DNA from: Lacticaseibacillus casei DSM 20011 = JCM 1134 = ATCC 393
GTDB lineage: Bacteria > Bacillota > Bacilli > Lactobacillales > Lactobacillaceae
DNA: 64,000 nucleotides
Direction: 5' to 3'
Assembly (NCBI RefSeq): GCF_000829055.1
Contig: NZ_AP012544.1
Location: forward strand, 682,001-746,000
The notes below the pieces were generated by a model. The model saw only the letters and a list, made by a program, of their open reading frames with translations, searched no databases and was not told the DNA's origin. Both the position numbers and the translations under genes were made by a program. Positions 1-64,000 of the stretch are shown in pieces (the stretch's first letter is position 1; every line of letters begins with the position of its first letter).

Positions 1-1
1 G

Positions 2-613
2 ATTGCTTTTGGGTTAGTTGACAATAACCAGAAGATTATTGCAGATGCAACTAACGGATTAGGGACAGACGGAGTTTATCAGGTTGGACGTGCAGATCTT
101 GGCGGTAAAACTGCTAACATCACTGGCTTATCAGCCGCACCTGTCAAAATTTATGGATTCAATCAAGTACAAGACGTGACAATGCCAACGAGCGAGCCTT
201 CGGTGGCCATTGACATTAATAATTTGAACTTCCAAATTAAGCAAAAGATTAAGGGGTTTGTATCAGATGGCAAGGGCGGATATGTTGACGAAAACCTGAA
301 AGCACATGTGGCTTTGCTTATCACGGCGCAAACGATTGATCGACAGCATTTTGTTTATTACGGTTTTGGCGATGGTATTTTGACCGAAACCGCAGCTAAC
401 ATCCAGACTGATAACAATGCTGAACAGCGTACTGATGACACTTTAACTTACACTGCTCTTTCCACGATTGCCTTCAATAGCCAACCGTACAAGATTTACA
501 GTGATCTTGATCCTAAGTTCGACAAAGCCAACATGTACAAAGAGGTATTCGGTGGCTACGTATTGCCGGCAAGTTCAACAGGATCTGGTACCACTGCAAC
601 TCCAGCTAAATAA
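2..613 (+). CDS. Major tail tube protein, 5' partial
   Basis: Open from the first bases of the window, so the start codon lies upstream. The visible frame is about 203 residues, near the usual ~200-residue length of phi13-type siphophage major tail proteins, so only a few N-terminal residues seem missing. The order that follows (hairpin, two small chaperone ORFs, then a large tape measure gene) is the standard one after the tail tube gene. The protein polymerises into the tail tube around the tape measure. It ends in a Ser/Thr/Gly-rich tail without an Ig-like extension. I looked for a slippery heptamer at the stop and found none. Family assignment rests on sequence feel and synteny. Confidence 0.8.
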   Translation: MAFGLVDNNQKIIADATNGLGTDGVYQVGRADLGGKTANITGLSAAPVKIYGFNQVQDVTMPTSEPSVAIDINNLNFQIKQKIKGFVSDGKGGYVDENLKAHVALLITAQTIDRQHFVYYGFGDGILTETAANIQTDNNAEQRTDDTLTYTALSTIAFNSQPYKIYSDLDPKFDKANMYKEVFGGYVLPASSTGSGTTATPAK

Positions 614-696
614 TGCTGACAGACGCAATCTGACACAGTTTCATAGCAACAACTGATGAATGGCTCACGAACGTGCACTATTTTTTATGCTCAAAA

Positions 697-741
697 GTCG
701 CTTTCTGGTGAACTTGGTGGTGTCCGATTCACCACAGCGAC
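697..741 (+). terminator. Hairpin between tail tube and chaperone genes
   Basis: GTCGCT..CTGGTGAA and TTCACCACAGCGAC can pair over a loop of about 15 nt. There is no long T run, so this may be an attenuator or mRNA-stabilising hairpin lowering expression after the highly expressed tail tube gene rather than a full terminator. Confidence 0.35.
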
Positions 742-770
742 CTTATCAAATACAAAGGATGGTATTACCA

Positions 771-1121
771 ATGAAAATCAAAGTTAGTCAACTTAGCAAT
801 CGTGTACATGAAGTTAAGACAACCAATCGCAACATGGAAAAGATGTACGACTTACAGTTACTGATGGCCAAGGCAGACGATGTTGCCGATATGGAACCAG
901 TAGAAATTATTAAGATGCAGCGCGATATGTTGCATGACTCAATCGACTTCTTGACCACCGTTTTAAACCTGAACAAGCAAGAAACGGACAAGCTTGGGGA
1001 TCTAGAATTTGCCGACACTATTCAGGCGGTTAATTACACTTTTGAACGCATGATGGGCATGAGTGATGAGGATATTGACTTAGCTGCCAAGAAGCAGGAT
1101 GCCAGCAAAAGCAAAGATTAA
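771..1121 (+). CDS. Tail assembly chaperone (gpG-like)
   Basis: A 116-residue protein placed between tail tube and tape measure genes, the constant position of the G chaperone that coats the tape measure during tail assembly. I chose ATG 771 because AAAGGA lies about 10 nt upstream; the longer open frame back to 660 has no ribosome binding site and reads through the hairpin. The sequence is charged and mostly helical, with no recognised catalytic motif. The next ORF overlaps it by 23 nt in the +1 (or -2) frame, the usual arrangement for a G-T frameshift fusion. Confidence 0.7.
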   Translation: MKIKVSQLSNRVHEVKTTNRNMEKMYDLQLLMAKADDVADMEPVEIIKMQRDMLHDSIDFLTTVLNLNKQETDKLGDLEFADTIQAVNYTFERMMGMSDEDIDLAAKKQDASKSKD

Positions 1122-1329
1122 CCCAGCCGTCAAAGTTTATGAACTTGAAAATCAGCTACAAGACTTTAGATTGATGAAAAAGCAAGCAGTCATGTATTTC
1201 CACTGGTCAATGCAGGATTTTGATGATGCCGACTATTTTGAAATGCTGGAAATGATGTCCGCCAAGGATAAGAAAGACCGGCCAATTGATCCGGCAATTA
1301 TGTGGAAGCAATACCAAGAGAAAGGGTGA
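1099..1329 (+). CDS. Tail assembly chaperone T-like ORF, possible frameshift product
   Basis: This 76-residue frame overlaps the end of the G chaperone and ends just before the tape measure start. In siphophages the T part is normally made as a G-T fusion by programmed frameshifting. Here the frame is +1/-2 relative to G and is open back to 1084, so a shift between 1084 and 1118 would fuse them. I see no canonical heptamer. An independent ATG at 1099 has only a poorly spaced AAGCAGG in front of it. Content is acidic with clustered Met and aromatic residues. Confidence 0.6.
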   Translation: MPAKAKINPAVKVYELENQLQDFRLMKKQAVMYFHWSMQDFDDADYFEMLEMMSAKDKKDRPIDPAIMWKQYQEKG

Positions 1330-1334
1330 TTAAA

Positions 1335-4300
1335 GTGGCACAACAAATTAACGCAACAATGAGTACCAAGATTGCCCTTGATCTATTGTCGGCAAGCGAA
1401 TCCGTCAAATCATTAACAGCGGTTGTTCGTTCGAGCCAAAATGCTTGGAAAGCTCAAGAAGCGGAGATGAAATCTGCTGGTGATGCAGTTGGCGCTGCTC
1501 AGGCTAAATATGACGGCTTGGGTAAGTCTATTGAAGCACAGCAGTCTAAGATTGACGCTCTCAAAGCTAAGCAAAGCGAACTCAAGGGCAACACTGCCGA
1601 TGTTGCTCAACAGTTCTTGAAGTATCAACAGCAAATTGATGGTGCCACTAAGCAACTGGCCAGTATGCAAGCTCAGCAAGACCGCGCTAAGCAAGCAATG
1701 GACTATCAAAAGTCCGGTTTGGCTGGCCTACAGCAAGAGTACACAGCTGCTGCACGCGCCAATCAAGCCTATGTGACTCGCCTAGAGGCTGAAGGCAATC
1801 AGCAAGAAGCCAATAAGGCAAAGATGGAGGGTTATAAGTCCTCCATTGTCAACCTTAACGAACAATTGGCCAAGCAATCTGCTGAGTTGGATAAGATTGC
1901 GGCGGCTAGTGGCAAGGATTCAGACGCTTGGCGAACGCAGAAGACACGTGTTGACGAGACAGCAACCAGTTTAGCCAAAGCTAAGTCATCAATGACCGGC
2001 TTGCAAGCTGAAATGGACAAGGCTAATCCGTCTATTTTTGATCGAATCAAGAGCCACATTGCAGGCACGAAGAGTGAAGCTGACAAGACAAAATTAAGTT
2101 TCAAGAAAATGGTTAGCGCTACTGCAATTGGACAAACAATAAGTAATGGTTGGTCAGAATTTAGTGGCACTATTAAATCGACCATAACGCAAGGCATTCA
2201 ATTAGCTGAAGCTGGAGAACAAGCAACACGAGTATGGAAAACTTTAGGCGTCAGCGGCAAGGGTGCAGAACAACTAGTTGGTCAAATGCGTGACTTGAAG
2301 TCTGAGACTAACTTGTCAGCAGATCAAGTATCTGTTTTGCAAAAGCGCTTTTATGGCATGACAGGTAATGTTGACAAAACTAAGGCTTTGACACTAGGCG
2401 TAGCCACACTTGCAGACAAGCTAAGGCTTTCTGGTGACGGTGCAAGTACATTTGCTAAGTCCTTGCAGCGTGCATTTAACAATGGGAAGCTTACTACTGG
2501 TGTTCTAACACGTATGGAAAATGCTGCGCCTGGTCTTGGAAGTGCATTGGCTAAGGCCGGTGGCGTATCTGAAACGGCCTTTAACTCCATGGTAGCAAGC
2601 GGTCAAATCAGCAGTAAGAAACTGCAGGATTTGATCGTAAAAATCAGCAAGGACAGCAAGTCTACTTTTAATGACTTTGGTAATACTGCCGAGGGTGCTA
2701 CGCAAAGATTAAAGGGCGCTTGGCAGGGAGTTGAAGCAACACTTGCTAAACCTTTGGTATCAGTTCAAAGCACTGGTATTAACAGCATTGTTAATGTTTT
2801 AAAGTCGTCCGCAGTGACTTCCTTGTTTACTTCATTGGGGAAAGCCATGGCCGGTGTAGCGCAACAAGCTAGCAACTTATTGAATTATGTGGCTCAACAT
2901 CAAAAAGATATTGGCGGCATTATCACCAGCTTAGGTACCATTGTGAAGATTTTTGCCAGTGCTGTGTGGCATACAATTTCTGGAGTCATATCTGGGATTG
3001 CTAAGAGTATGGGGCTTGTTAGTGATAATGCAAAAAAAGCAAGTGACCCACTAAAATCAATGAACTCGTTTTTGAGAAACATAGCTAAAAACAAAAGCGG
3101 GATTGAATTTGTTGCTAAGGCACTTTTGGGAGTCTATGCTGCTGTAAAGCTAATGACGACGGCTCAAAAAGCACTCAACTTCGTGATGGCTGCCAATCCG
3201 TACATTCTGCTGGCTGGTGCAATCATTGCCGTGGGTGCAGCGCTTATTGCTTTATACCAGCACAACAAAAAGTTTAAAGCATTTGTCGATGGCATCGTCA
3301 AGTCTGTTCAAAACATGTGGAAGGGCATGCAGAAATGGATTGGCCAGATTGTCAAGGGCTGGAACAACTTTTGGTCATCGGTCGGTAAGGGCTGGAATAG
3401 ATTTTGGAACGGCATTAGCAAATCCACTGATGCTGCGCAAAAAAAGCAGCAGAAACAGCAAGAAGCAGCTGATAAGCAGGCGCAGAAAGAATGGAATGGA
3501 TTTTGGAACGATGTTGGTAAAGGCTGGACTAGCTTTTGGAATGATGTAAACAAGAGGAATTCTAGCGCACAAAAGCAGCAGCAGAAGCAACAGGATGCTG
3601 CTAATAAGCAGGCGCAAAAAGATTGGAATGGATTTTGGAACGATGTTGGCAAGGGCTGGAATGGATTTTGGAATGATGTAAACAAGAAAAATTCTAGTGC
3701 ACAACAGCAACAGCAAAAACAGCAAGATGCAGCTAATAAGCAGATAAAGAAAGATTGGGATAGTTTTTGGAGTAATGCAAGCAATGGCTGGAACAACTTT
3801 TGGTCAGATACTTTAAAAAATGCCAAAAACGGTATGAATGATACAAAATCACGGATTGATAGTGGCAATGACAGTATCCACAAAGGCTGGGATAGCTTCT
3901 GGTCGAGCACTTCGGAAAACTGGAACGGATTTTGGGGAAATGTTGGTAAAAATGCTCAAAGTGGAATGTCAACAGTCCGCGGTTGGATTAGTGACGGCAA
4001 CAGCAAAATAGATTCCGGATGGCGTTCCATGTGGTCAGGGATCAAGTCTTACTTCGGCAGCATATGGGATGGCATTAAAAATGATGCAGAGAATGGCATG
4101 AATGCTGTTATCAACGTTATTAACGGTGCTATCGGCGGCATCAACTGGGTTTGGGAAAAGTTCACTGGCAAAGACGCCCTGAGAAAACTATCTCATGTTC
4201 ACTTTGCCAATGGTGGTATTGTCACCCAAAAGATGCACCTTGTCATGGTCAACGATGGTGCTGGACCTGATTGGAAAGAACTTTATCAGCTACCAAATGG

Positions 4301-5363
4301 GCAACTCGGTATGAGTCAACAGCGTAATGCCACAGGACTATTGCCAGAAGGCACTCGTGTCTTCAATGGGAAAGAAACCAAAGCCATCATGAAGATGGCT
4401 GGCGTTGAACACTATGACTTAGGTGGTGTAATTGGCGGTGTTGGCAAATTCTTTTCTGGTGCTTGGGACAAGTTGGAGGCCGTTGGTGATTGGCTTGCTA
4501 ACCCAGTTGGGAAAGTAACCGATTTAATCAAGTCAAGTATTAGCGGCATTTCAGGCGGTGTTGAAATGTTTAGCAACTTAGCCAGTGGTGTTATTAACAA
4601 ATTGACAGGCAGTGTTGTTGATTGGTTTAAAAAAGAACTAGCAAAGTTGCAAGACACACTAGGCGCTAACCCCGGTGGATCAGGCGTGCAACGTTGGCGC
4701 CCATACGTTATTCAAGCTTTAAAGGCCAATGGTTTTGATGCTAGTGATTATCAAGTTGCTGCATGGATGCGAGTTATCCAGCGTGAATCCAATGGTAATC
4801 CTAAGGCAATAAACTTGTGGGATAGCAACGCTAAAGCCGGCATACCTTCAATGGGGCTTGTACAAACCATTGGGCCAACGTTCAATGCGTATAAGTTCCC
4901 CGGCCACAACGATGTCTATAACGGCTATGACGATCTACTTGCTGGTATTCACTACATGAAGGCCATCTACGGCTCTGGAAGTTCTGCTTTTGCTCGTGTC
5001 AGTGGCCCTGAAGGTTACGCCAATGGTGGCTTGATCACACAGCCAATCCATGCGCTTGTTGGCGAAGATGGTCCAGAAACAATTCTACCGTTAACTAAAA
5101 CAAGCCGTGCTTGGCAACTATTGGGACAGGCTGTTACCAACATCAATCACGGCTTGGGTAATGGTGCGGTTGCTGAAAGTGAAAGCAGCGGTACAGATGA
5201 TTTAGGAAAGAAGTTGGACAATATTGCCGATCTTCTCACGAAACTCAGCTTCGTTCTGCAAGTTGGGGACGACCAGTTTTATCCAAAAGTTGCGCCAAAA
5301 GTTAAGCAGTACAACGACAGAAAAGACAGGTTCAATGCTTATTGGAAAGGAGGAACCGTTTAA
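1335..5363 (+). CDS. Tape measure protein with lytic transglycosylase domain
   Basis: About 1342 residues. The GTG at 1335 is preceded by AAAGGG with 8 nt spacing; an upstream ATG at 1302 lacks a site. In order: a Gln/Ala-rich coiled coil (about 20-240), a TP901-type tape measure core (about 270-480), a hydrophobic segment (about 615-645), a Trp-rich repeat block (about 670-900), and a soluble lytic transglycosylase-like domain (about 1115-1220) whose likely catalytic Glu1151 sits in RESNGNP. The protein sets tail length and is ejected; the SLT domain would open peptidoglycan during genome entry. A distal tail gene follows directly. Confidence 0.93.
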   Translation: MAQQINATMSTKIALDLLSASESVKSLTAVVRSSQNAWKAQEAEMKSAGDAVGAAQAKYDGLGKSIEAQQSKIDALKAKQSELKGNTADVAQQFLKYQQQIDGATKQLASMQAQQDRAKQAMDYQKSGLAGLQQEYTAAARANQAYVTRLEAEGNQQEANKAKMEGYKSSIVNLNEQLAKQSAELDKIAAASGKDSDAWRTQKTRVDETATSLAKAKSSMTGLQAEMDKANPSIFDRIKSHIAGTKSEADKTKLSFKKMVSATAIGQTISNGWSEFSGTIKSTITQGIQLAEAGEQATRVWKTLGVSGKGAEQLVGQMRDLKSETNLSADQVSVLQKRFYGMTGNVDKTKALTLGVATLADKLRLSGDGASTFAKSLQRAFNNGKLTTGVLTRMENAAPGLGSALAKAGGVSETAFNSMVASGQISSKKLQDLIVKISKDSKSTFNDFGNTAEGATQRLKGAWQGVEATLAKPLVSVQSTGINSIVNVLKSSAVTSLFTSLGKAMAGVAQQASNLLNYVAQHQKDIGGIITSLGTIVKIFASAVWHTISGVISGIAKSMGLVSDNAKKASDPLKSMNSFLRNIAKNKSGIEFVAKALLGVYAAVKLMTTAQKALNFVMAANPYILLAGAIIAVGAALIALYQHNKKFKAFVDGIVKSVQNMWKGMQKWIGQIVKGWNNFWSSVGKGWNRFWNGISKSTDAAQKKQQKQQEAADKQAQKEWNGFWNDVGKGWTSFWNDVNKRNSSAQKQQQKQQDAANKQAQKDWNGFWNDVGKGWNGFWNDVNKKNSSAQQQQQKQQDAANKQIKKDWDSFWSNASNGWNNFWSDTLKNAKNGMNDTKSRIDSGNDSIHKGWDSFWSSTSENWNGFWGNVGKNAQSGMSTVRGWISDGNSKIDSGWRSMWSGIKSYFGSIWDGIKNDAENGMNAVINVINGAIGGINWVWEKFTGKDALRKLSHVHFANGGIVTQKMHLVMVNDGAGPDWKELYQLPNGQLGMSQQRNATGLLPEGTRVFNGKETKAIMKMAGVEHYDLGGVIGGVGKFFSGAWDKLEAVGDWLANPVGKVTDLIKSSISGISGGVEMFSNLASGVINKLTGSVVDWFKKELAKLQDTLGANPGGSGVQRWRPYVIQALKANGFDASDYQVAAWMRVIQRESNGNPKAINLWDSNAKAGIPSMGLVQTIGPTFNAYKFPGHNDVYNGYDDLLAGIHYMKAIYGSGSSAFARVSGPEGYANGGLITQPIHALVGEDGPETILPLTKTSRAWQLLGQAVTNINHGLGNGAVAESESSGTDDLGKKLDNIADLLTKLSFVLQVGDDQFYPKVAPKVKQYNDRKDRFNAYWKGGTV
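3489..3752 (+). repeat. Two 132-bp tandem repeats inside tape measure gene
   Basis: Two adjacent 44-codon units (3489-3620 and 3621-3752) encode almost the same peptide: a WNGFWNDV / FWNDVN pair followed by a Gln-rich stretch. Diverged partial units lie on both sides (about 3350-3490 and 3753-4035), each keeping the GW..FW motif. This is an in-frame expansion within the tape measure. Confidence 0.8.
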
Positions 5364-7346
5364 TTGAAACAAGCAGGCATGACCATCACATACGCCGGAG
5401 TAGATATTACCCAATGGATGTATGTACAGATGGTCAAACGTGATGTAGGAACTAATCACATCAACACAATGCAAAAGGTCGGCATCAGCGATGGTCAGAT
5501 GTTGAAATACATGTCACGGGACGTCAAGACAATTGTGGTAACTGGGATCGTTATGAATGACAATTTGGTGCCACTAAGACGTTCTTTTGCCGCTGCTATT
5601 GATGCGGACGAACCCCAGCAGCTAATCTTTGGGGATGAGCCAGATAAATATTATCTTGCCATCGTAGACAGTCAGCCTACCTTCACCGAAGGCTTTCGAT
5701 CAGGAACAATCTCAATCAGCTTCATCTGTCCAGATGGTGGCATTGCGCACTCGGTAGCCACGAAGACGTTTGACAATATGCCATACAATGACTTGCCAGT
5801 AAACATGCTGGTCGACTCTGGTTTTGAATCAGGAAAAACCCCAGCAAACCATGTTTGGGGTGACGGTAAAGACACAAATGATAGAATGTTACAAGTAATC
5901 GGACAAGCTCCTTCATTCCCAACGCCATTTGGAAATTATATGCTTGAAATTGCAAACTGGAGTACTGATTCATCAACTATTCCAGATCAGTACGTCCAAA
6001 TTCCTTTATCCGAACCAGTTTACATTAAGAAAGGCGAAACATGGACTTATAGCTACTACTACGCAACTGCTGGATCAGCAGTTGGGCAAGCGTCTGACTA
6101 TTTGCTGACAACCGAACCAGATCCACTTACTGAATTGTCAATGGGGCATGACGCACGGGATGCTTCAGGAGGTCAGACAACGTGGCATCGTTTTGTAAAA
6201 ACGTGGACGGCGGACAGAGACGTAACTGTAACCACTTTGCGCTTTGGCTTTACTAAAACATCGGCAAGCGCAGGATGGGTATGTATTGACAATGTAAAGC
6301 TAGCACAAGAACCCACCGTTTCTCCGTGGTCACCTAACCCAGCGGATCCTGAATACTATACCAACACCATCACGGTTCACAATGGCGGTACTTATCCTGT
6401 CGAGCCAGTTATTACGGCAACTATGCATGCTGATAACGGCTTTCTAGGATTTGCCAATAGTCAGGGTGGCGTTCTTCAATTTGGCAACCCCGAAGAAATT
6501 GATGGCTATACCAGCGAAGAAAGTGAAGTGGCCTTGAATTTGGCAGCCGTTCAAGGATCGCACATGGATAATCAAGCAGCTTCCAATAATCTTTACTGGG
6601 GAGACAATCCAGCTACGCCGAATGAACAGATTGGCAATGCGATTTGGACAGAGGACAGGTTCGATGGCTGGAAGGTTGAGCCTAATTGGCCCAGTATTAC
6701 TGGCGCCCACAAGTATTGGAATGGTCCTTCAATCAAACACAACCTTGCTCAGACACATAACGGTAACTTTAAGAGCAATCTGACTTGGGATGTCATGGCA
6801 CGTTTTCAAACTAATGCCTATGAGGTTGGTACACTCGAAACAACCTTAGAAAGTGACGGCAAGCCAATCTTTCAGATGATGCTGAAAGACAATAGTTCAC
6901 TGTCTGACCAAATATGGTGGATATGTTACTACAAAAATCAGCTAGTCGTCTATGAACAGTTGGATCGCAATATCTTCACTAACGACAAATTCATTCAGCT
7001 GGAATTGCAGAAATTTGGTAATTCGGTTGTTTTCAGAGTGTCACCATGGGTTGGCAATCGAGGACGAGAGACGACTATTACCCGTCAATTCACTTTTGCG
7101 GACGCTGCTAGTGTCGAGACTAAGCAATTTTCAGCATGGTTTATGCGAGACAAGACATGGGGCGAGTCGACTATGTATCTAATTGCATCTATCGTTAAAT
7201 GGCAGAACGTCAGTTGGTATACAGATATTAAGAATCGCTTCAGCAATGGCGATGTAATTACGGTCGATGTGGCTAATACCAAAACTTATTTCAATGGCAG
7301 TGAAGATCGCACTTTGCATACATTAGGCAACCTGGATGTAAGCTGA
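5364..7346 (+). pseudogene. Distal tail protein (Dit), 3' end lost to an IS
   Basis: Starts at TTG 5364, with AAAGGAGG about 10 nt upstream overlapping the tape measure end; ATG 5379 is an alternative. The N-terminal ~140 residues fit the Sipho_tail/Dit ring domain. A segment at about 145-330 beginning LVDSGFES looks like an inserted jelly-roll carbohydrate-binding module, making this a long 'evolved' Dit. The frame stops two codons after LGNLDV, right at the IS at 7351. The lost C-terminus, ending in a typical Dit terminus, lies beyond the IS at 8674-8796. Dit forms the baseplate hub linking tail tube to the tail-associated protein. The 660-residue product lacks about 40 residues and may not assemble. 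Confidence 0.85.
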
Positions 7347-7413
7347 TTCCTGAGACAACTTTTAAGAGAGGGTATAATGAATAAATCGTCTCTCAAAAGG
7401 AAGGAATTTTTAC

Positions 7414-7665
7414 ATGACAAGTCGTTACGACAAAGAATTCAAACAAAACATTATCAACCTATATAAGCAAGGCGAATCAGCTGCCCAAATGGCCAGAGAA
7501 TATGGCATTGGCTATTCAACAGTTCATAAGTGGATCCAGGGCCAGGCCAAAACTCAATCCGGTAAATCGCCAGACGAAATCAAAGCGATGGAAAAGCGAC
7601 TGGCTTCGCTGTCTGAGGAGAACGAAATCCTAAAAAAAGCCCTAGGCTTTCTTGCGCAGAAGTAA
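7414..7665 (+). CDS. IS3-family transposase OrfA
   Basis: An 83-residue protein with an N-terminal helix-turn-helix (TSRYDKEFKQNIINLYKQG onward) and a C-terminal leucine-zipper-like helix, the layout of IS3 OrfA, which binds the terminal inverted repeats. AAGGAA lies upstream of the ATG. Near its 3' end is a run of seven A followed by G (7632-7639). Slipping -1 there enters the orfB frame, which is open from that point, giving the OrfAB transposase fusion. Confidence 0.9.
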   Translation: MTSRYDKEFKQNIINLYKQGESAAQMAREYGIGYSTVHKWIQGQAKTQSGKSPDEIKAMEKRLASLSEENEILKKALGFLAQK

Positions 7666-7718
7666 CCAATATCTTTGATTACATTCACCAAGAAAGCCAT
7701 CACCACCAGGTAACCAAG

Positions 7719-8561
7719 ATGTGCCGAATCCTCGGTGTTTCCAGAGCTCAGTATTATCGTTATCGATCCCCCAAACCTTCAAAACGCCGGGCCGAAGATG
7801 CGGGCTTGAAACAACGGATTCTGCGGATCTTTGCGGAATTTAAGCAGCGATACGGTGTTATGAAGATCCACCATGAATTGAATCTGGAACTTCAACCACT
7901 GCAGCTTCGGTGCAGTCCACGACGGATTTCCCGGCTCATGAAGGAACTGGATATCCACTCCGTTACCGTCAATAAGTGGAAAGCGGCTTCGGCTTCCAAA
8001 ACCAAGGTTGAACAGCGTCCCAACTTGCTTAAGCAGGATTTCTCGACCACTGGTTTAAATCAAAAATGGACCGCTGATATGACCTATATTCAAACGAAGC
8101 GTAATGGCTGGTGTTACTTATCAACCATCATGGACCTGCACTCACGACGGATTATCGGCTATTCGTTCTCAAAAAAGATGGATACTGATTTAGTCTTAAA
8201 GACCCTTGAAAGCGCGGTTAAAAATCGAACCATTACTGGGGACCTGATTATCCATACGGATTTAGGATCACAGTATACCAGCGATGATTACAATCAACGT
8301 TTAACTGAGCTACATATCCGCCACTCATACAGCCGTAAGGGTTGTCCGTATGATAATGCGCCAATGGAATCCTTTCACGCTTCCCTCAAAAAGGAATGTG
8401 TTTATCCAGTGCCGGTCTTTGAAGATTATGAAACTGCCGCTGCCGTCCTTTTTGAATATGTGCATGCTTTCTACAATAGGAAGAGAATTCATAGTTCACT
8501 GGGCTACCAGACCCCCTTACAAGTTGAAATTGCAACACTTACGAGCCAAATGGCCGCCTGA
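7719..8561 (+). CDS. IS3-family transposase OrfB (DDE integrase core)
   Basis: About 280 residues from the first Met. The frame is open upstream to the slippery A run near 7632, so the real product is probably the OrfAB frameshift fusion. It has an HTH_21-like N-terminal part, then a retroviral-type integrase core with Asp in WTADMTYI, Asp in IHTDLGSQY and Glu in MESFHASLKKE, the DDE triad. It carries out strand transfer of the IS. The reading frame is intact, so the element may still be active. Confidence 0.92.
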   Translation: MCRILGVSRAQYYRYRSPKPSKRRAEDAGLKQRILRIFAEFKQRYGVMKIHHELNLELQPLQLRCSPRRISRLMKELDIHSVTVNKWKAASASKTKVEQRPNLLKQDFSTTGLNQKWTADMTYIQTKRNGWCYLSTIMDLHSRRIIGYSFSKKMDTDLVLKTLESAVKNRTITGDLIIHTDLGSQYTSDDYNQRLTELHIRHSYSRKGCPYDNAPMESFHASLKKECVYPVPVFEDYETAAAVLFEYVHAFYNRKRIHSSLGYQTPLQVEIATLTSQMAA

Positions 8562-8673
8562 CTTAATGCTTTCCAGGGTTCAAATAAGTTATTAATCGCA
8601 ATTAATGATTTATTTGAGCTGTGGAAGGTAAACGCGGTTCTGAATGTCTCTTAAAATCTGTCTCAAATATTGA

Positions 8674-8796
8674 CTTCAATCCAACCAGTGGGACAAGTTT
8701 CTTTTGCCACCCGGAGATACCATCATTCAGCTCATGCCATCAAGCTGGGCACAACCATTTGCGTGTGAAGTTGATTTGAAGGAGGCGTGGTTATAA
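8674..8796 (+). pseudogene. Severed 3' end of the dit gene
   Basis: A 40-codon open frame ending in TAA at 8794. It encodes SNQWDKFLLPPGD and then MPSSWAQPFACEVDLKEAWL, a typical C-terminus of siphophage distal tail proteins. It has no start codon or ribosome binding site at its 5' end, which abuts the IS, and it runs directly into the next tail gene. It is the missing C-terminal part of the gene at 5364. Confidence 0.82.
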
Positions 8797-11217
8797 GTGG
8801 AATACTATTTCTCAGACCGAAAATTCAACATCATGGGTGTTGCACGTACAACTGGAAAAGGCGAATGGCTGGTTAGCGCTGATAGTGAAGTAAAAGCAAC
8901 TGATGATAGGCCTTCCATTGCCTTGACCTTGACGATTCCATTTAAAACTGAGCAAGAGCAGGCCATTGATGAAATGGCGGCTGAAAACAATTTTGTCTTA
9001 TATCAAGATGAAGAAGGCAATGGGCATCAAATGGTCATTGCCAGTGTTACTCACGATACATTAGCGCATATTCATACAGTCGTTTGTACGGATGCAGGCA
9101 ATGATCTGATGAATGAAGTGGTGGGCGCCTATGCCGCTGACAAAGCCTATACTATCGCTGATTACATCCTCAGGTTTACAAATGATTCTGGCTGGGAGAT
9201 CGGTATTAATGAATTTCCTACAGACGTCAGAACACTTACATGGACAGATGAAGACACTGCACTTAGCCGCATTAAATCAGTCGCAAAAGATTTTGATGCA
9301 GTGCTTAGCTTTGGCTTTGTTTTTGTAGGTACGACTGCCGTAAAACGTGTTATCAATATCAGACATGAGGAAACTTCCGACAGCTTGATTTCCTTTGAGA
9401 TGAACAAAGACATCAACAATATCGTAAAGACAGTTGATATATACGACATGGAAACCTCGGTGAAGGCCTATGGTGCTACACCTGATGGTTCAAACGATCC
9501 AATTAATTTGATTGGGTATAGTTGGACTGATCCAACCGGACAATTTGTACTTGACCAGTACGGATTCTTGCACGATGCCATTGCTGTGCAGAAATATTCA
9601 CGTTTGTTAAGCAACAACAACCCTAACCCAACACAATCTGATTGGAATCGGGTCAAAACATTTGATTCGACTACTCAGGCCACGTTATTACAAGCAGCCC
9701 TAGCAGACCTGAAAAAGTATAACCATCCAAATGTCAACTATGAAGTTGATTTGGCAAATGCGCCCTATGTGCCATTGAATCAAACGGTACACATTGTTGA
9801 CGAGAACCAGAATCTATTTCTTTCTGCGAAAGTGTTGTCGGTTGAACGCAGCCGCGCTGGTCATTATACCAAGCTCACTTTAGGAGATTACGCAAATGAG
9901 CAGCCTAATTTGTATTCAGCGCTTAAGGATATGGCAGTTAAGATTGAAAATATCCCTAAAACCGTTCAATACTATCCTTGGCTTCGTTATGCCGATGATG
10001 ATCAAGGAACAAATATGAGTGCCTTCCCAACTGGTAAGAAGTATATGGCAATCGTTTGGTCGAACAAGTCGTCAGTCCCGAGTGACAATCCGGCCGATTA
10101 TGCTGGCAAGTGGGCACTGATTAAGGGAGCGGATGGTGCTAACGGTAAACCGGGGCCTAAAGGTGCCGACGGTACCAGCAGCTATCTTCATACTGCGTAT
10201 GCTAATAGCATCGATGGTAAAACTGATTTTTCAGTAACAGACGCTAGCGGCAGATCTTACTTCGGGCAGTACGTTGACGAAAATCAAGCTGACAGTACCG
10301 ACCCGACACGCTACTTGTGGGCATTATTTAAAGGCGCCGATGGGCGCGATGGTAAAGACGGTAGTGACAATGTTCCAGTTGTGACGGTTGGCCCGAGTTA
10401 TCCTGATAAGCCAAAGGCCGGCGACCAGCACTGGCTAACTGATGAGGACGGCAATGTTTCCGCTTTTGCTATTTTTGATACCACAAACGGGTGGGACACA
10501 AAGCCAATTGCCGCGGCAGCGTTAAATGCCGAAACTTTTAATGGTATGACTTTCAATGGGGTAACTTTTAACGGTTCTACTTTTATCTCGTCTTTTAAGG
10601 GTTTCAAGCCTGCCGGATTTGCCAATACAGTCAGTGGGAAAACCGTCATTGGCGATGGAACCATTGTTACAGATGCCAAGATGGACGGTAACGACAAGGC
10701 AGCGTATCACAATGAGACTAACCAATTGGGCTTCATTTCGCAATATATATATGATGGTCAAGTATTCAGTTCGTTCAGCGCTCAGGGCGGCAGCATGGTG
10801 TTGTCTTCCACGTATGCCCCGCATGGAACGAACGTTAAGCTGACATCGGCTTTCAACGCTTCGGATGCTGTCTACTATCAACACATTGACAGCGGACTTG
10901 AAACCAATGATGTTAAAAACATGAGACTTGGATATTCGAGGCAAGGCCCTAACGTTACCATTGGGATTGCTTTTGAAATGAAAACTGGCAATGGATGGGT
11001 CAGAATTGCCGACATTCGATCGGGGTACAAACCATTTAACAATGACGATGCAGCAAGGCTACTTGGGAGCATGTCATATACAGGGGCGGCCTGTCAATTG
11101 TATGCTTCGGCAGGGGGATTTTACATCATTCCATGGCGTGGGCAAGGCTCCTATTATGGAAGCGTAAACTTTGTCACTCGAGACGATTATCCGATTGATG
11201 ATGCGGTGGTGATATAA
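8797..11217 (+). CDS. Tail-associated endopeptidase-like / receptor-binding protein
   Basis: An 806-residue protein starting at GTG 8797 behind AAGGAGG. Residues 1 to about 380 resemble the prophage tail endopeptidase (Tal) hub domain. About 440-455 is a short collagen-like Gly-X-Y stretch (GADGANGKPGPKGADG), and a second GADGRDGKDG lies near 515. Between them is a module with AYANSIDG and a DP..Y.W ending, which recurs in the holin gene of the same prophage. Residues about 565-590 hold four tandem TFNG-type pentads of beta-helix character. The C-terminal ~200 residues are probably the host-binding head. It sits at the tail tip and recognises the cell surface. Confidence 0.83.
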   Translation: MEYYFSDRKFNIMGVARTTGKGEWLVSADSEVKATDDRPSIALTLTIPFKTEQEQAIDEMAAENNFVLYQDEEGNGHQMVIASVTHDTLAHIHTVVCTDAGNDLMNEVVGAYAADKAYTIADYILRFTNDSGWEIGINEFPTDVRTLTWTDEDTALSRIKSVAKDFDAVLSFGFVFVGTTAVKRVINIRHEETSDSLISFEMNKDINNIVKTVDIYDMETSVKAYGATPDGSNDPINLIGYSWTDPTGQFVLDQYGFLHDAIAVQKYSRLLSNNNPNPTQSDWNRVKTFDSTTQATLLQAALADLKKYNHPNVNYEVDLANAPYVPLNQTVHIVDENQNLFLSAKVLSVERSRAGHYTKLTLGDYANEQPNLYSALKDMAVKIENIPKTVQYYPWLRYADDDQGTNMSAFPTGKKYMAIVWSNKSSVPSDNPADYAGKWALIKGADGANGKPGPKGADGTSSYLHTAYANSIDGKTDFSVTDASGRSYFGQYVDENQADSTDPTRYLWALFKGADGRDGKDGSDNVPVVTVGPSYPDKPKAGDQHWLTDEDGNVSAFAIFDTTNGWDTKPIAAAALNAETFNGMTFNGVTFNGSTFISSFKGFKPAGFANTVSGKTVIGDGTIVTDAKMDGNDKAAYHNETNQLGFISQYIYDGQVFSSFSAQGGSMVLSSTYAPHGTNVKLTSAFNASDAVYYQHIDSGLETNDVKNMRLGYSRQGPNVTIGIAFEMKTGNGWVRIADIRSGYKPFNNDDAARLLGSMSYTGAACQLYASAGGFYIIPWRGQGSYYGSVNFVTRDDYPIDDAVVI

Positions 11218-11218
11218 G

Positions 11219-11548
11219 ATGAAAATTAAGATTTGGCTGAATAAACAAAACAGACTGACAAACTGGGCCTATCAAGCGGAAGATGCCAAGGTAGGCCCAA
11301 CAGAGGACGGTCAACAAATCATAGAAGCAGATGACGTGTCTCAGTTTTTTGAGGGTCACGCATCTCTTGTAGACGGCAAAATCGTTGCCGATGAGGGTTA
11401 CGATCCGGCTAATGATCATCCATTGCCACAACCGTCCCCCTCTGACTTAGCAAATGCTGAAACTATGAAGACGATTGCTAGTCTAACTGTGTCAAACGCA
11501 GCTTTGATAAAGCAGGTGGCAACGTTAACCAAGGAGGCAAAGTTGTGA
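11219..11548 (+). CDS. Phage DUF2977-like baseplate accessory protein
   Basis: A 109-residue protein starting one base after the receptor-binding gene stop. The N-terminus MKIKIWLNKQNRLTNWA and the acidic middle resemble the DUF2977 family often found after receptor-binding genes in lactic phages. The C-terminal third is a helical repeat (SLTVSNAALIKQVATLTKEA) likely to form a coiled coil. Function unknown. It overlaps the next small gene by 4 nt, so translation is coupled. Confidence 0.65.
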   Translation: MKIKIWLNKQNRLTNWAYQAEDAKVGPTEDGQQIIEADDVSQFFEGHASLVDGKIVADEGYDPANDHPLPQPSPSDLANAETMKTIASLTVSNAALIKQVATLTKEAKL

Positions 11549-11670
11549 GCGCATATACACCATTGATTATCAGCTACTATCAGCAAGGGATCTACAACAA
11601 GGATGACTTATCGTTGTTCGTGAGTGTTGGTTGGATTAGCCAAGCGGAAGTGGATGAGCTTGTTAAGTAA
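11545..11670 (+). CDS. XkdX-family small phage protein
   Basis: A 41-codon gene starting at GTG 11545, which overlaps the preceding stop, with AAGGAGG about 7 nt upstream. The peptide keeps the XkdX pattern: a YY..G.Y....L..FV..GWI....Y/VDE.. layout seen after tail fibre genes in many Firmicute phages. Function unknown. Confidence 0.75.
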   Translation: MSAYTPLIISYYQQGIYNKDDLSLFVSVGWISQAEVDELVK

Positions 11671-11718
11671 GTCGCCAGCAAAAGCTAGCGGCTATTTTTG
11701 TGGAAGGAAGTGATGACA

Positions 11719-12117
11719 ATGTTAAATAAAATTAGAGATCACCCGATGCATACAGTACTCGCCATTGGCATAGTTGCCATTGGCTTGTTTCTAATCATCA
11801 ATGACCATTATTTCATCTGGCCCCCACATTACACTGACTGGTTAAACGATGACATTGTGGGGTTTTTGTTTGTTATTGATGGGCTCGGGATTTGGGGTTG
11901 GGTTCTATGGGAAACACAGTTGGCAGTAATCAATCGTCTGTTGCTTACGACTACCAGCTTTTTAATGTCATTCTTGACAATACTGCAATTGCTGACCTCG
12001 ATCTCAACTGGAATCTACACAAGTTGGATCAGCAATGCGATCATAACAGCCTTCGTGCTGATTCTGGCGCGAAGGAGTGACAGCCGTGACAGCAGCGATA
12101 ACCAAAGCAATTGTTGA
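11719..12117 (+). CDS. Phage membrane protein with four hydrophobic segments
   Basis: About 132 residues from ATG 11719, chosen because AAGGAAG lies 8 nt upstream; ATG 11713 is too close. Four hydrophobic stretches (about 10-30, 45-65, 75-95, 103-125) predict a polytopic membrane protein. The position just before the holin and lysin suggests a lysis accessory or second holin. I do not recognise a named family. It overlaps the next gene. Confidence 0.6.
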   Translation: MLNKIRDHPMHTVLAIGIVAIGLFLIINDHYFIWPPHYTDWLNDDIVGFLFVIDGLGIWGWVLWETQLAVINRLLLTTTSFLMSFLTILQLLTSISTGIYTSWISNAIITAFVLILARRSDSRDSSDNQSNC

Positions 12118-12292
12118 TTTTGCCCCATATCTTGCCGGTATAGCATCGGCCGTTATTGCCTTCATGACCTACCGCGAGGGTAAACGAAAAAACAGGCATG
12201 ATGAGCTTGAGGATATGAATGACAGATTACGCGCAGACAATGACCGTTTGAGACGTGAGAATGAGCGTCTCAGGAAGGAAAACAAATCATGA
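12086..12292 (+). CDS. Small membrane-anchored coiled-coil protein
   Basis: About 68 residues from GTG 12086 (AAGGAG 8 nt upstream; the GTG at 12077 overlaps that site). One N-terminal transmembrane helix (about 8-28) is followed by a highly charged heptad region with repeated NDRLR/NERLR units, a clear coiled coil. This is a common small gene of lactobacillus phage lysis cassettes, probably a holin-associated protein. It overlaps the holin start by 4 nt. Confidence 0.6.
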   Translation: MTAAITKAIVDFAPYLAGIASAVIAFMTYREGKRKNRHDELEDMNDRLRADNDRLRRENERLRKENKS

Positions 12293-12867
12293 ATAATTGG
12301 ACAGAACTTTTAGTATCACTCGCAGTAGCAGCAATCCCAATCATTGGGGCTTGGATCTCAAAACAATTGCTGGCTAACAAACAGGCACTCACCTTGGTAA
12401 AGGTACTAGGCCCATTGGCAAACGCTGCGGTAACAGCAGCAGAACAGCTCGGTGTGACACAGGCGATTGACGGTGCGGTTAAGAAATCGACTGCCATTCA
12501 AGCGGTTAAAGATGGTTTGAAGTCGCTTGGCTTCACCAGCACAGACGAGCAGACGATTGCCAACGCGGTTGAGAAAGCTTATGCGGATTTGAAAGACAGC
12601 CTAGCAGAAACCTATCCGAAAAGAGAAGGCATTCAAGTAACGAATTTGCAATATTATCCCCATGTTGCTTATGCCAACAGCGCTGACGGCACAGTAGACT
12701 TCTCTACAAATGATCCCCTTGGAAAATCATATATGGGTGCATACTTCAGCTATGACCAAGAAGATAGCAATGATCCAAGCAAATACCAGTGGACAAAGCT
12801 GGTTGGCCCTAGCTATGGAGAATCGGCTACTCAGGCAGCACCATCATCTGTTGCTCCACAACAATAA
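12289..12867 (+). CDS. LLH-type phage holin with extra C-terminal module
   Basis: A 192-residue protein. Residues 1 to about 110 match the LLH holin pattern: an N-terminal transmembrane helix (LLVSLAVAAIPIIGAWI), an amphipathic Ala-rich helix region and the .DEQTIANAVEKAYADLK helix. Holins open the membrane at lysis, and the endolysin follows. Residues about 120-175 are unusual for a holin: YPHVAYANSADG...DP.KYQW closely resembles residues 461-512 of the tail protein at 8797. This looks like domain sharing between lysis and tail modules. The end is Ala/Ser/Gln rich. Confidence 0.78.
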   Translation: MNNWTELLVSLAVAAIPIIGAWISKQLLANKQALTLVKVLGPLANAAVTAAEQLGVTQAIDGAVKKSTAIQAVKDGLKSLGFTSTDEQTIANAVEKAYADLKDSLAETYPKREGIQVTNLQYYPHVAYANSADGTVDFSTNDPLGKSYMGAYFSYDQEDSNDPSKYQWTKLVGPSYGESATQAAPSSVAPQQ

Positions 12868-12877
12868 GGAGGGCACC

Positions 12878-14176
12878 ATGAAATTTAAAACTAAACTAAT
12901 CACTTTGGTAGTCGCCTTCTTGGCGGCTATTTCTTTTGCCCTGCCATCGCAGGTGAATGCGGCCAAGGGAGATCAGGGTGTCGACTGGAGCCGATACCAA
13001 TATGCTAACGGTGTGTTCGGCTATTCCAGCGACAAGTTCGGAATTTCTCAGATTGGTGGTTACGGCAGTAATGGCTTGTATAACCAGAGCACATACAATA
13101 CGCAAGTTGCTTCACTGATTGCCGCGGGTAAGCGAGCACACACCTACATTTGGTGGCAGAATATCAACGATACGAACTTGGCCAAGCAAGTGCTTGACTA
13201 CTTCTTGCCGAAGGTTCAGACACCAAAAGGCTCGATCGTTGCGCTCGACTATGAAAGTGGTTCAGGCAACACTGCTATACTGCTGTGGGCACTTGATTAT
13301 ATCCGTAGCGCTGGATATACGCCAATGCTGTACGGGTATAAGAACTTTCTGGTAAATCACGTCAACCTATCTCAGATTGCCTCCCGCTACCAGTTGTGGC
13401 TCGCTGAGTATCCAGACAACAATGTCACCACCTCACCGAATTACAACTACTTCCCGAGCTTCGAGAACGTTGGAATTTTTCAATTCACCTCGACTTATCG
13501 CGCTGGTGGACTAGACGGGAACGTCGACCTGACAGGCATTACTGACTCGGGTTACAACGGTAGCACGACAACTGACAGCGGCAAGACCTACGTCAAGCCA
13601 TCAACCGATACACCGGCAACCAACGCAGGCCAGCAAGCTAATAACACCACGCTTAGCCAGATCAAAGTTGGCGATAGTGTTAAGGTAAACTTCGGCACAA
13701 CCCGTTGGGCGAACGGTGTCGCAATGCCTAGCTGGGTTCAGGGCAAGACGTACACCGTGCAGCAAGTATCTGGATCTAACGTATTGCTTGGTGGCATCAT
13801 GAGCTGGATCAATCGTAGCAATGTTGAGTTGCTGACAACGACCAGTGTGCCGTCAGTAAGCTCTGGCTCTACCTACACGGTTCAGTTTGGTGACAGCTGG
13901 TGGTCGATTGCTTACAAGTATGGCATGAGCATGTATACTTTGGCCTCTACCAACGGCAAGTCAATCTACAGTGTGATTCACCCAGGCGATGTATTGCGTG
14001 TCTCTGGTGGCTACTCAGTGTCCGTATCAAGTCACACGTACTACACAGTCCGCTCTGGTGACAGCTTCTGGAGCATTGCCAGCAAGTACGGAATCAGCAT
14101 GTACACACTGGCAGCCAACAACGGCAAGTCAATCTACAGCCTGATCTACCCGGGCGAAAGTCTATACATCAGGTAA
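12878..14176 (+). CDS. Secreted endolysin: GH25 muramidase, SH3-like domain, two LysM
   Basis: 432 residues from ATG 12878 with AAGGAGG in front. A Sec signal peptide (about 1-29, ending SQVNAA) indicates export independent of the holin. GH25 domain about 32-220, with likely catalytic Asp36 (GVDWSRYQ), Asp124 and Glu126 (ALDYESG). A Thr/Ser linker leads to an SH3-like region (about 262-330), then two LysM repeats (about 340-382 and 392-432, each with YTV..GDS.WSIA.KYG.SMYTL). It cuts the glycan strand of host peptidoglycan. The two LysM repeats are strikingly similar, suggesting recent duplication. Last gene of prophage A, followed by a terminator. Confidence 0.93.
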   Translation: MKFKTKLITLVVAFLAAISFALPSQVNAAKGDQGVDWSRYQYANGVFGYSSDKFGISQIGGYGSNGLYNQSTYNTQVASLIAAGKRAHTYIWWQNINDTNLAKQVLDYFLPKVQTPKGSIVALDYESGSGNTAILLWALDYIRSAGYTPMLYGYKNFLVNHVNLSQIASRYQLWLAEYPDNNVTTSPNYNYFPSFENVGIFQFTSTYRAGGLDGNVDLTGITDSGYNGSTTTDSGKTYVKPSTDTPATNAGQQANNTTLSQIKVGDSVKVNFGTTRWANGVAMPSWVQGKTYTVQQVSGSNVLLGGIMSWINRSNVELLTTTSVPSVSSGSTYTVQFGDSWWSIAYKYGMSMYTLASTNGKSIYSVIHPGDVLRVSGGYSVSVSSHTYYTVRSGDSFWSIASKYGISMYTLAANNGKSIYSLIYPGESLYIR

Positions 14177-14183
14177 CAAAAAT

Positions 14184-14217
14184 GCCTCCTACCAGCAATG
14201 GCGGGAGGCTTATTTTT
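14184..14217 (+). terminator. Terminator of prophage A late operon
   Basis: GCCTCC (14184-14189) pairs with GGAGGC (14204-14209) and is followed by a T-rich tract. It closes the lysis cassette. Confidence 0.85.
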
Positions 14218-14649
14218 GTGCCCATATTTCTGAACTCTTAAAACGTATTTCTACCAATTATATAGAGATGTGTTGTTGGTCGCTGTCGTTTGAAGCATCG
14301 AACCACATCGAACCACTTTTTGTCATAAACGCAATCATATCAGCACGTATACATTCAGTGATACCCCGATCACCGGTATCTTTGCCCCTATAGTGGGGCT
14401 TTTTTTGTACCTTGAAATAGGTGAGGGGTCTAAAGAAAAAATGATCGGCTATCTGGTAATTTCTGTGCCAAATGCCGATCATCTTTCATTCATGAACCGT
14501 TTTCGAATTTACTGTTCGGTGTTTGATTTTTGTCATTTGCCGCCAGCTTTTTCTGGTGAATAGGCTCATGGTGTGGTCTGAGTGGTACTTTTCGGTGCGC
14601 ATAAGGAACTTTGGGCTTTATTTTCCGATTTATTGGGTCTGAGACAGGC
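14218..14649. other. Right boundary region of prophage A (attR expected)
   Basis: No convincing gene. It holds a short tandem repeat of CATCGAACCA at 14296-14315, two adjacent hairpins (14360-14380 and 14384-14406), and the junction to chromosome somewhere before the minus-strand gene ending at 14650. The other attachment site is outside the window, so the core cannot be identified. An open minus-strand frame at 14258-14482 has no ribosome binding site and I do not call it. Confidence 0.4.
14384..14406 (+). terminator. Intrinsic terminator downstream of prophage A
   Basis: GCCCC (14384-14388) pairs with GGGGC (14395-14399), followed by seven T. A second hairpin, GATACC...GGTATC (14360-14380), lies just upstream. 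No obvious plus-strand gene precedes it; it may belong to the host gene whose end was used as the attachment site. Confidence 0.6.
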
Positions 14650-14844
14650 TTACTGTCCATTTGCCATGAATTTAAGAATGACGATCCCTAAACCGATGAT
14701 GATGAGCAGTATCGCGATCAGATTAACGCCGCGGTTGACACTTCGATAGTGGGTGAAGAATCCATAATCAATGCGCGTGTTTACGGCTGCGATCAACATG
14801 CCTAAGACAAATAGCGCACCACCGATAACAATAACGATATCCAT
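14650..14844 (-). CDS. Small two-helix membrane protein
   Basis: A 64-residue protein. I chose the ATG at 14844 because GGAGG lies about 9 nt upstream; the ATG at 14859 overlaps that site. Two hydrophobic helices (about 2-22 and 41-60) flank a basic loop containing RIDYGFFTHYRSVNRG. No family recognised. First chromosomal gene beside prophage A. Confidence 0.55.
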   Translation of the reverse strand: MDIVIVIGGALFVLGMLIAAVNTRIDYGFFTHYRSVNRGVNLIAILLIIIGLGIVILKFMANGQ

Positions 14845-15540
14845 TTTGATTTCCTCCATTTCTGCGTGGAAATTGACTGCTCAATATTTTGGTTCTGTTT
14901 TGAAAAGAGGAATGCCAAGCAGTCATAAATAAGTGTATGGCAGCGTTAGTCATTCATCACTGTGGACGTGTGAATGCGGCCTCAGGCTTTTTCAATGTCA
15001 TCTAATTAACAGGTACCTTCTGTAGATGTGATGGACAAGCTCAGGTTAGTGTTTTTTGTGTCACCAGGTTTTCTGAGTGCATGTGAGACGCGCTGTCTTT
15101 TGCAGCACACATCTTGAGGCCTGTCGCTGTTGCTTTTCCATAACTTGTCGCCTTCTATTGATCATATCAATAATGACGCCAAAAATCGACTCTTCGGAAT
15201 CGATCGATCTCTACGTGTGTCCAACTGGCTTGGTAGGCTGATTTGAAGAGATTTCGGCGTGAGCTGGACTGTTTCAATACTGAATAGATAAAGTTTTTTA
15301 AAGTGGCAAGTTTTACAAGGATTTGACACTCCAACTTGGCTGGATTGATGCGTATTGCTTGCTTAAAAGTTGTGGGTTAGCTTTTTGTGTTTGCTGTCCC
15401 AAATCCCTAAACGTGGTCGCTTTAACGGAATGAGACTATGGCCACTCTCAGGATTCCAGAAAGTTGAAGATAAAAGCACTCCTAAGCTAAATGCCGGCTT
15501 GTAACCCGGTTTTTAGCTAAATAAGTTCATATCACGCAAA
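14845..15540. other. Long intergenic region, no gene seen
   Basis: About 700 bp without a supported coding frame on either strand. A stem AGCTAAA..TTTAGCT enclosing CCGG/CCGG lies at 15485-15518. The rest shows no clear promoter, riboswitch or RNA gene by eye. Confidence 0.5.
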
Positions 15541-15583
15541 ACTGCCTTACCGTGTCCGTTGTTAACGGCCATGGTAAGGCAGT
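15541..15583 (-). terminator. Terminator of the sigma factor gene
   Basis: ACTGCCTTACC (15541-15551) pairs perfectly with GGTAAGGCAGT (15573-15583), with a nested CCGTT/AACGG stem in the loop. Read on the minus strand, the stem is followed by a short T run, 43 bp past the sigma factor stop. Confidence 0.8.
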
Positions 15584-15625
15584 TGTGGCGTTTCAGCAAT
15601 CCCGGGAAGCTTTTTGGAGTTCTTG

Positions 15626-16168
15626 TTACTCGTCTTCCCGCGAGAACTTCAGAATCTTCGCGCGAGCGCGTTCCAACGCGCGTCGATGCCGATCAAGCAT
15701 GGGCTTTTTGGACGGATATAGAATGGCCGCCTCAAATGCCTCATATTCCAAGGGTGACAAACTTTCCAGAAACTGTAAGAATTCGACGCGCATTAGCAGT
15801 CCGTCTTCAACTGAGCGAATTGCCAGTCGATCATGCAAGGACTCGAGTGACGTGTCATTGACCGGAATAGCGTTGGCGTCAATGCGGCGTTTATGGGCAA
15901 AGTGTTTGCGCAACACCGAGCGCAGGTGGGATTTTAAAACCATCCGATAGTAGGGGCCAAACTGTGAACCGCTGCTGCCGTCATAGCGAACAACGGCTTT
16001 AAGCATCGCAATCCGGGCCTCCTGCATCCAGTCGTCGTATGAAAAGTCTCTGAGATGGTAAGGTTTTAAAACCGTCAACACCAATGGCCGATACTGAGCG
16101 AACAGTTTGCCAAATGCTGCCGAATCGTTTACAGCTTCACGTATGAGTTCTATTTCTACTTGTTTCAT
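15626..16168 (-). CDS. ComX/SigH-like sigma-70 family factor
   Basis: A 180-residue protein with GGAGG upstream of its ATG. The N-terminal half carries a region 2-like segment with a conserved core-binding signature (YDDWMQEARIAMLKAVVRYD). The C-terminal half has a short region 4-like helix-turn-helix. Size and pattern match the ComX/SigX or SigH-type factors of lactobacilli, which direct RNA polymerase to late competence (com) promoters. Most such genes are single-copy and normally silent. Monocistronic, with its own terminator. Confidence 0.82.
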   Translation of the reverse strand: MKQVEIELIREAVNDSAAFGKLFAQYRPLVLTVLKPYHLRDFSYDDWMQEARIAMLKAVVRYDGSSGSQFGPYYRMVLKSHLRSVLRKHFAHKRRIDANAIPVNDTSLESLHDRLAIRSVEDGLLMRVEFLQFLESLSPLEYEAFEAAILYPSKKPMLDRHRRALERARAKILKFSREDE

Positions 16169-16669
16169 ATCGCCTCCTCCCTCCGATTAACTAGCAGTAT
16201 TACCCTGTAATGACAAGATTATTCTACAATAAAACGTTTGCAATTGAATAGCGAACAATTGTTCAGTTATACCATTTAATCACTTGTATGCTCGCAAAAA
16301 GGAGAACTGATAGCACTTTTGAAAATACAAAATTAATAACATTATTTTCTTATTTTTTCGCGAAAAAATGAGAGCGTGCGTATTTAATGCCGAAGTGACA
16401 ACTTTTTTAAATGAGATCCCGCAATTGAAGCTTCAACTAAATCCCACATTAACGATTGCCAAAATAAAATCGGTATGTGAGGACAGATCGTTTCTATTTT
16501 TCGTTTCAGGTGACAAGGATGATTGATTTCTGCAAAGACCTCAAAAAATCTCAGGTACGCGCCACCAGTCCCATGACTTTGTTTGTGGCGCCATCCTACG
16601 AGTCAGGTTATTTTACATATGGAGAAATCTGCGTTAAATTATAAAAGTCATTTTATAAGGAGGGTTCAT
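16169..16669. other. Intergenic region between divergent sigma factor and permease genes
   Basis: About 500 bp. It contains an AT-rich stretch with the palindrome TTTTTTCGCGAAAAAA (16354-16369) and, at about 16559-16592, a hairpin of GCGCCAC with GTGGCGC that would lie in the permease leader RNA. I do not recognise a T-box or known riboswitch core. Confidence 0.45.
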
Positions 16670-18319
16670 ATTATCGCTTCTAAAGGGAAAGATAATAAAA
16701 TTGGTCTATTTCAATTAGTCATGCTGGCGCTTGGTTCGTTGATCGGTTCCGGCTGGCTTTTTGGATCATGGGAAGCAGCCGCAGTTGCCGGACCAGCTGC
16801 GATTTTTTCCTGGATCATTGGTGGCGTCATCATTGGGGTCATCGCTTATAACTATGTCGAACTGGGGACCATGTTTCCTGAGTCTGGCGGGATGAGCAAA
16901 TTTGCCCAGTATTCACATGGTTCGCTGGTCGGTTTCATCGCATCATGGGCCAACTGGATTTCGTTGGTCACCTTGCTGCCGATCGAAGCTGTGGCGGCCG
17001 TGCAGTATATGGCGTCGTGGCCGTGGCAATGGGCGGGCTTTACTCGCGGCTTTTTAAAGGCAGGCAAGATAACGCCGGAGGGCTTGCTAGTCGTCTTTGC
17101 GTTTATTATTATTTTCACATTGCTTAATTACTGGTCAGTCACGCTGTTGACGCGGTTTACCAGCTTCATTTCGATTTTTAAAATCGGGGTGCCACTGCTG
17201 ACGATTATTTTGCTGGCAATGTCGAGCTTCCATCCCGAAAATTATGGACACTCGTTTGCCAGCTTGATGCCATATGGGAGCGCACCGATTTTTGCGGCAA
17301 CATCGGTATCAGGAATTATTTTCTCGTTTAATGCGTTCCAGACCGTGATCAATATGGGCAGCGATGTTAAACGCCCGCAGAAAAACATCGGACGCGGCAT
17401 CGGCATCTCGCTGTTAATCAGCGGGGTGATCTATATTTTGCTGCAAAGTGTCTTCATTACGACGATCTCGCCGAACATGTTGGCAACGCACGGGTGGAAA
17501 GGATTGAATCTCAATTCACCATTTGCTGATCTGGCCACTTTATTAGGAATTCACTGGTTATCCGTTTTACTTTATATGGATGCCTTTGTGTCGCCATTTG
17601 GTACCGGCGTCTCGTTTGTCGCTTCATCAGGGCGCGCACTTCAGGCCATGGTCGGGAACAACCATATTCCTAAATTCATCGGTAAAATTGACGAAAAATA
17701 CGGAACGCCGCGAGTCGCAATGGTAGTCAATGCAGTCTTGAGTATGGTCATGGTCTCGATTTTCCCGTCTTGGGGAACACTGGCAAGCGTCATTTCGACG
17801 GCCACGCTGATCGCTTATCTGACTGGTCCGGTTACGGGTATCTCATTACGCGACATGGCACCTGACTTTAAGCGACCGGTTAAGTCAGCCAGATTGCGTT
17901 TCATGGCACCCTTGGCGTTTGTGTTAACTTCACTGGCAGCATATTGGGCGAAGTGGCCAACGACAGTGGAAGTCATCGGCGTCATCTTCTTAGGCATTCC
18001 ACTGTATTTATTTTATGAATGGCGTTCGGGCTGGCGTTCGACATGGCAACAGCTGAAAGCGTCCGCGTGGATGATCGGCTACCTGATCTTCCTGTCGGTC
18101 ATTTCCTTAATTGGCAGTCGTGAGTTTAATGGTTTAAACTGGATTCACTATCCCATGGACTTTGTGGTGATTGTGATAGGCGCGATTGTTTTCTACTTCT
18201 GGGGAATCAACAGCCACATTTTTTCCAAGTATTTCCGCAGAGCACGGCGGGTCAATGCCAAAGTTAAAATGCCGCCATCTGATGACAGCACCCATGCCGA
18301 GCAGACGGCTAAAAGATGA
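16670..18319 (+). CDS. APC-superfamily amino acid permease (AspT/YveA-like)
   Basis: About 549 residues with 12 or more hydrophobic helices. The first helix carries the APC signature (LFQLVMLALGSLIGSGWLFG). It resembles the aspartate:proton symporter branch, but the substrate is not shown by the sequence. The start is odd: the only strong Shine-Dalgarno (AAGGAGGG, 16657-16664) is followed at normal spacing by ATT (16670) and ATC (16673), not ATG. In-frame ATGs upstream (16619 and 16583) lack good sites and would place a charged leader before the conserved N-terminus. The tail is hydrophilic and charged. No terminator is evident before the next promoter. Confidence 0.83.
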   Translation: MIASKGKDNKIGLFQLVMLALGSLIGSGWLFGSWEAAAVAGPAAIFSWIIGGVIIGVIAYNYVELGTMFPESGGMSKFAQYSHGSLVGFIASWANWISLVTLLPIEAVAAVQYMASWPWQWAGFTRGFLKAGKITPEGLLVVFAFIIIFTLLNYWSVTLLTRFTSFISIFKIGVPLLTIILLAMSSFHPENYGHSFASLMPYGSAPIFAATSVSGIIFSFNAFQTVINMGSDVKRPQKNIGRGIGISLLISGVIYILLQSVFITTISPNMLATHGWKGLNLNSPFADLATLLGIHWLSVLLYMDAFVSPFGTGVSFVASSGRALQAMVGNNHIPKFIGKIDEKYGTPRVAMVVNAVLSMVMVSIFPSWGTLASVISTATLIAYLTGPVTGISLRDMAPDFKRPVKSARLRFMAPLAFVLTSLAAYWAKWPTTVEVIGVIFLGIPLYLFYEWRSGWRSTWQQLKASAWMIGYLIFLSVISLIGSREFNGLNWIHYPMDFVVIVIGAIVFYFWGINSHIFSKYFRRARRVNAKVKMPPSDDSTHAEQTAKR

Positions 18320-18491
18320 TTGCTTTGTTGGCTATTATTAAAAATGTTATGGATAGCGAATGGAGAAGATAGTTTATAAAAGGCTTGGCTTCAACAATGC
18401 TTACAAAACGACTGGGAAAAAACTTACGACTTTTGCCTGATGAGGTTAATTTGACGGCAAGGTAAGATAATTCTAAAGGTTTGTGAGAAAA

Positions 18492-18520
18492 TTGCATTTA
18501 GCTAAGCCTATCTTTATACT
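18492..18520 (+). promoter_or_regulatory. Sigma-A type promoter of the glycolipid operon
   Basis: TTGCAT (18492-18497), 17-bp spacer, TATACT (18515-18520), about 33 bp before the start of the first glycosyltransferase gene. Confidence 0.8.
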
Positions 18521-18553
18521 TATACTAAACAAATGACGTCTGGAGGGGATCAG

Positions 18554-19762
18554 GTGAATATCGGGATTTTTACAGATAGCTACTTTCCGCAAGTCAGCGG
18601 TGTCGCGACGTCCATCAAGACCTTGAAGGACGATCTAGAACGCAAAGGTCATCAGGTTTATATTTTTACGACCACTGACCCACATGTGCCGGATGATGCT
18701 GTCGAGCCCAACTTATTCCGTTTTACGAGTGTGCCATTCGTGTCCTTTACCGATCGGCGAATTGCGGTGCGCGGATTGTTCCATGCTTATGCCGTGGCTA
18801 AGGAACTGAACCTGGATATTGTCCACACACAAACCGAGTTTTCAATGGGTTACATCGGCAAATTTGTGGCAAAGCAACTTAAGATTCCAACCATCCATAC
18901 TTATCACACGATGTATGAAGATTACCTGCACTATGTTTTAAATGGCCATCTGCTAAAGCCTTATCATGTGAAGCAATTTACGCGCGCCTTTCTTTATCAT
19001 GTCAGTGGCGTGATTGCGCCGTCTGAACGGGTTTACGACACGTTACGGCGCTATGGTGTTAAAACGCAGATTAAGATCATACCGACCGGAGTTGACTTAA
19101 CCCAATTTGCCGAGCAAAAAGATCCGCATCTTCGTGAAAAGCTGGGCCTAGCTGATGTACCGGTCTTGATCTCACTCAGTCGGGTTGCTTATGAGAAGCG
19201 GATCGACAAGGTGATCAGTGCGATGCCGGCCATTTTGGCGCAGATTCCTAACGCCGTGCTTTTAATTGTTGGTGACGGTCCAGCGCGAGAAGATCTGGAG
19301 ACACAGGCCGCCGAGTTAGAAATTGCCGATCATGTGCGATTCACCGGTGAAATCAATCATGATGATGTGGGTGATTATTACCGGGTTGGCGATGTTTTTG
19401 TGTCGGCAAGTGATTCGGAGTCCCAGGGGTTAACCTACATTGAAGCCATGGCGGCAGATCGAAAAGTGGTGGCTTTGTCAGGCGATTACACCGATCATTT
19501 ACTTGATGATCCGGCACTTGGAACCACTTTTTCAACGGAAGCGGAAATGGTTCATCAAGTTGTGAATTATCTGCGTCATCCTAACGCTTATGATGACCCT
19601 AAACCGCGTGCTGAAAAACTAGCTGCCATTTCTGCGGATCGTTTCGGGGATCGCGTGCTTGATTTCTATCGTGATGTTATCAGTCATTATTCGCCTAAAG
19701 AAGCTGATGAATCTGCGCCATGGACCGATGAAAGTACGAGTAAACGGACCATGAAAGGCTAA
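18554..19762 (+). CDS. Diacylglycerol glucosyltransferase (LafA/BgsB-like, GT4)
   Basis: About 402 residues from GTG 18554, behind GGAGGGG; the upstream ATG at 18533 overlaps no site. The N-terminus NIGIFTDSYFPQVSGVATSI is the hallmark of this GT4 family. A second Rossmann domain has GDGP and the ESQGLTYIEAMA motif that holds the nucleotide sugar. It would transfer glucose to diacylglycerol at the inner membrane face, the first step of the glycolipid that anchors lipoteichoic acid. The next gene starts 2 nt after its stop, and ltaS lies 4 kb downstream. Confidence 0.88.
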   Translation: MNIGIFTDSYFPQVSGVATSIKTLKDDLERKGHQVYIFTTTDPHVPDDAVEPNLFRFTSVPFVSFTDRRIAVRGLFHAYAVAKELNLDIVHTQTEFSMGYIGKFVAKQLKIPTIHTYHTMYEDYLHYVLNGHLLKPYHVKQFTRAFLYHVSGVIAPSERVYDTLRRYGVKTQIKIIPTGVDLTQFAEQKDPHLREKLGLADVPVLISLSRVAYEKRIDKVISAMPAILAQIPNAVLLIVGDGPAREDLETQAAELEIADHVRFTGEINHDDVGDYYRVGDVFVSASDSESQGLTYIEAMAADRKVVALSGDYTDHLLDDPALGTTFSTEAEMVHQVVNYLRHPNAYDDPKPRAEKLAAISADRFGDRVLDFYRDVISHYSPKEADESAPWTDESTSKRTMKG

Positions 19763-19764
19763 CT

Positions 19765-20793
19765 ATGATCGTTATTAACATGTTTTCGTCCGCTAATAAA
19801 GTGGCGGGGCAAGGCGTGGGGGCAGTTTACACAGAATTAATGGGGCTGCTCAAGCATGACTTTGCCAATGAGTTTCAAATCAATGTGAATCGTTATACGC
19901 GCAGTGACATTAGCCATTATCATACAATTGATCCTAAGTTTTACGCCTCAACTTTTTCCAAAAAACGAGGTCGAAAAATCGGATTTGTTCATTTTGTTCC
20001 CAGCACGTTGGATGCCAGCTTAAAGTTGCCGCGAGTTGCGCGGTGGACGCTTGATAAATATACGCTTGCCTTTTATAAGCGGATGGATGAATTGGTCGTG
20101 GTCAATCCCAATTTCATTCCGAAATTGGAAGCTTATGGGATCAGTCCCGAAAAAGTGACGTATATTCCGAATTTTGTTTCGCAACGGACGTTTCATCCAG
20201 TGTCGGCCGAAAAAAGGCAGGCATTGCGCCATGCGAATGGGTTTAAGCCCGATGACTTTGTGATCTTTGGTGCCGGTCAGGTGCAAGATCGGAAAGGCGT
20301 CGGTGATGTTATCAAATTGGCCCAAAGGAATCCTGACTTTCGGTTTGTATGGGCTGGCGGATTTTCATTTGGCCGGATCACTGAAGGCTATGAACGGCTT
20401 AAGCAGGCAGTAGCAAATGCGCCGGCAAACCTGGACTTTACCGGCATTATGCCGCGGGAAACCATGATTGATTACTATAACATGGCGGACCTGTTTCTTT
20501 TGCCGTCTTTTGAAGAGCTGTTTCCGATGTCGGTGCTTGAAGCTTTTGCAACCGGTACGCCGGTTATGGTACGTGATCTTGAGCTTTACCAGCAGATCAT
20601 CACCCCTTATGCCATTACCGCGGCTGATGTCGATGATATGCAGGCGCGGATTCGAGCCTTGGCGGATGATCGGGAGTTGTTGGCAACTTATGCGACTAAA
20701 AGTCATCAGGCAGCGCAGGTTTATGCGGAAAGCCGCCTTGAAAAGATCTGGCACGATTTCTACGTAAAGCAAGCCGCGTTAGGGAAGCAATAG
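19765..20793 (+). CDS. Second glycolipid glycosyltransferase (LafB/BgsA/CpoA-like, GT4)
   Basis: 342 residues, translationally coupled to the previous gene. It has a GT-B fold: N-terminal MFSSANKVAGQGVGAVYTEL and a C-terminal nucleotide-sugar domain with the motif PSFEELFPMSVLEAFATG. In related Gram-positives this enzyme adds the second sugar to monoglycosyl-diacylglycerol, giving the diglycosyl anchor used by lipoteichoic acid synthase. Which sugar is added cannot be read from the sequence. The flippase-like gene follows after 12 nt. Confidence 0.86.
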   Translation: MIVINMFSSANKVAGQGVGAVYTELMGLLKHDFANEFQINVNRYTRSDISHYHTIDPKFYASTFSKKRGRKIGFVHFVPSTLDASLKLPRVARWTLDKYTLAFYKRMDELVVVNPNFIPKLEAYGISPEKVTYIPNFVSQRTFHPVSAEKRQALRHANGFKPDDFVIFGAGQVQDRKGVGDVIKLAQRNPDFRFVWAGGFSFGRITEGYERLKQAVANAPANLDFTGIMPRETMIDYYNMADLFLLPSFEELFPMSVLEAFATGTPVMVRDLELYQQIITPYAITAADVDDMQARIRALADDRELLATYATKSHQAAQVYAESRLEKIWHDFYVKQAALGKQ

Positions 20794-20805
20794 CCGAGGA
20801 ATTAT

Positions 20806-21825
20806 ATGACACGGAAGAACAAACTGGCCGTCCTAATCATGGTTCTGATTGGCGCCGGCATTTTTATTTACGAAGCGCGTGATTTGAATGGCGCCAAGCT
20901 GGTGCACGAGTTATTATCACTTGATCTCAAGTGGTTGCTGGTGGCCTTTTTGCTCATGTTCGGCTCATGGATCGTCGAAACGTTTGTCGTCCAGATTTTT
21001 ATCAAGAACGGGACGGACACATTGAATTTTAAGACGGCGCTGCGAGTGCCACTGGTCGAGCAGCTGTTCAACGCAATTACGCCAATGGCTTCCGGGGGTC
21101 AACCGGCTCAGCTGTTTGCGTTGATGCAAAGCGGCGTTGAGGCGGGTCGCGCGAGCTCGGTGCTTTTGATGAAGTTTGTCGTCTATCAATTTATGGTCCT
21201 GATCAATTTCATTTTAACGTTGGTCATCGGTTTTGATCAGGTTTCCAGACATTTCGGCGCGCTGGCTTTATTTATTGTGTTTGGCTTTGTCATTCATGTC
21301 ATCATGATTGTCGGTTTGTTGATGGTGATGTACTATTACAAATTTACCAACCGGCTGGTCAGACTCATCATGGTGCCGGTTGGCTGGTTTGTGAAGCCGG
21401 AAAGAAAACTGGCGATGCAGACCGATCTTGATCATAAAATCGATACGTTTTATGCGGAAAGCCTGCATTTAAAGCGGGAAAAAGTGCGCGTGATCAAGGC
21501 CTGTTTACTGACGTTGGTGCAGCTGTTGCTTTATTATGCAGTGCCGTATTTTGTTCTTCTGGCACTCGGGGTTAATCACGTCAGCATTGTTGAGGTGATT
21601 GTTCTGCACGTCATGATCGTTATGATCGTCAGCCTGTTCCCGATTCCTGGCGGTGCTGGCGGTGCGGAATACAGCTTTAAGACGCTGTTTGCGACGTATG
21701 TTGCCTCGCCATCCAAGTTGGTGTTAGGGATGTTATTGTGGCGTTTTTTAACTTATTATCTCGGCATGATTTGCGGCATCATTGCGATGGCCTTACCACC
21801 CAAGAAATCGGATAAGGTTTCCTGA
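20806..21825 (+). CDS. Flippase-like membrane protein (lysylphosphatidylglycerol synthase TM region family)
   Basis: 339 residues with about eight transmembrane helices, preceded by GAGGAA. Motifs include MASGGQPAQLFAL and FPIPGGAGGAEYSF, typical of the UPF0104/LPG-synthase-TM family. There is no C-terminal aminoacyl-transferase domain, so it is not an MprF enzyme. As third gene of the glycolipid operon it may move or organise the glycolipid in the membrane; that role is inferred from context. A strong hairpin terminator follows. Confidence 0.8.
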   Translation: MTRKNKLAVLIMVLIGAGIFIYEARDLNGAKLVHELLSLDLKWLLVAFLLMFGSWIVETFVVQIFIKNGTDTLNFKTALRVPLVEQLFNAITPMASGGQPAQLFALMQSGVEAGRASSVLLMKFVVYQFMVLINFILTLVIGFDQVSRHFGALALFIVFGFVIHVIMIVGLLMVMYYYKFTNRLVRLIMVPVGWFVKPERKLAMQTDLDHKIDTFYAESLHLKREKVRVIKACLLTLVQLLLYYAVPYFVLLALGVNHVSIVEVIVLHVMIVMIVSLFPIPGGAGGAEYSFKTLFATYVASPSKLVLGMLLWRFLTYYLGMICGIIAMALPPKKSDKVS

Positions 21826-21872
21826 GCATCAGGTCTTGCGCTACGGTTTGTGCGTAAAGATTCAGACAAATT

Positions 21873-21921
21873 AAAAGTGACGTTAGAGACATGAATCAAG
21901 ATTGTCTCTAACGTCACTTTT
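21873..21921. terminator. Bidirectional terminator between convergent operons
   Basis: A perfect 19-bp stem, AAAAGTGACGTTAGAGACA with its complement at 21903-21921, and an 11-nt loop. A-run and T-run on the two sides allow termination of both the glycolipid operon (+) and the aminotransferase gene (-). Confidence 0.92.
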
Positions 21922-21959
21922 TTAGGTGCTGTGTTCAGTCAGTACATTTTTGGCAGCAA

Positions 21960-23132
21960 TCAGTCAGTGCGGCTGGCGATGAAAGCACGCAGCCGTTTGA
22001 CCGCTTCTTTAAGGTCGTCCATTGAGGCGGCATAACTGATCCGGATGTAGCCTTCACCACCCGGGCCGAATGCAGTTCCGGAAATCAGGGCCAGTTTCTG
22101 TTCATTGGCTAACGCTTGGGTAAATTCACGCGAATGCATATGAAGCCGTTCAGGAATTTTGGCAAAAAGGTAAAAAGCACCATCAGGGCGGGCTACTTCA
22201 AAGCCCATTTGAATAAGGGCAGCATAAACAAAATCGCGCCGTTTGATATAGGCCGCCTTCATGATCTGGGCATCGTCTGCCCCCTTAGTCAGAGCTTCGA
22301 TGCCGGCACGTTGCGCAATGGTAGTTGCGGCAGTAACGAGATACTGGTGCACCTTTTTGGCTTCAGCGATTAAGTGACGCGGACCCATCAGGAAACCGAT
22401 GCGCCAGCCGGTCATGGCGTGGGATTTAGATAAGCCGTTGACGACGAATGTCCGATCGTAAGCGTAACGCCCCATTGAAATATGGGTAGCGTCATAAGTT
22501 AACTCAGAATAAATTTCGTCACAAATAATATAAAGGTCGTGTGCTTCGGCAATCGAGGCGATGGCCTTAACTTCGGCAGCGTGGTAGGTCACGCCCGTGG
22601 GATTGCTAGGGTAATTCAGGATGATACCCTTAATTTTGGCATCAGGGTTGGCAGCAATGGTGGCCTCGATGAGCTCCGGCGTCAATACAAAATCAGTTTT
22701 GCTGGTGTCGATATAAATCGGGGTCACATGATTCAAAGTCAAAAGCGGAATGTAGCCGGGGTAAATGGGGGAGGGAACCAGGATTGCATCACCTGGATCG
22801 CTAATCGTGGTAATTGCTGTTGCTAAGGCTTCGGTCGCCCCCACGGTCACCAGGATTTCATCCGCGGCATCATAATCCGTTCCATACTTAGTTTTGAAAA
22901 AATGCTGGGCCGCTGCCCGTAATTCAGGATCACCGACCATGCCGGTGTAATGGGAATAGTTTTCCTGAATGGCCGCGATACCCGCCTGTTTAACGTGTTC
23001 TGGTGTGTTAAAATCAGGCTCACCCAAGGTCAATTTCAAAATGCCGGGAATTTTACTGACACTTTCATCAAATTGCCGGATTTCACTGACCTCAATCGCC
23101 GGTAATTGTTCATTTAGTGGCTGCAATGTCAT
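21960..23132 (-). CDS. PLP-dependent class I/II aminotransferase (AraT/PatA-like)
   Basis: 390 residues from the ATG at 23132, which has AAGGAG 8 nt upstream; the longer frame to 23174 lacks a site. A fold type I aminotransferase with substrate-binding NYPSNPTG, Asp-containing CDEIYSELTY, the PLP lysine in VNGLSKSHAMTGWR, and the C-terminal Arg in YIRISYA. The family includes aromatic and acidic amino acid aminotransferases, important in lactobacilli for amino acid catabolism; the exact substrate is unresolved. Single gene, convergent with the glycolipid operon. Confidence 0.88.
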   Translation of the reverse strand: MTLQPLNEQLPAIEVSEIRQFDESVSKIPGILKLTLGEPDFNTPEHVKQAGIAAIQENYSHYTGMVGDPELRAAAQHFFKTKYGTDYDAADEILVTVGATEALATAITTISDPGDAILVPSPIYPGYIPLLTLNHVTPIYIDTSKTDFVLTPELIEATIAANPDAKIKGIILNYPSNPTGVTYHAAEVKAIASIAEAHDLYIICDEIYSELTYDATHISMGRYAYDRTFVVNGLSKSHAMTGWRIGFLMGPRHLIAEAKKVHQYLVTAATTIAQRAGIEALTKGADDAQIMKAAYIKRRDFVYAALIQMGFEVARPDGAFYLFAKIPERLHMHSREFTQALANEQKLALISGTAFGPGGEGYIRISYAASMDDLKEAVKRLRAFIASRTD

Positions 23133-23298
23133 ACGCGCGCTCCTTATATGTAGGTTGCAAATAGCATAGTCCATTTACCCGTCGTCGCGCAACGTTATCA
23201 AAGCGGATAAAACTGCAATTTGAAGTGATATTTCTCCCACAGAGGCGGCGGTTTATGCTAAGCTATTTCTTGAAATAGGAAAATTAGGAGGCCATTTT

Positions 23299-23574
23299 AT
23301 GAAACAATCACAGCTCGTGGCCATCATCAAACGCCTCGAAGCCATGCAGACAGGCGACGGCGAGACACAGTCACGCCGCTTCGAAAAAAATGGTGATGAA
23401 AAGGGCCTCGTGACATACGATCCCAAGACCGAAACTTATGAACTTGAAGAACTTGGAACGCACCAGACTTTCCAGTTTGACAACATCGATCTTGCGGCCA
23501 TGGAAATCTATGATCTGATGGATTTTGATGAAGACGAGGACACTAATGATACTAACGACAGCGACCAGGCTTAA
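23299..23574 (+). CDS. ykuJ: YkuJ-family protein (DUF1797)
   Basis: 91 residues with AGGAGG in front. It matches the YkuJ pattern: SQL..IIKRLEAM, RRFEKNG, TYELEELG, then DNIDLAAMEIYDLM. The C-terminus adds a poly-acidic tail (DEDEDTNDTNDSD) that is longer than usual. The family has a small alpha/beta fold of unknown function, common in lactobacilli and bacilli. Single gene followed by a terminator. Confidence 0.85.
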   Translation: MKQSQLVAIIKRLEAMQTGDGETQSRRFEKNGDEKGLVTYDPKTETYELEELGTHQTFQFDNIDLAAMEIYDLMDFDEDEDTNDTNDSDQA

Positions 23575-23589
23575 GTCTGAGTGCTGAAC

Positions 23590-23621
23590 GAGGCGGACTT
23601 GAAAGGGTTGGCCTCTTTTTT
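23590..23621 (+). terminator. Terminator of ykuJ
   Basis: GAGGC (23590-23594) pairs with GCCTC (23611-23615), then a run of T. The loop is long but G/A rich. It is immediately followed by the long stem-loop repeat. Confidence 0.7.
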
Positions 23622-23625
23622 ATGT

Positions 23626-23742
23626 GAGCGTGAGCAGGAGCGCTTAGAAATCGGAGTGTAAGTGGCCTCAAGCCTAAATGGCTGGGTTTTGCCATTTAGG
23701 CTTGAGGCCACTTACACTCCGATTTCTGCGACTGCGAACGCG
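23626..23742. repeat. Long palindromic repeat element, copy 1
   Basis: A perfect 37-bp inverted repeat (23646-23682 with 23691-23727) closed by an 8-nt loop, TGGGTTTT. It is flanked by GAGCGTGAGCAGGAGCGCTT on the left and GCGACTGCGAACGCG on the right. The same flanks and a related but diverged stem recur at 32,108-32,222. The flanks can partly pair, extending the stem. Confidence 0.9.
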
Positions 23743-24028
23743 TTATAGAAAGCGAAAATCAATTAGCTTTTTGCCTCTAATAGAACAATCCCCAGTAAGA
23801 AATCATTGACCACTGCGACCAAGGTCCTTACAATGCAGACTTCTGTGCCGGTGAACAGCTCTATGGAAAGCAGAGCTTCGCATGACACGCACCGTAAATA
23901 ATACAACACTCGTTCTCCACGATATCCGGACGTCCCATTTTAAGGCTTCTTTAAGATTGCCCATAATTAAGCTTTAATCAACGGTGAACATTTGTCTTTT
24001 GAGAAACAAGCGGTTATCCTAGCGAATG

Positions 24029-24037
24029 TGCTATACT
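24029..24037 (+). promoter_or_regulatory. Extended -10 promoter of ltaS
   Basis: TGCTATACT is an extended -10 element about 33 bp before the ltaS start. A good -35 box is not apparent at 17 bp. Confidence 0.5.
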
Positions 24038-24069
24038 TTTGACATTAAACAATGACTTGGAGGCTCCAA

Positions 24070-26166
24070 ATGAACCAGATCGGCACTAAACTTCGAGGTT
24101 TTTTCAATACAAGACTCGGCTTTTTGGCCCTTGCCATTGTCTTATTCTGGGCAAAGACGTACTGGGCATATCAAGCCAAATTTAACTTGGGAATCACCGG
24201 CAGCTTTCAACATCTGATTTTGGCGATTAATCCCATCCCGACAACGCTTTTTCTTTTTGGCATTGCTTTATATATGTCCGGACGAAAATCGTATGTCACG
24301 ATGCTGGTGATTGATGCATTGACGTCTGTTTGGCTTTTTGCCAATGTGCTTTATTATCGGGAATTCTCAGACTTCTTGACGTTTGCGTTGATCAAAGGAT
24401 CGGGAGCAGTTTCCAATAACTTAAACAAAGGGATCATGGGGATTGTTCAACCAACGGATTTCCTGGTTTTTGTTGACGTTGTGGTTTTGATTTTGTTGCT
24501 GGCGTTTAAAGTGATTCGCATGGATATTCGCCCGATCAAAAAACGGTTTGCTCTCGGTGTTTCGTTGCTGGCGGTATTGATGTTTGGCGCCAACTTGGCG
24601 ATGGCCTACAGCGATCGTTCTGGTTTGCTGACCCGGACTTTTGATAACAACTATATCGTCAAGTATCTCGGCCTGAATGCTTACACGGTTGTCGATGGGG
24701 TTAAGACAGCTAAAAACAGCGCCACCAAAGCTAATGCCGATTCGAGCGATGTTAAGTCAGTACTGAATTACTTAAACAAAAATCGCGTTGCCCCAAATGC
24801 GGAATACACGGGTGTGGCAAAAGGTAAAAATGTTTTCATCATCCACCTGGAGAGCCTGCAGCAGTTTATGATCGACTTCAAATGGGATGACCAGGAAGTC
24901 ACGCCAAACTTGAATAAGCTGTATCACGAATCTGACACTTTATCGTTTGATAACTTCTTTAATCAAGTTGGCCAAGGTAAAACCGCGGATGCCGAAATGA
25001 TGATGGAGAACTCATTATTTGGCTTACCTGAAGGCGCAGCTATGGTGACAGATGGCACGACCAACACATTCCAGGCAGCTCCGGCTATTTTGGATCAGCA
25101 TGGCTACACGACTGCTTCATTCCACGGGGATGTACCAAGCTTTTGGAATCGCGATAATACGTATAAGTCTTGGGGGTATGATTACTTCTTCTCGAAGAAT
25201 TACTTCTCAAGCGGTAAGAATTATGACGTGGGCTATGGTCTGAAAGACAAGATCTTCCTTAAAGATTCGGCTCAATACATTGAACAGCTACCTCAGCCGT
25301 TTTATGCCAAAATGATCACGGTTACCAACCATTATCCGTATACTCTAGATAAGGCCAACCAAACGATCAGTAAAACCGATACAGGCGATGACACGGTAGA
25401 CGGGTATGTGCAGACGGCGCGCTATCTTGACGAAGCCATGGGTGAATTTTTCAATTGGTTAAAAGAAACCGGGTTGTATGATAAGTCGATGATTGTGCTC
25501 TACGGCGACCATTATGGGATTTCTAACAACCATAAGAAGGCGATGGCTAAGTTAACCAACATCCCCGGCTTTAATGACTATAACAACGCTATGTATCAAC
25601 GGGTGCCGTTTATGATTCACATGCCAGGGCTAAAAGGTGGCATTAATCACACGTACGGTGGAGAAATTGATGCCTTACCAACGATTTTGAATCTGCTTGG
25701 GGTCAAGGACAACAACACCGTTCAGTTTGGCTCCGATTTGCTGTCGCCCAACCATCCACAAACAGTTGCATTCAGAAACGGGGATTTTGTGACGCCTGAC
25801 TTTACCAAGGTGGGAAGTCAGTACTTTAACACCAGCACTGGCAAGAAGATCAGCAAACTATCAGCCAGTCAGAAAAAGACAGTTGATGCGGCTACCAACC
25901 GCGTGACGACTGAACTTTCCTTGTCAGATCGCGTGATTAACGGCGACCTTCTCCGATTCTATACGCCAAGCGGCTTTAAAAAAGTCGATCGCAGTGACTT
26001 TTCGTATAAGTTAACCGATACGAAGAAGAAGCTCAAAGCTGCCCAAAAAGACGGTACGAGTCTGAAGGCGCAAAATAAGGGTAAGTCTACGGTGGATGAA
26101 TACAAAACCGATGCACCTGAGCTTAAAAGTAGTAGTGATGACGATAGCAGCGATGACTCAAAGTAG
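24070..26166 (+). CDS. ltaS: Lipoteichoic acid synthase
   Basis: 698 residues from ATG 24070 (GGAGG with 6-nt spacing). Five hydrophobic N-terminal helices (to about residue 200) anchor an extracellular sulfatase-fold domain (about 250-600). The catalytic threonine is Thr305 in GQGKTADAE, and the metal ligand region is IIHLESLQ near 258. Further metal ligands sit in FHGD and YGDHYG. The enzyme polymerises glycerol phosphate from phosphatidylglycerol onto a glycolipid anchor outside the membrane. The three-gene glycolipid operon lies 4 kb upstream. The C-terminus has an unusual Ser/Asp tail (SSSDDDSSDDSK). Confidence 0.93.
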   Translation: MNQIGTKLRGFFNTRLGFLALAIVLFWAKTYWAYQAKFNLGITGSFQHLILAINPIPTTLFLFGIALYMSGRKSYVTMLVIDALTSVWLFANVLYYREFSDFLTFALIKGSGAVSNNLNKGIMGIVQPTDFLVFVDVVVLILLLAFKVIRMDIRPIKKRFALGVSLLAVLMFGANLAMAYSDRSGLLTRTFDNNYIVKYLGLNAYTVVDGVKTAKNSATKANADSSDVKSVLNYLNKNRVAPNAEYTGVAKGKNVFIIHLESLQQFMIDFKWDDQEVTPNLNKLYHESDTLSFDNFFNQVGQGKTADAEMMMENSLFGLPEGAAMVTDGTTNTFQAAPAILDQHGYTTASFHGDVPSFWNRDNTYKSWGYDYFFSKNYFSSGKNYDVGYGLKDKIFLKDSAQYIEQLPQPFYAKMITVTNHYPYTLDKANQTISKTDTGDDTVDGYVQTARYLDEAMGEFFNWLKETGLYDKSMIVLYGDHYGISNNHKKAMAKLTNIPGFNDYNNAMYQRVPFMIHMPGLKGGINHTYGGEIDALPTILNLLGVKDNNTVQFGSDLLSPNHPQTVAFRNGDFVTPDFTKVGSQYFNTSTGKKISKLSASQKKTVDAATNRVTTELSLSDRVINGDLLRFYTPSGFKKVDRSDFSYKLTDTKKKLKAAQKDGTSLKAQNKGKSTVDEYKTDAPELKSSSDDDSSDDSK

Positions 26167-26184
26167 TCATGATGATTATGGTTT

Positions 26185-26213
26185 AGCAGTGCCCACTGAG
26201 GCGCTGCTTTTTT
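26185..26213 (+). terminator. Terminator of ltaS
   Basis: AGCAG (26185-26189) pairs with CTGCT (26204-26208), with further pairing inside and a T run after it. Confidence 0.75.
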
Positions 26214-26398
26214 CAATTGATAGCCTGTCTTCGTAGGGCGCTTTGTAATGTGTAAAGGTGACATTATGACCAAAGCCCTTGGCCAAATTAGATGTATCAG
26301 GGTTGTCGCTGAGGGTTAATCCGTTTTGGTGTACACAAATTCATGCGTGAGTCTTAAGTATCTAGTACTGAGAAATTCTAAACTTTTGTAAGTAAAGG

Positions 26399-26427
26399 TT
26401 GTGCTACATTAGAAAAAGGCGTACAAT
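26399..26427 (+). promoter_or_regulatory. perR promoter
   Basis: TTGTGC (26399-26404), 17-bp spacer, TACAAT (26422-26427), about 40 bp before the perR start. The 230 bp upstream of it hold no gene. Confidence 0.72.
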
Positions 26428-26436
26428 TTTACTAGA

Positions 26437-26451
26437 TGATAATGTTTATAA
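26437..26451 (+). promoter_or_regulatory. Per-box-like operator in the perR leader
   Basis: TGATAATGTTTATAA matches the known Per-box consensus TTATAATNATTATAA at 12 of 14 defined positions. It lies between the -10 box and the Shine-Dalgarno of perR, a position suited to autorepression. Confidence 0.65.
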
Positions 26452-26466
26452 ATTAGGAGGTTGGCG

Positions 26467-26928
26467 ATGAATCAGGCAGTTTATAACAAGACAATTAACT
26501 TGCTCAAAGCAAAGCAGATTCGGGTCACACCACAGCGTGAAGCGATCATTTCATACATGATCGACAGCACTGCACATCCGACAGCCGAGATGATTTATGC
26601 AAAGCTTTCACCGCAATTTCCGCATATGAGTGTTGCCACGGTGTATAACAATTTGCGTCTGTTGGTGGACCTTAATCTAGTTGAAGAAATGTCTTCCAAT
26701 GATGCGGCAACACATTTTGATTTTCCAATTGAACCGCACTACCATGCGATCTGCACAAATTGTGGTAAGATTTTTGACTTTACCTACCCAGGAGTGACAG
26801 ACGTTGAAGCCGTTGCTGCCAAAGAAACCGGATTTAAGGTGAGCGGTCATCACCTTGAAGTCTACGGTATTTGTCCTGATTGCCAGGTTAAATTGGGTAT
26901 GAAGCCAGCAAAGCAGCATACAAAGTGA
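26467..26928 (+). CDS. perR: Peroxide-responsive Fur-family repressor PerR
   Basis: 153 residues from ATG 26467 with AGGAGG 6 nt upstream. A winged-helix DNA-binding domain (VTPQRE, MSVATVYNNLRLL) is followed by the metal-binding dimer domain. All five regulatory ligands known in Bacillus PerR are present by alignment from memory: His in TAHPTA, Asp in HFDF, both His in HYHA, and Asp in KIFDF, where Fur has Glu. The structural zinc site is CTNC and CPDC. It represses oxidative stress genes until Fe-dependent histidine oxidation. A Per-box-like site in its own leader suggests autoregulation. Confidence 0.9.
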   Translation: MNQAVYNKTINLLKAKQIRVTPQREAIISYMIDSTAHPTAEMIYAKLSPQFPHMSVATVYNNLRLLVDLNLVEEMSSNDAATHFDFPIEPHYHAICTNCGKIFDFTYPGVTDVEAVAAKETGFKVSGHHLEVYGICPDCQVKLGMKPAKQHTK

Positions 26929-26969
26929 ACAATAATTTGCGTCGAAAAAGTTAAGTTATTTCAGTTTAT

Positions 26970-27005
26970 GCGGCAATCAGGCCTAGCCTGATTGCCGCAT
27001 TTTTT
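26970..27005 (+). terminator. Terminator of perR
   Basis: A perfect 13-bp stem, GCGGCAATCAGGC with its complement, a 3-nt loop and a T run. It isolates perR from the rRNA promoters. Confidence 0.92.
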
Positions 27006-27095
27006 GATTTTGCAAGAAAAGTTGTGAGTGGATACTTTTCCTTTGTGACAAGCATTTTACGACCATGATTCATGCAGATATTTTGAGGAAAATGC

Positions 27096-27124
27096 TTGCG
27101 CGCCGACGAGGTTACTGGTATTAT
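27096..27124 (+). promoter_or_regulatory. rrn promoter P1
   Basis: TTGCGC (27096-27101), 17-bp spacer, TATTAT (27119-27124). It is one of two tandem promoters, as usual for rRNA operons. Confidence 0.75.
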
Positions 27125-27212
27125 ATTATTGCTGTCAAAAACCGAACTTTCTTTTTAGAAAGTGATAGAAGGCGCTTCATAATCTTGTTGTGAAGCTGAT
27201 TAATAAAAAGTG

Positions 27213-27241
27213 TTGACACTCGTTTGTTGGCATGATAATCT
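27213..27241 (+). promoter_or_regulatory. rrn promoter P2
   Basis: Consensus TTGACA (27213-27218), 17-bp spacer, TAATCT (27236-27241). The leader downstream contains CTTTGAAAACTGAACAAAG, a sequence that recurs near the 23S leader (TTTGAAAACTGGATA) and belongs to processing stems and antitermination signals. Confidence 0.82.
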
Positions 27242-27397
27242 ATCAAAGTTGTCTTTTGGCAAGATCGTCCTTTGAAAACTGAACAAAGTTTCGTTTAAAT
27301 GTGCAGGGTCCTTGATACTTCGGTATCGAGGCAAAAAGTAACATTTGCGAAGTCAATTCGCTAGAACAACAAATCGAGCTATTCGAACAGCTCATAT

Positions 27398-28974
<1,577 letters not shown>

Positions 28975-29186
28975 AACAGACTTTAAGTCTGACGGAAACC
29001 TGCACACACGAAACTTTGTTTAGTTTTGAGGGGACGACCCTCAAGCACCCTAGCGGGTGCGACTTTGTTCTTTGAAAACTGGATATCATTGTTGTAAATG
29101 TTTTAAATTGCCGAGAACACAGCGTATTTGTATGAGTTTCTAATTTAGAAATTCGCATCGCATAACCGCTGACGCAAGTCAGTACA

Positions 29187-32103
<2,917 letters not shown>

Positions 32104-32107
32104 AGTA

Positions 32108-32222
32108 GAGCGTGAGCAGGAGCGCTTAGAAACCGGAGCATAAGCGGGCCTGAGTTCGTTGGCCGGGTTTTGGCCAATGGATTCAGGGTTCTTATGTGGA
32201 GGTTTCTGCGACTGCGAACGCG
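32108..32222. repeat. Long palindromic repeat element, copy 2, between 23S and 5S
   Basis: It has the same conserved flanks as the copy at 23,626: GAGCGTGAGCAGGAGCGCTT and GCGACTGCGAACGCG. The arms are related to copy 1 but changed at many positions and no longer perfectly paired (AGAAACC..CATAAG..CCTGA..TTGGCC). The loop again contains GGGTTTT. The element fills most of the 23S-5S spacer. Confidence 0.88.
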
Positions 32223-32301
32223 TTTCGATGAAATACACTGGTTCCCGACAACACAAAAACAACAATGATAGCCAGTTTTGAGAGCGCAAAGTTCTCATAA
32301 G

Positions 32302-32418
32302 TGTGGTGGCGATAGCAAGAAGGATACACCTGTTCCCATGCCGAACACAGAAGTTAAGCTTCTTCACGCCGAGAGTAGTTGGTGGGAAACTGCCTGCGAG
32401 GGTAGGAAGCTGCCACGC
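32302..32418 (+). rRNA. rrf: 5S ribosomal RNA
   Basis: About 117 nt, beginning TGTGGTGGCGATAGC and ending GCTGCCACGC, with the conserved CCGAACACAGAAGTTAAGC core. It is separated from 23S by the palindromic repeat. Confidence 0.95.
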
Positions 32419-32425
32419 TGTTTAT

Positions 32426-32498
32426 TCCGGTTTAGCTCAGTTGGTAGAGCACCTGACTGTTAATCAGGTTGTCGTCAGTTCGAGCCTGACAACCGGAG
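32426..32498 (+). tRNA. tRNA-Asn (GTT)
   Basis: A 73-nt cloverleaf: acceptor TCCGGTT with AACCGGA, anticodon loop with GTT between CTGAC and GTCAG-type arms, and T-arm with GTTCGAGCC. CCA is not encoded. Co-transcribed with the rrn operon. Confidence 0.96.
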
Positions 32499-32506
32499 TT
32501 TTTTAT

Positions 32507-32596
32507 GGAGAGTTGTCCGAGAGGCTGAAGGAGCATGGTTGGAAACCATGTATACGGGTTTTACCTGTATCAAGGGTTCGAATCCCTTACTCTCCG
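32507..32596 (+). tRNA. tRNA-Ser (GGA)
   Basis: A 90-nt class II tRNA: acceptor GGAGAGT with ACTCTCC, anticodon GGA between CATGG and CCATG, a long variable arm, and T-arm GGTTCGAATCC. It is the last gene before the prophage B integrase, which makes its 3' end the likely attachment site. Confidence 0.96.
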
Positions 32597-32717
32597 TTTT
32601 TATGCTTCTAGATGCTTTCTATAGCTTCCCAGAATGCTGGTATAAAGGCATTCTGGGATTTTTGTTTCCTTTTATTTTCGGTTGTTTTTTCCCTCCGGTG
32701 CACAAAATGTGCACAAG
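32597..32717. other. Left boundary region of prophage B (attL expected)
   Basis: The integrase gene ends at 32,718 on the minus strand, pointing at tRNA-Ser. The attachment core is therefore expected within the 3' part of tRNA-Ser or in this short spacer. The partner site is beyond the window, so the core cannot be fixed. Confidence 0.5.
32627..32665 (+). terminator. Terminator after tRNA-Ser
   Basis: TCCCAGAATGC pairs with GCATTCTGGGA over a 10-nt loop and is followed by TTTTT. It ends the rrn-tRNA transcript. The 3' end of the integrase gene lies just beyond. Confidence 0.9.
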
Positions 32718-33848
32718 CTAAAGTCTTGAAAGTGCTTGTAGCGTCTGGGATACCTGCTCTTTTCTTTGATCTTCAAGAAGATGAGCGTAGACTTTTTGAG
32801 TGATCATTGTATTGGCATGCCCAAGTCTTTTTGAAATATAGTTAATGTCAACGTGATTGGCAATCAAATAGGAAACGTGAGTGTGTCTAAGCCCATGGAA
32901 AGTAATCGCGGGGGAAATGTCGAGAGTCTTCTCGATCGTCCTTAGATCCTTATTAATTGCCGTGCTCGATAGCATGTTATGCCGTATGCTGCGAAATAAT
33001 AGTTGTTTGCTATCACGATATCCCTGAGCAAGGTAGACCTCTTGCTGTTCTTTCTTGAGACGTAAAAGCAAGTCTGCAAGTTCTCTCGTGATGTCGATGT
33101 CACGTACACTTGATTTGTTCTTAGTAGCAGCAAAGCCGCTGCCATATCTGTGATCCCACGTTTTTGTAATGTGCACAACGCGCTTTTTAAGATCAACACG
33201 ATCCCACGTGAGCCCAAGAACTTCAGAATACCTAGCTCCGGTCAGTGCCCCGGTTGCGATGATGTAGTAAGCAATATGCTCGTAGTCTGCAAATTCTAGG
33301 CAGTAATTGACGAGCTTGCGCAAATCCTTTACTTGCAAATATTTGATGATTCCTGCTTGGCCTTCATTACCAGTGAGGACGACGTTATGAGTGAAGTTAG
33401 TATATATTATTTGGTCATCGACGGCAGAATCAGCCATTGAGCGAACATAGCCATTCAATTTGCTGACTGTATCTTTAGCCCTTTTTTTGCCAAACTCATT
33501 GATAAACCCCTGCCAGTCTGATTTTGAAATTGATTTTAGTTCACGGCTTTCGCCCCAGTAGGCTAATAACTGTTTACGAATTGTTTTATACCGGGCTTCG
33601 GTGATACGAGAATGCTTACCAGATTTGTACAGCTCAATCCATTTGTCCCAGTAGTCGATTAACGTTATCTTGTTAAGATCCAAATTTGCACCGCGATTAT
33701 GCTGACGTTCGACTTCGATTGCCGCTATATCAGCAGCTTTTTTTGAGGGGAAGCCACCTTTGTTGACATACTTGCGTGTTCCATCATTATCCTTGTACGA
33801 GACACGATATTGCCATTTTTTGCCACGTTTACTAATGCTGGCCATCAT
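32718..33848 (-). CDS. int: Phage integrase, tyrosine recombinase
   Basis: 376 residues; AAGGAGG lies 5 nt before the ATG at 33848 and 8 nt before a second ATG at 33845, either of which may be used. In order: an arm-type AP2-like DNA-binding domain (about 1-55), a SAM-like core-binding domain (about 65-150), and the catalytic domain (about 175-370) with Arg in TGARYSEVLGLTW, HGLRHTH and the nucleophile Tyr in ITQKVYAHL. It integrates and excises prophage B, most likely at tRNA-Ser. It is transcribed toward the tRNA, the usual arrangement. Confidence 0.95.
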   Translation of the reverse strand: MMASISKRGKKWQYRVSYKDNDGTRKYVNKGGFPSKKAADIAAIEVERQHNRGANLDLNKITLIDYWDKWIELYKSGKHSRITEARYKTIRKQLLAYWGESRELKSISKSDWQGFINEFGKKRAKDTVSKLNGYVRSMADSAVDDQIIYTNFTHNVVLTGNEGQAGIIKYLQVKDLRKLVNYCLEFADYEHIAYYIIATGALTGARYSEVLGLTWDRVDLKKRVVHITKTWDHRYGSGFAATKNKSSVRDIDITRELADLLLRLKKEQQEVYLAQGYRDSKQLLFRSIRHNMLSSTAINKDLRTIEKTLDISPAITFHGLRHTHVSYLIANHVDINYISKRLGHANTMITQKVYAHLLEDQRKEQVSQTLQALSRL

Positions 33849-33876
33849 TTACACCTCCTTGTGCTACAATAAAGAC

Positions 33877-33958
33877 GGGTGCTATTGCACCTAATCATGC
33901 AATCACGTTCTGTTAGGCGTCTACCCATTCACTTTGGTCGGTTGGGTAGGCGCTTTTT
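33877..33958 (+). ncRNA. Candidate small RNA divergent from the integrase gene
   Basis: An extended -10, TGCTACAAT (33862-33870), points away from int. About 80 nt downstream is a strong terminator hairpin (GCGTCTACCCA with TGGGTAGGCGC, then TTTTT at 33954-33958). Between them GGTGC-TATT-GCACC can form a second hairpin. There is no start codon with a ribosome binding site. The 5' end lies opposite the int leader, so it may act on int expression or be an independent phage sRNA. Confidence 0.4.
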
Positions 33959-33970
33959 AGGCAAAATAAA

Positions 33971-33990
33971 AACCCACACGAATGTGGGTT
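33971..33990 (-). terminator. Terminator of the lysogeny operon
   Basis: AACCCACA-CGAA-TGTGGGTT, a stem with a 4-nt loop, followed on the minus strand by a T run. It lies between the DUF3800 gene and int, so it closes the cI-containing minus-strand operon. Confidence 0.82.
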
Positions 33991-34098
33991 CCAACAAAGA
34001 GTAGGGTGCATTTCTGCACAATCCATGAATGGCCGAATCTCCTTATTTGACAGAAGTATTACTTCTTAACCACATTCTAGCATATAGTATTGCTTAAG

Positions 34099-34785
34099 TC
34101 ACGGTAGTTTTAGTCTTATTACGTCTGATTTTTCAAGGCCCTTCTCAACATCATTATGTCCGTGAATATAGTGATTCCACTTTGCATTAGCTAAAACGTC
34201 ACAGAGCTGTATTCGCCTGTCAAAATTGGAGTCCATAAATTTTACGCTTATTTTAGCATTTGAGGTAATGTATGACGGAGAATAGTACTGGGCGTGAAGG
34301 TGATTTGATAAATAGTTGGGAAAGTCATCATATGAAATCATTTTGGTTTTTGGCTGATCATCTATGTATACGTTTATTGTTTCTGATGTATACCCACATT
34401 GTCGAAAATCTACAATACACTTTTCGACAAATCGACGAAGAAGATAGTTCTTATGAAGCTGCTTTTCTTCCTTTGTGCTCAGCGGTTTTTCTAGAGATTT
34501 TAGATATTCAGAAACAAACACAGGATGAAAAGATCCTTCGCTATCTGAAACGATTTCGCTCAGTAGAATTCGCTCTTTTCGATGCTTCATCGTCGAAGCT
34601 TTTTTCTCACCATTTTTACAACTGGGGAAAAGCCTAATTAATTCTCTGCCAAAATTTGCTGAAATATTTTCAGACTGATCAGAGGTACACCAAAAACCTC
34701 CATATACAAAATAGTCAGGACTAGCATCACTTTTACAAAGGGTGCCAGATTCGTCTATATAAATTGATAGTTGTGTCTCATCCAT
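34099..34785 (-). CDS. DUF3800-domain protein
   Basis: 228 residues with GGAG 9 nt before the ATG. The N-terminus has the DUF3800 signature (IYIDESGT...YFVYGGF). A central Asp (NVYIDDQ) and the C-terminal FDRRIQLCDVLANAKWNH match the remaining acidic motifs, consistent with an RNase H-like fold. DUF3800 proteins are frequent in phages and defence loci, and their biochemical role is not settled. As last gene of the lysogeny operon it is a candidate for immunity or superinfection exclusion in the lysogen. Confidence 0.75.
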   Translation of the reverse strand: MDETQLSIYIDESGTLCKSDASPDYFVYGGFWCTSDQSENISANFGRELIRLFPSCKNGEKKASTMKHRKERILLSEIVSDSEGSFHPVFVSEYLKSLEKPLSTKEEKQLHKNYLLRRFVEKCIVDFRQCGYTSETINVYIDDQPKTKMISYDDFPNYLSNHLHAQYYSPSYITSNAKISVKFMDSNFDRRIQLCDVLANAKWNHYIHGHNDVEKGLEKSDVIRLKLP

Positions 34786-34838
34786 GTGTTATGTCTCCAT
34801 ATCATTTTATATTAATATTTTTTGTATCCAGCCAACAC

Positions 34839-34946
34839 TCAGTTAAACTGCTCGACATTTTGATCATCGTCTTGGTCACTAGCGCAAGCGGTTGTTGCAC
34901 CAGCCAACAAAACAATGAGTAAGATGGCAACTATCTTTTTTAGCAT
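34839..34946 (-). CDS. Tiny lipoprotein-like peptide in lysogeny operon
   Basis: A 35-residue ORF. A basic start (MLKKI), a hydrophobic core (VAILLIVLLAGA) and a Cys at residue 21 followed by an acidic tail (ASDQDDDQN) look like a lipoprotein signal and mature stub. The lipobox (TTAC) is imperfect at -3. The ribosome binding site is weak (AAAGGA 13 nt upstream). Small lipoproteins next to phage repressors often block DNA injection of related phages; here that is inference only. Confidence 0.5.
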   Translation of the reverse strand: MLKKIVAILLIVLLAGATTACASDQDDDQNVEQFN

Positions 34947-35030
34947 GATGACTCACATCCTTTACTTGGTATGCGATACAAGCCCCACTCTCCGGCTTGC
35001 ACGGGGATGCTGCTTGCGTGGGGGAAAGGA

Positions 35031-35708
35031 CTAATCACCATAGTCGTCGGGAGCAGTTCCGGCGTCATCAATCTTCTTGGCCAAAGCCAATGGAACTGTG
35101 ATTTTGCCACCCATGGTAGATTTGTAAGTGGTGGTACCCAAGCTTTCAGCATAGAAGGTGATCTTGTCATTTTCTAGAATGCGAGAGCCGTTCATAATAT
35201 CTGGATCATAACCGACCATGATTACATTGTCATAATTACCATCAACTGCAACACGCAAATCAGTTTCATCGTCACCCTCAACGACTTGAATAACTTCGCC
35301 CGTTAAAGTGATGTTCTTGCCCTTGTAGTCGTCTGGAGTCCGTGCTAACTGTTCATAAGTGATCCCAGTGTTGTAGTCAGCTGCGTTGAATGTTTCTGTG
35401 CTTGATGATTCTTCATCATCAGAGTCATCGCTATCAGTGTCTTCGTAACTGTCATCATCATCTTGTGACGATTTTGCCTTTGACGATTCAGCCTTCGAAG
35501 ACGAACTAGATGCAGCTGACCTGTTGCTTTCTCCCGAATAGGTGCCAATCCAAAAAAAGATTGCAATAAATGCTATCGCCGACAACGCGGTAATAATAAG
35601 GTTCCGTTTTAGTTTTCTCGAATCCTTTCGTTGAACTATAGACAATGTGCCAAATACTGCAGCCAATAGGAGCGATCCCAAAAAGGCAATTAAGATAAGT
35701 AGTTTCAT
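35031..35708 (-). CDS. Membrane-anchored extracellular protein of the lysogeny module
   Basis: 225 residues behind GGAGGGG. Two transmembrane helices (about 3-25 and 36-55), a Ser/Asp/Glu-rich linker (about 60-105), then a C-terminal globular part with an OB-fold-like pattern (about 112-212, including GKNITLTGEVIQV and DKITFYAESLG). This topology puts the globular domain outside the membrane. Similar proteins are common between int and cI in lactobacillus prophages. The role is unproven; surface exclusion of phages is one possibility. Confidence 0.65.
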   Translation of the reverse strand: MKLLILIAFLGSLLLAAVFGTLSIVQRKDSRKLKRNLIITALSAIAFIAIFFWIGTYSGESNRSAASSSSSKAESSKAKSSQDDDDSYEDTDSDDSDDEESSSTETFNAADYNTGITYEQLARTPDDYKGKNITLTGEVIQVVEGDDETDLRVAVDGNYDNVIMVGYDPDIMNGSRILENDKITFYAESLGTTTYKSTMGGKITVPLALAKKIDDAGTAPDDYGD

Positions 35709-35762
35709 TATTCCCCTCCAAAAAATCCAGCTTTTAACGTCGATCAGGGTTTGGACGTAAGA

Positions 35763-36626
35763 TTATTTAAATGCGTATGACCCGACAACTTTGCCGATCA
35801 CATCAATATTGTCGGTTTCGTCCGCGTAGAAGTCTGGGTAGATACGTTCGCCCGTTTTTTCGTCCACATCATCATTCAATGAACGAAGACACAAACGGTT
35901 CTCTTCAAAAATCAGCTTCTTAATAAATGTCATACCATTAATATCAACTACCGCGATCATTCCGTTCGTAACGTCTTGCGTTTTCTGAACAAATACGAAC
36001 TCACCATCATCATAGGTAGGGTGCATACTGTCGCCGACAACCTTAAAACAGTAATCGTAGTGAGCTGGAATAGCGCTGTCCGGAATCTTAACTGTATCCA
36101 TTGGCTCATCGCGATCATCATTAAAGGCACCATAGCCAGCGGCCACAATACCATCAACCTCAACATTGAACTCTGGTTCATCGAGATTACGTTCTACACG
36201 CGCTTCATCTAAGCTGACAACGTTGTCGGGGTTCTGCTGTTCATTGAGCTGCTTTTCAGCATAAGTGTAGACTTTCTGCTGACGTTCAGGGTGGAGCTTA
36301 CTATATATAGGGAGAATGTCATTTGTTTTGGTCATAATGTTGCTATTGACTGAATTGTCAATAATTTGGTCATTTTCAGACCATGATTCGTGTATAAAAG
36401 CATTGGGATCGACTCCAAAAAAATTGGTTATCAATCGTACATAGAACATTTGTGGATCAGCTTTGCCGTTTTCCCAGCGAGATATCATGCTCTTGCTAAT
36501 TTTAGCTTTATTGTTTGGATCATGTTTAGCTGTCCAGTCATTTAGCTTATCTGCAAGCTCCTGCTGAGACATTTTTTTTAATAGCCTAAGATTGTGTAGC
36601 CTCTTGCCAAATAGGGCTTCTGTCAT
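35763..36626 (-). CDS. CI-like repressor with S24 autocleavage domain
   Basis: About 287 residues from the ATG at 36626 (AAGGAGG about 11 nt upstream); the frame extends to 36653 but that start has no site. The N-terminal HTH (MSQQELADKLN ... SKSMISRWENGKA) binds operators. The C-terminal S24/LexA domain has the cleavage site AAGYG, catalytic Ser in GDSMHPT and Lys in MTFIKKLI. RecA-stimulated self-cleavage would trigger induction. It represses the divergent cro promoter through the GTTCC-N6-GGAAC sites. Confidence 0.92.
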   Translation of the reverse strand: MTEALFGKRLHNLRLLKKMSQQELADKLNDWTAKHDPNNKAKISKSMISRWENGKADPQMFYVRLITNFFGVDPNAFIHESWSENDQIIDNSVNSNIMTKTNDILPIYSKLHPERQQKVYTYAEKQLNEQQNPDNVVSLDEARVERNLDEPEFNVEVDGIVAAGYGAFNDDRDEPMDTVKIPDSAIPAHYDYCFKVVGDSMHPTYDDGEFVFVQKTQDVTNGMIAVVDINGMTFIKKLIFEENRLCLRSLNDDVDEKTGERIYPDFYADETDNIDVIGKVVGSYAFK

Positions 36627-36665
36627 GATTGCACATTCCTCCTTTAGGAACATGGTAACACGATT

Positions 36666-36681
36666 GTTCCTAAAATGGAAC
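36666..36681. promoter_or_regulatory. Operator O1 (GTTCC-N6-GGAAC)
   Basis: GTTCCTAAAATGGAAC, a 16-bp dyad located just upstream of the -35 box of the rightward promoter and within the cI promoter region. A looser copy (ATTCC-N7-GGAAC, 36635-36651) lies over the cI ribosome binding site. Confidence 0.85.
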
Positions 36682-36689
36682 TCTTTTTG

Positions 36690-36718
36690 TTGACTGAAAG
36701 CATGAACTGGGCTAAGAT
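36690..36718 (+). promoter_or_regulatory. Rightward early promoter PR
   Basis: TTGACT (36690-36695), 17-bp spacer, TAAGAT (36713-36718). It is bracketed by operators O1 and O2, so repressor bound at either would block it. Confidence 0.82.
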
Positions 36719-36724
36719 ATATTT

Positions 36725-36740
36725 GTTCCTTGATAGGAAC
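36725..36740. promoter_or_regulatory. Operator O2 (GTTCC-N6-GGAAC)
   Basis: GTTCCTTGATAGGAAC, identical half-sites and spacing to O1, located over the transcription start region of PR and 25 bp before the cro start codon. Confidence 0.87.
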
Positions 36741-36765
36741 GGAAACTATAAAGGGAGGTTAAGCC

Positions 36766-37002
36766 ATGAATAATCCTGGATACAGAGATTTGAAAGGGTG
36801 GTTAGTTGCGCGGGGAATTTCGCAAAATAAAGTTGCTAGTTTTCTTGGTACTACTCCAAATTATGTAAACAAAAAGCTCAATGGAACTGGTCCTGATTTT
36901 CGTTTGTCAGAAGCACGCAAGCTTCATACGGGCTTTGGGGTACCAATGGCATATTTTTTTGAAGTTGATGTTCCTTTTTCGGAACGAAAGGAGACTGTTT
37001 AA
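36766..37002 (+). CDS. Cro-like helix-turn-helix protein
   Basis: 78 residues behind GGGAGG. The helix-turn-helix (GISQNKVASFLGTTPNYVNKKLNG) fits small XRE/Cro proteins. First gene of the rightward early operon, divergent from the repressor, so it likely turns off cI. Its last codons contain a third perfect operator (36970-36985). It is followed with no gap by the antirepressor. Confidence 0.8.
   Translation: MNNPGYRDLKGWLVARGISQNKVASFLGTTPNYVNKKLNGTGPDFRLSEARKLHTGFGVPMAYFFEVDVPFSERKETV
36970..36985. promoter_or_regulatory. Operator O3 inside the end of cro
   Basis: GTTCCTTTTTCGGAAC, the same half-sites and 6-bp gap as O1 and O2. It lies in the cro coding sequence about 20 bp before the antirepressor start and next to its ribosome binding site. 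Confidence 0.78.
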
Positions 37003-37746
37003 ATGAATGAACTAATTAAGACCATCACACGTGATGATGGAACGATCGCGGTAAGCGGCCGCGAGCTACACGATTTCTTGGAAGTAGATACGCCATATAC
37101 ACAGTGGTTTGACCGCATGATTGACTATGGATTTACGGAAAACACTGACTTTAAAGGTTTATCACAAAAAAGTGAAAAACCTATTGGTGGTCGTCCACGG
37201 ATTGATCACGTCATGACGCTCGACATGGCAAAGGAAGTTGCAATGATTCAGCGAACCGATCGAGGCAAGCAAGCGCGTCAATATTTTATCGAAATTGATA
37301 AGCAGGCACATCACGATATGACCGGTCTAAGTCCAGCGACACGGGCGGCTGTTGCAGCTACGCAAGCGCTAGCCGCACAAGAGCGACGCTTGAATCGAGT
37401 TGATGCAAAAGTAAATGCCATCAGTGACATCGTAAGTATTTCCACAATGGACTGGCGCCGAGCAACTCGGGACATCATTACTAAGATCGCACATATGAGA
37501 GGAGACGATTATCAAGCCACACGGAAAGATATCTACAAAGATGTCGAACAACGAGGCGGATACAGCTTGAGTACACGGCTTACCAACCTACGCAACCGAA
37601 TGGCTGGGGAAGGCCAATCTTTATCCAAGCGAAATAAGACTAACAAAGTTGATGTGATCGGCAATGACAAGCGGCTCATTGAGATCTACATGGCGGTTGT
37701 TAAGGACCACGCCATCAAGTATCGCGTCTGGGACAACGAGTATTAA
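37003..37746 (+). CDS. ant: Phage antirepressor (AntA-type N-terminus, ORF6C C-terminus)
   Basis: 247 residues with GAAAGGAG in front. The N-terminal ~105 residues match the AntA/AntB domain (VSGRELHDFLEVDTPYTQWF ... TLDMAKEVAMIQRTDRGKQAR). The C-terminal part (about 115-235) resembles ORF6C, including WRRATRDIITKIA and the NLRNRMAGEG segment. Antirepressors bind repressor or DNA and favour lytic growth. Position directly after cro is typical. Confidence 0.88.
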   Translation: MNELIKTITRDDGTIAVSGRELHDFLEVDTPYTQWFDRMIDYGFTENTDFKGLSQKSEKPIGGRPRIDHVMTLDMAKEVAMIQRTDRGKQARQYFIEIDKQAHHDMTGLSPATRAAVAATQALAAQERRLNRVDAKVNAISDIVSISTMDWRRATRDIITKIAHMRGDDYQATRKDIYKDVEQRGGYSLSTRLTNLRNRMAGEGQSLSKRNKTNKVDVIGNDKRLIEIYMAVVKDHAIKYRVWDNEY

Positions 37747-37759
37747 AGGAGATGTCAGT

Positions 37760-38032
37760 ATGAAAAATGTTTCAAATAGCACCAAAGCACCTGATTTAGG
37801 CATGGCGTCTTTTGATCTTTATACAGTAAAGGAACTTTTAGAAGCTCTTCGTGATCAGTTCGACACTATGGAAGGCTCTGTAGTTTCATATCGAAACAAT
37901 CGTACCGAAAAAAATGCTGCAATCTTGGCATACGGTACGAATCGATCATTTTATACATGGATGGCACTCCTGAGGCCAATTCAAGAATACGTTGAAAGCA
38001 GCCTGGCAACAATTGATGAGGTAAACAAATGA
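37760..38032 (+). CDS. Hypothetical early phage protein
   Basis: 90 residues from ATG 37760 with AAAGGAG 7 nt upstream. Helical and charged, no motif I recognise. It overlaps the next gene by 4 nt (ATGA), so it is part of the early operon after the antirepressor. Confidence 0.6.
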   Translation: MKNVSNSTKAPDLGMASFDLYTVKELLEALRDQFDTMEGSVVSYRNNRTEKNAAILAYGTNRSFYTWMALLRPIQEYVESSLATIDEVNK

Positions 38033-38556
38033 TTAAAACACCTGAAGCTAAGCTATTTGATCTTCGGCTTGCTGCTTATGAGCGAATTTCATCGATGGTG
38101 ATGATTGAGCTTTCAACTAACACAAGTCCACTGCACCGCATGCAGGTAGCCCAATGGTCACTTCCAAAGCTCGTGTACTACGGGATAAAAGCCTATGCAT
38201 TTTATGACCGTACGGCTGAGTTTGATGATCAGCAAGACCGATTTTTACAAATGGAGGAAGTGCTAACCAGTGTTGGAGGATTAACGCCACGCGAGTTCAT
38301 GGGCATTTTCCCAATAGAGAAAACTTATGACGGCAAGAAGTACGGATGCAAAGACTATTTCAGTACCATGTTGGATTCGATTAATGCTAACGGAATTGAT
38401 AAGCCAATTGCTGAACCCTTCAAATTTTTGATGGAGTACTGGAACGATGACATCACCGATTTCATGGTCAATATGATGATGACCATGTCACGAATTAACC
38501 GTGAAAAAACAGGAAAAGGACTGTTTGAACAGTTCATGGACGAAAACAGGTTATAG
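38029..38556 (+). CDS. Hypothetical early phage protein
   Basis: 175 residues, mostly alpha-helical, ending in a KTGKGLFEQFMDENRL tail. No catalytic motif or known domain recognised. Translationally coupled to the preceding gene. Met-rich clusters (DFMVNMMMTMSR) are notable. Confidence 0.6.
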   Translation: MIKTPEAKLFDLRLAAYERISSMVMIELSTNTSPLHRMQVAQWSLPKLVYYGIKAYAFYDRTAEFDDQQDRFLQMEEVLTSVGGLTPREFMGIFPIEKTYDGKKYGCKDYFSTMLDSINANGIDKPIAEPFKFLMEYWNDDITDFMVNMMMTMSRINREKTGKGLFEQFMDENRL

Positions 38557-38575
38557 GGCCAAGGAGGATATCTAA

Positions 38576-38710
38576 ATGAACGGACGCACACAGGAAAAAC
38601 TAGAAAATGCCGTTACAGAATTTGTTGTTGCTCAACTGAAGAACAAAGAAAAAAGCCCCGAGATGGTGGCAGCCATCGCGGAGCTCATCGGATCACTTAG
38701 CAAGAACTAA
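38576..38710 (+). CDS. Small hypothetical phage protein
   Basis: A 44-residue ORF with a very good AAGGAGG. The sequence (TQEKLENAVTEFVVAQLKNK ... ) predicts two short helices. Its 3' end overlaps the convergent minus-strand gene by 18 bp. No family recognised. Confidence 0.6.
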   Translation: MNGRTQEKLENAVTEFVVAQLKNKEKSPEMVAAIAELIGSLSKN

Positions 38711-38905
38711 ATACAGTATATCGGCGCCATTAGCTTGGAGCGAATCAGCATGGCCAACAAATGAATAGGTAAGTTTATTTTCCAAGTAAATATTGGAAAA
38801 GTCTTCAGCTTTAACAACGATTTTATCCATTCCTAGGCAAACCACTGATTCAAAGTCTGGGATTTCTTCCGTGTTGCCATCGCGGAAATGAACAGTTAGA
38901 TCCAT
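38693..38905 (-). CDS. Small reverse-strand protein within early region
   Basis: 70 residues from the ATG at 38905, chosen because AAGGAGG lies upstream; the frame is open further to 39,010. Beta-rich pattern with MDLTVHFRDGNTEEIPDF at the start. It is the only minus-strand gene between cI and csbD, convergent with the 44-residue ORF and divergent from the DUF771 gene. It overlaps the former by 18 bp. Function unknown; it could be expressed in the lysogen. Confidence 0.6.
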   Translation of the reverse strand: MDLTVHFRDGNTEEIPDFESVVCLGMDKIVVKAEDFSNIYLENKLTYSFVGHADSLQANGADILYLVLAK

Positions 38906-38970
38906 ATCAATCACCTCCTTTCCGGTTTCATTATCCGTCAGGAGGCGATCACAGGAAAGGAGGAAATGCC

Positions 38971-39327
38971 ATGCCGTTGTTGCAGGTTGTTGAAGATGAT
39001 CAGATTTCAAGCAAAAAGTATTTAGCGGTCAATGAAGAAGAACTGGCAAAGATGATCGAGGAGAACCAAGAGCTAAAGCGCAAGCTAGCAGCACGAGGCA
39101 TGTGGACGCTCACCACCGCAACAAGCTATGTCGAAGGACATAACAACACGTGGGTAGTTAACAATATCTTGAACGTCCCACGCTTCCACAAGTTCTTGCA
39201 AGATACCGTGGTTTCATATCCACCGCCTGGCAAAAAGGGGTATCTGTTTCATCCGAAACCATGGCTCGAGTTCTTAGACAAATGGTTCCCAGAGATTTCA
39301 AGGTCACTTAGAGAGAAGGACAAATAA
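38971..39327 (+). CDS. DUF771-family phage protein
   Basis: 118 residues behind AAAGGAGG. An N-terminal coiled coil (EEELAKMIEENQELKRKLAARG) is followed by a C-terminal helix-turn-helix-like domain with PKPWLEFLDKWF near the end, the pattern of DUF771 proteins that occupy this place in the early operons of lactic phages. Probably DNA-binding; role unknown. The next tiny gene starts on its last base. Confidence 0.72.
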   Translation: MPLLQVVEDDQISSKKYLAVNEEELAKMIEENQELKRKLAARGMWTLTTATSYVEGHNNTWVVNNILNVPRFHKFLQDTVVSYPPPGKKGYLFHPKPWLEFLDKWFPEISRSLREKDK

Positions 39328-39419
39328 TGATTGGTTATTTACTAATTGCTGGTGGCTTCGGCGTGATCATTGGTCACTGCTTAGGTCACAGCGGAAATTG
39401 GAGGCAGTGGATTGAATGA
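39327..39419 (+). CDS. Tiny membrane peptide
   Basis: A 30-residue ORF (MIGYLLIAGGFGVIIGHCLG and a short polar tail) whose ATG overlaps the preceding stop. One transmembrane helix. Tightly coupled on both sides (it overlaps the next start by 8 nt), which supports expression. Confidence 0.5.
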   Translation: MIGYLLIAGGFGVIIGHCLGHSGNWRQWIE

Positions 39420-39564
39420 AGCAGAACGTACCATTGGTGATCTTCTTAAAGAGCATAACAAATTGACGTTAGACATTATGCGTGGCAACCACACACCAAT
39501 TGCAAAGATGCTGCTTGCCGAGAACGAGAAGCTACGTGCACGACTAGCAAAACTAAGGGGATGA
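39412..39564 (+). CDS. Small helical phage protein
   Basis: A 50-residue ORF starting at TTG 39412 with GGAGG 7 nt upstream. The content is helical, with a C-terminal AENEKLRARLAKLRG coiled coil. Function unknown. Confidence 0.5.
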   Translation: MNEAERTIGDLLKEHNKLTLDIMRGNHTPIAKMLLAENEKLRARLAKLRG

Positions 39565-39568
39565 CGTG

Positions 39569-39772
39569 ATGACCAATGAGGAATACGAACGAATTCTAGC
39601 CGAAGCGAACCGTCAGATCGCGGCATATCACAAAGTTGCTACCGACTATGGGCCGAACAACACAGACCCTCACCAAACGTATGCGATGGGTCAAGAAGAT
39701 GGCGCACACGCGATCCTATTTATTATCAAGCAAGCCATGAAAAAAGCCGCTGGCGTCCAGACCAACGACTGA
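39569..39772 (+). CDS. Hypothetical early phage protein
   Basis: 67 residues from ATG 39569 (AGGGGA upstream); a GTG 3 nt earlier is an alternative. Helical, with YAMGQEDGAHAILFIIKQA in the second half. No family recognised. It precedes the Gp157 gene. Confidence 0.55.
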   Translation: MTNEEYERILAEANRQIAAYHKVATDYGPNNTDPHQTYAMGQEDGAHAILFIIKQAMKKAAGVQTND

Positions 39773-39790
39773 TAGAAAGGAAAATGTTAT

Positions 39791-40276
39791 ATGTCAGTAT
39801 TATACGACTTAACAGACAAATTGACCAGCTTGCAACGACTGGCAGAAAGTGGCAAGGCTGATCCAAAAGCTATTGCTGACACGATGGAAATGACTGAGGG
39901 CGACTTTGACGACAAAGCGGTTGGCTATGTCAAAGTCTATAAATCAGTCGAAGCAGACATCAAAGAAATCGACGCTGAAATCAGGCGTTTGCAAGAACGC
40001 AAGACAAGTGCAAAGAAAAACGCTGCGACGATTAAATCACGATTGGCGCAAGCGATGGTTGAAACTGGTCGTGAACACATTCATACACCACTATTCAGCA
40101 TTTACACACGCAGAACAGTAAGCGTGGAAGCACCAGAAGACCCGAATAAGTTGCCACCAGAGTTCATTAAGACCACATTGATGGTCAACAAATCCGACTT
40201 GAAGAAAGCATTGCAAGCTGGCCGTGAGGTACCAAACGCGCGACTGGTTGAAAACATCGGACTGGGGGTACGGTAG
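39791..40276 (+). CDS. Siphovirus Gp157-family protein
   Basis: 161 residues behind AAAGGAAAA. A long helical N-terminal part (coiled coil about 55-90, DIKEIDAEIRRLQERK) is followed by the conserved Gp157 C-terminal strand region (THTPLF..Y.RRTVSV..P..LP.EF and the N-terminal KSDLKKALQAG helix). Gp157 proteins accompany recombination and replication genes in Gram-positive siphophages. The molecular role is unclear. The next gene starts immediately after its stop. Confidence 0.85.
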   Translation: MSVLYDLTDKLTSLQRLAESGKADPKAIADTMEMTEGDFDDKAVGYVKVYKSVEADIKEIDAEIRRLQERKTSAKKNAATIKSRLAQAMVETGREHIHTPLFSIYTRRTVSVEAPEDPNKLPPEFIKTTLMVNKSDLKKALQAGREVPNARLVENIGLGVR

Positions 40277-40999
40277 ATGCAGCCAATTAAACATGCATCT
40301 TCAATTGATCGAACAAAGAACTGGCGAGTTTTAATTTATGGAAAGCCTGGTGTCGGTAAGACGTCAGCTATCCGCAATCTTGATGGCAAAACACTCGTAT
40401 TAGATCTGGATGACAGTTCCAAGGTGCTATCCGGTGCAACGAACATTGATGTGCAACCATTTGACCGAAGCAAGCCGAGCGAGGAATGGAAAGAATTTCT
40501 GAAGAATCTGGCTGAACGTGTTTCTGGATATGACAATCTGGTGATCGACAACGTATCAGCATTCGAAAAAGACTGGTTTGTCGAACGTGGTCGTGCCAGC
40601 AAGAACGGCATTGGCAACGAGATTCAGGATTATGGACAATGGGCGAATTACTTTGCCCGTATCATGACCATGATTTTCATGGACGCACCAGTAAACGTGC
40701 TAGTAACCGCTTGGGAAAACACACGAGACGTTACGAGCGAAACTGGGCAATCATTCAGCCAGTATGCACCAGCAATTCGTGACAGCGTGCGTGACGGGCT
40801 ATTAGGTCTGACAGATGTGGTAGGACGCGTGGTCATCAGCACAAAGACAAGCCATCGAGGAGTTATCCTTGCAGGCTCAGATGCAATTTTTGCCAAAAAT
40901 CGTTTGGATGATCGAACTGCGTGTGCCATTGAGGACCTCTTTAAGTTTGGAGGTGACAGTGATGTTTCAGCTTCATCCTTACCAGAAGGAGCTAGTTAA
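40277..40999 (+). CDS. Sak4-like RecA-fold ATPase / phage recombinase
   Basis: 240 residues. Walker A GKPGVGKTS near residue 25, Walker B-like VIDNVSAF near 95, and VLVTAWENTRDV near 140. The size and the AAA_24-type pattern fit Sak4 recombinases, which anneal single strands together with a phage SSB. Neighbouring Gp157, helicase, DUF669 and primase genes support a replication-recombination role. Its 3' end overlaps the helicase gene by 38 nt. Confidence 0.82.
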   Translation: MQPIKHASSIDRTKNWRVLIYGKPGVGKTSAIRNLDGKTLVLDLDDSSKVLSGATNIDVQPFDRSKPSEEWKEFLKNLAERVSGYDNLVIDNVSAFEKDWFVERGRASKNGIGNEIQDYGQWANYFARIMTMIFMDAPVNVLVTAWENTRDVTSETGQSFSQYAPAIRDSVRDGLLGLTDVVGRVVISTKTSHRGVILAGSDAIFAKNRLDDRTACAIEDLFKFGGDSDVSASSLPEGAS

Positions 41000-42329
41000 T
41001 CAAGCAAGAGAAAAGCTGGCTGACGGTCACAAATCTGTACTGCTAGTCAGCCCAGCGGGATCTGGTAAGTCAGTTATCATCGCTGAAATAGCTAGGTTGG
41101 CAGTCGAACGTGGCGGCCATGTGATGTTTATGGTGCACCGACAAGAACTAGTTAACCAGATCGTGCAGACTTTTCAGGCTGATGAGATCGACTTGCAGGC
41201 AACCACAATCATGACAGTTGGTAAGATTGCCAACCGCCTGAATCGATTGCCGCGACCCTCTTTGATCGTTACCGACGAGAGCCATCACTCTCTGGCAAAG
41301 ACTTACCTAAAAATATACAGCTTTTATGCAGATGTTCCGCGTCTCGGCTTTTCGGCCAGTCCGTGGCGAATGAATGGTCAAGGATTAGGGAATGTTTACG
41401 AAGCGATGGTAGAAGGTCCATCAGTTAAATGGTTGATTGATCACCAGTACCTAGCACCTTACGACTATTATGCCCCCACACTGATTGATGTTCAGAAACT
41501 GCAAACATCTAGTACCGGCGATTATACTAACAAGTCGATGGATGCGGCCGTGCCTAAGGCCATCTTCGGTGATGTGGTTAGCCACTATCAGCATTTGGCT
41601 GGTGGCCGCCAAGCGATCGTTTACGCCCATAGTATCGAGGCGAGTAAACAGGTCGTTGAGGCATTTCAATCGGCAGGCATCACAGCTGTGCATGCGGATG
41701 CGAAAACACCAAAAGGACAACGTGATCACATTATGGCTGACTTTAAAGCCGGAAAAATCACCATTTTATCCAACGTGGATCTGATCAGCGAAGGTTTTAA
41801 CGTACCCGATGTCGGCGTGATCATCATGCTGAGGCCAACTGCTTCGTTGGTACTGGATATTCAGCAGTCAATGCGCGGCATGCGATACAAGCCGGGAAAA
41901 CGGTCGATCATTATCGACCATGTAGCCAATGCATATCGGTTCGGCTTACCTGATACTGAGCACGAATGGACACTGAATGATCGGCCTAAAAAGAAAAAAC
42001 GTGACAATATGGGGCCGCCTATTAAGACGTGTGATGCCTGTTATGCGGTCATTCCAGTACAGTACAAGATTTGCCCTATCTGTGGGCATGAGCTTGAAGC
42101 CGAATCGACAGGGATGGACGTTGACGAAGCCGCAAAGCTTAAAAAGTTAACTGCCAAAGACTTTAAGTTTGTGGTGCATCATCCGAACCGTATGCAGCCA
42201 TCAGAAGCAAAAAGTCTCAAAGATTTACAGGAAATTGCCCGCGTTCGGGGTTACAAACCGGGATGGGCTTACTATCAAGCAAAAAATCGCGGCTTTATTG
42301 CCGACAGAAAATGGAGGAAACAAGCATGA
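40962..42329 (+). CDS. Superfamily 2 DEAD/DEAH-type helicase
   Basis: 455 residues from ATG 40962 (GGAGG with 8-nt spacing). Motif I SPAGSGKS, motif II as DESH in IVTDESHHSL, motif III FSASPWRM, and motif VI in IQQSMRGMRYKPGK. The C-terminal part has a zinc ribbon (CDACYAVIP..YKICPICGHE). This is the phage replication helicase found beside DUF669 and the primase in many siphophages. ATG overlap with the next gene couples translation. Confidence 0.9.
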   Translation: MFQLHPYQKELVNQAREKLADGHKSVLLVSPAGSGKSVIIAEIARLAVERGGHVMFMVHRQELVNQIVQTFQADEIDLQATTIMTVGKIANRLNRLPRPSLIVTDESHHSLAKTYLKIYSFYADVPRLGFSASPWRMNGQGLGNVYEAMVEGPSVKWLIDHQYLAPYDYYAPTLIDVQKLQTSSTGDYTNKSMDAAVPKAIFGDVVSHYQHLAGGRQAIVYAHSIEASKQVVEAFQSAGITAVHADAKTPKGQRDHIMADFKAGKITILSNVDLISEGFNVPDVGVIIMLRPTASLVLDIQQSMRGMRYKPGKRSIIIDHVANAYRFGLPDTEHEWTLNDRPKKKKRDNMGPPIKTCDACYAVIPVQYKICPICGHELEAESTGMDVDEAAKLKKLTAKDFKFVVHHPNRMQPSEAKSLKDLQEIARVRGYKPGWAYYQAKNRGFIADRKWRKQA

Positions 42330-42868
42330 CTTTCAGTATGACAACAGACTATTCCAAGATTGAGGACCAGAGTTTTGAAGCTTTACCAACTAACTCCTAT
42401 GAAGCACTGATTGAGAATGTGCAGGAACGTGCAACCAAGAATGGAGCAGAGTCATTACAAATCAAGTTGCGCATCCGAAACGACCTAGATGCGGCACTGC
42501 CAGAAACAAACGGCAAATATCACAATCGCGTTGTGTTCATGGATAACTGGAAGCGTAAGGCCACCAATCAATATGACATGGAAGGTTTGCAGTACGTTCT
42601 TGAGGCAGCACAGGTTCCGGAGGGTACTGCGATCAACTCATTTGAAGATTTTGGCCGTGCGCTTATTTTGAAGCCAGTCCAAGTCTTTATCAAAAAAGAA
42701 AAAAATACGTACAACGGCGAGACGACCGACGTCAATCGGATTGCCCCGTGGAATTTCAAGAAGACACAGTATCCGCAGGTGAACCACAAGTGGAAGGAAA
42801 CTCCTACCAATCCAACGCAAGATAGCGGACAGCCAATTGATGTTTCAGACGAAGATCTTCCCTTCTAG
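42326..42868 (+). CDS. DUF669 protein, probable single-strand DNA-binding protein
   Basis: 180 residues from ATG 42326, which overlaps the helicase stop; GGAGG lies upstream. The N-terminal ~135 residues match DUF669 (FEALPTNSYEALIENVQER, then FMDNWKRKA). The C-terminus is disordered (about 145-170) and ends DVSDEDLPF, the acidic-plus-Phe tip typical of SSB proteins that recruit replication partners. Sitting between helicase and primase, it is likely the phage SSB equivalent. DNA binding itself is inference. Confidence 0.82.
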   Translation: MTFSMTTDYSKIEDQSFEALPTNSYEALIENVQERATKNGAESLQIKLRIRNDLDAALPETNGKYHNRVVFMDNWKRKATNQYDMEGLQYVLEAAQVPEGTAINSFEDFGRALILKPVQVFIKKEKNTYNGETTDVNRIAPWNFKKTQYPQVNHKWKETPTNPTQDSGQPIDVSDEDLPF

Positions 42869-42886
42869 GAGCGCGAGGTGGTGAAT

Positions 42887-45199
42887 ATGTATGAACAAAT
42901 TCCATCAGAACTCCGGTCCCTAAAGCAATGGGGACTTTATCAAAAAATTTGGCAACCGGAAAAACACAAATATACGAAAATCCCATGGTCGGCGGTGACC
43001 GGAAAACGTGCTAGCTCTACAAATCCAGATGATTGGACGACCTTCGACAACGCTTTACAGTATCTGAAACAATCAGATTTCGCGGGTTTAGGCTTCTTTT
43101 TTGTTGATGGTTATGTTGGCATTGACGTTGACCACATCGGCCCCGACTTGGATCGCTTGGAAAACGGCGACAAGCAGGACAATATGGCGTTTGAATTTTT
43201 GGATGCAATGAAATCCTATGCCGAGACGTCCTTGTCAGGTGAGGGCATCCACATCATCATTCGCGGAAAATTGCCTGGTAGTCGGCACCGCAAAAAAAAC
43301 GTTGAGATGTACGAATCAGGACGATTTTTTGCCATGACAGGCAATAAAATTGGCCCCTATAGCGGAATTAATAAACCGGATCCGCCAGCCTTAAAAAAGC
43401 TTTACGAAAAGTACATCGAACCGAAGTCAGTTTTGAAGATGCCAATGCGGACTGACGATCGCTTTGCCGTCAACAATCTTTCAGAGGATGAGATCATTGC
43501 AAAAATGCTTAATAGCAAGACCGGTGATCGGATCCGTTTGTTGTTAGTCGGTGGCTGGGAGAAGTTTTACACATCGCAGTCAGAAGCCGACCTGGCACTT
43601 GCAAATGATTTGGCATTTTGGACAGGCCGAGACTTCAGCAAAATGGACAGTATCTTCCGCGGATCTTCGCTCATGCGACCTAAGTGGGACGATAAACATG
43701 GCAAAACCACGTATGGCGTGGCCACACTCAATAAGGCCATCAATGAAACATCGAATGTTTATCATCCTGAACGTGAGCGAATGAAGTACGACCTCTCTGG
43801 CTTAATGGGGGAGTCCAAGAAACCGAAGAAGAAACTGCCGCCGCGGTCGTGGGATGACACCGGCAATGCCCAGCGCTTTGTTGATCATTTTGGAGATGCT
43901 GCCCGATATTCCTATGTTGACAAAGCATGGTATGTCTACAACGGCAGTTACTGGGAGCTTGATAAGCAAGGAAAACTCGGCTCAATGGTGGACATTGTCG
44001 TGGACGACATGAAACGCGAGAAAATTGTCATCGCAGATGGTATGGATCCGGAAGAAGCAAAGAAGAAATGGTCAAAATTTTTGAAACAATCACGTTCCAA
44101 TTCTGCCAAGAAAGCCATGACCGAACAACTGCGACACCGTTTGGCCGTCATGCCGGAAGAATTCGATCGGGATAAGATCTTGCTAAATACCATTAACGGT
44201 TATGTTGATTTGTCCGATGGTGAACTGCATGACCATGACGTTAAGAAAATGTTTTCCAAAGAAACCGGTGTTGAATATACCGATACCGTGGATGCCCCAG
44301 AATGGCGGCAGTTCCTTGATCAGATATTTGATCACGATGAAGAGCTGATTGATTATCTGCAAAAAGCGATTGGCTATTCGTTAACTGGATCTACTGAAGA
44401 ACAGGTCATGTTCATTCTTTATGGTAATGGGCGGAATGGTAAGTCAGTTTTCATGGATACGCTGAAACATGTGGCCGGATCCTATGCAAAGTCGATGTCA
44501 GCAAAATCAATCATGATTAAACAATCGGATTCTGCCGCCAATTCTGACATTGCCCGGCTCAAGGGCGCACGACTGGTCACGGCCAGCGAACCGAATGAAG
44601 GGGTGCGCTTAGATGAAGGCTTGGTCAAAGAACTAACCGGAGGAGATATGGTCACCGCGCGCTTCTTGTATGGTTCGGAATTCGAGTACAAGCCAGAGTT
44701 CAAGCTATGGTTGGCAACAAACCACAAGCCAATTATTCGCGGCACAGACGATGGTATCTGGAGGAGGCTGATGCTGATCCCGTTCAATGTTCAGATTCCA
44801 GAGAACAAAGTCGATAAACGCCTGGCATATAAACTTGAGCGCGAGTCGGTCGGCATTCTGAACTGGGCTGTGGACGGCGCGTTGAAATGGCAACGAGAGG
44901 GTTTGAAAGCACCGGCCAGCGTTCAAGCGGCAAGCAAATCTTACCGCGCCGAGATGGACACGCTTGAGTTGTTTGTCCGAGATTGCTGCGATCTGGGACC
45001 AGATTATCAAGCCCCGGCTGGTGAGCTGTTCAAAGCTTACCAGAGTTGGGCAGAGAGCAATGGCGAATACAAGATGCGCAAGCAGAAGTTTGGTGCGGAG
45101 ATGAAACAAAAATTTAGGAGTAAGAAAAACAACAGCATTTTCTATGTGGGTTTGAAAATCAAAAGCGATCCAAGACTGAACTGGGCACAACGGGAGTAA
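42887..45199 (+). CDS. P4-type primase-helicase (D5 family)
   Basis: About 770 residues from ATG 42887 (GAGG 7 nt upstream; two GTG codons just before are alternatives). N-terminal primase-polymerase-like domain (about 1-180) with the acidic pair in YVGIDVDHIG and SGEGIHIIIRG. A D5_N region (about 330-450) leads to an SF3 helicase with Walker A YGNGRNGKSVF near 505. The C-terminus has a winged-helix look. It initiates phage DNA replication. The next 245 bp contain an iteron array that is the likely origin. Confidence 0.92.
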   Translation: MYEQIPSELRSLKQWGLYQKIWQPEKHKYTKIPWSAVTGKRASSTNPDDWTTFDNALQYLKQSDFAGLGFFFVDGYVGIDVDHIGPDLDRLENGDKQDNMAFEFLDAMKSYAETSLSGEGIHIIIRGKLPGSRHRKKNVEMYESGRFFAMTGNKIGPYSGINKPDPPALKKLYEKYIEPKSVLKMPMRTDDRFAVNNLSEDEIIAKMLNSKTGDRIRLLLVGGWEKFYTSQSEADLALANDLAFWTGRDFSKMDSIFRGSSLMRPKWDDKHGKTTYGVATLNKAINETSNVYHPERERMKYDLSGLMGESKKPKKKLPPRSWDDTGNAQRFVDHFGDAARYSYVDKAWYVYNGSYWELDKQGKLGSMVDIVVDDMKREKIVIADGMDPEEAKKKWSKFLKQSRSNSAKKAMTEQLRHRLAVMPEEFDRDKILLNTINGYVDLSDGELHDHDVKKMFSKETGVEYTDTVDAPEWRQFLDQIFDHDEELIDYLQKAIGYSLTGSTEEQVMFILYGNGRNGKSVFMDTLKHVAGSYAKSMSAKSIMIKQSDSAANSDIARLKGARLVTASEPNEGVRLDEGLVKELTGGDMVTARFLYGSEFEYKPEFKLWLATNHKPIIRGTDDGIWRRLMLIPFNVQIPENKVDKRLAYKLERESVGILNWAVDGALKWQREGLKAPASVQAASKSYRAEMDTLELFVRDCCDLGPDYQAPAGELFKAYQSWAESNGEYKMRKQKFGAEMKQKFRSKKNNSIFYVGLKIKSDPRLNWAQRE

Positions 45200-45444
45200 A
45201 GATGGTTACGGGAGGATGAACGGGAGGATATAAAAATCTCCAAACCCTTTGTGGATCTAGTATTTGTCTCCTCTTTTCTTCTTACGGGAGGATGAATTCA
45301 AAAAGTATATATATAAAAACAAAAAATATATACGTAGAGAAAACTTTGTTTTGATTTATCCTCCCGTTCTCCCGTAACAGTTCTAAAACCCTTGTGAGAG
45401 TATGGACTAGCATCTGTATGCATCATCCCGTAAGTCCTCCCGTT
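45189..45444. other. Candidate phage replication origin (iterons plus AT-rich core)
   Basis: Eight copies of a short ACGGGAG(GA)-type motif. Four are forward (45189-45198, 45207-45216, 45219-45228, 45283-45292) and four inverted (45359-45368, 45368-45376, 45424-45432, 45435-45444). The two sets flank an AT-rich stretch (about 45,297-45,340) with TATATATA and AAATATATA. It lies directly after the primase-helicase gene, and the first copy is inside its stop region. No gene is present. Confidence 0.72.
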
Positions 45445-45466
45445 GAAAAAGAAAGGAATGATTGAG

Positions 45467-45811
45467 ATGAAAGTAACCGGAATGAACTTTGATGTCATTC
45501 AAGATGAATATGGCAAGATAAAAGTTGCTTTGTTTGCAGAAGATGAAAATGGATCATTAGATAGGGTGTTGTTGGTGACTGATAATTACGAACAATTGGT
45601 TCGAGCAGCACAGGCTTTGAACTTTGAAACTGTTAAAGGCACTTTAAGAACAACCGGCCTGAATTTTAATGATAGTGAAGAAGTAACCGGGGAAAATGAA
45701 AATACCGTGCGAACATCTGAGGGGTACTTCAAAACGACAAATCAATTCGGCGAATGGTCGATATCAAAAATGAATCCGGCTTATCATCTGACCGGCGGTG
45801 GTGCCGATTGA
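45467..45811 (+). CDS. Hypothetical phage protein
   Basis: 114 residues from ATG 45467 (AAAGGA 9-10 nt upstream). Beta-rich first half (MNFDVIQDEYGKIKVALFAED). No family recognised. First gene after the putative origin. Its 3' end overlaps the nuclease gene by 4 nt. Confidence 0.6.
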   Translation: MKVTGMNFDVIQDEYGKIKVALFAEDENGSLDRVLLVTDNYEQLVRAAQALNFETVKGTLRTTGLNFNDSEEVTGENENTVRTSEGYFKTTNQFGEWSISKMNPAYHLTGGGAD

Positions 45812-46134
45812 AATCAGAACACGAAATTCAATCAGAAATTATGTTGGCATTGTCGCGAGCTGACTGCACGATTATTCGTACGAATGTCGGAAAAGTCAGA
45901 ACTGAAACTGGTCGAATATTCATTGCTGGACCACCGAAAGGATGGCCGGACCTAACCGGCTTTCGCCATCGCGACGGTCGGTTGATTTTAATCGAAGTCA
46001 AAAACGAAAAAGGCCGTCTTCGACCAGAACAAAAACACTTTGCCGAATTTATTCAGCGGTTTCCGGTAATTTACGGCGTATGCAGATCGGCAGACGATGC
46101 TGTGAAGCTATTGGAGGAAAACAAATGTACGTAG
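45808..46134 (+). CDS. VRR-NUC domain nuclease
   Basis: 108 residues from TTG 45808 with GGTGG upstream. A PD-(D/E)xK-type nuclease of the VRR-NUC family: Glu in the first helix (SEHEIQSEIMLALSR), GWPDLTGF with the metal-binding Asp, and LIEVKNEKGRL with Glu and Lys. Small VRR-NUC proteins are common in siphophage replication modules and are thought to resolve branched DNA. The following small gene starts inside its 3' end. Confidence 0.9.
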   Translation: MKSEHEIQSEIMLALSRADCTIIRTNVGKVRTETGRIFIAGPPKGWPDLTGFRHRDGRLILIEVKNEKGRLRPEQKHFAEFIQRFPVIYGVCRSADDAVKLLEENKCT

Positions 46135-46310
46135 TAGCAGATTTAAACACAGGAACCGAGTATTACCGAGCCAAGTATCAATCTCGGTGTATCCGCTGGA
46201 TAAACGAGAACATGGCCAAACACACGGAATCGCACAACACCCGTGGCGACAACATTAAGGTCGATATTCCGGAACCACTGATTATTACGAAAGTAGAGGA
46301 CGAAAAATGA
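46125..46310 (+). CDS. Small hypothetical phage protein
   Basis: 61 residues from ATG 46125, with GGAGG upstream in the end of the nuclease gene. Basic centre (YRAKYQSRCIRWINENMAK). No family recognised. Overlaps the next gene by 4 nt. Confidence 0.6.
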   Translation: MYVVADLNTGTEYYRAKYQSRCIRWINENMAKHTESHNTRGDNIKVDIPEPLIITKVEDEK

Positions 46311-46816
46311 GCGAAGAAAAACTGTACGCGGTAAAGAACGATGAAGGAAAATACTGGGACTTTTCGGATGGTTCTGGTTTCTGGATATTAGACATCCCAG
46401 ATTGCCCTACAACTACTAGTAAGGAAGAGGCTGAACTAGTAGCTAAAAATCAGGGTGGGCACGCTATCACGCTCGTTGAGGAGCCTAAAAAGGTAGTACT
46501 GAGCAAGGAAGAGGCCAAAATCGTTGAAGATGCACATAATGACAAATATCCAGCAAGTTATATTTCTGGAAACACCGATGGAGAGAAGTCTCTAATGGAG
46601 GCATTTGTCAACGGATACACCGTGGCAAAGGAGAAGAAATACAACGTCAAGGTGCCACATACCAAAGAGGTTTGGTATTACAAGTCTGGCGATACAGATT
46701 TGTTGACGATTTGCCCAGCGGATAAAGAGTTTCGTGGAAAGTTCACTGAAGCAGAGATCGAACATTACGGCTTGCAAGACTGCGAAAAAGAAGAGGTGAC
46801 TGACGATGAGCAATGA
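46307..46816 (+). CDS. Hypothetical phage protein
   Basis: 169 residues, acidic. The first third resembles a small beta domain (KLYAVKNDEGKYWDF), and later parts are rich in charged residues. The role is unknown. It overlaps the following DUF1642-like gene by 11 nt. Confidence 0.55.
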   Translation: MSEEKLYAVKNDEGKYWDFSDGSGFWILDIPDCPTTTSKEEAELVAKNQGGHAITLVEEPKKVVLSKEEAKIVEDAHNDKYPASYISGNTDGEKSLMEAFVNGYTVAKEKKYNVKVPHTKEVWYYKSGDTDLLTICPADKEFRGKFTEAEIEHYGLQDCEKEEVTDDEQ

Positions 46817-47174
46817 GACGAAGCGGGACGTGTTCAACGATTTAGTAGAGCAACATCAAAACTATGTTATTACTGTTGTTGGTGACTGTGGAGTTAAAGA
46901 CAAAGCAATTGAAGGCTGGAACAAACGCTATTCCGCCGCCTTGCCAGATGATCTGCCGGTGATTCCCAAAGCGGTGGGCGAATACATCCGATGGTGCAAA
47001 TCATATGATGGCATTCATGGTATATCGGAAGCACTCTACTACGCAACGGAAAGCAATAGAAAATGGATATATAATGCAAAAAATTCAGATACCTTTGCCC
47101 GTGCATGGTTGCTAGGTGTCTGGCGCGTTGAGGAAACCGGCGAAATCGTGAAATTGGAGGCGGATCATGGCTAA
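46806..47174 (+). CDS. DUF1642-like phage protein
   Basis: 122 residues. The segment LPVIPKAVGEYIRWCKSYDG, then WIYNAKNSDTFARAWLLGVW followed by the basic/acidic end, matches the C-terminal signature of DUF1642 proteins found in the accessory early region of lactic phages. Function unknown. Overlaps the next gene by 8 nt. Confidence 0.68.
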   Translation: MSNETKRDVFNDLVEQHQNYVITVVGDCGVKDKAIEGWNKRYSAALPDDLPVIPKAVGEYIRWCKSYDGIHGISEALYYATESNRKWIYNAKNSDTFARAWLLGVWRVEETGEIVKLEADHG

Positions 47175-47439
47175 CAATAGGTGGAAAACAAGTTTTGGAG
47201 CAGAACGAAGATTTGAAGCGAAGCATGGCATTTATACGCAACGTAGGTTCTATATTCAGGCGTACAAGCTTTATCAAGCTGGGATAAAAGTTGGCCGAAT
47301 GAAGTCTTCTATTGATGAATTCATAGGTGAGCTTTTGTGCATGAGCCAAATCTATCATATCGAAGAACTGCGATGGAACAACAAAAAAATTGACGAGTTC
47401 GTGAGAAAGAACAAGCAAAAATTGGAGGAAGAAAAATGA
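47167..47439 (+). CDS. Hypothetical phage protein
   Basis: 90 residues, strongly basic (ERRFEAKHGIYTQRRFYIQAYK), helical, with a Lys-rich end. A nucleic acid-binding role is possible but unproven. Coupled to both neighbours by 4-8 nt overlaps. Confidence 0.55.
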   Translation: MANNRWKTSFGAERRFEAKHGIYTQRRFYIQAYKLYQAGIKVGRMKSSIDEFIGELLCMSQIYHIEELRWNNKKIDEFVRKNKQKLEEEK

Positions 47440-47705
47440 ACATACATGAGCAGTTCAAAGGCGGATTCACACGTGGATCAGGAATTCGTACTGAGGAAAT
47501 TCTACATGATGATCGTGTTACAAACGAACATGTGCTTCAGTTCCTGATGTATGATGCGAACTTGTATCCTTGCCCGAATCTAAGTACTTGGAAACCAAAA
47601 GCTAGGCAATCGGTAATCGATTTTGTTAAAGAGCGAGTTTCCAAAGTTAATGCTGATGTTTGGGTCGATGATGTGCAAGTCAAGACATATGAGGTGGAGA
47701 AATGA
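47436..47705 (+). CDS. Hypothetical phage protein
   Basis: 89 residues with GGAGG upstream. No motif recognised. ATGA overlap with both neighbours, part of the run of coupled small early genes. Confidence 0.55.
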   Translation: MNIHEQFKGGFTRGSGIRTEEILHDDRVTNEHVLQFLMYDANLYPCPNLSTWKPKARQSVIDFVKERVSKVNADVWVDDVQVKTYEVEK

Positions 47706-48025
47706 AGAAATACGATGCGGAAAAAGACGTTTCAACTGTTCAAAGCGCACTTAGGAAATATATTCTTGCTGACTTCATGGATGGCGATGGCGATAGCGAT
47801 TTAGAAGACTTGATTGATTCACTTGAAAATAAGCCAAAGTATCTAGTTGAGGGCAAAGACATAGACGCATTTGATCGTCTTTACAATTATGATCAAACTA
47901 AATTTGTTGAGATTATTTATTCTGAATGGCATGAGATGGAAGCCTGCAACATTAATGCTTTATTAGACTACTGCCATGAGCAAAAATTTGAACACTACTG
48001 TGAAGATAGCGAGGATAAGAAATGA
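47702..48025 (+). CDS. Hypothetical acidic phage protein
   Basis: 107 residues, very acidic (FMDGDGDSDLEDLIDSLENK), predicted helical. The charge pattern is reminiscent of DNA-mimic or inhibitor proteins, but nothing in the sequence proves such a role. Coupled to the next gene by a 4-nt overlap. Confidence 0.55.
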   Translation: MKKYDAEKDVSTVQSALRKYILADFMDGDGDSDLEDLIDSLENKPKYLVEGKDIDAFDRLYNYDQTKFVEIIYSEWHEMEACNINALLDYCHEQKFEHYCEDSEDKK

Positions 48026-48204
48026 GAATCGGCATTAATCGGTTCATGTCATGGATTGGTTTCACGTTAGCTGTTGTGGCTTCATTCATGCCTGAGAAGC
48101 ATTTGGCTTATGGCCATTACAAAACGTTTGTTTGCTTGACACTAGGAGCAATATTGTTTGCGCTTTGGGACATCGCGGATGTAATCAGGGAGGCGGAGAA
48201 ATGA
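48022..48204 (+). CDS. Small membrane protein
   Basis: 60 residues with two hydrophobic segments (about 10-25 and 33-52). Function unknown. Its end overlaps the YopX-family gene start by 4 nt. Confidence 0.55.
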   Translation: MRIGINRFMSWIGFTLAVVASFMPEKHLAYGHYKTFVCLTLGAILFALWDIADVIREAEK

Positions 48205-48653
48205 AACGAGAAATTAAGTTCAGAGCGTGGGATAAGAAAAATGAGTGTTACTTGTATGACATACAAAAAGCATACGACATGCTGAGTGGCTGTGTTAAGT
48301 ATGACGATGGTGAGGATGCTGTTTATGAAGAAGAATGCTTTGCCGGATTCTTAGATAATGAGCAATATATTATCGAACAATACACCGGCCTTAAAGACAA
48401 GAACGGACGAGAAATCTACGAGGGCGATATTGTAAGCTTCGGTAGTGTCTGGGATAACGGTGATAATGAAGACCTAGATGAAGAGATTCATATCGGGGTT
48501 GTTGAGTATGATCCGCATTATGCTGTATACAGTGTAAATTGCGAGGAATCAGGCGAACGTCGCTTTCTGTTCACGGATGTTGTTAATTATGATGGCTTTG
48601 GAGTCATCGGGAATATTTTTGAGAACAAAGAGCTGCTGGAGGGAAAGCAATGA
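48201..48653 (+). CDS. YopX-family phage protein
   Basis: 150 residues from ATG 48201 with AGGCGGAG upstream. It has the family signature: the N-terminal REIKFRAWDKKN, then QYTGLKDKNGREIYEGDIV in the middle and FGVIGNIFENKELL at the end. YopX proteins form a beta-barrel-like fold and are very common in phages of Firmicutes; their function is not established. Confidence 0.9.
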   Translation: MKREIKFRAWDKKNECYLYDIQKAYDMLSGCVKYDDGEDAVYEEECFAGFLDNEQYIIEQYTGLKDKNGREIYEGDIVSFGSVWDNGDNEDLDEEIHIGVVEYDPHYAVYSVNCEESGERRFLFTDVVNYDGFGVIGNIFENKELLEGKQ

Positions 48654-48721
48654 TTGCCGTCATGCTGCTAATCGTAGGTGTTGCAATGTGGATGTGGGCT
48701 AACTGGAAAAGAATCAAATGA
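48650..48721 (+). CDS. Tiny single-helix membrane peptide
   Basis: A 23-residue ORF starting in the YopX stop, with GGAGGGAAAGC upstream. It is almost entirely one transmembrane helix (IAVMLLIVGVAMWMWANW). Kept because of the good ribosome binding site and overlaps on both sides. Confidence 0.4.
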   Translation: MIAVMLLIVGVAMWMWANWKRIK

Positions 48722-48924
48722 TTGCAAATGAAAAAGCGCGTCTGATGAAGGACGCGCCGGAGGCCATAATGCATATGATTGATAGCAAATGGAATCATTT
48801 AAAAGGAGTTGGCCTCCTCGAGCATTATAACAAAAGCGCACCATCGCGGCACGCTTATCCTCAAACCCAGCAAAATTATACCATAAGGAGTGGACGCAGT
48901 GGTGCGAGCAACGAGATATTTTAG
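48718..48924 (+). CDS. Doubtful small phage ORF
   Basis: 68 codons from an ATG that overlaps the preceding stop. The N-terminal third (NEKARLMKDAPEAIMHMIDSK) looks like real helical protein; the C-terminal part is low-complexity and overlaps the arpU start. A GCGCGTC..GACGCGC hairpin lies within it at about 48,737-48,758. Confidence 0.35.
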   Translation: MIANEKARLMKDAPEAIMHMIDSKWNHLKGVGLLEHYNKSAPSRHAYPQTQQNYTIRSGRSGASNEIF

Positions 48925-49351
48925 CCCAATTGATCATGACAAAACAATTGAAAACGCCAAAGAGGTCTTGAGGAACTACTGGCATCACAAGCGGCTCGCT
49001 CAACGCACCAAAATAGCGCTCAGAAGTCCCGTGATGGACGGCATGCCCAAGTCACCTAGCTATGGCAACAAAGCCGAGGAAAAGGTAATATCGCACGCTG
49101 ACGAGCTGTACTACGTTGAATGTTGTGAATCGGCAGTTGATGCTATTGAAGATGAGGATTACAGAACGATATTGTCTGAAAGCTACCTTATTCCAGCAAG
49201 CAAACGAAAAACAAACGAAGCACTTTTCGATTTGATAGGTGTTGGCAAGACGGCATATCAAGACAAAAAGAAGCAAGCACTTATTGCATTCGGTGAACTA
49301 TGTCCGCTGGTAAAGCTAGAGCGAACTAATGGCGAACTATATGCGAACTAA
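48899..49351 (+). CDS. arpU: ArpU-family late transcription regulator
   Basis: 150 residues from GTG 48899 with AAGGAG at 8-nt spacing; GTG 48902 is possible. ArpU pattern: an N-terminal helix (TIENAKEVLRNYWHHKRLA), SPVMDGMPKS, and a C-terminal sigma-like HTH (LFDLIGVGKTAYQDKKKQALIAF). ArpU/RinA-type proteins activate late gene promoters before the packaging module. The 380 bp after it hold the tRNA-like element. Confidence 0.85.
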   Translation: MVRATRYFSPIDHDKTIENAKEVLRNYWHHKRLAQRTKIALRSPVMDGMPKSPSYGNKAEEKVISHADELYYVECCESAVDAIEDEDYRTILSESYLIPASKRKTNEALFDLIGVGKTAYQDKKKQALIAFGELCPLVKLERTNGELYAN

Positions 49352-49731
49352 GTGCGAACCAACCAACCGTATTTCCGTCATATGATTGTATTGTGCCAAA
49401 GGTGAGAAACCTGAGACACCGCATTTTTCCTCCGAGCCATGGTGATGATAAAGCTGTGGCAAGGCGTGGCAAATGGACTGGCTGTGATAGTCAGGCGGGT
49501 TCGATTCCCGCATGCCACATTGTCCAGTTTAGCGACCGGACACAGCTTACGATGACCCCATCTGACACTGGGAGAGCGAGCAGAAGACATATGAAGCACA
49601 GATATCACCTCAATGTAGTATTCCAGTTCATGCTGGGGTACTATTTTGTTGACCTCCTATTTTCCACCCGTTATACTTACTTTGCTAAGGAAAAGATTTC
49701 ATTACCAGCTTGATGCGAGGAGGAGAATGAT
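49352..49731. other. Non-coding stretch between arpU and the Panacea gene
   Basis: No supported gene. It holds the tRNA-like element (49456-49519), an adjacent TGTCC..GGACA hairpin (about 49,520-49,545), and, after about 49,600, an AT-rich lead-in to the antitoxin gene. The late promoter activated by ArpU may lie here. Confidence 0.45.
49456..49519 (+). tRNA. Degenerate tRNA-like element
   Basis: A perfect T-arm (GCGGG-TTCGATT-CCCGC) with the universal GGTTCGATTCC box, and an acceptor stem GTGGCAA with ATGCCAC (one mismatch). A short D-arm (CGT-GGCAA-ATG) and an anticodon stem GACTG/TAGTC close a loop GCTGTGA. The loop lacks U at position 33, the total of 64 nt is short, and the variable loop is 2 nt, so aminoacylation is doubtful. 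It could be a decayed tRNA or a structural mimic. Confidence 0.5.
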
Positions 49732-50388
49732 ATGATTTGGTCAAACGAACGCAAATTGTCGCTTAGCGGTTGGCTACAAAAAAACGACTATTCTAGTTTC
49801 GATACCCCATTGAAGCTGCAAAAGTTTTTATTTTTTTATGAGTCTTCTGCTAAAGTAGAGGCTGACAATTACGATTTCGCAAAACTAAAGGGATATAAGA
49901 ATGGCCCTGTTTTTAGTCAAGTGTGGGGAGACTACACTAAAGAACGGCAAGGATTCGAGGAGAAAAGTAGGACCGCTTATGAAGAAGATCCTTCAATTGT
50001 CAACGAGCCACGCGCGAAAATAATTGACTTTTTCATCAGAGTTAGTAGCCCTGTTGAACTTTCTGAAGTTACACATCACATGGATATTTGGTCTAAAAAG
50101 AAGGATCGAATAGATCGAGATGAAAAACAAGTTGAGCTTGACAGTGACGACTTTTCCAAGCACGATGCCGACATTATAGAGACTATTAGAGAGGCATTTC
50201 CTATTTCATATGTGGAAACTCATAAGGTTTTACCAGTGGGCAATAAGAGTTTCGTGATGAGTAATGAGGATGCTGTGAGGTTAACGCCTGAGCAATCAGC
50301 TACTCTTCAAGCGCTTTCCCAAGAACCAGAGCTAGATAATCCTGTTTATGTGCATTTGGACGCAAACGGAGGGATTATTGTTGATTAA
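49732..50388 (+). CDS. Panacea-domain (SocA-like) antitoxin
   Basis: 218 residues behind AGGAGGAG. Residues about 8-125 carry the Panacea/DUF4065 pattern: TPLKLQKFLFFYESSA, then LKGYKNGPVFSQVWGDYTKE. The domain is known as a versatile antitoxin module that neutralises many unrelated toxins encoded next to it. The C-terminal ~80 residues are a separate extension. The partner gene begins inside its last codons with its own ribosome binding site, the usual toxin-antitoxin coupling. Confidence 0.82.
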   Translation: MIWSNERKLSLSGWLQKNDYSSFDTPLKLQKFLFFYESSAKVEADNYDFAKLKGYKNGPVFSQVWGDYTKERQGFEEKSRTAYEEDPSIVNEPRAKIIDFFIRVSSPVELSEVTHHMDIWSKKKDRIDRDEKQVELDSDDFSKHDADIIETIREAFPISYVETHKVLPVGNKSFVMSNEDAVRLTPEQSATLQALSQEPELDNPVYVHLDANGGIIVD

Positions 50389-50791
50389 GGAAAAAGATGT
50401 GATAACCCTTTTGGTTCCTTATCCAACGGAGGAATCGGCGTTGGCCTCGAATTCGCATATGTACATTTGTGAAATTGCCAATGAAGGAGATGCGGCTCTA
50501 ATAAAATGTGAAACTTTCAAAATTAAATTTTTGGCTCATCCTCCTGTCAGATCATTTGTTAAAGAATATCCTTCAATCGAAAGAAACCCGTTTGTTAATC
50601 CTACCCTAATAGATTGCGACAAGGATTTCCATGTCACTGGAGTTTACATTCCTGAAAAACTCTTAGCAAAAAGACGGAGAAATATATGCGATCCCCTTTT
50701 TTCAAAAGTTATTGAGATGTTGGACGATAACGGTCATGAGAGTGAGGAGCTTAACCCTAGAGAGCTAATGGTTCTAAATGCTGCATTATAG
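50381..50791 (+). CDS. Putative toxin partner of the Panacea antitoxin, family unknown
   Basis: 136 residues from TTG 50381, with GGAGGG 8 nt upstream inside the antitoxin gene and an 8-nt overlap. A beta-rich N-terminal half (VITLLVPYPTEE ... MYICEIANEGDAALIKC) is vaguely like small PemK/MazF barrels, but I see no convincing active-site match. The C-terminal half is helical (RRRNICDPLFSKVIEMLDD). The toxin call depends on coupling to a Panacea gene. Confidence 0.55.
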   Translation: MIKEKDVITLLVPYPTEESALASNSHMYICEIANEGDAALIKCETFKIKFLAHPPVRSFVKEYPSIERNPFVNPTLIDCDKDFHVTGVYIPEKLLAKRRRNICDPLFSKVIEMLDDNGHESEELNPRELMVLNAAL

Positions 50792-50829
50792 ACATTATCT
50801 GAGACGCCACGTCGTCTTTTATTTACCCA

Positions 50830-50863
50830 AGCACTCCGCCAAACGGTGAGGTGCTATTTTTGT
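50830..50863 (+). terminator. Terminator of the Panacea operon
   Basis: AGCAC..CCGCC-AAA-CGGTG..GTGCT hairpin followed by ATTTTTG, 40 bp after the toxin stop. Confidence 0.75.
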
Positions 50864-50864
50864 G

Positions 50865-50942
50865 CAACAAAAAAGCCTCCAGCCACCCAAGCTGAAGGCA
50901 CACATGAGGAAGTAAGTGTGATTGCAAGGTGACCTGCCTTGC
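50865..50942 (-). ncRNA. Candidate small RNA 1 of a tandem minus-strand family
   Basis: Extended -10 TGCTATACT on the minus strand (-10 at 50949-50954). Then a TTGCAAGG..CCTTGCAA hairpin, the unpaired motif CTTCCTCA, and a terminator (GCCTTCAGC..GCTGGAGGC, one mismatch) ending TTTTTTGTTG. Length about 78 nt. It is downstream of csbD on the same strand but has its own promoter-like signal. Confidence 0.45.
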
Positions 50943-51048
50943 AAGATCAGTATAGCAGGTGAGTTTATCAAATGCGTAAAGCTCTTGTACCGGATTTGTA
51001 CAGGTTTAAAAAGGCAATAAAAAAGCCGGCAGTTTGCCGGCCAGTTAA

Positions 51049-51267
51049 TTAGTCTTTCTTATCTGTGCTGAGCTTGTTTTTCACATCATCTAATGTATCT
51101 TTAACAGCATCTTTGGCATCATCAAGCTTTTCCTTGGCCTTGCCAAGTATTCCTTCTGCTTTGCCCTGTGTTTCACGAGCCTTATCACCCGTTACTTTGC
51201 CTTCAACTTCTTTAGCTTTACCGGAGATCTTGTCCTTGGTGCTGTCGACTTTACCATCTAAACTCAT
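51049..51267 (-). CDS. CsbD-family stress protein
   Basis: 72 residues with AAGGAGG upstream. CsbD pattern: KDKISGKAKEVEGKVTGDK followed by a second Gly-Lys-Ala repeat, then an amphipathic Lys/Asp helix (KLDDAKDAVKDTLDDVKNKL). CsbD-like proteins are small, hydrophilic and general-stress induced; their mechanism is unknown. It is unusual to see one inside the late region of a prophage and on the opposite strand to its surroundings, which makes it look like a moron gene. Confidence 0.88.
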   Translation of the reverse strand: MSLDGKVDSTKDKISGKAKEVEGKVTGDKARETQGKAEGILGKAKEKLDDAKDAVKDTLDDVKNKLSTDKKD

Positions 51268-51320
51268 AGATATTACCTCCTTTTAACATCAATTATCATA
51301 TAAGCTTATCTAAAGTGCAA

Positions 51321-51411
51321 CAAAAAAGGCCCTCTGAGCGATTAACTGAGGGCCAGCAATTATGGGAGTGAGCAATGACAATTGACTTGGAGGAGAAAGG
51401 CCACTGCTCAC
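51321..51411 (-). ncRNA. Candidate small RNA 2 of a tandem minus-strand family
   Basis: Extended -10 TGCTATTAT (-10 at 51418-51423). The RNA would start near GCGTGAGCAGTGG, contain TTTCTCCTCCAAG in a loop closed by GTGAGCA/TGCTCAC, and end in GGCCCTC..GAGGGCC plus TTTTTTGTTG. About 91 nt. Confidence 0.5.
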
Positions 51412-51446
51412 GCATACATAATAGCACATTCCTTGTATAAGGGTAC

Positions 51447-51525
51447 TAAAAAAGCCCTCGGTTGGGGGCCGAGGGCCTAAAGATAGGGTATTACAGAGGA
51501 GTGAAAATGAGTATCTGTTGGGAAC
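51447..51525 (-). ncRNA. Candidate small RNA 3 of a tandem minus-strand family
   Basis: Promoter TTGCTT (51555-51560), 17 bp, TAAAAT (51532-51537). The transcript carries TTCACTCCTCTG and ends in GCCCTCGG..CCGAGGGC followed by TTTTTT. About 79 nt. On the plus strand the same region could encode a short peptide after GAGGAGTGAAAATG, an alternative reading. Confidence 0.5.
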
Positions 51526-51560
51526 AATTTAATTTTAGCTTATCGAAATTATTTAAGCAA

Positions 51561-51646
51561 CAAAAAAGCTCTCGGAGCCGAATCCGAGGGCTTAAGAACT
51601 CGGGAAGTTCTTTTTGAGGAAGCTTAGCAGAATCGCTAAACTGCTC
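51561..51646 (-). ncRNA. Candidate small RNA 4 of a tandem minus-strand family
   Basis: The best promoter of the set: TTGCAT (51676-51681), 17 bp, TATAAT (51653-51658). The RNA starts near TCGTGAGCAGTTTAGCG (sharing GTGAGCAG with RNA 2). It forms TTAGCG-ATTCTGCTAA and GAACTTCCCGAGTTC hairpins, contains CTTCCTCAAAA, and ends in CCCTCGGA..TCCGAG plus TTTTTTGTTG. About 86 nt. Its promoter overlaps the start of the next gene. Confidence 0.55.
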
Positions 51647-51675
51647 ACGATTATTATATTTTAGGAGGCGAGTAG

Positions 51676-52893
51676 ATGCAATGGACAGATGAACAAATCA
51701 GCGGCATTAGGAAGCTCGCCTCTGAAGGTTTTACCAGACGAGAGGCGGCAGACAAGCTCGGGATTAGCTACGATGCGCTTCAAGGCAAAGCAAGACGGCT
51801 TGGTATCGAGTTCCAAAAGCCACTAAAGAATGAATACGATTCAGACGGCACAAATAGGGAGACACCACCCGCTGACAGAAAAGTAGCTCTTAATGCTGAT
51901 GGTAGCCAAACAGTCACGGCATTAATGAGACTCAAGCATGAGCCAAATAAAGACCCACGAACTTTGATGGAGTTGTGTGGATACGATCCTGATAAGTTCG
52001 AGATGGTCTTAGGCGACTACAAAGTGTATGAGCAGCATAGTACCGAAGACGGTACAGTTCCGCAGTACAGCATTCATATTCGCGTAAAGCCGAAACAAGG
52101 CTTATCGATAAGTGAAATGGCTGAAGCGTTCAACGACAAAATCATTCCGGTCAATTACGGCATGAAGAAATCGGGCGATCGCAACTTAGTCATCCCATTG
52201 CCTGACCTGCATTTTGGCTGGACAACATTCGCCGATCTAAAAGACATGGTGAGTCAACTTAGAGAGATCATCATGGACGGCTACAACGAGATTGTGATCG
52301 AGCAATTGGGAGATCTATTCCATAGTGATCAGATTCATGCAACACAAACGGTTAGAGGAACACAACTAGATCACGCAAACATGCGTCAGGCATTCCATGA
52401 TGCTGTGAAGTTGTTTGATCAAATTGTTCCGCTGGCAATTGAATATAGCAATCGCGTCTCAATCAAGAGCGTGTTCGGTAACCATTCAGGTGATCTCGAA
52501 TACGCTTTTCTTTATGCGCTGATAGATCGCTATCCACAAGTACGCGTTGATCTCAATGACAGTAATCCGGCAACAGACTGGCGCTGTGCATACTTGCTAG
52601 GACATGTTGGAATTATGTTGGCTCATGGTGACGTCAGCAGGGACAAGCTGACAAGCCTTTTCCCATTTGAATACAAAAGGATATTCAGTGTGGCAAAAAC
52701 ATACGAACTTCACTCAGGCCACTATCATAGCGAGCGGTTTAAAGATGATCGTGGCATTATGTGGCGCCAGCTTGGAACAGCAAAGCCAAATGATCCCTAT
52801 GAGATTAAGAATGGCTTCACCACGGGCAAACATCTGCTGTATGCGTTCGTTTATGACGATGAAAGACTGAGGTGCACTTATGAACTCAACTGA
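51676..52893 (+). CDS. HTH-metallophosphoesterase phage protein
   Basis: 405 residues behind AGGAGG. The N-terminal ~55 residues are a resolvase/GcrA-like HTH (FTRREAADKLGISYDALQGK). The rest (about 165-400) is a calcineurin-like phosphoesterase with all metal motifs: PDLHFG, LGDLFHSD, GNHSGD, LAHGD and SGHYHS. Such proteins occur just before HNH and terminase genes in many Firmicute siphophages. Likely a DNA or nucleotide phosphoesterase or nuclease, targeted by the HTH; the substrate is unknown. Confidence 0.85.
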   Translation: MQWTDEQISGIRKLASEGFTRREAADKLGISYDALQGKARRLGIEFQKPLKNEYDSDGTNRETPPADRKVALNADGSQTVTALMRLKHEPNKDPRTLMELCGYDPDKFEMVLGDYKVYEQHSTEDGTVPQYSIHIRVKPKQGLSISEMAEAFNDKIIPVNYGMKKSGDRNLVIPLPDLHFGWTTFADLKDMVSQLREIIMDGYNEIVIEQLGDLFHSDQIHATQTVRGTQLDHANMRQAFHDAVKLFDQIVPLAIEYSNRVSIKSVFGNHSGDLEYAFLYALIDRYPQVRVDLNDSNPATDWRCAYLLGHVGIMLAHGDVSRDKLTSLFPFEYKRIFSVAKTYELHSGHYHSERFKDDRGIMWRQLGTAKPNDPYEIKNGFTTGKHLLYAFVYDDERLRCTYELN

Positions 52894-53416
52894 AGTTTGG
52901 AAAGATATTGAAGATTACAAAGGACTATATCAGGTTAGCAATCTTGGCCGAGTGAGGAGCCTTGACCGTGTGGACGCGAACAAACATTACAGAAAAGGGA
53001 GAGTTATTGCGTACAGTATGAGTAGTTCGGGGTTGGGGTATCGTCAGGTTAGCTTATGGCGAGACGGAAAGAGAGAGAACAGGCTCGTTCATCGTCTCGT
53101 GGCCTCGACGTTCCTAGACAACCACGATAATCTCCCTCAGGTAAATCACAAGGACGAAAACAAAGAGAACAACACAGTATCGAACCTTGAGTGGTGTTTG
53201 GCACTATACAATGTCATGTATGGTACTCGCAACGAACGCATGGCAAAAACGGAGGGACGCCCAGTTTATGTAATTGTTAATTCCGGACATCGTTACTTCT
53301 TCAGGAGTGTCAAAATGGCTTCAGAACTCCTTGGGTTAGACATAAGGGCTATGCACAGGTGCCTTCACGACAAGCGCAAACATCACCATGGCTATTCATT
53401 CGAGTTGGCGGTGTAA
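52880..53416 (+). CDS. NUMOD4-HNH homing-type endonuclease
   Basis: 178 residues, overlapping the previous gene by 14 nt. N-terminal NUMOD4 motif (EVWKDIEDYKGLYQVSNLGRVRS) followed by an HNH domain with RLVHRLVASTFLDN and QVNHKDENKENNTVSNLEW. The C-terminal ~50 residues resemble a NUMOD-type DNA-binding tail. These are free-standing homing endonucleases that spread between phages, so this is probably a selfish insertion between phosphoesterase and redoxin genes. Confidence 0.92.
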   Translation: MNSTEVWKDIEDYKGLYQVSNLGRVRSLDRVDANKHYRKGRVIAYSMSSSGLGYRQVSLWRDGKRENRLVHRLVASTFLDNHDNLPQVNHKDENKENNTVSNLEWCLALYNVMYGTRNERMAKTEGRPVYVIVNSGHRYFFRSVKMASELLGLDIRAMHRCLHDKRKHHHGYSFELAV

Positions 53417-53506
53417 GTCATGTCAGGTATGAAACGTGTTAGCTATGGCTACGTTTGCAAAACCGAGCAAAAAATCATTGAAGAGATATCAAGGGAAGAA
53501 ACACGT

Positions 53507-53740
53507 ATGCAAGCTGTAATTTACACGAAGCCGCACTGTCAGAAATGTCGCCACACAGCGATGAAGCTAAAGCAGGTCATGCCGGTGTCAACCATTACAG
53601 CCGACGAGCGTGACATTGAACGGTTCCGGAAACAAGGCTATCGATCGTTTCCCGTTGTAACCGTGTATAAGGCGAATGGCGTACATGACCGCTGGTGCGA
53701 CTTGCAAGTTGACAAGATCAAACAATACACGGAGGAATAG
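53507..53740 (+). CDS. NrdH/glutaredoxin-like redoxin
   Basis: 77 residues from ATG 53507 (AAGGGAAG 8 nt upstream), the normal size of NrdH redoxins. The frame is open back to ATG 53420, but the extra 29 residues do not look like redoxin. Motifs: YTKPHCQKC active site and FRKQGYRSFPVVTVY. It would supply electrons to ribonucleotide reductase or act as a thiol-disulfide exchanger. Its place beside DNA-metabolism genes is common in phages. Confidence 0.82.
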   Translation: MQAVIYTKPHCQKCRHTAMKLKQVMPVSTITADERDIERFRKQGYRSFPVVTVYKANGVHDRWCDLQVDKIKQYTEE

Positions 53741-53742
53741 AC

Positions 53743-54270
53743 ATGCTAAAAGTAGTGAAACGGCCAAAGGAATACATTGCAATCAAGGTGCCGGAAGATT
53801 GCGAAGACGTAGGTAAGTTCGTCAGCAACAAGTTCAAAGAGAATGGCATTCCGATTATAGTTAACGTTTGCTATGGCGACTATGTCGTTACTACGTGTGG
53901 AGAAGGAAAAGATCAGCATCTTGTGAAACAAGGCGATATGCTTGTGACTGACTACAGTGAACCATGTGGATATGTGGTGCATGCAATGAGTCAAGAAGAG
54001 TTCAACAAACAATTCATGCCAGCTGATCACACAGAAGAAACTTCACCAACCTTAACTGCGTATGGTCTATATGTTGATAGTCCGCTTGATATCGAAGGCG
54101 TTGCGCTACCTGCTCGGCCTGGGTTCAGCGAATCATTTATTGCAGAGCTAGACAAAGCACTGAACGACTATCGGCAAAAGTTTGTCATTCAGCATTATGA
54201 ACATGACGGTAAGAACATGCCTAAGGAGATCAAGACCGGGGAACGCTCGAGCACCGACAAAGATGACTAA
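53743..54270 (+). CDS. Hypothetical phage protein
   Basis: 175 residues with GGAGG upstream. N-terminal region beta-rich with Cys residues (EDCEDV, NVCYGDYVVTTC), resembling small phage proteins that modify or bind substrates, but no family recognised. Overlaps the HNH gene start by 8 nt. Confidence 0.6.
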   Translation: MLKVVKRPKEYIAIKVPEDCEDVGKFVSNKFKENGIPIIVNVCYGDYVVTTCGEGKDQHLVKQGDMLVTDYSEPCGYVVHAMSQEEFNKQFMPADHTEETSPTLTAYGLYVDSPLDIEGVALPARPGFSESFIAELDKALNDYRQKFVIQHYEHDGKNMPKEIKTGERSSTDKDD

Positions 54271-54598
54271 CATATCTTATACGGGAGATGTTCACAGTCA
54301 CGCTGGGCGTGCACACTTCTATCGTTCAGCTGAATGGAAAGCATTGCGCGAACAGGTTCTTGAACGTGACCACTATGAATGTCAATGGTGCAAAGCGGAA
54401 GGACGCGTGACTACTGGCAATGACATGACACTGGAGATTGACCACATCAAGACGCTAGAGGAACGTCCAGACCTAGCGCTTGATCCAGATAACCTGCGCA
54501 CACTCTGCCGCGACTGTCACAACAAGCGACACGGACGATTCAATTATAAACGTTTGGGGAGACCAAAAAATCCGTATGCCAACGATGAGAGATGGTAA
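54263..54598 (+). CDS. HNH endonuclease of the packaging module
   Basis: 111 residues from ATG 54263. HNH signature: FYRSAEWKALREQVLERD, CQWCKAEG, EIDHIKTLEERPDLALDPDNLRTLCRDCHNKRHG. Genes of this kind immediately before TerS are known partners of terminase in cos-type Gram-positive phages, needed for cos cleavage and packaging. It sits directly before the candidate cos region. Confidence 0.92.
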   Translation: MTNISYTGDVHSHAGRAHFYRSAEWKALREQVLERDHYECQWCKAEGRVTTGNDMTLEIDHIKTLEERPDLALDPDNLRTLCRDCHNKRHGRFNYKRLGRPKNPYANDERW

Positions 54599-54738
54599 AA
54601 TAACATACCCCCGGGTCAAAAAATTCAATGCCATTTTGAAATTCGGGGACCGGTGGACGGGCTCGTCTTCCGCAAAAATGTTTCGTTTTTTTCGCGCGAG
54701 GGGGGGTACCCTATACCAAAAATGGGAGGTGATAATCC
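54599..54738. other. Candidate cos/packaging-initiation region
   Basis: A 140-bp gap between HNH and terS with GC-rich blocks (CCCCCGGG, GGGGACCGGTGG, CGCGCGAGGGGGGGTACCC) in an otherwise AT-rich phage. It is placed where cos sites lie in related cos phages. No nick position can be read by eye. Confidence 0.4.
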
Positions 54739-55050
54739 ATGGACAAGCTAGATAAGCTTAAAAACAGGCTCTTGTCTCAGATAGACAAGACTAATCCAAT
54801 TGAAACCGAGAAGGTGGACCGATATGTTTCAATGGTTGACATGTTCTACAGGCTTCAAAAAGAAGCTATCAAGCAGCCAATTATTGAAATTGAGAATGGC
54901 AGTCAGCATTTCACTAAATCTAATCCTGCTTTGGCTGATATGAACAAGATCAATGCAAGCCTAATTTCACTTGGCAAGGACATGGGATTGTCCGCTCCGC
55001 CTGGAATTGATGGAAAGGGCACGGGATATGATCCTGATGATCTGCTTTGA
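54739..55050 (+). CDS. terS: Terminase small subunit, P27 family
   Basis: 103 residues behind GGGAGG. P27-type pattern: DRYVSMVDMFYRLQKEAIKQP, ALADMNKINASLISLGKDMGLS, and a C-terminal DPDDLL. It binds cos DNA and recruits the large subunit to start packaging. Its stop overlaps the terL start. Confidence 0.87.
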   Translation: MDKLDKLKNRLLSQIDKTNPIETEKVDRYVSMVDMFYRLQKEAIKQPIIEIENGSQHFTKSNPALADMNKINASLISLGKDMGLSAPPGIDGKGTGYDPDDLL

Positions 55051-55280
55051 TTCATAACAAGTATGTTAATGATTACATCAATGATTATGAAGAAGGACAC
55101 CTGCTGTTTAATAAGGAACGTATTCAGCTTGTTGATTATCTAAAAAAGTCTGTGCTATCTGACGACACACTGCATTTTGACAACGAACAGATTGAGAAAT
55201 GCATTAAGTTCAGTGAGAAGTGGTTTTTCAAACTTCAGTCGTTCCAAAAGTTCTTGTGCGATAATCCCTTTATGGTTGTC
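55047..55280 (+). pseudogene. terL: Terminase large subunit, 5' part, interrupted by IS
   Basis: 78 codons from TTG 55047 (overlaps the terS stop) up to the IS at 55281. The sequence ends FQKFLCDNPFMVV, which continues in frame as NLTGPTALIAFVFLYH at 56927 once the IS and one GTC copy are removed. This is the region just before the ATPase domain. Confidence 0.88.
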
Positions 55281-55325
55281 AGATGAAATATCATAATTCA
55301 TCTGATGATCATGGAGGGATTTTCT

Positions 55326-56003
55326 ATGCCCAGATCTAAGCATACAGCTCAAGAAAAGTTACTCATATTGGAGGAGTTCAGACATTCGAATATAAGTATC
55401 AGTAGTTTCTCCCGTCAACACGGTCTTGGTGATCGCACATTACAACGTTGGCAGGCGCGCTATGAACGCGATGGGATTAAGGGATTAGAGGAAGCTCGAA
55501 AGAATCAACATTATACCAAGGAACAAAAGCTTGAAGCAGTACTTGCTTATCTCAGTGGTGAAGGGTCATTAGCCGAAGTCACGATGCAATTTGGTCTGCG
55601 CTCATCAACACAATTGCAAAGATGGATAGCCATGTATAATAGGGATCATCAATCTTTGACGGCTTCACCGTCTAGAAAGCAGGTCCCCACCATGAGTCGT
55701 ACAACCACCTTCGAAGAACGCATTAAAGTCGTTGAATATGTCACTAAGGGTAAGCACTCCTATACTGAAGCGGCAGCCCATTTTGATGTGTCTTATCAAC
55801 AGGCACGGTCTTGGGTGATCAAGGCTCGCGAAGGCGGTTATGAGACGCTGGTAGATAACCGTGGTCACCACAAAGACAAGCGTGATCTAACCGAATTAGA
55901 CAAGGCCAAACTGCGCATTCGTCAACTAGAAGCTGAGCTCAAGGACAAAGAGCTAGTGGAGGCCTTTGTAAAAAAATTACTGGAAATCCAGCACAAGGAG
56001 TGA
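55326..56003 (+). CDS. IS150-like OrfA, HTH protein
   Basis: 225 residues from ATG 55326 (GGAGGG upstream). Long OrfA type with three HTH units, each followed by a basic linker (SFSRQHGLGDRTLQRWQARY, the second near 75, the third near 160), then a coiled coil (RIRQLEAELKDKELVEAFVKKLLE). It recognises the IS ends. At its 3' end GTA AAA AAA TTA allows a -1 slip into orfB. Confidence 0.9.
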   Translation: MPRSKHTAQEKLLILEEFRHSNISISSFSRQHGLGDRTLQRWQARYERDGIKGLEEARKNQHYTKEQKLEAVLAYLSGEGSLAEVTMQFGLRSSTQLQRWIAMYNRDHQSLTASPSRKQVPTMSRTTTFEERIKVVEYVTKGKHSYTEAAAHFDVSYQQARSWVIKAREGGYETLVDNRGHHKDKRDLTELDKAKLRIRQLEAELKDKELVEAFVKKLLEIQHKE

Positions 56004-56893
56004 TCAAACAACACCGACAAGCTTACCGTGCCATCGAAGAAGTTAGTCAAGGCCAACATGGCGCTGTCACAAAGTTATTGGACGTTATTGGCATCAGCCG
56101 TCAAGCTTATTACAAAGGCTTAAGGCGGGAGGAAACAGTGTGGGAGGTCCACGATCGGCGGCTTAAGGAGCGGACTCAATATTGGTTTGATTTTCATCGC
56201 CAAGGCATTGGTGCTGGGAATCTTCTGATCAACTTACAACAAGATGAGCTGATTGACTTTCCGATCACGATCAAACAAGTTCGTCGCGTCATGCGCGAGC
56301 TTGACATTCGATGTCAGATCCGCCAAAAACGGCATAGTCGCGTCAAGCAATCTGAACAGTACCTGCAAGACAATGTGCTCAATCAATGTTTCTACGTGGA
56401 ACGCCCTAATCAAGTCTGGCTAGCCGACTCAACCGAGTTGAAATACGGTATCAACGGCGAGTACAAGATGCGCCTCAGTGGCGTTCTTGACCTCTATGGC
56501 CGCAATCTGTTGGCTTACAACCTGAGTGCAACCGAAACAACCGCTGCCGAGATTCAGGTCTTCCAGCGCGCTTTCACTCGCGCTGGCAACGTCCATCCGC
56601 TCATTCATACTGATCGTGGTTCCGCCTATACATCCAAGGCATTCAACCGCTACCTCAACCAATTTGAAGTCACACGAAGTATGTCACGGCCGGGAACGCC
56701 CTATGACAACGCACCGATAGAGCGCTGGTGGAACGAGTTTAAACTGCGGTGGATGGATCGTCATCCAATGGCAAAGACTTACAAGGAATTCGTCAAGCTC
56801 GTTGAAGACGGGATCCACTATTTCAATCACGACAACCGTTCAGGACAAAGAGACGGCCTTACCCCAGAAGAATACTGGAATAAGGCCATCTAA
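56000..56893 (+). CDS. IS150-like OrfB transposase, DDE core
   Basis: 297 residues. Overlaps OrfA by 4 nt in the -1 frame, and the frame is open back to the slippery site, so it is most likely made as an OrfAB fusion. Integrase core motifs: Asp in VWLADSTELKY, Asp in LIHTDRGSAYTS, and Glu in APIERWWNEFKL. Intact, so the element may be mobile. Confidence 0.92.
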   Translation: MIKQHRQAYRAIEEVSQGQHGAVTKLLDVIGISRQAYYKGLRREETVWEVHDRRLKERTQYWFDFHRQGIGAGNLLINLQQDELIDFPITIKQVRRVMRELDIRCQIRQKRHSRVKQSEQYLQDNVLNQCFYVERPNQVWLADSTELKYGINGEYKMRLSGVLDLYGRNLLAYNLSATETTAAEIQVFQRAFTRAGNVHPLIHTDRGSAYTSKAFNRYLNQFEVTRSMSRPGTPYDNAPIERWWNEFKLRWMDRHPMAKTYKEFVKLVEDGIHYFNHDNRSGQRDGLTPEEYWNKAI

Positions 56894-56926
56894 AGGCTAC
56901 CAAAATTTTATATTATTTCATCTGTC

Positions 56927-58429
56927 AACTTGACAGGGCCGACCGCATTGATCGCGTTCGTTTTTTTGTATCACGAAGACGGGACCAATTATTATGAAGA
57001 CTTTTTGTGGATGATGGGTCGTGGGTCCGGTAAAAATGGGCTAATCTCTGCGCTCGGCACATTTTTGATTTCGGAGTTCAATGGGGTTCGTGGATATAAC
57101 GGATCGATCATTGCCAACAGCGAAGAACAGGCGAAGACATCAGTAGCCGAAATAAAAGACGTCGTGGACAGCAGCCCAGCACTTGGCCGCGCGTTTTACG
57201 CGACAAACACCCAGATCAAATCGCGCCGGACAAACTCGACGCTTAAATATCGGACATCAAATGGTAACACCAAGGATGGTTTGCGAGACGGGTTTGTTAT
57301 TTTTGACGAGATTCACGAATACCAAGACGATTCTAATGTAAAAGTGCACTTATCTGGCCTTGGCAAGAAGGCAAACCCCCGTGTTTTCTTCATTGGGACC
57401 GATGGCTACGTTCGCGATGGGTTCATTGACACCAAGAAGAAACAAGCGGAAAGCGTTTTGAAAGGCAAGGCGGCGCCTGATTTTCTGTTCCCATGGATTT
57501 GCAAGATTGACAGTGAGGACGAAATAGACAATCCCAGGATGTGGGAAAAGTCAGTGCCAATGATCGTCAAGCCCTTGTCCACATACGGAAAAACGTTATA
57601 CCGGCAGATTAAAAAAGACTACGACGCATTGGTGGAGGCGCCAAGCGGCCGTGAAGAGTTTTTGACCAAAAGGATGGATTACCCCAGCCAGGCGATGAAC
57701 AGTAATGTGGCGCCCTGGGAAGAGATTTTAGCGACCAATCAGCCGATCCCCAAAGATATTGATGGCCGAGAAGCGATTGGAGCTGTGGATTTCGCCAGTG
57801 TACGAGATTTCATTGCTGCCGCCGTTACCGTTCGTTATAAGGACAAGCTGGTGACTGTCGAAAAGCAATGGGCGCGAAAAGGATTCTGTGACAAATATTA
57901 CGCATACAGTCGCAAGGAACGGATTGCCACACCTAATCAGCGAATCAATATTCCTCTGCACGACTGGGAACGTAGCGGCCTGGTTGAAGTCATCGACGAG
58001 CCGTTGATGGACCCAAAACATGCGCTGGAATGGATGCAACAGATGGCTCAGCAATTCAACATCAAAAAGGTGGTCATGGATAATTACCGAGCCCAGATCA
58101 TGCGAAAAATGTTTGAAGACGGTGGCTTCGATGTAGATATTATTCACAACCCTACTTCAATCGACGGGTTGCTCGCATCGATTATCGACGATGGGTTTCC
58201 GCGCCACAGATTTATTTGGGGAGACAATCCAATGCTTCGCTGGAACGCGCAAAATGTGTTGGTTAAGGTCAACAAAGCAAACGGAAACAAGTCCTATGAG
58301 AAGAAAGAGGAAACTCGTCGTAAGACAGATGGTTTTAAGGCCTTTGAATATACGTTGTACAGAGCAAATGAATTATCCGATGTGGACGTCAGTGAATCGC
58401 TGGCGTTTTTAAATGACCTTGACTTCTGA
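56927..58429 (+). pseudogene. terL: Terminase large subunit, 3' part, interrupted by IS
   Basis: 500 codons continuing the frame at 55047, for a restored protein of about 578 residues, the usual size of Terminase_1 large subunits. It contains the ATPase Walker A (MMGRGSGKNG), Walker B VIFDEIHEY, and the nuclease domain with VDFASVRDF and the Asp in VVMDNYRAQ. It packages phage DNA through the portal. It has no proper start of its own after the IS; ATG 56930 lacks a ribosome binding site. Confidence 0.9.
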
Positions 58430-58443
58430 AAGGAGGTGAAAGC

Positions 58444-59751
58444 GTGAACTTCAACTTATTTGATCTGTTTACTCAACGAAAAGATGCCAGTTTTGCCTAT
58501 GATCTTGATTTGATTGGCGGACAGCAGACGCAAGTTTACCTGAAACAGTATGCGTTAAATACGTGTGCATCTTTTTTAGCCAGAACGGTTTCTCAGTCCG
58601 AGTTCAAAACTAAAAACGCTGCGCTTTATTACAAGCTAAATGTCCGACCAAACTATAATCAAACAGCAACGAGCTTTTGGCAGGAACTGATCTTTAAACT
58701 CATTACAGATAATGAAGTGCTGGTCGTTCAGGACGATACAGGCGACCTACTGATTGCTGACAGCTACGTTCATAATGTCAAGGCAGTATATCCTGATACA
58801 TTTTCTGGAGTGGTGGTCAATGACTATCAGTTTCAGCGTGTGTTTGGAATGGATGACGTTTGGTTTATCAAATACAACAACGACAACCTAACCACATACA
58901 CAAATCAGTTGTTATCCGACTATGCTAATTTATTCAGCCGCATGATTAGTTTCGCTATGCGTAACAAGCAGCTAAGAGCAACGGTGGATTTCTCAGGCGT
59001 TACAAGTTTTGACAGCCAAACGCCTAAAGATGATACGAATGGCAATAAGAAAGAGAATCCAGCTCAGAAATTCATTGATAAGCTCTTTAGTGCATTCAGA
59101 GACAACGACATTGCAATTGTGCCTTTACAAAAGGGTATTAAGTACGACGAAGTTTCGAGCCAGTATAGTGGCGCAGATCAGGCATTTTCTGACATTACTG
59201 CTGCACGTAAAGAGGCAGTTGACAGCGTTGCAGAGATTCTAGGAATTCCACCAGCATTGATCCACGGTGCACAGGCGGAAGTTGATCAGAATCAACAAGA
59301 ATTATTGAATTTTTGCATTGCTCCGCTTAATCAAAAAATTGAGGATGAGTTAAATGCCAAGGCTGTAAGCCAGTCTTCATATGATCAAGATAAGGTCACC
59401 GTTTGGGGACTGAATAAGCCTGACCCATTCAAGCAAGCAGAAGCGATTGATAAGATCACAGCGGTTGGTGTCCTTAGCCGAAATGAAGTGCGTGCTCGTC
59501 TGGGATATGAACCAGTAGATGGCGGAGATGCGTACTACATGACTAAGAACTATCAAGTTATTACGGACACTCCTCAACCGGAAACCGACGATCTAAATGC
59601 AAAAACAATCAATGAACGGCGAAAAGCTCAGGGCCTAGAACCGTTGGCTGGCGGAGATGCTATCTGGATGTCAGATAAGCAAATACCGGTCATTCCAATC
59701 AAAGCATCACCGAAGGGAGGTGATAATAATGACGACAGTAATTCCAATTAA
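58444..59751 (+). CDS. Phage portal protein (HK97 type)
   Basis: 435 residues from GTG 58444 with AAAGGAGGTG. HK97 portal features: the early YLKQYALNTCASFLARTV, KLNVRPNYNQTATSFWQELI, and VDSVAEILGIPPALIHGA in the second half. It forms the dodecameric DNA channel at the capsid vertex. The acidic Asn/Ser tail (GGDNNDDSNSN) overlaps the protease gene by 23 nt. Confidence 0.93.
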   Translation: MNFNLFDLFTQRKDASFAYDLDLIGGQQTQVYLKQYALNTCASFLARTVSQSEFKTKNAALYYKLNVRPNYNQTATSFWQELIFKLITDNEVLVVQDDTGDLLIADSYVHNVKAVYPDTFSGVVVNDYQFQRVFGMDDVWFIKYNNDNLTTYTNQLLSDYANLFSRMISFAMRNKQLRATVDFSGVTSFDSQTPKDDTNGNKKENPAQKFIDKLFSAFRDNDIAIVPLQKGIKYDEVSSQYSGADQAFSDITAARKEAVDSVAEILGIPPALIHGAQAEVDQNQQELLNFCIAPLNQKIEDELNAKAVSQSSYDQDKVTVWGLNKPDPFKQAEAIDKITAVGVLSRNEVRARLGYEPVDGGDAYYMTKNYQVITDTPQPETDDLNAKTINERRKAQGLEPLAGGDAIWMSDKQIPVIPIKASPKGGDNNDDSNSN

Positions 59752-60457
59752 CACTCAGCTTGTTGATGATGAGACTGCGAGTGTCATGAAGTCATGGGGA
59801 CTGGATTTAGTAGCTCCAAACGTGATCCGCGAAATGCTTCCGACTGATAATTCAGACGTTGTAGTCGAAATTGATAGTCCAGGTGGATTGGTTACCGCCG
59901 GGAGCTCAATTGCGACGCTTTTGAAAGACTATCCCGGAACTGTAACGGCTAAGATTATCGGTCAGGCAGCATCTGCAGCTACAGTAGTAGCACTATCAGC
60001 TGACAAGATTATGATGGCACCGACGGCTACATTCATGATCCACCGTGTGTCAGTCTCTGGCATTTCTGGAAACTCCGGTGATCTTGACAAGTACAGTGAT
60101 GTTCTTTCAATGCAAGATAAACAATTTGCTAACTTGTATGCATCAAAAACTGGGAAAACAGCTGATGAGATGCTCAAGCTAATGACAGACGAGACGTATA
60201 TGTCAGCACAACAGGCCAAAGATATTGGTTTTGTTGATGAAATTATGTTTGAGGAACAGCCTACCTTGGTAGCAGGCCCAAAAACGATGCTGACAAAAGA
60301 GATCGTTGATGCCCTTAAGGAGTATCGAGAAATCAAAGGCAAGCAAAGTAATCCAGTTCTAAATGTCGACACTGATGAACTAGCAGAAAAGCTTGCAAAC
60401 AAATTGAAAAACCATGAGGAACCTAAGCAAAGTAAGTTTGCAGGGTTCCTTTTTTAA
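59729..60457 (+). CDS. ClpP-like head maturation protease
   Basis: 242 residues from ATG 59729 with GGGAGG upstream, overlapping the portal gene. Serine protease of the ClpP fold: VEIDSPGG, catalytic Ser in GQAASAATVV and His in TFMIHR. The C-terminal Lys/Glu helix (DELAEKLANKLKNHEE) resembles a scaffold. It cleaves the capsid protein delta domain during head maturation. Confidence 0.9.
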   Translation: MTTVIPINTQLVDDETASVMKSWGLDLVAPNVIREMLPTDNSDVVVEIDSPGGLVTAGSSIATLLKDYPGTVTAKIIGQAASAATVVALSADKIMMAPTATFMIHRVSVSGISGNSGDLDKYSDVLSMQDKQFANLYASKTGKTADEMLKLMTDETYMSAQQAKDIGFVDEIMFEEQPTLVAGPKTMLTKEIVDALKEYREIKGKQSNPVLNVDTDELAEKLANKLKNHEEPKQSKFAGFLF

Positions 60458-60478
60458 TACGAAAGGAGTCATAAAAAT

Positions 60479-61651
60479 ATGACTATGAGCTTTAAGAATT
60501 TAGATACCTTTGCGGAAAAACAAAAGGCATTCGCAGACATCGTCAAAAGTGGTGGTGATGCTGAAGCCCAAGGCAAGGCGTTTGGTGAAATGATGGACGC
60601 GCTTTCCACTGATCTCAATAGCTTCCAAGAGAAACTTAAGAATAAAACCCAAGAGGAAATTGATAACATCGTTGCAGCCAACACCGGTGATGTGAAGATG
60701 ACACAAGATGAAGTTAAATTCTTCAATGATATCTCGACTGATACTGGGTTCAAAAACGACCAGCTTATTCCACAAACCACTGTGGATAAGATTTTCGAAG
60801 ATATGACTTCTAATCACCCTCTGCTGCAAGCGATTGGTTTGCAGAACAACGGTGTGCGCCTGAAAATCTGGAAATCTGATGCTAAAGGTGCCGCTGTATG
60901 GGGCAAGATTTTCGGCAACATTCAAGGGCAGCTTGATGCTACGTTCACGTCTGTTGATGCAGAGATGAGCAAACTGACAGCATTTGTTGTGCTGCCTAAT
61001 GATCTTGATTCATTCGGTCCGGCATGGGTACGCACATACGTTATTACCCAAATCACCGAAGCGTTTGCGGCCGCAGCTGAATCAGCATTTGTTGATGGTG
61101 ATGGTAACAGCAAGCCAATTGGGCTTGATCGCGATCCGTCAAAAGGTGCCACATCCGTTGGTGTGACAACCTACCCGGTGAAGGCTGATGCGGGCACCGT
61201 AACTCTGAAAGATGCCGACACGGCTAAGTTTGAACTAATGACCATCATTAAGGCTCTGTCCAAGAATGCAAAAGGCAAGCCTGTAGTTGCACGTGGCAAC
61301 ACCATTTTGGTTGTACAGCCGGGTGCTTCGCTTGACTTTGAGCGTGCAATGACCATGCAAAACGTGAATGGTCAGTGGGTATATGCGCTGCCATATGGCA
61401 TTCAGATCATCGAATCTCAGTACGTTCCAGACGGGAAGGCTATTGCTTTTGTTAAGGGCCGTTATGATGCATACATGGCTGGTGGCTTGAACATTTCTGA
61501 TTTTAACCAAACGTTGGCCATTCAGGACGCAATTCTGTTCACTGCTAAGCAATTCTTCTATGGTGCGCCAGCAGATAGTAATGCCGCACTTGTCTATGCA
61601 CTGAATATCGCTGCGCCAAGTGCTTCCACAACTGGTGGTTTGGGGAAATAG
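60479..61651 (+). CDS. Major capsid protein (HK97 fold)
   Basis: 390 residues behind AAAGGAG; residues 1 to about 110 are a helical delta/scaffold domain (Gln/Glu rich) and the rest is the HK97 capsid fold (FEDMTSNHPLLQAIG, LDSFGPAWVRTYV, FVKGRYDAYMAGG). It follows the protease gene. The stop TAG is directly preceded by the slippery heptamer TTTGGGG and followed by a strong hairpin, so a longer -1 frameshift form is expected (see separate entry). Confidence 0.95.
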   Translation: MTMSFKNLDTFAEKQKAFADIVKSGGDAEAQGKAFGEMMDALSTDLNSFQEKLKNKTQEEIDNIVAANTGDVKMTQDEVKFFNDISTDTGFKNDQLIPQTTVDKIFEDMTSNHPLLQAIGLQNNGVRLKIWKSDAKGAAVWGKIFGNIQGQLDATFTSVDAEMSKLTAFVVLPNDLDSFGPAWVRTYVITQITEAFAAAAESAFVDGDGNSKPIGLDRDPSKGATSVGVTTYPVKADAGTVTLKDADTAKFELMTIIKALSKNAKGKPVVARGNTILVVQPGASLDFERAMTMQNVNGQWVYALPYGIQIIESQYVPDGKAIAFVKGRYDAYMAGGLNISDFNQTLAIQDAILFTAKQFFYGAPADSNAALVYALNIAAPSASTTGGLGK

Positions 61652-61672
61652 TATCCCCCGTTGAGGCGGGGG
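61639..61672 (+). promoter_or_regulatory. -1 ribosomal frameshift signal at the capsid stop
   Basis: The heptamer T TTG GGG (61639-61645) fits X XXY YYZ in the capsid frame. Nine nt later comes a 6-bp all-GC stem, CCCCCG-TTGAGG-CGGGGG (61655-61672). The stop TAG (61649) lies between. Heptamer, spacing and stem are all near ideal for programmed -1 frameshifting. Confidence 0.82.
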
Positions 61673-61794
61673 CAGACAGCAACTCCACCGTTGCACAGCT
61701 TAAGTCGTACCTCGATTCAAAGAGAATCAGTTACCCAAGCAATGCATTAAAGGCCGATTTACAGAAACTTGCGGGGGTGACACCAGATGAATGA
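61645..61794 (+). CDS. Frameshift-only extension of the capsid protein, HeH/LEM-like
   Basis: A 49-codon open frame in the -1 register from the heptamer, ending at TGA 61792. It has no start codon. The peptide part STVAQLKSYLDSKRISYPS and then NALKADLQKLAGV matches the short HeH/LEM/SAP-like helix-extension-helix motif. Product: a capsid variant with a 49-residue tail, probably a minor, surface- or DNA-facing form. Confidence 0.72.
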   Translation, partial: EIVSPVEAGADSNSTVAQLKSYLDSKRISYPSNALKADLQKLAGVTPDE

Positions 61795-62077
61795 TAATCA
61801 GGTTAAATCGCTTTTGACAGAATTTAAAGCTCGAATGAGCATTTACCACTCGTCAGAAGATGCTGAGCTTGAGAACATGCTGCAGGCCTCGTACGATGCA
61901 GTTAAGCGCATGACTGGAGTGTCTGATATCACCAATAACCAATTCAAAGAGCTTATCATTGAACGCACCAGGTATGTCTACAATGATCAGGCTGAATTTT
62001 TCGAAGACAACTTCCTATCAACGATTATTGGCTTGAATTTACAAGCATATGGTGAGGGGGACGATGACAATGGCTAG
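61787..62077 (+). CDS. Head-tail connector (gp6-like)
   Basis: 96 residues. The ATG overlaps the end of the capsid extension; GGGGGTG upstream serves as ribosome binding site. Helical pattern (QVKSLLTEFKARM, DAELENMLQASYDAVKRMTG, then ELIIERTRYVYND) fits the phage connector/QLRG family. It forms the ring under the portal. The C-terminal acidic tail overlaps the next gene. Confidence 0.82.
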   Translation: MNDNQVKSLLTEFKARMSIYHSSEDAELENMLQASYDAVKRMTGVSDITNNQFKELIIERTRYVYNDQAEFFEDNFLSTIIGLNLQAYGEGDDDNG

Positions 62078-62450
62078 TCGTCCAAGTTTTCAGTATCAGC
62101 CTCCCAAAGTTGATAGTGGAAAATTAAGAATACCGATTCACTTCTATGCTCAAGATGCTGGTGATTCACCTGAACCAACAGACATTGAGCCTAAGGAAGT
62201 GTTCTTTTGTCTTTGCGATGCCTATTCGCCAAGCAATAAGGACAAGGTAGTTCTTGATAGCCATGAGGTTGACCTGGGCGTCACTGTGATTATTCGCGAT
62301 ACCAAGGGTGAATTCATCCCGAACAACAAAATGACAGCATTTATTGACGACTCTCGCTATCGGGAAGTTAAGGAATGGCAGATTGAAGAAGTTCGCCATG
62401 ATTTTGAAGCCAACAGGTTCATTACGTTGGTATTGGGGGCGAAGCAATGA
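62070..62450 (+). CDS. Head closure / head-tail adaptor protein
   Basis: 126 residues from ATG 62070 (AGGGGG 9 nt upstream; ATG 62064 possible). A small beta-barrel pattern (LRIPIHFYAQ, VFFCLCDAY, VDLGVTVIIRDTKGEF) consistent with SPP1 gp16-like stoppers. It overlaps the next gene by 4 nt. Confidence 0.75.
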   Translation: MASRPSFQYQPPKVDSGKLRIPIHFYAQDAGDSPEPTDIEPKEVFFCLCDAYSPSNKDKVVLDSHEVDLGVTVIIRDTKGEFIPNNKMTAFIDDSRYREVKEWQIEEVRHDFEANRFITLVLGAKQ

Positions 62451-62534
62451 CAGTAACTTTGGACGTTAAAGGTTTAGAAGACTTAGAAAACAAGCTAAGT
62501 CAAAAGTTTAGCGATCGCAAAGTTGCTAAATATA
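62447..62534 (+). pseudogene. HK97 gp10-like head-tail protein, 5' part, interrupted by IS30 element
   Basis: ATG 62447 and 29 codons (TVTLDVKGLEDLENKLSQKF, then SDRKVAKY) before the IS. The duplicated 13 bp GTTGCTAAATATA (62522-62534 and 63796-63808) encode VAKY, and the frame continues as VAKYINNALTIAGRYAVVEL after the IS. Left as it is, the frame stops within the IS end. Confidence 0.85.
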
Positions 62535-63808
62535 CGCGCATTTTAGAATCAAGTTAGCCACTGTCTCAAAATTTTTTGGACAATAAAAAACATCAAGAAC
62601 AGATATCCTGTATCATTGAAGTTCCTACACAAACAATGGAAGAGGATATTGTCTTGATGCAGAAACAGGATAGCACACACCGCCAAAAAGGTCAGCACTT
62701 AACATCACTCGAGCGCGGAAAAGTGGCCGGATTCCGCCAAGCTGGGAAGTCCAATCGTTGGATTGCTGCTGAAATTGGCGTCTGCCCGCAGACCATTAAT
62801 AATGAAATCAAGCGAGGTACAGTAGATCAGGTCAAGAAGAGTAATGGCAAGCGCGTCTACCATCGACAATACCTGCCAGAGGCTGCTCAGGCACGTTACG
62901 AGACTGCACGCTTGAGCTGTCATCGTCCTGACAAGTTCGCCAGCGTACAGGTCTTCTTAGCCTGGTACGTACAGCGAGCTAAGCAGGACAAATGGTCGCC
63001 GGATGCTTCAATCGGCTATGCCAAGCGACACAAGCTGTTTACTCCTGAAGAGCTTGTTTGTGCCTCGACTTTGTACCAGTACATTGACGACCAACGCCTA
63101 GAGATTCGAAATATCGACCTGTTGGAGAAGACTAAGCGGAAGACCTCTCACCAGCACCACACCAAGGCTAAGCGCCTGGCTGGCCGCAGTATCGAGGAAC
63201 GGCCTAAGGTCGTTGAACGACGCAGGCAGTTCGGTCACTGGGAGATGGATACCATTGTCGGTAAACGCAATGGCAAGGAGAGCGTCATCTTGACTCTGAT
63301 TGAGCGCAAGACCCGTTGCCAACTTCTCCGCTTGATCGAAGGACGAGATGCAGACTCTGTGAGCTATGCATTGCGTGGAATCAAGCGCGAATGGGGAGCT
63401 TGCATCAAGACCATCACAGCCGACAACGGACCCGAGTTCACCGCCTTAAATACTGCTTTTGCTGGGACGGAAACTGAGATCTTCTACGCCCATCCTTACA
63501 CGTCCTGCGACCGTGGCACCAACGAGGCACATAACCGGATGATCCGCCAGGACTTCCCTAAGGGCATGTCCCTAGATGACATTAGCCCTAGTCAAGTGCA
63601 GGCCACGCAAGACCGCTTGAATCAGTTGCCTCGCAAACAACAGGGCTACTGCACACCCCAGCAAAACTTTGAGGCCGAAGCTCGGCGCGTTCGCCGCATG
63701 GCCCAGTAGTCTCTCTAGCGCCACAACTTCTATTTGATAACGGCCTGTTCTGGGATTGTCCTCAACGACTGGCTAACTTGTTCTTGCAATTTACGGTTGC
63801 TAAATATA
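62522..63808 (+). mobile_element. IS30-family insertion sequence with 13-bp target duplication
   Basis: The element is 62535-63795 (1261 bp), bounded by imperfect inverted ends that share CAAGTTAGCCA and further out CG...ATT..A. The flanking direct repeats GTTGCTAAATATA are included in these coordinates. A single intact transposase gene fills it. Confidence 0.88.
62657..63709 (+). CDS. IS30-family transposase
   Basis: About 350 residues from ATG 62657 (GGAAGAGG upstream); the frame is open to TTG 62576. N-terminal HTH_38-like region (HLTSLERGKVAGFRQAGKSN, IAAEIGVCPQTINNEIKRG), then the DDE core: Asp in HWEMDTIVGKR, Asp in TADNGPEFT, and Glu in GTNEAHNRMIRQDFPKG, the typical IS30 ending. It inserts the element by cut-and-paste or copy-out steps. 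Intact reading frame. Confidence 0.94.
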   Translation: MQKQDSTHRQKGQHLTSLERGKVAGFRQAGKSNRWIAAEIGVCPQTINNEIKRGTVDQVKKSNGKRVYHRQYLPEAAQARYETARLSCHRPDKFASVQVFLAWYVQRAKQDKWSPDASIGYAKRHKLFTPEELVCASTLYQYIDDQRLEIRNIDLLEKTKRKTSHQHHTKAKRLAGRSIEERPKVVERRRQFGHWEMDTIVGKRNGKESVILTLIERKTRCQLLRLIEGRDADSVSYALRGIKREWGACIKTITADNGPEFTALNTAFAGTETEIFYAHPYTSCDRGTNEAHNRMIRQDFPKGMSLDDISPSQVQATQDRLNQLPRKQQGYCTPQQNFEAEARRVRRMAQ

Positions 63809-64000
63809 TCAACAACGCATTAACCATCGCTGGACGATATGCCGTTGTTGAACTTAAACAAGCTGCAGCAAGCTATCGAGACACTGGTGCAACGGTCAAT
63901 GAAATTACTGCGGGCAAACCACGGCTTCGTGGTGGGGTTCGCAATATCAAGATTGGGTGGTCTGGTGATGGTTCAAAACAACGGTGGCGCTTAGTTCATC
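63796..64000 (+). pseudogene. HK97 gp10-like head-tail protein, 3' part, runs off the window
   Basis: Open to the window end (68 codons): VAKYINNALTIAGRYAVVEL, then KQAAASYRDTGATVNEIT and VRNIKIGWSGDG..RWRLVH, the conserved gp10/minor capsid pattern. The gene would join head to tail. Its 5' part is at 62447. Confidence 0.82.

Follow-up and report, generated by a model that had tools for sequence, protein, structure and literature searches.

Antitoxins of the Panacea type (PanA) are paired with MazF-like putative RNase toxins (PanT), and validated pairs of this kind exist (PMC8832971). The PanAT pairs of Bifidobacterium ruminantium and Pseudomonas moraviensis carry MazF/PemK-like toxins that inhibit protein synthesis (Kurata et al., 2022; PMC8832971). 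According to the text of that study, PanA–PanT binding was shown for five PanAT pairs, RNA cutting was proposed for the MazF-like PanTs, and the PanTs of eight out of 25 selected pairs were not toxic in E. coli; PanAT toxins are sorted there into 88 toxin clusters (PMC8832971). Paired with another antitoxin, a toxin of the mRNA-interferase fold that gives no HHpred match has also been reported (PMC10440598).

Here, we describe a gene pair of Lacticaseibacillus casei found in a stretch of 64,000 nucleotides (C1:682001–746000 of a 2.95 Mb genome; hereafter the window), which we interpret with moderate confidence as a prophage Panacea (PanAT) type II-like toxin–antitoxin module whose PanT has a very divergent MazF fold and probably cleaves RNA. 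Like the B. ruminantium and P. moraviensis systems, it combines an apparent Panacea-type antitoxin with a partner that has no named domain and is predicted to be MazF/PemK-like. The toxins of those two systems are linked to MazF by HHpred, whereas the profile of the window PanT is unlike a Lactobacillales MazF profile. PanT resembles the MazF/PemK mRNA interferases (PF02452) in predicted fold and rough size, but it has no PF02452 match and its candidate antitoxin is of the Panacea type rather than MazE-like. With the SocA/SocB system of Caulobacter, in which SocA is a protease adaptor, the pair apparently shares the domain family of its antitoxin. A further likeness is to NCBIfam NF045891, the Mbov_0400 family of ICE proteins from mycoplasmas: residues 21–133 of a Mycoplasma partner are colinear with positions 29–140 of the 152 in the model, although the E-values (0.4 for that partner and 0.12 for one of 27 alignment members) fall far below the cut-off. 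This Mbov_0400 link is only a lead, and a literature search on it gave nothing naming these genes. The pair itself was not found in the text of PMC8832971 or PMC10440598 and may sit unnamed in their datasets. Since PanA proteins with MazF-like partners are known (PMC8832971), the pair adds a variant to that kind, provided that it is not already present unnamed in the supplementary clusters.

The gene pair and its prophage slot

The pair sits in a 46-kb Lacticaseibacillus prophage, probably framed by 17-bp repeats, with the arpU gene on one side and exonuclease/HNH genes on the other. The relevant features, in window coordinates, are as follows.

32584–32600, + strand: probable attL core of 17 bp, overlapping the 3' end of tRNA-Ser (32506–32597)
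48890–49351, + strand: arpU-type late transcription activator (phrog_248, E 8.8e-41), upstream of the slot
49600–49652, + strand: left arm of the slot, with a terminator-like hairpin (49615–49644), ending in the -35-like TTGA of the candidate promoter
49649–49677, + strand: candidate promoter of the pair (TTGACC-17-TATACT, 10 of 12 consensus bases)
49732–50388, + strand: PanA, divergent Panacea/SocA-type antitoxin candidate, 218 aa, ATG start (phrog_1281, E 6.5e-16)
50381–50791, + strand: PanT, candidate toxin, 136 aa, TTG start, predicted MazF/PemK-like fold (phrog_29631, E 5.5e-26)
50801–50877, + strand: right arm of the slot; its terminator-like hairpin spans 50801–50818
51676–52893: exonuclease (phrog_704)
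78602 (G000:C1:760602): probable attR, the same 17 bp, 46.0 kb on

A gene that we take to be integrase-like from reading its sequence lies at 32718–33848. The region around the pair is matched by 45 phage records, and 12 of these loci were fetched and compared. The left arm was matched in six of them (A2, iLp84, BH1, R3.1, C3.1 and R23.9, in the last as far as 49647), and in the same six phages the right arm was matched from 50802, 50817 or 50829 onward. Between the two retained arms, from about 49652 to 50802–50829, these phages carry other cargo; the remaining six loci are without the left arm. Because the same arms flank other cargo in six of the 12 related phages, the pair is a moron, an exchangeable cargo cassette. 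This exchange supports the preliminary description, which had called the position between arpU and the packaging region typical of a moron.

The cargo of the related phages is varied. In BH1 the slot holds a gene for a 357-aa protein (L133:1127–2197) with a weak C-terminal TIR-effector match (E 4.3e-4), and in R3.1 one for a 215-aa protein (L141:1808–2452) with a weak proteasome-type match (E 2.1e-4, just under the cut-off); a gene equal in length to the latter occurs in C3.1. The 286-aa protein encoded in the slot of R23.9 (L144:1138–1995) has no match. Lc-Nu and R24.1, which are without the left arm, have D12-type DNA methyltransferases between arpU and the exonuclease. The exchangeable slot of Lacticaseibacillus phages offers a place to look for more genes of defence or toxin type.

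The frame of PanT overlaps the end of PanA by 8 nt (TTGATTAA) when read from TTG 50381. A GGAGG ribosome-binding site (50368–50372, + strand) lies inside the last PanA codons and ends 8 nt before this TTG; an in-frame ATG also exists upstream, at 50348. The starts were compared in 42 partner sequences out of 63 locus rows, none letter-identical, though some are one or two residues apart. A TTG at the exact 8-nt overlap was found in 38 of them, an ATG at the 8-nt overlap in one, and a TTG one codon upstream, giving an 11-nt overlap, in three. All 42 partners, from several genera, thus overlap the adjoining PanA by 8 or 11 nt, and TTG 50381 is preferred over ATG 50348 because it is conserved among these sequences. 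A purine motif of at least four bases occurs within 20 nt upstream of the partner start at 29 of the 30 loci examined. The arrangement suggests coupled translation, and the conserved overlap, TTG and purine motif together would fit an operon with the antitoxin gene first and a lower yield of toxin than of antitoxin. Open reading frames and conservation therefore bear out the two-gene layout, the TTG start with its own ribosome-binding site and the 8-nt overlap that had been read from the window in the preliminary description. Its claim that the pair has its own terminator stands in part: a terminator-like hairpin is present, but as a consensus match, and the count of such sites in 49300–51000 is near chance (three against a shuffle mean of 1.5). 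The candidate promoter is likewise a consensus match, as four promoter-like sites were found against a shuffle mean of 3.5.

Linkage and distribution of the pair

With the PanA alignment alone as query, 16 loci were found on genome contigs and 18 on viral contigs, some of these being identical places. The partner lies directly behind PanA at 15 of the 16 genome loci and at all 18 viral loci (33 of 34), so that it is conserved beside this PanA subfamily, as the preliminary description would have it. In the sole exception, L031, PanA is intact and an early stop interrupts the partner. At the Mycoplasma locus L034 the partner is readable with code 4 (TGA = Trp), and L044 was counted as partner-bearing though its PanA is split between two frames, the partner being intact.

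At the family level (397 genomes), PanA matches occur in 14, of which the four strong ones have the partner; 11 weak PanA loci (L013–L023, E 2.6e-7 to 2.8e-4) are without such a partner and were left out of the pair counts. The partner query matched four of the 397 genomes, the window's own included and one match being poor, and PanA was present at all six viral loci found from the partner. In the order, the partner query gave 15 matches in 13 of 395 genomes, 12 of them with PanA; in G701 (L078) the partner contains a stop codon and no PanA was found. L079 and L080, which are lipoprotein-like, were dropped as false partner relatives, and L008 and L028 as probable chance matches. In the phylum, two of 363 genomes matched, namely the window's own and G813, where an intact partner follows a PanA reduced to about its last 38 residues. 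Among 50,697 phage records the partner was found in one and PanA in four; two of these four PanA matches span about a third of the protein only, and the Javan89 record stops at the PanA stop codon, so that the partner position lies beyond it. Neither protein matched a plasmid at E<=1e-3. Single-sequence scans of the genome and viral contig collections confirmed no relatives, and those described here came from alignment queries.

These locus counts across the genome, viral and phage collections describe a rare and patchy pair whose two members are strongly linked, G813 and L044 being counter-cases. The distances of PanA and PanT correlate over 25 loci (Mantel r 0.61, p 0.0001), as shared ancestry alone could produce. 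Of 126 neighbouring proteins picked, 118 were scanned, and no PHROG family occurred in more than four of the 118. As the neighbours differ between loci, the conserved unit is three genes at most, with no longer operon around the pair. Among the 25 of 270 neighbour PHROG families listed, endolysin and holin account for most of those with names, alongside integrase, amidase, ABC transporter, tape-measure and minor head proteins.

Protein families, predicted folds and proposed mechanism

PanA matches a PHROG family (phrog_1281) of unknown function. The window protein gave no Pfam match at E<=1, PF13274 (Panacea/DUF4065) included, but 16 of the 26 members of its alignment match PF13274 at that threshold, weakly (best 6.5e-5). 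The 'clear' Panacea/SocA-like domain of the preliminary description is therefore probably right as to type and is weaker than was claimed. One relative, L062, matches the NCBIfam SocA_antitoxin model weakly (E 0.0086, 15.8 bits against a cut-off of 190), and Imm44 (E 9.1e-4) and similar single-member matches were taken as chance. PanA contains the GPV motif as KNGPVFS, and GPV is named as a Panacea motif in PMC8832971. Its predicted structure has a pLDDT of 96.6 and no match in the PDB by fold at E<=0.001. Beyond the Panacea-like part there is a conserved C-terminal extension (about 140–218), in which N203, P204, V205, G213 and D218 are near-invariant; the coding sequence of this extension also contains the ribosome-binding site of PanT. 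The L047 clade is without the GPV motif and retains the C-terminal tail and partner overlap.

PanT belongs to phrog_29631, whose function is also unknown. The window protein has no match in Pfam, NCBIfam or PADLOC, and a PADLOC scan of the 27 alignment members found none. Pfam gave ten weak matches among these 27, each in a single member, and NCBIfam six, also single (best MecI_of_mecC, E 0.0037). As each occurs in one member only, we read them as chance; phage tail assembly chaperone (E 0.012), Ntox30 (E 0.073) and MecI_of_mecC were rejected as identities on this ground. A packaging or structural role, which the preliminary description had set against its own reading, was likewise rejected, the only PHROG matches being 29631 and a chance-level 23645, and the weak chaperone match being confined to one of the 27 relatives. 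A sequence search of the PDB gave nothing useful.

The model of PanT has a pLDDT of 94.2 and a pTM of 0.88. Its four best matches in a viral structure library are phage proteins, two named as endoribonucleases, one as a PemK/MazF toxin and one as PemK-like; they have E-values of 3.5e-4 to 2.7e-3, a probability of 1.00, a TMq of 0.49–0.61 and an identity of 7–11%, and one match alone in this library reaches E<=0.001. Against the PDB, Foldseek gave no match at E<=0.001; the best 50 of 323 matches, all weak, include ribosomal proteins and other unrelated folds, with no MazF among them. A comparison of the PanT profile by hhalign with a profile of 38 PemK sequences, drawn from Lactobacillales genomes, showed no similarity (probability 0.2%), and PF02452 is listed for none of the 27 members at E<=10. 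The MazF link thus comes from predicted fold, in one of two libraries, since the PDB and profile comparisons gave nothing. MazF catalysis uses the Arg of an RP motif together with a Thr/Ser. By eye, PanT carries HM where MazF has RP. Conserved polar residues (H26 in 27 of 27 members, K47 in 26, T or S45 in 25 and D78 in 25) would suit an enzyme, and P13, P15, Y28, N-P-F and D-x-D-K are also conserved. The preliminary description had proposed an unrecognised partner and a new toxin family. PanT indeed has no named family, but the fold predicted for it is similar to that of the PemK/MazF toxins, which are reported to pair with Panacea proteins (PMC8832971), so that its kind is not entirely unknown.

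In the mechanism that we propose, PanA would be made first and in excess, and the overlapping, weak-start PanT by coupled translation. By analogy with the five other PanAT pairs (PMC8832971), PanA probably binds PanT directly and keeps it inactive. Loss or titration of PanA, or interference by a phage, would release PanT, most likely a very divergent MazF/PemK-fold ribonuclease, which would then cut RNA and stop translation. Retention of the prophage, or protection of the lysogen by abortive infection, would be the likeliest benefit of the cassette.

The toxin–antitoxin part of this reading we regard as likely; the RNase part, derived from the model of PanT, is the view that we somewhat favour. 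A Panacea pair whose small-barrel toxin spares RNA and acts on another target, for example gyrase or the ribosome, seems unlikely. CcdB, a gyrase toxin, falls within the same broad fold as MazF. The MazF signature is not recognisable in PanT, ribosomal proteins and unrelated folds, and no MazF, appear among its best 50 of 323 PDB matches, all weak, and P13, P15, H26, Y28, N-P-F and D-x-D-K form a pattern of their own; set against this, the best viral-library matches are specifically PemK/MazF proteins and endoribonucleases. G813, L044 and G701 count against any toxin reading, because an unopposed toxin should be rare. It is improbable that the pair is a two-gene regulatory or anti-defence module, with a non-toxic partner and the Panacea-type protein as scaffold or protease adaptor: the intact partners beside a largely lost (G813) or split (L044) PanA would agree with it, as would the eight of 25 PanTs that were non-toxic in E. 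coli (PMC8832971), but the antitoxin-first overlap, weak start codon, moron slot and patchiness are typical of toxin–antitoxin pairs. Relatives do decay, as the broken partner of L031 and the split PanA of L044 illustrate. That the window copy is itself an inactive remnant is nevertheless very improbable, as both of its frames are full length, it shares start, ribosome site and overlap with its relatives, and its PanT keeps the residues conserved in at least 25 of 27 partners.

A more far-reaching version of the toxin–antitoxin reading is tentative and rather doubtful, namely that PanT founds a new toxin family with a MazF-like barrel and an active site of H26/T45/K47/D78 in place of Arg/Thr, and that the C-terminal extension of PanA, and not its Panacea domain, recognises PanT. 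The extension is suggested as the recogniser because the L047 clade has lost GPV, and G813 nearly all of PanA, yet tail and overlap remain. With the favoured reading, PHROGs 1281 and 29631, whose members here come from prophages and a satellite phage of Bacillota, lactobacilli included, would gain a defined, testable function, and the Panacea network a MazF-fold candidate that sequence profiles miss. As a possible growth-arrest or anti-phage switch carried by a phage, PanA–PanT lends itself to testing.

Further Panacea genes and other elements of the prophage

The same prophage has a second Panacea gene at window coordinates 77372–77872 (L146, L004), which follows an endolysin-like gene, lies beside the probable attR and matches PF13274 over the cut-off (26.6 bits). 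It is overlapped by an open reading frame for 210 aa (77853–78485), which has no PADLOC match. There are thus apparently two Panacea modules in one prophage. A third Panacea gene, L003 (G000:C1:401057–401284), lies elsewhere in the chromosome behind another endolysin-like gene; it is similar to the second, with PF13274 over the cut-off (26.9 bits), and no overlapping same-strand partner frame of at least 70 aa is listed for it.

Just after arpU, a tRNA-like 3' end lies at about 49460–49525, where a tmRNA model matches 49495–49511 (17 bits, E 0.0015, below the gathering score). The surrounding 49300–49740 matches 45 Lactobacillus/Lacticaseibacillus phage records, and under this match tRNA-Ile is annotated in iLp84 and PLE3 and tRNA-OTHER in CL2; ARAGORN calls nothing here. 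The interval between integrase and repressor is a usual place for accessory genes in prophages, and in this one it holds what looks to us like a DUF3800-type gene (34099–34785, - strand). Near the packaging region, two open reading frames at 55305–56893 read to us like an IS3-type transposase pair, and this IS3-type-like insertion may have inactivated the prophage.
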